A program made the position numbers and the translations under genes. Shown here in pieces: positions 1 through 14,618 of a DNA stretch of 14,618 bases (positions are counted from its first letter, which is position 1; each line of letters opens with the position of its first letter). A model generated the notes under the pieces. The model had not been told where the DNA came from and did no database searches. It was given only the letters and a program-made list of their open reading frames with translations. Source of the stretch: a bacterium (GTDB taxonomy: Bacteria; CAIJMQ01; JAADFP01); the NCBI GenBank assembly GCA_027021085.1, contig JALUVB010000054.1:1-14618 (forward strand). The letters run 5' to 3'.

Positions 1-2
1 TA

Positions 3-1016
3 AAAAAGGGGCTGGATGAGTACGTGATTGGCCAGGAAAAATCCAAGAAGATACTGGCAGTAGCTGTTTACAACCACTACAAGCGGGTCTACCTCAAAAA
101 AACCAGCGTGGAGCTGGAGAAGTCAAACATTTTGCTTATCGGCCCTACCGGCTGCGGTAAGACCCTGATGGCACGCACCCTGGCAAAGATACTGCATGTG
201 CCTTTTACCATAGCCGATGCCACCACTCTCACAGAGGCTGGATACGTGGGAGAAGACGTGGAAAATATCATCCTCAGGCTTCTGCAGGCAGCGAATTTTG
301 ACGTGGAGAGAGCAAAAAGGGGCATAATATACATTGACGAAATAGATAAAATCGCCTGCCGGGGCGAGTCTCCCTCCATAACCAGGGATGTCTCGGGAGA
401 GGGCGTGCAGCAGGGATTACTTAAGATACTGGAAGGTACAGTGGCCAACGTCCCGCCTCAGGGAGGGAGGAAGCACCCGCATCAACAGTTTATCCAGGTG
501 GATACCTCCAATATCCTCTTTATCTGCGGGGGAACCTTCGTAGGTCTGGAAGACATAGTGCTGAAAAGACTGTCTAAAAAATCCCTTGGCTTTGTGAAGG
601 GAATGGATAGAAAGGTGAGCAGAAGCGAGATTCTTGAGTACGTTGAACCGGAAGATTTATTAAAATTTGGTCTAATCCCGGAGTTTGTAGGCAGGCTTCC
701 CGTGATTGCCTCCTGCCATGCACTGGGAAGGGAAGACCTGATGAAAATACTGGTGGAGCCCAGGAATGCGCTGGTAAAGCAGTATAAAGAATATTTCCGG
801 CTGGAAGGGGTAACCCTTAAATTTGATAAGGCCTCCCTGGAATTTATAGCAGACTTGACCATTCGCAGGGGTACGGGAGCACGTGGATTAAGGGCAATCA
901 TGGAAGAAACCATGCTTGACCTCATGTACGACCTTACTGCGTTCAAAGGACAGGAAATAGTGATAACCAGGAAAATGCTGGACGAAAAGCTGACCAAGTT
1001 TCGGGAGGTTGCTTAA
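3..1016 (+). CDS. clpX: ATP-dependent Clp protease ATP-binding subunit ClpX, 5' partial
   Basis: ClpX is the AAA+ unfoldase that recognises tagged substrates, unfolds them with ATP and feeds them into the ClpP peptidase. The reading frame is open from base 3 and encodes the family motif LDEYVIGQE at the very start, so the gene continues left of the window. About 65-70 N-terminal residues, including the zinc-binding domain, are missing only because of the window edge; the GTG at 24 is internal. Visible motifs are Walker A GPTGCGKT (141-164), the pore-1 loop GYVG, Walker [10 protein letters not shown], the RKH pore loop in [10 protein letters not shown], the ClpP-docking loop as LGF (usual form IGF), the arginine-finger region EFVGRLP and sensor [11 protein letters not shown]. 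The LGF loop suggests that it works with ClpP and is not a stand-alone unfoldase. The stop codon shares one base with the lon start, so the two genes are probably co-transcribed. Identification is certain. Confidence 0.97.
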
Positions 1017-3376
1017 TGGCTAAAGTAATTTCCCAGAGGGGGGTGACGGTTTTCTATGCTGTGCCGGTGCGGGATATTGTCATTTTTCCCCACATGATTG
1101 TCCCTCTTTTAATAGGAAGGACAAAGTCTCTCCGTTCCGTGGGAGAGGCGATGAAGAAAACCAGGAAGATTTTCCTGGTAGCCCAGAAAGATGCTGCCAA
1201 GGAGAACCCTACCCCCCAGGATGTTTACAGCGTAGGAACCATTGCCGAGATTTTACAGGTAATAAAACTTCCCGATAATACCCTGAAGGTGCTTATAGAG
1301 GGGGCTACCCGGGCAAGAATAGAAGGCTTCGTCTCCACCAGCGAGTTCTTCCAGGTGCGGGTAATACCCCTGGAAGAAAAACTTGAGTTTTCCCCGGAGC
1401 TTGAGGCATTGGTGAGGACAGTAAAAAAGGAATTTGAAAGGTATGTCCAGCTCAATCCCAAGATGCCGGAAGAATTTATTTCTTCTGTACAGCAGATTGA
1501 AGAGCCGGGCAGGCTGGCTGATACCATTGCCAGCCATCTCCTGGTGAAAGTAGAGACCAAGCAGAGCATCCTGGAGGTATCGGATATTCAGAAAAGGATG
1601 CGCAGGCTCTCCGAGGTATTAAACACGGAAATTGAGATACTGCAGATAGAGAAGAGAATCCAGGACAGAGTGCGGGGACAGATTGGCAAGACCCAGAAAG
1701 AATTCTATCTCCAGGAACAGATGAAAGCCATACAAAAGGAGCTGGGGAGGGAGGAAGACCCGGAAGTAATACGTTTAAGGGAAAAAATCAAAAAGGCTTC
1801 CATGCCGAAAGAGATAGAAACAAAAGCATTTAGCGAGTTGGAAAGGCTTACTAAAATGATGCCTTTCTCACCCGAGGCCACGGTAGTCAGAACCTACCTG
1901 GATTGGCTCATCAGTATTCCCTGGAAGATTACCAGCAAGGATAAGCTGGAGATAAAGAGGGCAGCCCGGATTCTGGACGAAGACCATTATGGTTTAAAAA
2001 AGGTAAAGGAAAGGGTCCTGGAATTCCTGGCCGTGAGAAAGAACGCGCGGAACATAAAGGGGCCTATCCTTTGCTTTGTGGGGCCTCCCGGCGTAGGCAA
2101 GACCTCTGTGGCAAAATCAATAGCCCGTGCCTTGGGCAGGAAATTTGTCAGGATTTCCCTGGGAGGGGTGAGAGACGAGGCAGAGATAAGGGGACACCGC
2201 AGAACCTATATTGGGGCGTTGCCCGGCAAGATTATCCAGGGAATGAAGAAGGCAGGAAGTAAAAACCCGGTATTTCTCCTGGACGAAGTGGATAAAATGA
2301 GCGTGGATTTTCGCGGGGACCCCTCCGCCGCATTACTGGAAGTCCTGGACCCGGAACAGAACCATGCCTTTAATGATCACTACTTAGACGTGGACTTTGA
2401 CCTTTCCCAGGTGATGTTTATTACCACTGCAAATACCACTTATTCCATCCCCTCCCCCTTGCTCGACCGCATGGAAATAATAGAGTTCTCCGGGTATTCG
2501 GAGGACGAGAAAATAAAAATTGCCCAGAAATTTCTCCTGCCCAAGCAGATTAAGGCGCACGGCTTCAAAGAAGAGGAAATTTCTATCAGCCGGGAAGCCA
2601 TAAAGAAAATTATCCGGGAGTATACCAGGGAAGCCGGGGTGAGAAACTTGGAGCGAGAGATTGCAGGCATTCTCCGAAAGCTGGCCAGGAAAAAAGTGGA
2701 GCAAAAGGGGAAAGAGAAGTTCAGGGTTACCAGCAGTGCCGTGGAAAAATTTCTTGGGCCTCCCCGCTACCGCTACCTCTTCCCCGAAGATAAGAGCGAG
2801 ATAGGAGTGGCAATGGGATTGGCCTGGACAGAGGCAGGAGGAGAGATTCTCTCTATAGAAGCTACCACCATGAAGGGGAAGGGCAACCTTCTTTTAACCG
2901 GCAAGCTGGGAGAGGTGATGAAAGAGTCAGCCCAGGCTGCCCTGAGTTTCATCCGCTCGCGCTCGCGGGAATTAGGATTAAACGAGGAAGTTTATGAGAA
3001 AACAGATATACATGTACACGTGCCGGAAGGAGCCATTCCCAAGGATGGCCCTTCTGCAGGCATAGCAATATTGATAGCCATGGCTTCTGCGCTTGCCCGC
3101 GCTCCCGTAGACAGTAAAATAGCCATGACGGGAGAAATTACCTTAAGAGGCAGGGTGCTTCCGGTGGGCGGGATAAAAACCAAGGTCCTGGCAGCTCACC
3201 GCGGAGGAAGCAAGAAGGTGATTCTTCCCAAGGATAATTTCAATGAGCTGGCGGATATTCCTTCCTATATTAGGAAAGACATAGAATTTATACCCGTAGA
3301 AAGTGTGGACGAGGTATTAAAGATAACCCTGGAAAGAGTATGGGAAAGGAGTGATATTTCTCTGTTGACCACGTAG
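1016..3376 (+). CDS. lon: ATP-dependent protease Lon (LonA type)
   Basis: Lon is a cytoplasmic hexameric protease that degrades misfolded and regulatory proteins, with ATPase and peptidase in one chain. The 786-residue product has the usual LonA length. The LonN substrate-binding domain covers about residues 10-205 and a coiled-coil region about 205-300. The AAA+ module has Walker [10 protein letters not shown] at 356-364 and Walker [10 protein letters not shown]. The C-terminal serine-lysine protease domain has Ser680 in DGPSAG and Lys723 in GGIKTK, spaced 43 residues apart as in E. coli Lon (679/722). The N-terminal domain distinguishes it from membrane-bound LonB. The ATG at 1016 overlaps the clpX stop codon (TAATG), and a good ribosome-binding site, GGGAGGT, lies at 1003-1009. 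Pairing with clpX is a common quality-control arrangement. I see no heat-shock operator inside the window; any promoter would be left of the edge. Confidence 0.98.
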
Positions 3377-3406
3377 CAGGGAAATCATCTTTAACTTTTT
3401 CTAAGG

Positions 3407-3414
3407 AAAAGGAG
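3407..3414 (+). promoter_or_regulatory. Ribosome-binding site of rpmH
   Basis: AAAAGGAG lies 8 bases before the rpmH ATG and supports that start. The 46-base gap between lon and rpmH holds no convincing terminator hairpin and no clear promoter, so rpmH may be read from the lon transcript. Confidence 0.7.
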
Positions 3415-3422
3415 AAAGAATT

Positions 3423-3560
3423 ATGAAAAGGACTTATCAACCGCATAACAGGAGAAGGAAAAGAAAACTCGGTTTTCTTGCCCGCTCCTCGAGTAAGGCA
3501 GGAAGAAATATTTTGATGCGCAGAAGAAGAAGAGGAAGGAAAGTACTCACCCCGGCATGA
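3423..3560 (+). CDS. rpmH: Large ribosomal subunit protein bL34
   Basis: L34 is a small, very basic protein of the large ribosomal subunit that contacts 23S rRNA. This short gene encodes 45 residues, the normal size. It begins [20 protein letters not shown], the family signature, followed by an Arg-rich run and the C-terminal KVLTPA. The start is fixed by homology and by the AAAAGGAG ribosome-binding site. The stop codon overlaps the start of yidD as ATGA (3557-3560). In most bacteria rnpA (RNase P protein) lies directly downstream of rpmH, and here it does not. rpmH is also usually near dnaA and the replication origin, whereas here lon precedes it on the same strand. Identification is certain despite the small size. 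Confidence 0.97.
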
Positions 3561-3766
3561 AAAACCTTCTTATCTGGTTAATAAAGGGATACAGGATTTT
3601 TGTTTCTCCTGTCCTGCCCCCTTCCTGCAGGTTTTACCCAAGCTGTTCGGAGTATTGCATAGAATCCCTGCAGAAGAAAGGCGTCCTAAAAGGCATGTGG
3701 ATGGGGATAAGGAGAGTAGTGCGATGCAATCCCTTTTCCCGCGGTGGTTATGACCCGGTAAAATAA
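3557..3766 (+). CDS. yidD: Membrane protein insertion efficiency factor YidD
   Basis: YidD is a small inner-membrane-associated protein that assists YidC/Sec-dependent insertion of membrane proteins. The 69-residue product has the family pattern: an amphipathic N-terminus with [10 protein letters not shown], the cysteine-containing core [11 protein letters not shown], and a C-terminal [13 protein letters not shown]. Three cysteines in the core and a fourth in RCNPF match the family. The ATG overlaps the rpmH stop by 4 bases and has no ribosome-binding site of its own, so it is probably translated by coupling to rpmH. yidC starts 10 bases after its stop. The rpmH-yidD-yidC order is conserved across bacteria, except that rnpA is missing here. 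Confidence 0.95.
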
Positions 3767-3776
3767 TAATATTATC

Positions 3777-5477
3777 ATGGATAAAAAAACACTTTACATA
3801 TTTTTATTGCTCTTTTTCTTTCTGCTCCTGATTCAGTATGCATCCCGCCTGAATCCTCCCAAGCAGGAGAAACAGCCGGAAAAAGCGGTTGTTTCCGTGG
3901 TTTCCCCCCTTAACAAAGAAGCAGATATAAAGAGCAGCCATCGCGCCTCCCTGAGAGAAAACTGGGGAAGGTTAGAGGTTTCCAGCTGGGGAGGAGTATC
4001 CAGCTGCCGGCTGAGGGATTTTAAGGAAAGGGATTATGCTCTCAAAACCCTGGCAGAGGAAGAAAAGAGATTAAGGGCTTCTTACCCTCGCCTTTCCCAG
4101 CAGGAAAAGGCCATAGCTTCCTACCGCCTTACCAAGCTTGAGAAATCGTACAAGTATTTCCAGGATTCTGCCGGCAAAGAAGTGGAAATGATTTCCTTCC
4201 CGGAGGTTTTCTGGGCACATCTTCCCCCTTACTTCACCTACATGGATACTCGCGGTACTCCCCTTATCTCCGACAGCGCGCGTTCTCCTTACAAAATAAG
4301 AAAGCAGGGAAAGAAGATAATCCTGGAAAAAGAAGTAGACGGGATAACCATAATCAAGGAATTGTCTCCTTCCTCCTCCCCCTACCTGTTAAACTGCAGG
4401 ATTCAGCTGAAGAGCTCTTCTCCTCTGCCGGCCGGGAATATCAGGGTTTCGGTGGGGCCTGATGTGGGCTACAGGGAAGGCGGGAGAACCTATGCCTACG
4501 AGGGCCCGGTAACTTACATCGACGACAAGTATCAGAAAGTCACCTTCTCCCGCCGGGAGAAAGGAAAGAAAAGCGAAATTGTAAAATACGGCAAGGTAAG
4601 CTGGGTTGCTATCCAAAACACCTATTTTACCCAGATACTGCTTCCCAAAGACTCGGAGATAGCCTGGTTTTCCAAGAATGAGTATGATGAATACCTCTCC
4701 GGCATACAATGGGAAATACCCGCCGAGAGCAAGAAAAACAGCCGCTCCTTTGAATTCTCCCTTTATTTCGGGCCTAAAAAGATAGAACCGCTCAGGACAC
4801 TGGGGAAAAACGCGGAATTTATCGTGGACCTGGGCTACTTTGGCAACCTTTTCCGCATAATTTATGTGCTGAAAGCCCTTTTCCGGCTTACCCATAACTA
4901 CGGCTGGGCCATAGTACTCCTTACCATTATGGTAAACCTGGTTCTTCTGCCTCTCTCTCTAAAGAGCTTCCATTCCATGAAGGCAATGCAGAAATTGCAT
5001 CCCCAGGTAGAGGAACTGAAAAAGAAACTCAGGGACAATCCCCAGAAATTGAACAAGGAGATTATGGAGCTTTACCGCAAACGGGGGGTTAGCCCTCTGG
5101 GGGGCTGCCTGCCCATGCTCTTCCAGATGCCCGTGTTTTTTGCCCTTTTCACTACCTTACGGAGTGCAATAGAACTGAGAGGAGCCCCCTTCATCTGGTG
5201 GATTAAGGACCTCTCTCTGCCCGATACCCTTTTCGTTATAAAGGGGTTCCCCATTCACATACTGCCCGTGCTCATGGGAGGAGCTACCCTGCTCCAGCAG
5301 CGATTAACCGGCTCAGAAGCCCAGAATCCTATGATGTCCTCCTTCATGCCTATCTTCTTGCTCTTTATCTTCTACAACTTCCCCTCGGGATTGGTGCTCT
5401 ACTGGTTTGTAAACAGTATTCTTAGTATAATACAGCAGGTATGGGTGTTAAAGTTCTCCTCTATCTCCTCTTCCTGA
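3777..5477 (+). CDS. yidC: Membrane protein insertase YidC (Oxa1 family, diderm type)
   Basis: YidC inserts and folds membrane proteins in the cytoplasmic membrane, alone or with SecYEG. Its classical clients include the c and a subunits of rotary ATPases. The 566-residue protein has an N-terminal membrane anchor (about residues 5-24), a large periplasmic beta-rich P1 domain (about 50-340) and the conserved five-helix insertase core (about 350-560). The core contains the amphipathic and coiled-coil hairpin around KSFHSMKAMQKLHPQ, then NPLGGCLP-like VSPLGGCLPMLFQMP and FPSGLVLYWFVNSILSIIQQ. The P1 domain is typical of Gram-negative bacteria. By eye, the hydrophilic-groove arginine (E. coli Arg366, Bacillus Arg72/73) aligns with Asn387 in TIMVNLVLLPL. 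The end of the gene overlaps the following AsmA-like gene by 37 bases. Identification is certain; how the Asn substitution affects function is unknown. Confidence 0.97.
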   Translation: MDKKTLYIFLLLFFFLLLIQYASRLNPPKQEKQPEKAVVSVVSPLNKEADIKSSHRASLRENWGRLEVSSWGGVSSCRLRDFKERDYALKTLAEEEKRLRASYPRLSQQEKAIASYRLTKLEKSYKYFQDSAGKEVEMISFPEVFWAHLPPYFTYMDTRGTPLISDSARSPYKIRKQGKKIILEKEVDGITIIKELSPSSSPYLLNCRIQLKSSSPLPAGNIRVSVGPDVGYREGGRTYAYEGPVTYIDDKYQKVTFSRREKGKKSEIVKYGKVSWVAIQNTYFTQILLPKDSEIAWFSKNEYDEYLSGIQWEIPAESKKNSRSFEFSLYFGPKKIEPLRTLGKNAEFIVDLGYFGNLFRIIYVLKALFRLTHNYGWAIVLLTIMVNLVLLPLSLKSFHSMKAMQKLHPQVEELKKKLRDNPQKLNKEIMELYRKRGVSPLGGCLPMLFQMPVFFALFTTLRSAIELRGAPFIWWIKDLSLPDTLFVIKGFPIHILPVLMGGATLLQQRLTGSEAQNPMMSSFMPIFLLFIFYNFPSGLVLYWFVNSILSIIQQVWVLKFSSISSS

Positions 5478-6517
5478 TTATCTCTTTCCCTGCCTATCCC
5501 AGCTGGAGAGCTGATTTCCAGATAAAAGGCAAGGACATGGGGGTATCTCCCCTGCTCAAATTGCTTCCCCCTTTCTCCCGGAACCAGAGGTGGAATATAG
5601 AGGGCAGAATAAGCCCGGACCTTGAAGTAAGCGGGGACGGAAAGATTTTAAATATCCAGGGGAAAGTTGACTACCAGGACCTCTCCATTACACACACAAT
5701 AGGAAAATTTTATCTTTTCACTCCTTCTTTAAGCCTGCAGGAATTGAAAGTTGAGCGGAAGGAAAAGAAGTGGAAGGTTGAAACCTTGCTTACCTCTCCG
5801 GAGATAGACTACCTGGGATTTACCTTTAAGGACGTGGAAGCTCTCCTTATCATAGAGGACGGTAAGCTTACCCTGAAATCACTGACCTGCGTGCTGGGAG
5901 AAGGGAAAATCCATGTGACGGGAAACATAGACTTGACTGATCCAAAGTTCCCCCTGGATTTCAAAGGTAAAGGAGAGGGCATAAAACTGGAAAACATAAC
6001 CTTTCATCCCGGCAAGGGCAAACTGCACGTTCGCTTTCGCATAAAGGGAAACGGTATTGACCCGGCCTCGTTAAACGGCTGGGCAAAGTTAGAGGTTAAA
6101 AATGGTGAATTGGGCCGGCTTCCAGTAATCCTGGAGATATTTTCCTTGCTTTTCAAGGGTACATCCCGGGCTTCTTTGCATTCGGCAAAGGGGGACTTTA
6201 AAATCAGGGACGGGTTTGCCTATACCGATAACCTGGAGTTGAGGGGGAAGGGGGTATCTGTTTTAGCCAAGGGATATGTGGGGTGGAATCGCAAGCTGGA
6301 TTTCCTGATTTTCTTCAAAATTTCCCAGGAATTATTAAGGTTTACTCCCTTAACAAAGTTGGTAGGGATGGTAATCGACCAGCTGGGCAATGGCCTGGTC
6401 AGGTTGAGAGTAACCGGTACAGTGAATAACCGGCAGTACACCATAGTTCCTTTTGCTCTGGGAGGGGACCTGGAAAACCTCTTCAGGAGAATCCTTGGAA
6501 TTGGCAACAATCCGTAA
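5441..6517 (+). CDS. Secreted AsmA-like C-terminal domain protein
   Basis: The 358-residue product starts with a cleavable-looking signal peptide: MGVKVLLYLLFLIISFPAYP, with cleavage likely near residues 19-22. The rest is repetitive beta-strand sequence with alternating hydrophobic residues. The C-terminal third resembles the AsmA-like C-terminal region: GKGEGIKLENITF, LEVKNGELGRLP, then a segment of the form FKIRDGFAYTDNLELRGKGV, ending in LRVTGTVNNRQYTIVPFAL. AsmA-family proteins are elongated envelope proteins linked to lipid transport and outer-membrane assembly. This one is much shorter than E. coli AsmA and has a signal sequence, not a long anchor. The ATG at 5441 is chosen because it supplies the signal peptide; it overlaps yidC by 37 bases. 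The context suggests an envelope role in a diderm, and the position is unusual because jag or mnmE usually follow yidC. The family call is by eye and the exact function is unknown. Confidence 0.7.
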   Translation: MGVKVLLYLLFLIISFPAYPSWRADFQIKGKDMGVSPLLKLLPPFSRNQRWNIEGRISPDLEVSGDGKILNIQGKVDYQDLSITHTIGKFYLFTPSLSLQELKVERKEKKWKVETLLTSPEIDYLGFTFKDVEALLIIEDGKLTLKSLTCVLGEGKIHVTGNIDLTDPKFPLDFKGKGEGIKLENITFHPGKGKLHVRFRIKGNGIDPASLNGWAKLEVKNGELGRLPVILEIFSLLFKGTSRASLHSAKGDFKIRDGFAYTDNLELRGKGVSVLAKGYVGWNRKLDFLIFFKISQELLRFTPLTKLVGMVIDQLGNGLVRLRVTGTVNNRQYTIVPFALGGDLENLFRRILGIGNNP

Positions 6518-6522
6518 CAAAA

Positions 6523-6538
6523 TGTTTCACGTGAAACA
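6523..6538. promoter_or_regulatory. parS: parS centromere site
   Basis: TGTTTCACGTGAAACA is an exact match to the universal bacterial parS consensus bound by ParB. The perfect palindrome extends to 22 bp (6520-6541). It lies in the 44-base gap before the TTG at 6562, upstream of parA. ParB would load here, slide with CTP and build the partition complex. It also overlaps the -35 position of the likely parA promoter, so ParB binding may repress parAB. Confidence 0.97.
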
Positions 6539-6554
6539 TTTATTTTGGTATGAT
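6526..6554 (+). promoter_or_regulatory. Probable promoter of parA operon
   Basis: TATGAT at 6549-6554 preceded by TGG gives an extended -10 element. Seventeen bases upstream is TTCACG (6526-6531), four of six matches to TTGACA and lying inside parS. Transcription would start near 6560. This is inferred from consensus only. Confidence 0.5.
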
Positions 6555-6600
6555 ATAAACGTTGAGCAGTTTTCCGGTTTCCTTAGATTTTATTTGTTAT

Positions 6601-7377
6601 ATGGGCGTAATAATAGCGATAGCAAACCAGAAAGGCGGGGTGGGAAAGACCACCACGGCAGTGAATTTATCCACGGCCCTTTCCCTGCATAAAAAGAAAG
6701 TGCTGCTGGTGGACTTTGACCCACAGGGGAATGCTACCACTGGCATGGGGGTGGAGAAAAGCGTGCTCAGGTTCACCGTTTACGATTCCCTTATTAACAA
6801 CTTGCCCCTGCGAGACCTGGTTATTCCCACCGCTACCCCTCTTCTGTACATCATTCCTGCCAACCTTGACCTGGCCGGGGCAGAGGTAGAGCTGGCTGGC
6901 CTGGCGCACAGGGAAAGTGTATTGCAGAATAAATTGAAAGAAATAAAGGACGAGTTTGATTATATCATTATAGACTGCCCTCCTTCCCTGGGGCTTTTAA
7001 CCCTGAATGCCCTGGTGTCGGCAGAAGCGCTCTTGATTCCCGTGCAATGCGAGTATTATGCCATGGAAGGGCTGGTGCAGTTATTCGGGGTTATAAGGGA
7101 GATTAAAGGCTCACTTAATGCTCGCCTGAGCATACTTGGCATACTGCTTACCATGGCAGATATCAGGACGAACCTTACCCAGCAGGTGATAGGTGAGATA
7201 AGAAGGCACTTCCCCCGGGAAGCAATGAGAACGGTTATTCCCCGCAACATCCGCATAAGTGAGTCTCCCAGTTATGGAAAGCCGGTTGTTTTATACGACC
7301 CCAGGTGTAATGGGGCAAAATCGTACCGTAAACTTACAAGAGAGGTGATAAAACGTGTCCAAAAAGGGATTGGGTAA
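6601..7377 (+). CDS. parA: Chromosome partitioning ATPase ParA (Soj)
   Basis: ParA is a nucleoid-binding ATPase that moves and separates ParB-parS complexes, so that replicated origins segregate. The 258-residue protein begins MGVIIAIANQKGGVGKTTTA, with the deviant Walker A motif carrying the signature Lys11 and catalytic Lys16. The Walker A' region LLVDFDPQGNAT and Walker B IIIDCPPSLG follow. I chose ATG 6601 because it gives the canonical family start. The frame is open upstream to a TTG at 6562, which would add 13 atypical residues. Neither start has a visible Shine-Dalgarno sequence. parB begins 23 bases before the stop of parA. The absence of an N-terminal DNA-binding domain and the adjacent perfect parS indicate the chromosomal Soj type, not a plasmid type. 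Confidence 0.96.
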   Translation: MGVIIAIANQKGGVGKTTTAVNLSTALSLHKKKVLLVDFDPQGNATTGMGVEKSVLRFTVYDSLINNLPLRDLVIPTATPLLYIIPANLDLAGAEVELAGLAHRESVLQNKLKEIKDEFDYIIIDCPPSLGLLTLNALVSAEALLIPVQCEYYAMEGLVQLFGVIREIKGSLNARLSILGILLTMADIRTNLTQQVIGEIRRHFPREAMRTVIPRNIRISESPSYGKPVVLYDPRCNGAKSYRKLTREVIKRVQKGIG

Positions 7378-8161
7378 AGGGCTCTCTGCTCTTATTCCCC
7401 GGGAAACAACGGAATTAAAAGAGGTCCCGGTAGAAGACATTCTTCCTTCTCCCCTTCAGAGCAGGGAGGAGTTCCCGGAAGAGAGCTTGAGGGAATTAGT
7501 GGCCTCTATTCGGGAAGAAGGGGTGATAGAACCCCTGGTTGTAAGGAGGAAAGAAGATAAATTTGAAATCATTGCGGGGGAGCGAAGGTGGAGAGCAGCA
7601 AAACTTGCCGGCTTGCAAGAAGTGCCGGTAATAATAAAGGATGTGAACGACGAAGAAGCTCTCCAGATAAGCCTCATAGAAAATCTCCAAAGGGAAGAGC
7701 TGAATCCCCTGGAAAAGGCGAAAGGGTACAGGATGCTTATGGAAAAATTTCACTTTACCCACGAAGACATAGCGCAAAAACTGGGGAAGAGCCGCTCTTC
7801 TGTAACCAACACCCTTAGACTGCTCAATCTCCCGGAGGAAATCAAGAGAGAAGTGCGGGAAGGAAAGATTAGCGAAGGCCATGCCCGGGTGCTGCTTTCT
7901 CTTCCGCCCGGGGAAAGAGAGAGAGTGAGAAGGGAGATACTGCGGCATTCTCTTACAGTAAGGGAAACCGAGAAACGCGCCCGGAAACGCAAGAAAAGAG
8001 ACCTCCGCTACACGGCCCCTTACCTAGAGGATTTACAGCGTAAACTGGGCACAAAGGTTTACTCAGTGGGGAGTGAATCCAGGGGTAAAATTGTGATAGA
8101 ATACTACTCTGCAGAAGAATTGGAGAGAATACTGGGAACATTGGGGATTGAAATTGATTGA
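7355..8161 (+). CDS. parB: Chromosome partitioning protein ParB (Spo0J)
   Basis: ParB binds parS, acts as a CTP-dependent sliding clamp, and is the cargo and activator of ParA. The 268-residue product starts with GTG and reads MSKKGLGKGLSALIP, the ParA-contacting N-terminal motif. The CTPase domain contains GERRWRA (75-81) and the ENLQR motif (109-113). A helix-turn-helix follows at about 137-160 (EDIAQKLGKSRSSVTNTLRL). The C-terminal dimerisation segment ends the protein. An AGAGGTGA ribosome-binding site at 7341-7348 supports the GTG start. The gene overlaps parA by 23 bases and the downstream V-ATPase subunit H gene by 14 bases. Identification is certain. Confidence 0.97.
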   Translation: MSKKGLGKGLSALIPRETTELKEVPVEDILPSPLQSREEFPEESLRELVASIREEGVIEPLVVRRKEDKFEIIAGERRWRAAKLAGLQEVPVIIKDVNDEEALQISLIENLQREELNPLEKAKGYRMLMEKFHFTHEDIAQKLGKSRSSVTNTLRLLNLPEEIKREVREGKISEGHARVLLSLPPGERERVRREILRHSLTVRETEKRARKRKKRDLRYTAPYLEDLQRKLGTKVYSVGSESRGKIVIEYYSAEELERILGTLGIEID

Positions 8162-8465
8162 AAAAACCATAGAGAAAATCAGGGAAGCGGAAGAAAAAAG
8201 TGCCGCGCTTACAGCCGCAGCGGAAAAAGAAGCGGAAAAAATAAAGAAGAATTTCTTAAAAGAGAGGGAAGAATACCTTAAAAAGGTACGAAAAGAAGTA
8301 GAGCAGAAAGAGAAAAAGCTGAGAGAAGAAATGGAGAAAGAACTTGCCGTAATCCTGGCGAAGAAGAGAGAGGAGAAAAAAAGAGAGCGGGATGCTCTGG
8401 TAGGAAAGGCAGTTAAGAACAGGGAAAAGGCAGTAAAAGAGGTTTTGCAGTATCTGGGCTTTTAA
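8148..8465 (+). CDS. V-type ATP synthase subunit H (G-type peripheral stalk)
   Basis: The 105-residue product is almost entirely charged heptad sequence (Lys, Glu, Arg and Ala), predicted as one long coiled coil from about residue 5 to 95. This is the form of the small peripheral-stalk subunit (called H, G or AhaH) that pairs with subunit E to hold the stator. The likely start is TTG 8148, which overlaps the end of parB by 14 bases. The next gene, subunit I, starts 2 bases after the stop. Coiled-coil sequence carries little family signal, so the call rests mainly on length, composition and its place as first gene of the H-I-K-E-C-F series, as in Thermus-type operons. It is cytoplasmic, at the membrane-facing end of the enzyme. 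Confidence 0.83.
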   Translation: MKLIEKTIEKIREAEEKSAALTAAAEKEAEKIKKNFLKEREEYLKKVRKEVEQKEKKLREEMEKELAVILAKKREEKKRERDALVGKAVKNREKAVKEVLQYLGF

Positions 8466-8467
8466 TA

Positions 8468-10916
<2,449 letters not shown>

Positions 10917-10917
<1 letters not shown>

Positions 10918-11489
10918 TGGCACTACAAGAAATAATCGAGAATATTCTGGAAGAAGGGGAAAAGGAGAAGGAAAGGATAATAGGGGAAGCCCTCAAAGCA
11001 ATTGAGAAAGAGAGGGCGGAATTAAAAAAAGAGGGCAAGGCATTGCAAGAGCACCTGCTGGGGGAAATCAAAAAGAAGCTGGCACGGGAAAAAGAGAAAA
11101 AAATCCTTGCCCTGGAACAGGAAGAATCCAGGCTTACCCTGCAGGAAAAAACGAGAAAAATAGACGAGGTGATTTTTGCGGCAATGGAGAGAGTAAAAGA
11201 ACAGAAGGAAATAATCTCAAAATGGCTGGAAGAAAACCTCCTCTCGGCAGTGGAAAAGGGACAGGCAGAAATACACTATCCTTCCTCCTGGAACGACTAC
11301 ATAGATAGCGGGCTAAAAAAGGCATTGCAGGAAAAGGCAGGAGGGAAAATAGATTTCAAACCGCAGGAGGAAAAAGAAATAATCGTCATTAAACAGGGAA
11401 GAAAAGAAACCACCATCTCCCTGCAAGAATTCTTCCTCTCGCAGCAGGAAAAATTGAGAACTATGCTCAACAAGCTTCTATTCTCATGA
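10917..11489 (+). CDS. V-type ATP synthase subunit E (peripheral stalk)
   Basis: Subunit E pairs with the H/G coiled coil to form the peripheral stalk linking the membrane stator to the catalytic head. The 190-residue product has a charged coiled-coil N-terminal half (about residues 1-105) and a mixed alpha-beta C-terminal half, the standard subunit E layout. The ATG shares one base with the stop of K (TAATG), and the stop overlaps subunit C by four bases (ATGA). The primary sequence is only weakly diagnostic to the eye. The call leans on this architecture, its length, and the position between K and C, which is the conserved order. Confidence 0.88.
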
Positions 11490-12463
11490 AGGAAACGGCA
11501 GCAGAAAACGTAGAATATGCTTTCCTTGTAGGCAAAATTAGATGCCTCGAGGCACGCCTGATGCATCCCTCTCTCTTTTACCAGCTGGTGGATACTACCT
11601 CCTTTAACGACATCCGGGCCCTCCTTGCCAGCACTGCTTATAAAGACCTGGGTGATACTCCCCTCGGCATGGAGTCCCTCCTGGAAGAAAATCTTCTCCT
11701 GGAAGCCAACGAACTCCATGAACTCTCTCCTTTACCCTCCCCCGTGGCACCGTTCTTGCAGCGCTGGGATATTGCCTACCTGAAAAAAGCCTTTCGTGCC
11801 ATAGCCCTGGACTCTCCCGCGGAGTTCAAAAGAAAAGCATACCTGGCTCCCCAGCTCTACGAAAAAGCCTGCCGTAACAAAAATCCCCTGCTCCTTCCTC
11901 CCCCTTTCTCTCTCTGGCTGAGGAAAGCCCTGCAGATAAAAGAAGAAGATAATTTCCTGGCAGGGGAGCTGTCCATAGAAACCTCCTTCCTCCTGGAATC
12001 CTTGCACACGCCTTTCCCCCTGGTTAAAGAATATTTCAGGCAGGAAATAGATTTTTATAACCTGAAGCTTGCCCTGAGAAAACTTAAGAATTCACCCCTG
12101 CCATTAGACTTCCTTATCCCCGGCGGTACGATATACCTGCGTCATTTTCACCTGCTTGCCAGGGGTGAGGTAGATGCATTTATCCGCTACCTTACTACCT
12201 CCTCTTACGCGCTCCTGGCCCAGGACGCTCTCCCCTACTGGAAAGACAAGGGTGAATCCTGGCGGATAGAAATTAACTTCTGGAAGCTTCGCCTCAAAAT
12301 CCTCTCCCCTGCCAATTACTCCCCCTTTATTCCGGAAGCTGTCTTCTACTACCTTCTGAAAAAAGAGAATGAAATAAGAAACCTGCGCTGGATTATCCAG
12401 AGCAAATCTTCTGGCTGGGAAGAAGAAAAAATAAAAGAAAGGCTGGGACCATTCCATGCTTAA
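11486..12463 (+). CDS. V-type ATP synthase subunit C (AC39/d family)
   Basis: Subunit C sits as a socket on top of the K ring and couples it to the central shaft. The 325-residue product has the usual length and is mostly helical and soluble. The N-terminal YAFLVGKIRCLEARLM followed by LVDTTSFNDIRALLASTAYKDL matches the AC39 family start. The repeated pattern EIDFYNLKLALRKLK and the C-terminal KKENEIRNLRWIIQSK are further family features, including the ENEIRNLR-type motif. The ATG overlaps subunit E by 4 bases, and the end overlaps subunit F by 8 bases. There is no separate ribosome-binding site, suggesting coupled translation. Confidence 0.92.
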   Translation: MKETAAENVEYAFLVGKIRCLEARLMHPSLFYQLVDTTSFNDIRALLASTAYKDLGDTPLGMESLLEENLLLEANELHELSPLPSPVAPFLQRWDIAYLKKAFRAIALDSPAEFKRKAYLAPQLYEKACRNKNPLLLPPPFSLWLRKALQIKEEDNFLAGELSIETSFLLESLHTPFPLVKEYFRQEIDFYNLKLALRKLKNSPLPLDFLIPGGTIYLRHFHLLARGEVDAFIRYLTTSSYALLAQDALPYWKDKGESWRIEINFWKLRLKILSPANYSPFIPEAVFYYLLKKENEIRNLRWIIQSKSSGWEEEKIKERLGPFHA

Positions 12464-12779
12464 AAACCTGGCCATAGGAAAAGGAAATTCACTGGAATTT
12501 CTTAAACCCCTCGGTTTTGAAGTCATAGAATGCCAGGATTTTCAGCATCTTGCACAGATTCTCCAGGATAAAGACCTTTCACCCTATACCCTGTTGATTA
12601 TCACCGAAGACCTGCTGCATGTCCCGCCCAAGGAAATCCTCTCCCTCTACCTCTCCCTTCCCCTTCCCGTATTAATTTTGCCCACTCCCGTATCTCGCAA
12701 GGGGCTGGGGAAGGAAGTAATCCGCCAGTTAGTCAGGAAAACCCTGGGGATGGAGCTGTGGAAAGAGCAGGAATCTTGA
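12456..12779 (+). CDS. V-type ATP synthase subunit F (central shaft)
   Basis: Subunit F is a small protein of the rotating central shaft and normally binds subunit D. The 107-residue length and alternating alpha-beta pattern (LAIGKGNSLEFLKPLGFEVI, then LLIITEDLL and PVLILPTPVSRKGLG) fit the Rossmann-like F family. The ATG overlaps subunit C by 8 bases. In Thermus-type operons the catalytic A and B subunits and shaft subunit D come next; here no such gene follows. The stop is followed by a 46-base gap with a new promoter and an unrelated membrane protein gene. Its partner D must be encoded elsewhere if the enzyme is functional. Confidence 0.88.
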   Translation: MLKNLAIGKGNSLEFLKPLGFEVIECQDFQHLAQILQDKDLSPYTLLIITEDLLHVPPKEILSLYLSLPLPVLILPTPVSRKGLGKEVIRQLVRKTLGMELWKEQES

Positions 12780-12805
12780 CGCGCACTGCGATATGTGCTA
12801 ATAAT
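12776..12805 (+). promoter_or_regulatory. Probable promoter of small membrane protein
   Basis: TTGACG (12776-12781, five of six) and AATAAT (12800-12805, five of six) are 18 bases apart. The -35 overlaps the stop of subunit F, so the promoter would drive the membrane protein gene and probably the tRNA. Inferred from consensus only. Confidence 0.45.
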
Positions 12806-12809
12806 TAGC
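12797..12809. repeat. Palindrome over the -10 region, possible operator
   Basis: GCTAAT-A-ATTAGC is a perfect 6+1+6 inverted repeat that covers the putative -10 element. It is too AT-rich and has too small a loop to be a terminator. A repressor-binding site is possible, but a chance palindrome cannot be excluded. Confidence 0.35.
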
Positions 12810-12825
12810 CTGAAGGAGGTGTAAC

Positions 12826-13146
12826 ATGATAGGATTGGATGTTTTTGCCTTTCTGTATCTTTTGGCTGTAGCAGTGGCTGTTTCTCTCCTCATGTACTAT
12901 GCTTTCAAGGTAAAAGTTCCCGGTAAGTACCTTGCCTCGCTCATCTGGGCCTGGATAGGAGCCTGGATAGGCACGCCAGTGTTTGGCAAGTGGTTCAAGG
13001 ATATAAGCTATACAAACTACCAGACGAAAATAAGCATTTACATCGTGCCGGCTATAATCGGTGCCATATCCCTTCTCTACCTCTACCACTCCTTTGCCCT
13101 TTGCATGGGCTGGAAATACGAGGAAGAGAAGAAAGCTAAGAAGTAA
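12826..13146 (+). CDS. Small three-helix membrane protein, possibly distant GlsB/YeaQ/YmgE-like
   Basis: The 106-residue product has three predicted membrane helices (about residues 7-27, 35-53 and 70-92) and a lysine/glutamate-rich cytoplasmic tail. A strong AAGGAGGT ribosome-binding site at 12813-12820, 5 bases before the ATG, makes it a real and probably well-expressed gene. The middle helix contains a glycine repeat (WIGAWIGTPVFG, a GxxxG motif) after a PGK turn. The third helix reads YIVPAIIGAISLLYLY. This layout recalls the small GlsB/YeaQ/YmgE (transglycosylase-associated) stress proteins: PGK, then a GxxGAxxG helix, then a helix like VIGALLVLWIY. The resemblance is loose and by eye. 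It appears to have its own promoter and to lie upstream of tRNA-Asn in the same unit. Function is unknown. Confidence 0.75.
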   Translation: MIGLDVFAFLYLLAVAVAVSLLMYYAFKVKVPGKYLASLIWAWIGAWIGTPVFGKWFKDISYTNYQTKISIYIVPAIIGAISLLYLYHSFALCMGWKYEEEKKAKK

Positions 13147-13168
13147 AAGACCTCTTTGGTTGACATTT

Positions 13169-13241
13169 TCCCCGGTAGCTCAGCAGGTAGAGCAGCGGAC
13201 TGTTAATCCGCGGGCCACAGGTTCGAGTCCTGTCCGGGGAG
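13169..13241 (+). tRNA. tRNA-Asn (anticodon GUU)
   Basis: A complete cloverleaf folds: acceptor stem TCCCCGG/CCGGGGA, D arm GCTC...GAGC, anticodon stem GCGGA/TCCGC with loop CTGTTAA (anticodon GTT at 13202-13204), five-base variable loop, and T arm ACAGG-TTCGAGT-CCTGT. Base 13241 (G) is the discriminator. The 3' CCA is not encoded, so the CCA-adding enzyme must supply it. The gene begins 22 bases after the membrane protein gene and is probably co-transcribed with it. Confidence 0.97.
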
Positions 13242-13260
13242 CTAAAAATTAGGCTCGCTG

Positions 13261-13284
13261 AAAAAGGGGACAGTCCCCTTTTTT
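13261..13284. terminator. Bidirectional intrinsic terminator
   Basis: A 10-bp perfect stem (13261-13270 with 13274-13283) encloses a CAG loop. It has a GGGGA/TCCCC core, an A run on the left and a T run on the right, so it can end transcription in both directions. It separates tRNA-Asn on the plus strand from folK on the minus strand and overlaps the folK stop codon. Confidence 0.88.
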
Positions 13285-13768
13285 ACTTTCTCTCGAGGCG
13301 GGGGAGGAGGGATTTTATTTTTTCTTTTTTTAGCGGGTGCAGGAATTCAGGAGCAATTTCGTGCAGGGGCACCAGGACAAAGGCTCTTTCTGTGATAAGC
13401 GGGTGGGGAATAACCAGGTTTTCTTCTTCTATTATTTTATCCCCGTAGAACAGGATATCAATGTCTATGATACGAGGGCCCCATTTTCCCCTGCTTTTTC
13501 TTCCCATTTCTTTTTCTATTTTTTTGATTAGGGATAGAAGTTCCCGGGGGGATAGGGTGGTCTCTGCCTCAATTACCTGGTTGAGGAATTCCGGCTGGTC
13601 GGTTTTACCCCAGGGCGGGGTGAGGTAAAGGGAGGAGGTTTTGTGGATTTTTATGCCTTCTTTCTGCAGGTTTTCCCGGCATTTTGAGAGGTTGGCTTTT
13701 TTGTCGCCCAGATTTGAGCCCAGGGAAAGAAAGATTTTTATTTTTTCCCCAGGGATAGGTTCTCCCAT
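13283..13768 (-). CDS. folK: 2-amino-4-hydroxy-6-hydroxymethyldihydropteridine diphosphokinase (HPPK)
   Basis: FolK transfers pyrophosphate from ATP to 6-hydroxymethyl-7,8-dihydropterin, the step before dihydropteroate synthase in folate synthesis; it is cytoplasmic. The 161-residue product has the full HPPK motif set: [10 protein letters not shown] near the start, the [15 protein letters not shown] substrate loop, and the signature [17 protein letters not shown] with the two magnesium-binding aspartates in DIDIL. IPHPL and [13 protein letters not shown] follow. The length matches single-domain HPPK, with no fusion to FolB or FolP. The start at 13768 lies 31 bases inside the end of the upstream aminotransferase gene on the same strand, so the two are probably an operon. 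No other folate gene is in the window. Confidence 0.96.
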
Positions 13769-14618
13769 CTTTTTAATACCTCTTCAATTTTCTGGGTGGA
13801 TATGGTGAAGGAGATGCGAATGAATCCCTCGCCGAATTCTCCGAAGCCTCCGCCCGGGGTTATGACCACGCCGGTTTTCTGCAGAATGTAGAGGACGAAT
13901 TCTTCCGAGGTGAAGCCAGTCGGGACTTCCACCCAGAGGTAGAAGGTGGCGCGGGGAGCCTTTACCTCCAGGCCAAGTTTTTGCAAGCCTTTTACCAGCA
14001 GGTCGCGTCTTTCCCTGTAAGTATTCAGGGTTTCTTCATCTACTCCCCCGGAGGATAGTGCTCTCATGGCTGCCCACTGGATAGCCTCGAATACTCCGGA
14101 ATCCAGGTTGCTTTTTACCCTGCCCAGGGCGCTTATTATTTCTGCATTGCCCACGGCAAACCCGATTCTCCATCCGGTCATGTTGAAGGTTTTGGAGAGG
14201 GAATGGAATTCTATGCCCACTTCCCTTGCTCCGGGCACCTGGAGGAAGGAAGGCGCACGGTACCCGTCGTAGGTTACCTCGGAGTAGGCGGCATCGTGGC
14301 ATACGACGATATCGTATTTACTGGCGAAGGCCACTACTTTCTCAAAGAATGCCTTTTCGGCCGTGGCACTGGTGGGATTGTTGGGGTAGTTCAGGAACAT
14401 GATTTTTGCCTTTTTTGCCACATCGGGAGGGATATCTTCCAGAACGGGGAGGAAGCCGTTTTCTTTTTTTAAAGGCAGGGGGAAGACTTCACCTCCGGCC
14501 AGGATTGTGCCTCCCTGGTAAACCGGATAGCCCGGGTCAGGAACCAGCACCAGGTCCCCCGGGTTTACCAGGGCAAGTGGTATGTGCCCGATGCCTTCCT
14601 TGGAGCCGATGAGAGCCA
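13738..14618 (-). CDS. dapL: LL-diaminopimelate aminotransferase-like PLP enzyme, 5' partial
   Basis: This is a fold-type I, class I/II aminotransferase whose N-terminal part lies beyond the right edge. The first visible residues, [20 protein letters not shown], carry the SKEGI(A/G)H pattern typical of LL-diaminopimelate aminotransferase. [19 protein letters not shown], the PLP-binding lysine in [19 protein letters not shown], and the C-terminal substrate-binding arginine in GFIRISF follow. DapL converts tetrahydrodipicolinate directly to LL-diaminopimelate in lysine and peptidoglycan synthesis. About 292 residues are visible; the usual full length is about 385-410. The frame is open to the edge, so the GTG at 14550 is internal. 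Related aspartate or alanine aminotransferases share most motifs; the SKEGxxH and NMTGWR segments favour DapL. It overlaps folK by 31 bases. Confidence 0.82.

Follow-up and report, generated by a model that had tools for sequence, protein, structure and literature searches.

The RNase P protein gene rnpA has almost certainly been relocated in the uncultured bacterium studied here, which would rely on an ordinary ribonucleoprotein RNase P, composed of a class A RNA and a divergent RnpA, and not on an Aquifex-like replacement. The stretch of DNA that we analyzed (14,618 nucleotides, referred to as the window) is contig C54 of a MAG of 307 contigs. The usual gene order, as in E. coli and many other bacteria, is rpmH-rnpA-yidD-yidC (review, PMC10941002). 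The window retains the order and orientation of rpmH, yidD, and yidC in this cluster but differs from it in that rnpA lies outside, elsewhere in the genome.

Direct overlap of rpmH and yidD

On the forward strand of the window, rpmH (positions 3423 to 3560) encodes the 45-residue ribosomal protein L34 (PF00468, 69.3 bits; TIGR01030, 56.3 bits), and its TGA stop codon lies inside an ATGA (3557 to 3560, same strand) at which yidD begins. The yidD gene (3557 to 3766, forward) encodes a membrane protein insertion efficiency factor of 69 residues (PF01809, 107.4 bits; TIGR00278, 87.5 bits) and is followed on the same strand by an ORF for the 566-residue membrane protein insertase YidC (3777 to 5477), which has 55 relatives among the genome contigs, the closest two showing 94% and 86% identity. 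From rpmH to yidC, the forward strand holds no further ORF of 40 or more residues, and no ORF the size of an rnpA gene separates or spans rpmH and yidD. In Thermus, rnpA overlaps rpmH out of frame; such an arrangement is excluded here, because no such ORF exists and the sole six-frame match to PF00825 falls on another contig, C44. Thus, the absence of rnpA between rpmH and yidD, which the initial annotation had deduced from the ATGA overlap, is real, as confirmed by the ORF list and a six-frame Pfam scan of the whole genome. The direct overlap probably couples the translation of rpmH and yidD.

As the background for this spacing, we used 36 unrelated loci, fetched via yidC, in which both rpmH and yidD were located automatically, and measured how far the YidD motif lies from the rpmH stop. 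This distance is 384 to 583 bases in 32 of the 36 loci, which is enough for rnpA, versus 66 bases in the window. The remaining four (L061, L063, L067, and L071) show 110 to 112 bases and are all marine Neomarinimicrobiota/TMED6 contigs, which likewise carry no rnpA between rpmH and yidD.

Two other regions of the window were also noted. The ORF that comes after yidC (5441 to 6517) has weak AsmA/YhdP similarity, in the position occupied by jag and mnmE in many bacteria. Further on (8468 to 12463), the genes for subunit I and C/AC39 of a V-type ATPase and their neighbors lie directly downstream of parA-parB-like genes, here in a bacterium.

A divergent RnpA encoded on another contig

The single PF00825 match in the six-frame Pfam scan of the window's own genome (C44:13528-13803) belongs to an rnpA gene at C44:13504-13875, encoding a protein of 123 residues. 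Like bacterial RnpA proteins, it passes both curated family cutoffs, clearly for PF00825 (53.6 to 54.1 bits; cutoff, 22.3) and narrowly for NCBIfam TIGR00188 (39.5 bits; cutoff, 38.35). The protein carries AVKRNRIRRIIR, and the RNR motif region (AVxRNRxKR) is kept intact as AVKRNRIRR; the same region reads AVKRNLIRR in G001, an independent MAG of the same genus (Caldisericota bacterium M_MaxBin.041). The closest solved structures are RNase P proteins, although the match is weak (E value of 0.004). In other respects the protein departs from typical RnpAs: it is divergent, with at most 27% identity in the alignment to RnpAs outside the genus, its family scores are low, and its gene neighborhood is new.

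Upstream of the C44 rnpA and divergent from it lie an HNH endonuclease gene, then yacG, and then a gene with a bifunctional-nuclease domain, while a DUF4175 gene is located directly downstream. In G001, rnpA has identical neighbors, with 85% DNA identity across 3.27 kb, and because rnpA and its neighbors are shared in this way, C44 is not a stray contig. The tetranucleotide usage of C44 correlates with that of the window at an r of 0.94, compared with 0.66 to 0.75 for three unrelated loci. It could be argued that the C44 rnpA stems from a contaminant and that the organism itself lacks the gene, as the bin has an estimated contamination of 3.87% and no rnpA is detectable in the sister family. 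However, the synteny with G001 and the agreement in tetranucleotide usage make contamination highly unlikely, and the HNH and bifunctional-nuclease genes adjoining rnpA also have counterparts in the sister family. In the 307-contig assembly, C54 and C44 are separate contigs, and relocation here means relocation to another contig.

RNase P RNA and its presumed substrate

In bacterial RNase P, which acts on pre-tRNAs, catalysis is carried out by the RNA, with RnpA as its cofactor. The window's genome encodes a bacterial class A RNase P RNA at C238:3608-3951, which aligns with positions 1 to 367 of RF00010 at 207.6 bits (gathering score, 100); this rnpB is full length and its conserved core is intact. 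An Rfam scan of the window returned nothing but a tRNA-Asn(GTT) on the forward strand (13169 to 13242; ARAGORN; Rfam, 71.6 bits). This tRNA starts 22 bases downstream of an ORF ending at 13146 and therefore probably carries a 5' leader, so it is presumably a substrate of RNase P.

From these gene positions we infer the direction of change: rnpA would have left the rpmH-rnpA-yidD-yidC cluster, rpmH and yidD would then have become directly joined through the ATGA overlap, and rnpA would now reside, in the window's genus, on another contig between the HNH and DUF4175 genes. As predicted from sequence, the relocated rnpA would be expressed and its product would form a holoenzyme with the class A RNA, the divergent RnpA binding and stimulating the RNA in the processing of tRNA 5' ends.

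Comparison with the Aquifex arrangement

The rpmH-yidD-yidC order is also that of Aquifex, which is without RnpA (review, PMC10941002), and the reduced gene order of the window is identical to those of Aquifex aeolicus and A. pyrophilus, both with HARP. On this likeness one could propose that a HARP-type protein-only enzyme has replaced the RNA-based RNase P. The window's genome differs from Aquifex, however, in that it keeps both rnpA and rnpB, and no HARP was found in it. PF08745 and TIGR03875 are two of the families used to recognize HARP (PMC6380272); neither gave a match in the window's genome, a MAG with a few percent missing, whereas both models detected the archaeal controls Methanocaldococcus and Haloferax. 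The only HARP match in the class, a weak one in G005 of the sister family, is a PIN-TRAM protein below both cutoffs. Replacement by HARP is consequently very improbable. The Aquifex comparison is a fair lead, but gene order here does not settle the enzyme type. Of the two explanations offered by the initial annotation, a moved rnpA and a HARP-type RNase P, only the first agrees with the data; the annotation had also held that a normal rnpA elsewhere together with rnpB would reduce the matter to mere relocation, and that combination is what C44 and the class A rnpB on C238 provide.

Conservation of the junction in close relatives

The ATGA junction is identical in two contigs of G001 (L035 and L036), and the overlap is also kept in L098 (G002), from a second genus of the window's family. 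The window aligns with L035 and L036 without a break through the junction, at 87 to 88% identity. As independent contigs of the same genus and a second genus all show it, the ATGA overlap is conserved at the family level and is no assembly artifact. The proposal that a misjoined assembly dropped rnpA at this junction, raised as an alternative in the initial annotation, has no point in its favor, runs against both the unbroken alignment with L035 and L036 and the recurrence in a second genus, and can practically be dismissed. Separately, the M_MaxBin.041 bin carries two versions of the rpmH-yidD-yidC region (L035 and L036), with YidC proteins 94% and 86% identical to that of the window; these paired versions indicate that the bin comprises two strains or species.

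The sister family without detectable RnpA

The other family in the class is represented by four genomes, G003 to G006 (about 96, 92, 84, and 81% complete, respectively; loci L099 to L102, L092, and L093). None of the four has rnpA between rpmH and yidD, where only short gaps are found, and none gave a PF00825 match at an E value of 0.001. A custom RnpA profile returned only a 22-position chance match in this family (E value of 0.26). For G004 (14 contigs, 1.47 Mb), a search with all HMMER filters off yielded no RnpA, the top score being 10 bits for an unrelated ORF. Three further candidates in the family (L107, L108, and L121) were rejected as weak chance matches in unrelated frames. At the locus corresponding to that of the C44 rnpA, an MgtE-like gene stands in place of rnpA in G003, G004, and G006; the HNH and bifunctional-nuclease genes are both present in G004 and G006, and the G003 contig stops short of the latter gene. 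G004 and G006 have a class A rnpB with an intact core, the search for rnpB returned nothing in G003 and G005, and PF08745 and TIGR03875 revealed no HARP in any of the four genomes.

If the gaps are independent, the probability that incompleteness alone hides rnpA in all four genomes is roughly 1 in 10,000 (0.04 × 0.08 × 0.16 × 0.19); therefore, RnpA in the sister family has either diverged beyond recognition or gone. We judge divergence the more likely of the two, because RnpA is short and already low scoring in the window's genus. The alternative, that the sister family has lost RnpA, has no HARP, and keeps a class A RNase P RNA acting alone or with an unrelated protein, with the window's genus as an intermediate stage, is possible but rather unlikely. 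Our search of the literature available to us found no account of bacteria with RNase P RNA but without RnpA. PF00825 likewise had no match in three of the four Neomarinimicrobiota/TMED6 genomes, and this may be the same effect as in the sister family. The RnpA match in the TMED6 genome G041 was set aside as evidence, since it adjoins a second yidC contig and the MAG looks mixed.

Taken together, the rpmH-yidD overlap is by itself no proof of RnpA loss or of a HARP enzyme, and the finding in the window's genome is an ordinary relocation and no new way of tRNA processing. The part worth following up is the sister family, in which RnpA is possibly missing while the RNase P RNA persists, a situation that would be relevant to whether bacterial RNase P RNA can act in vivo without its usual protein.
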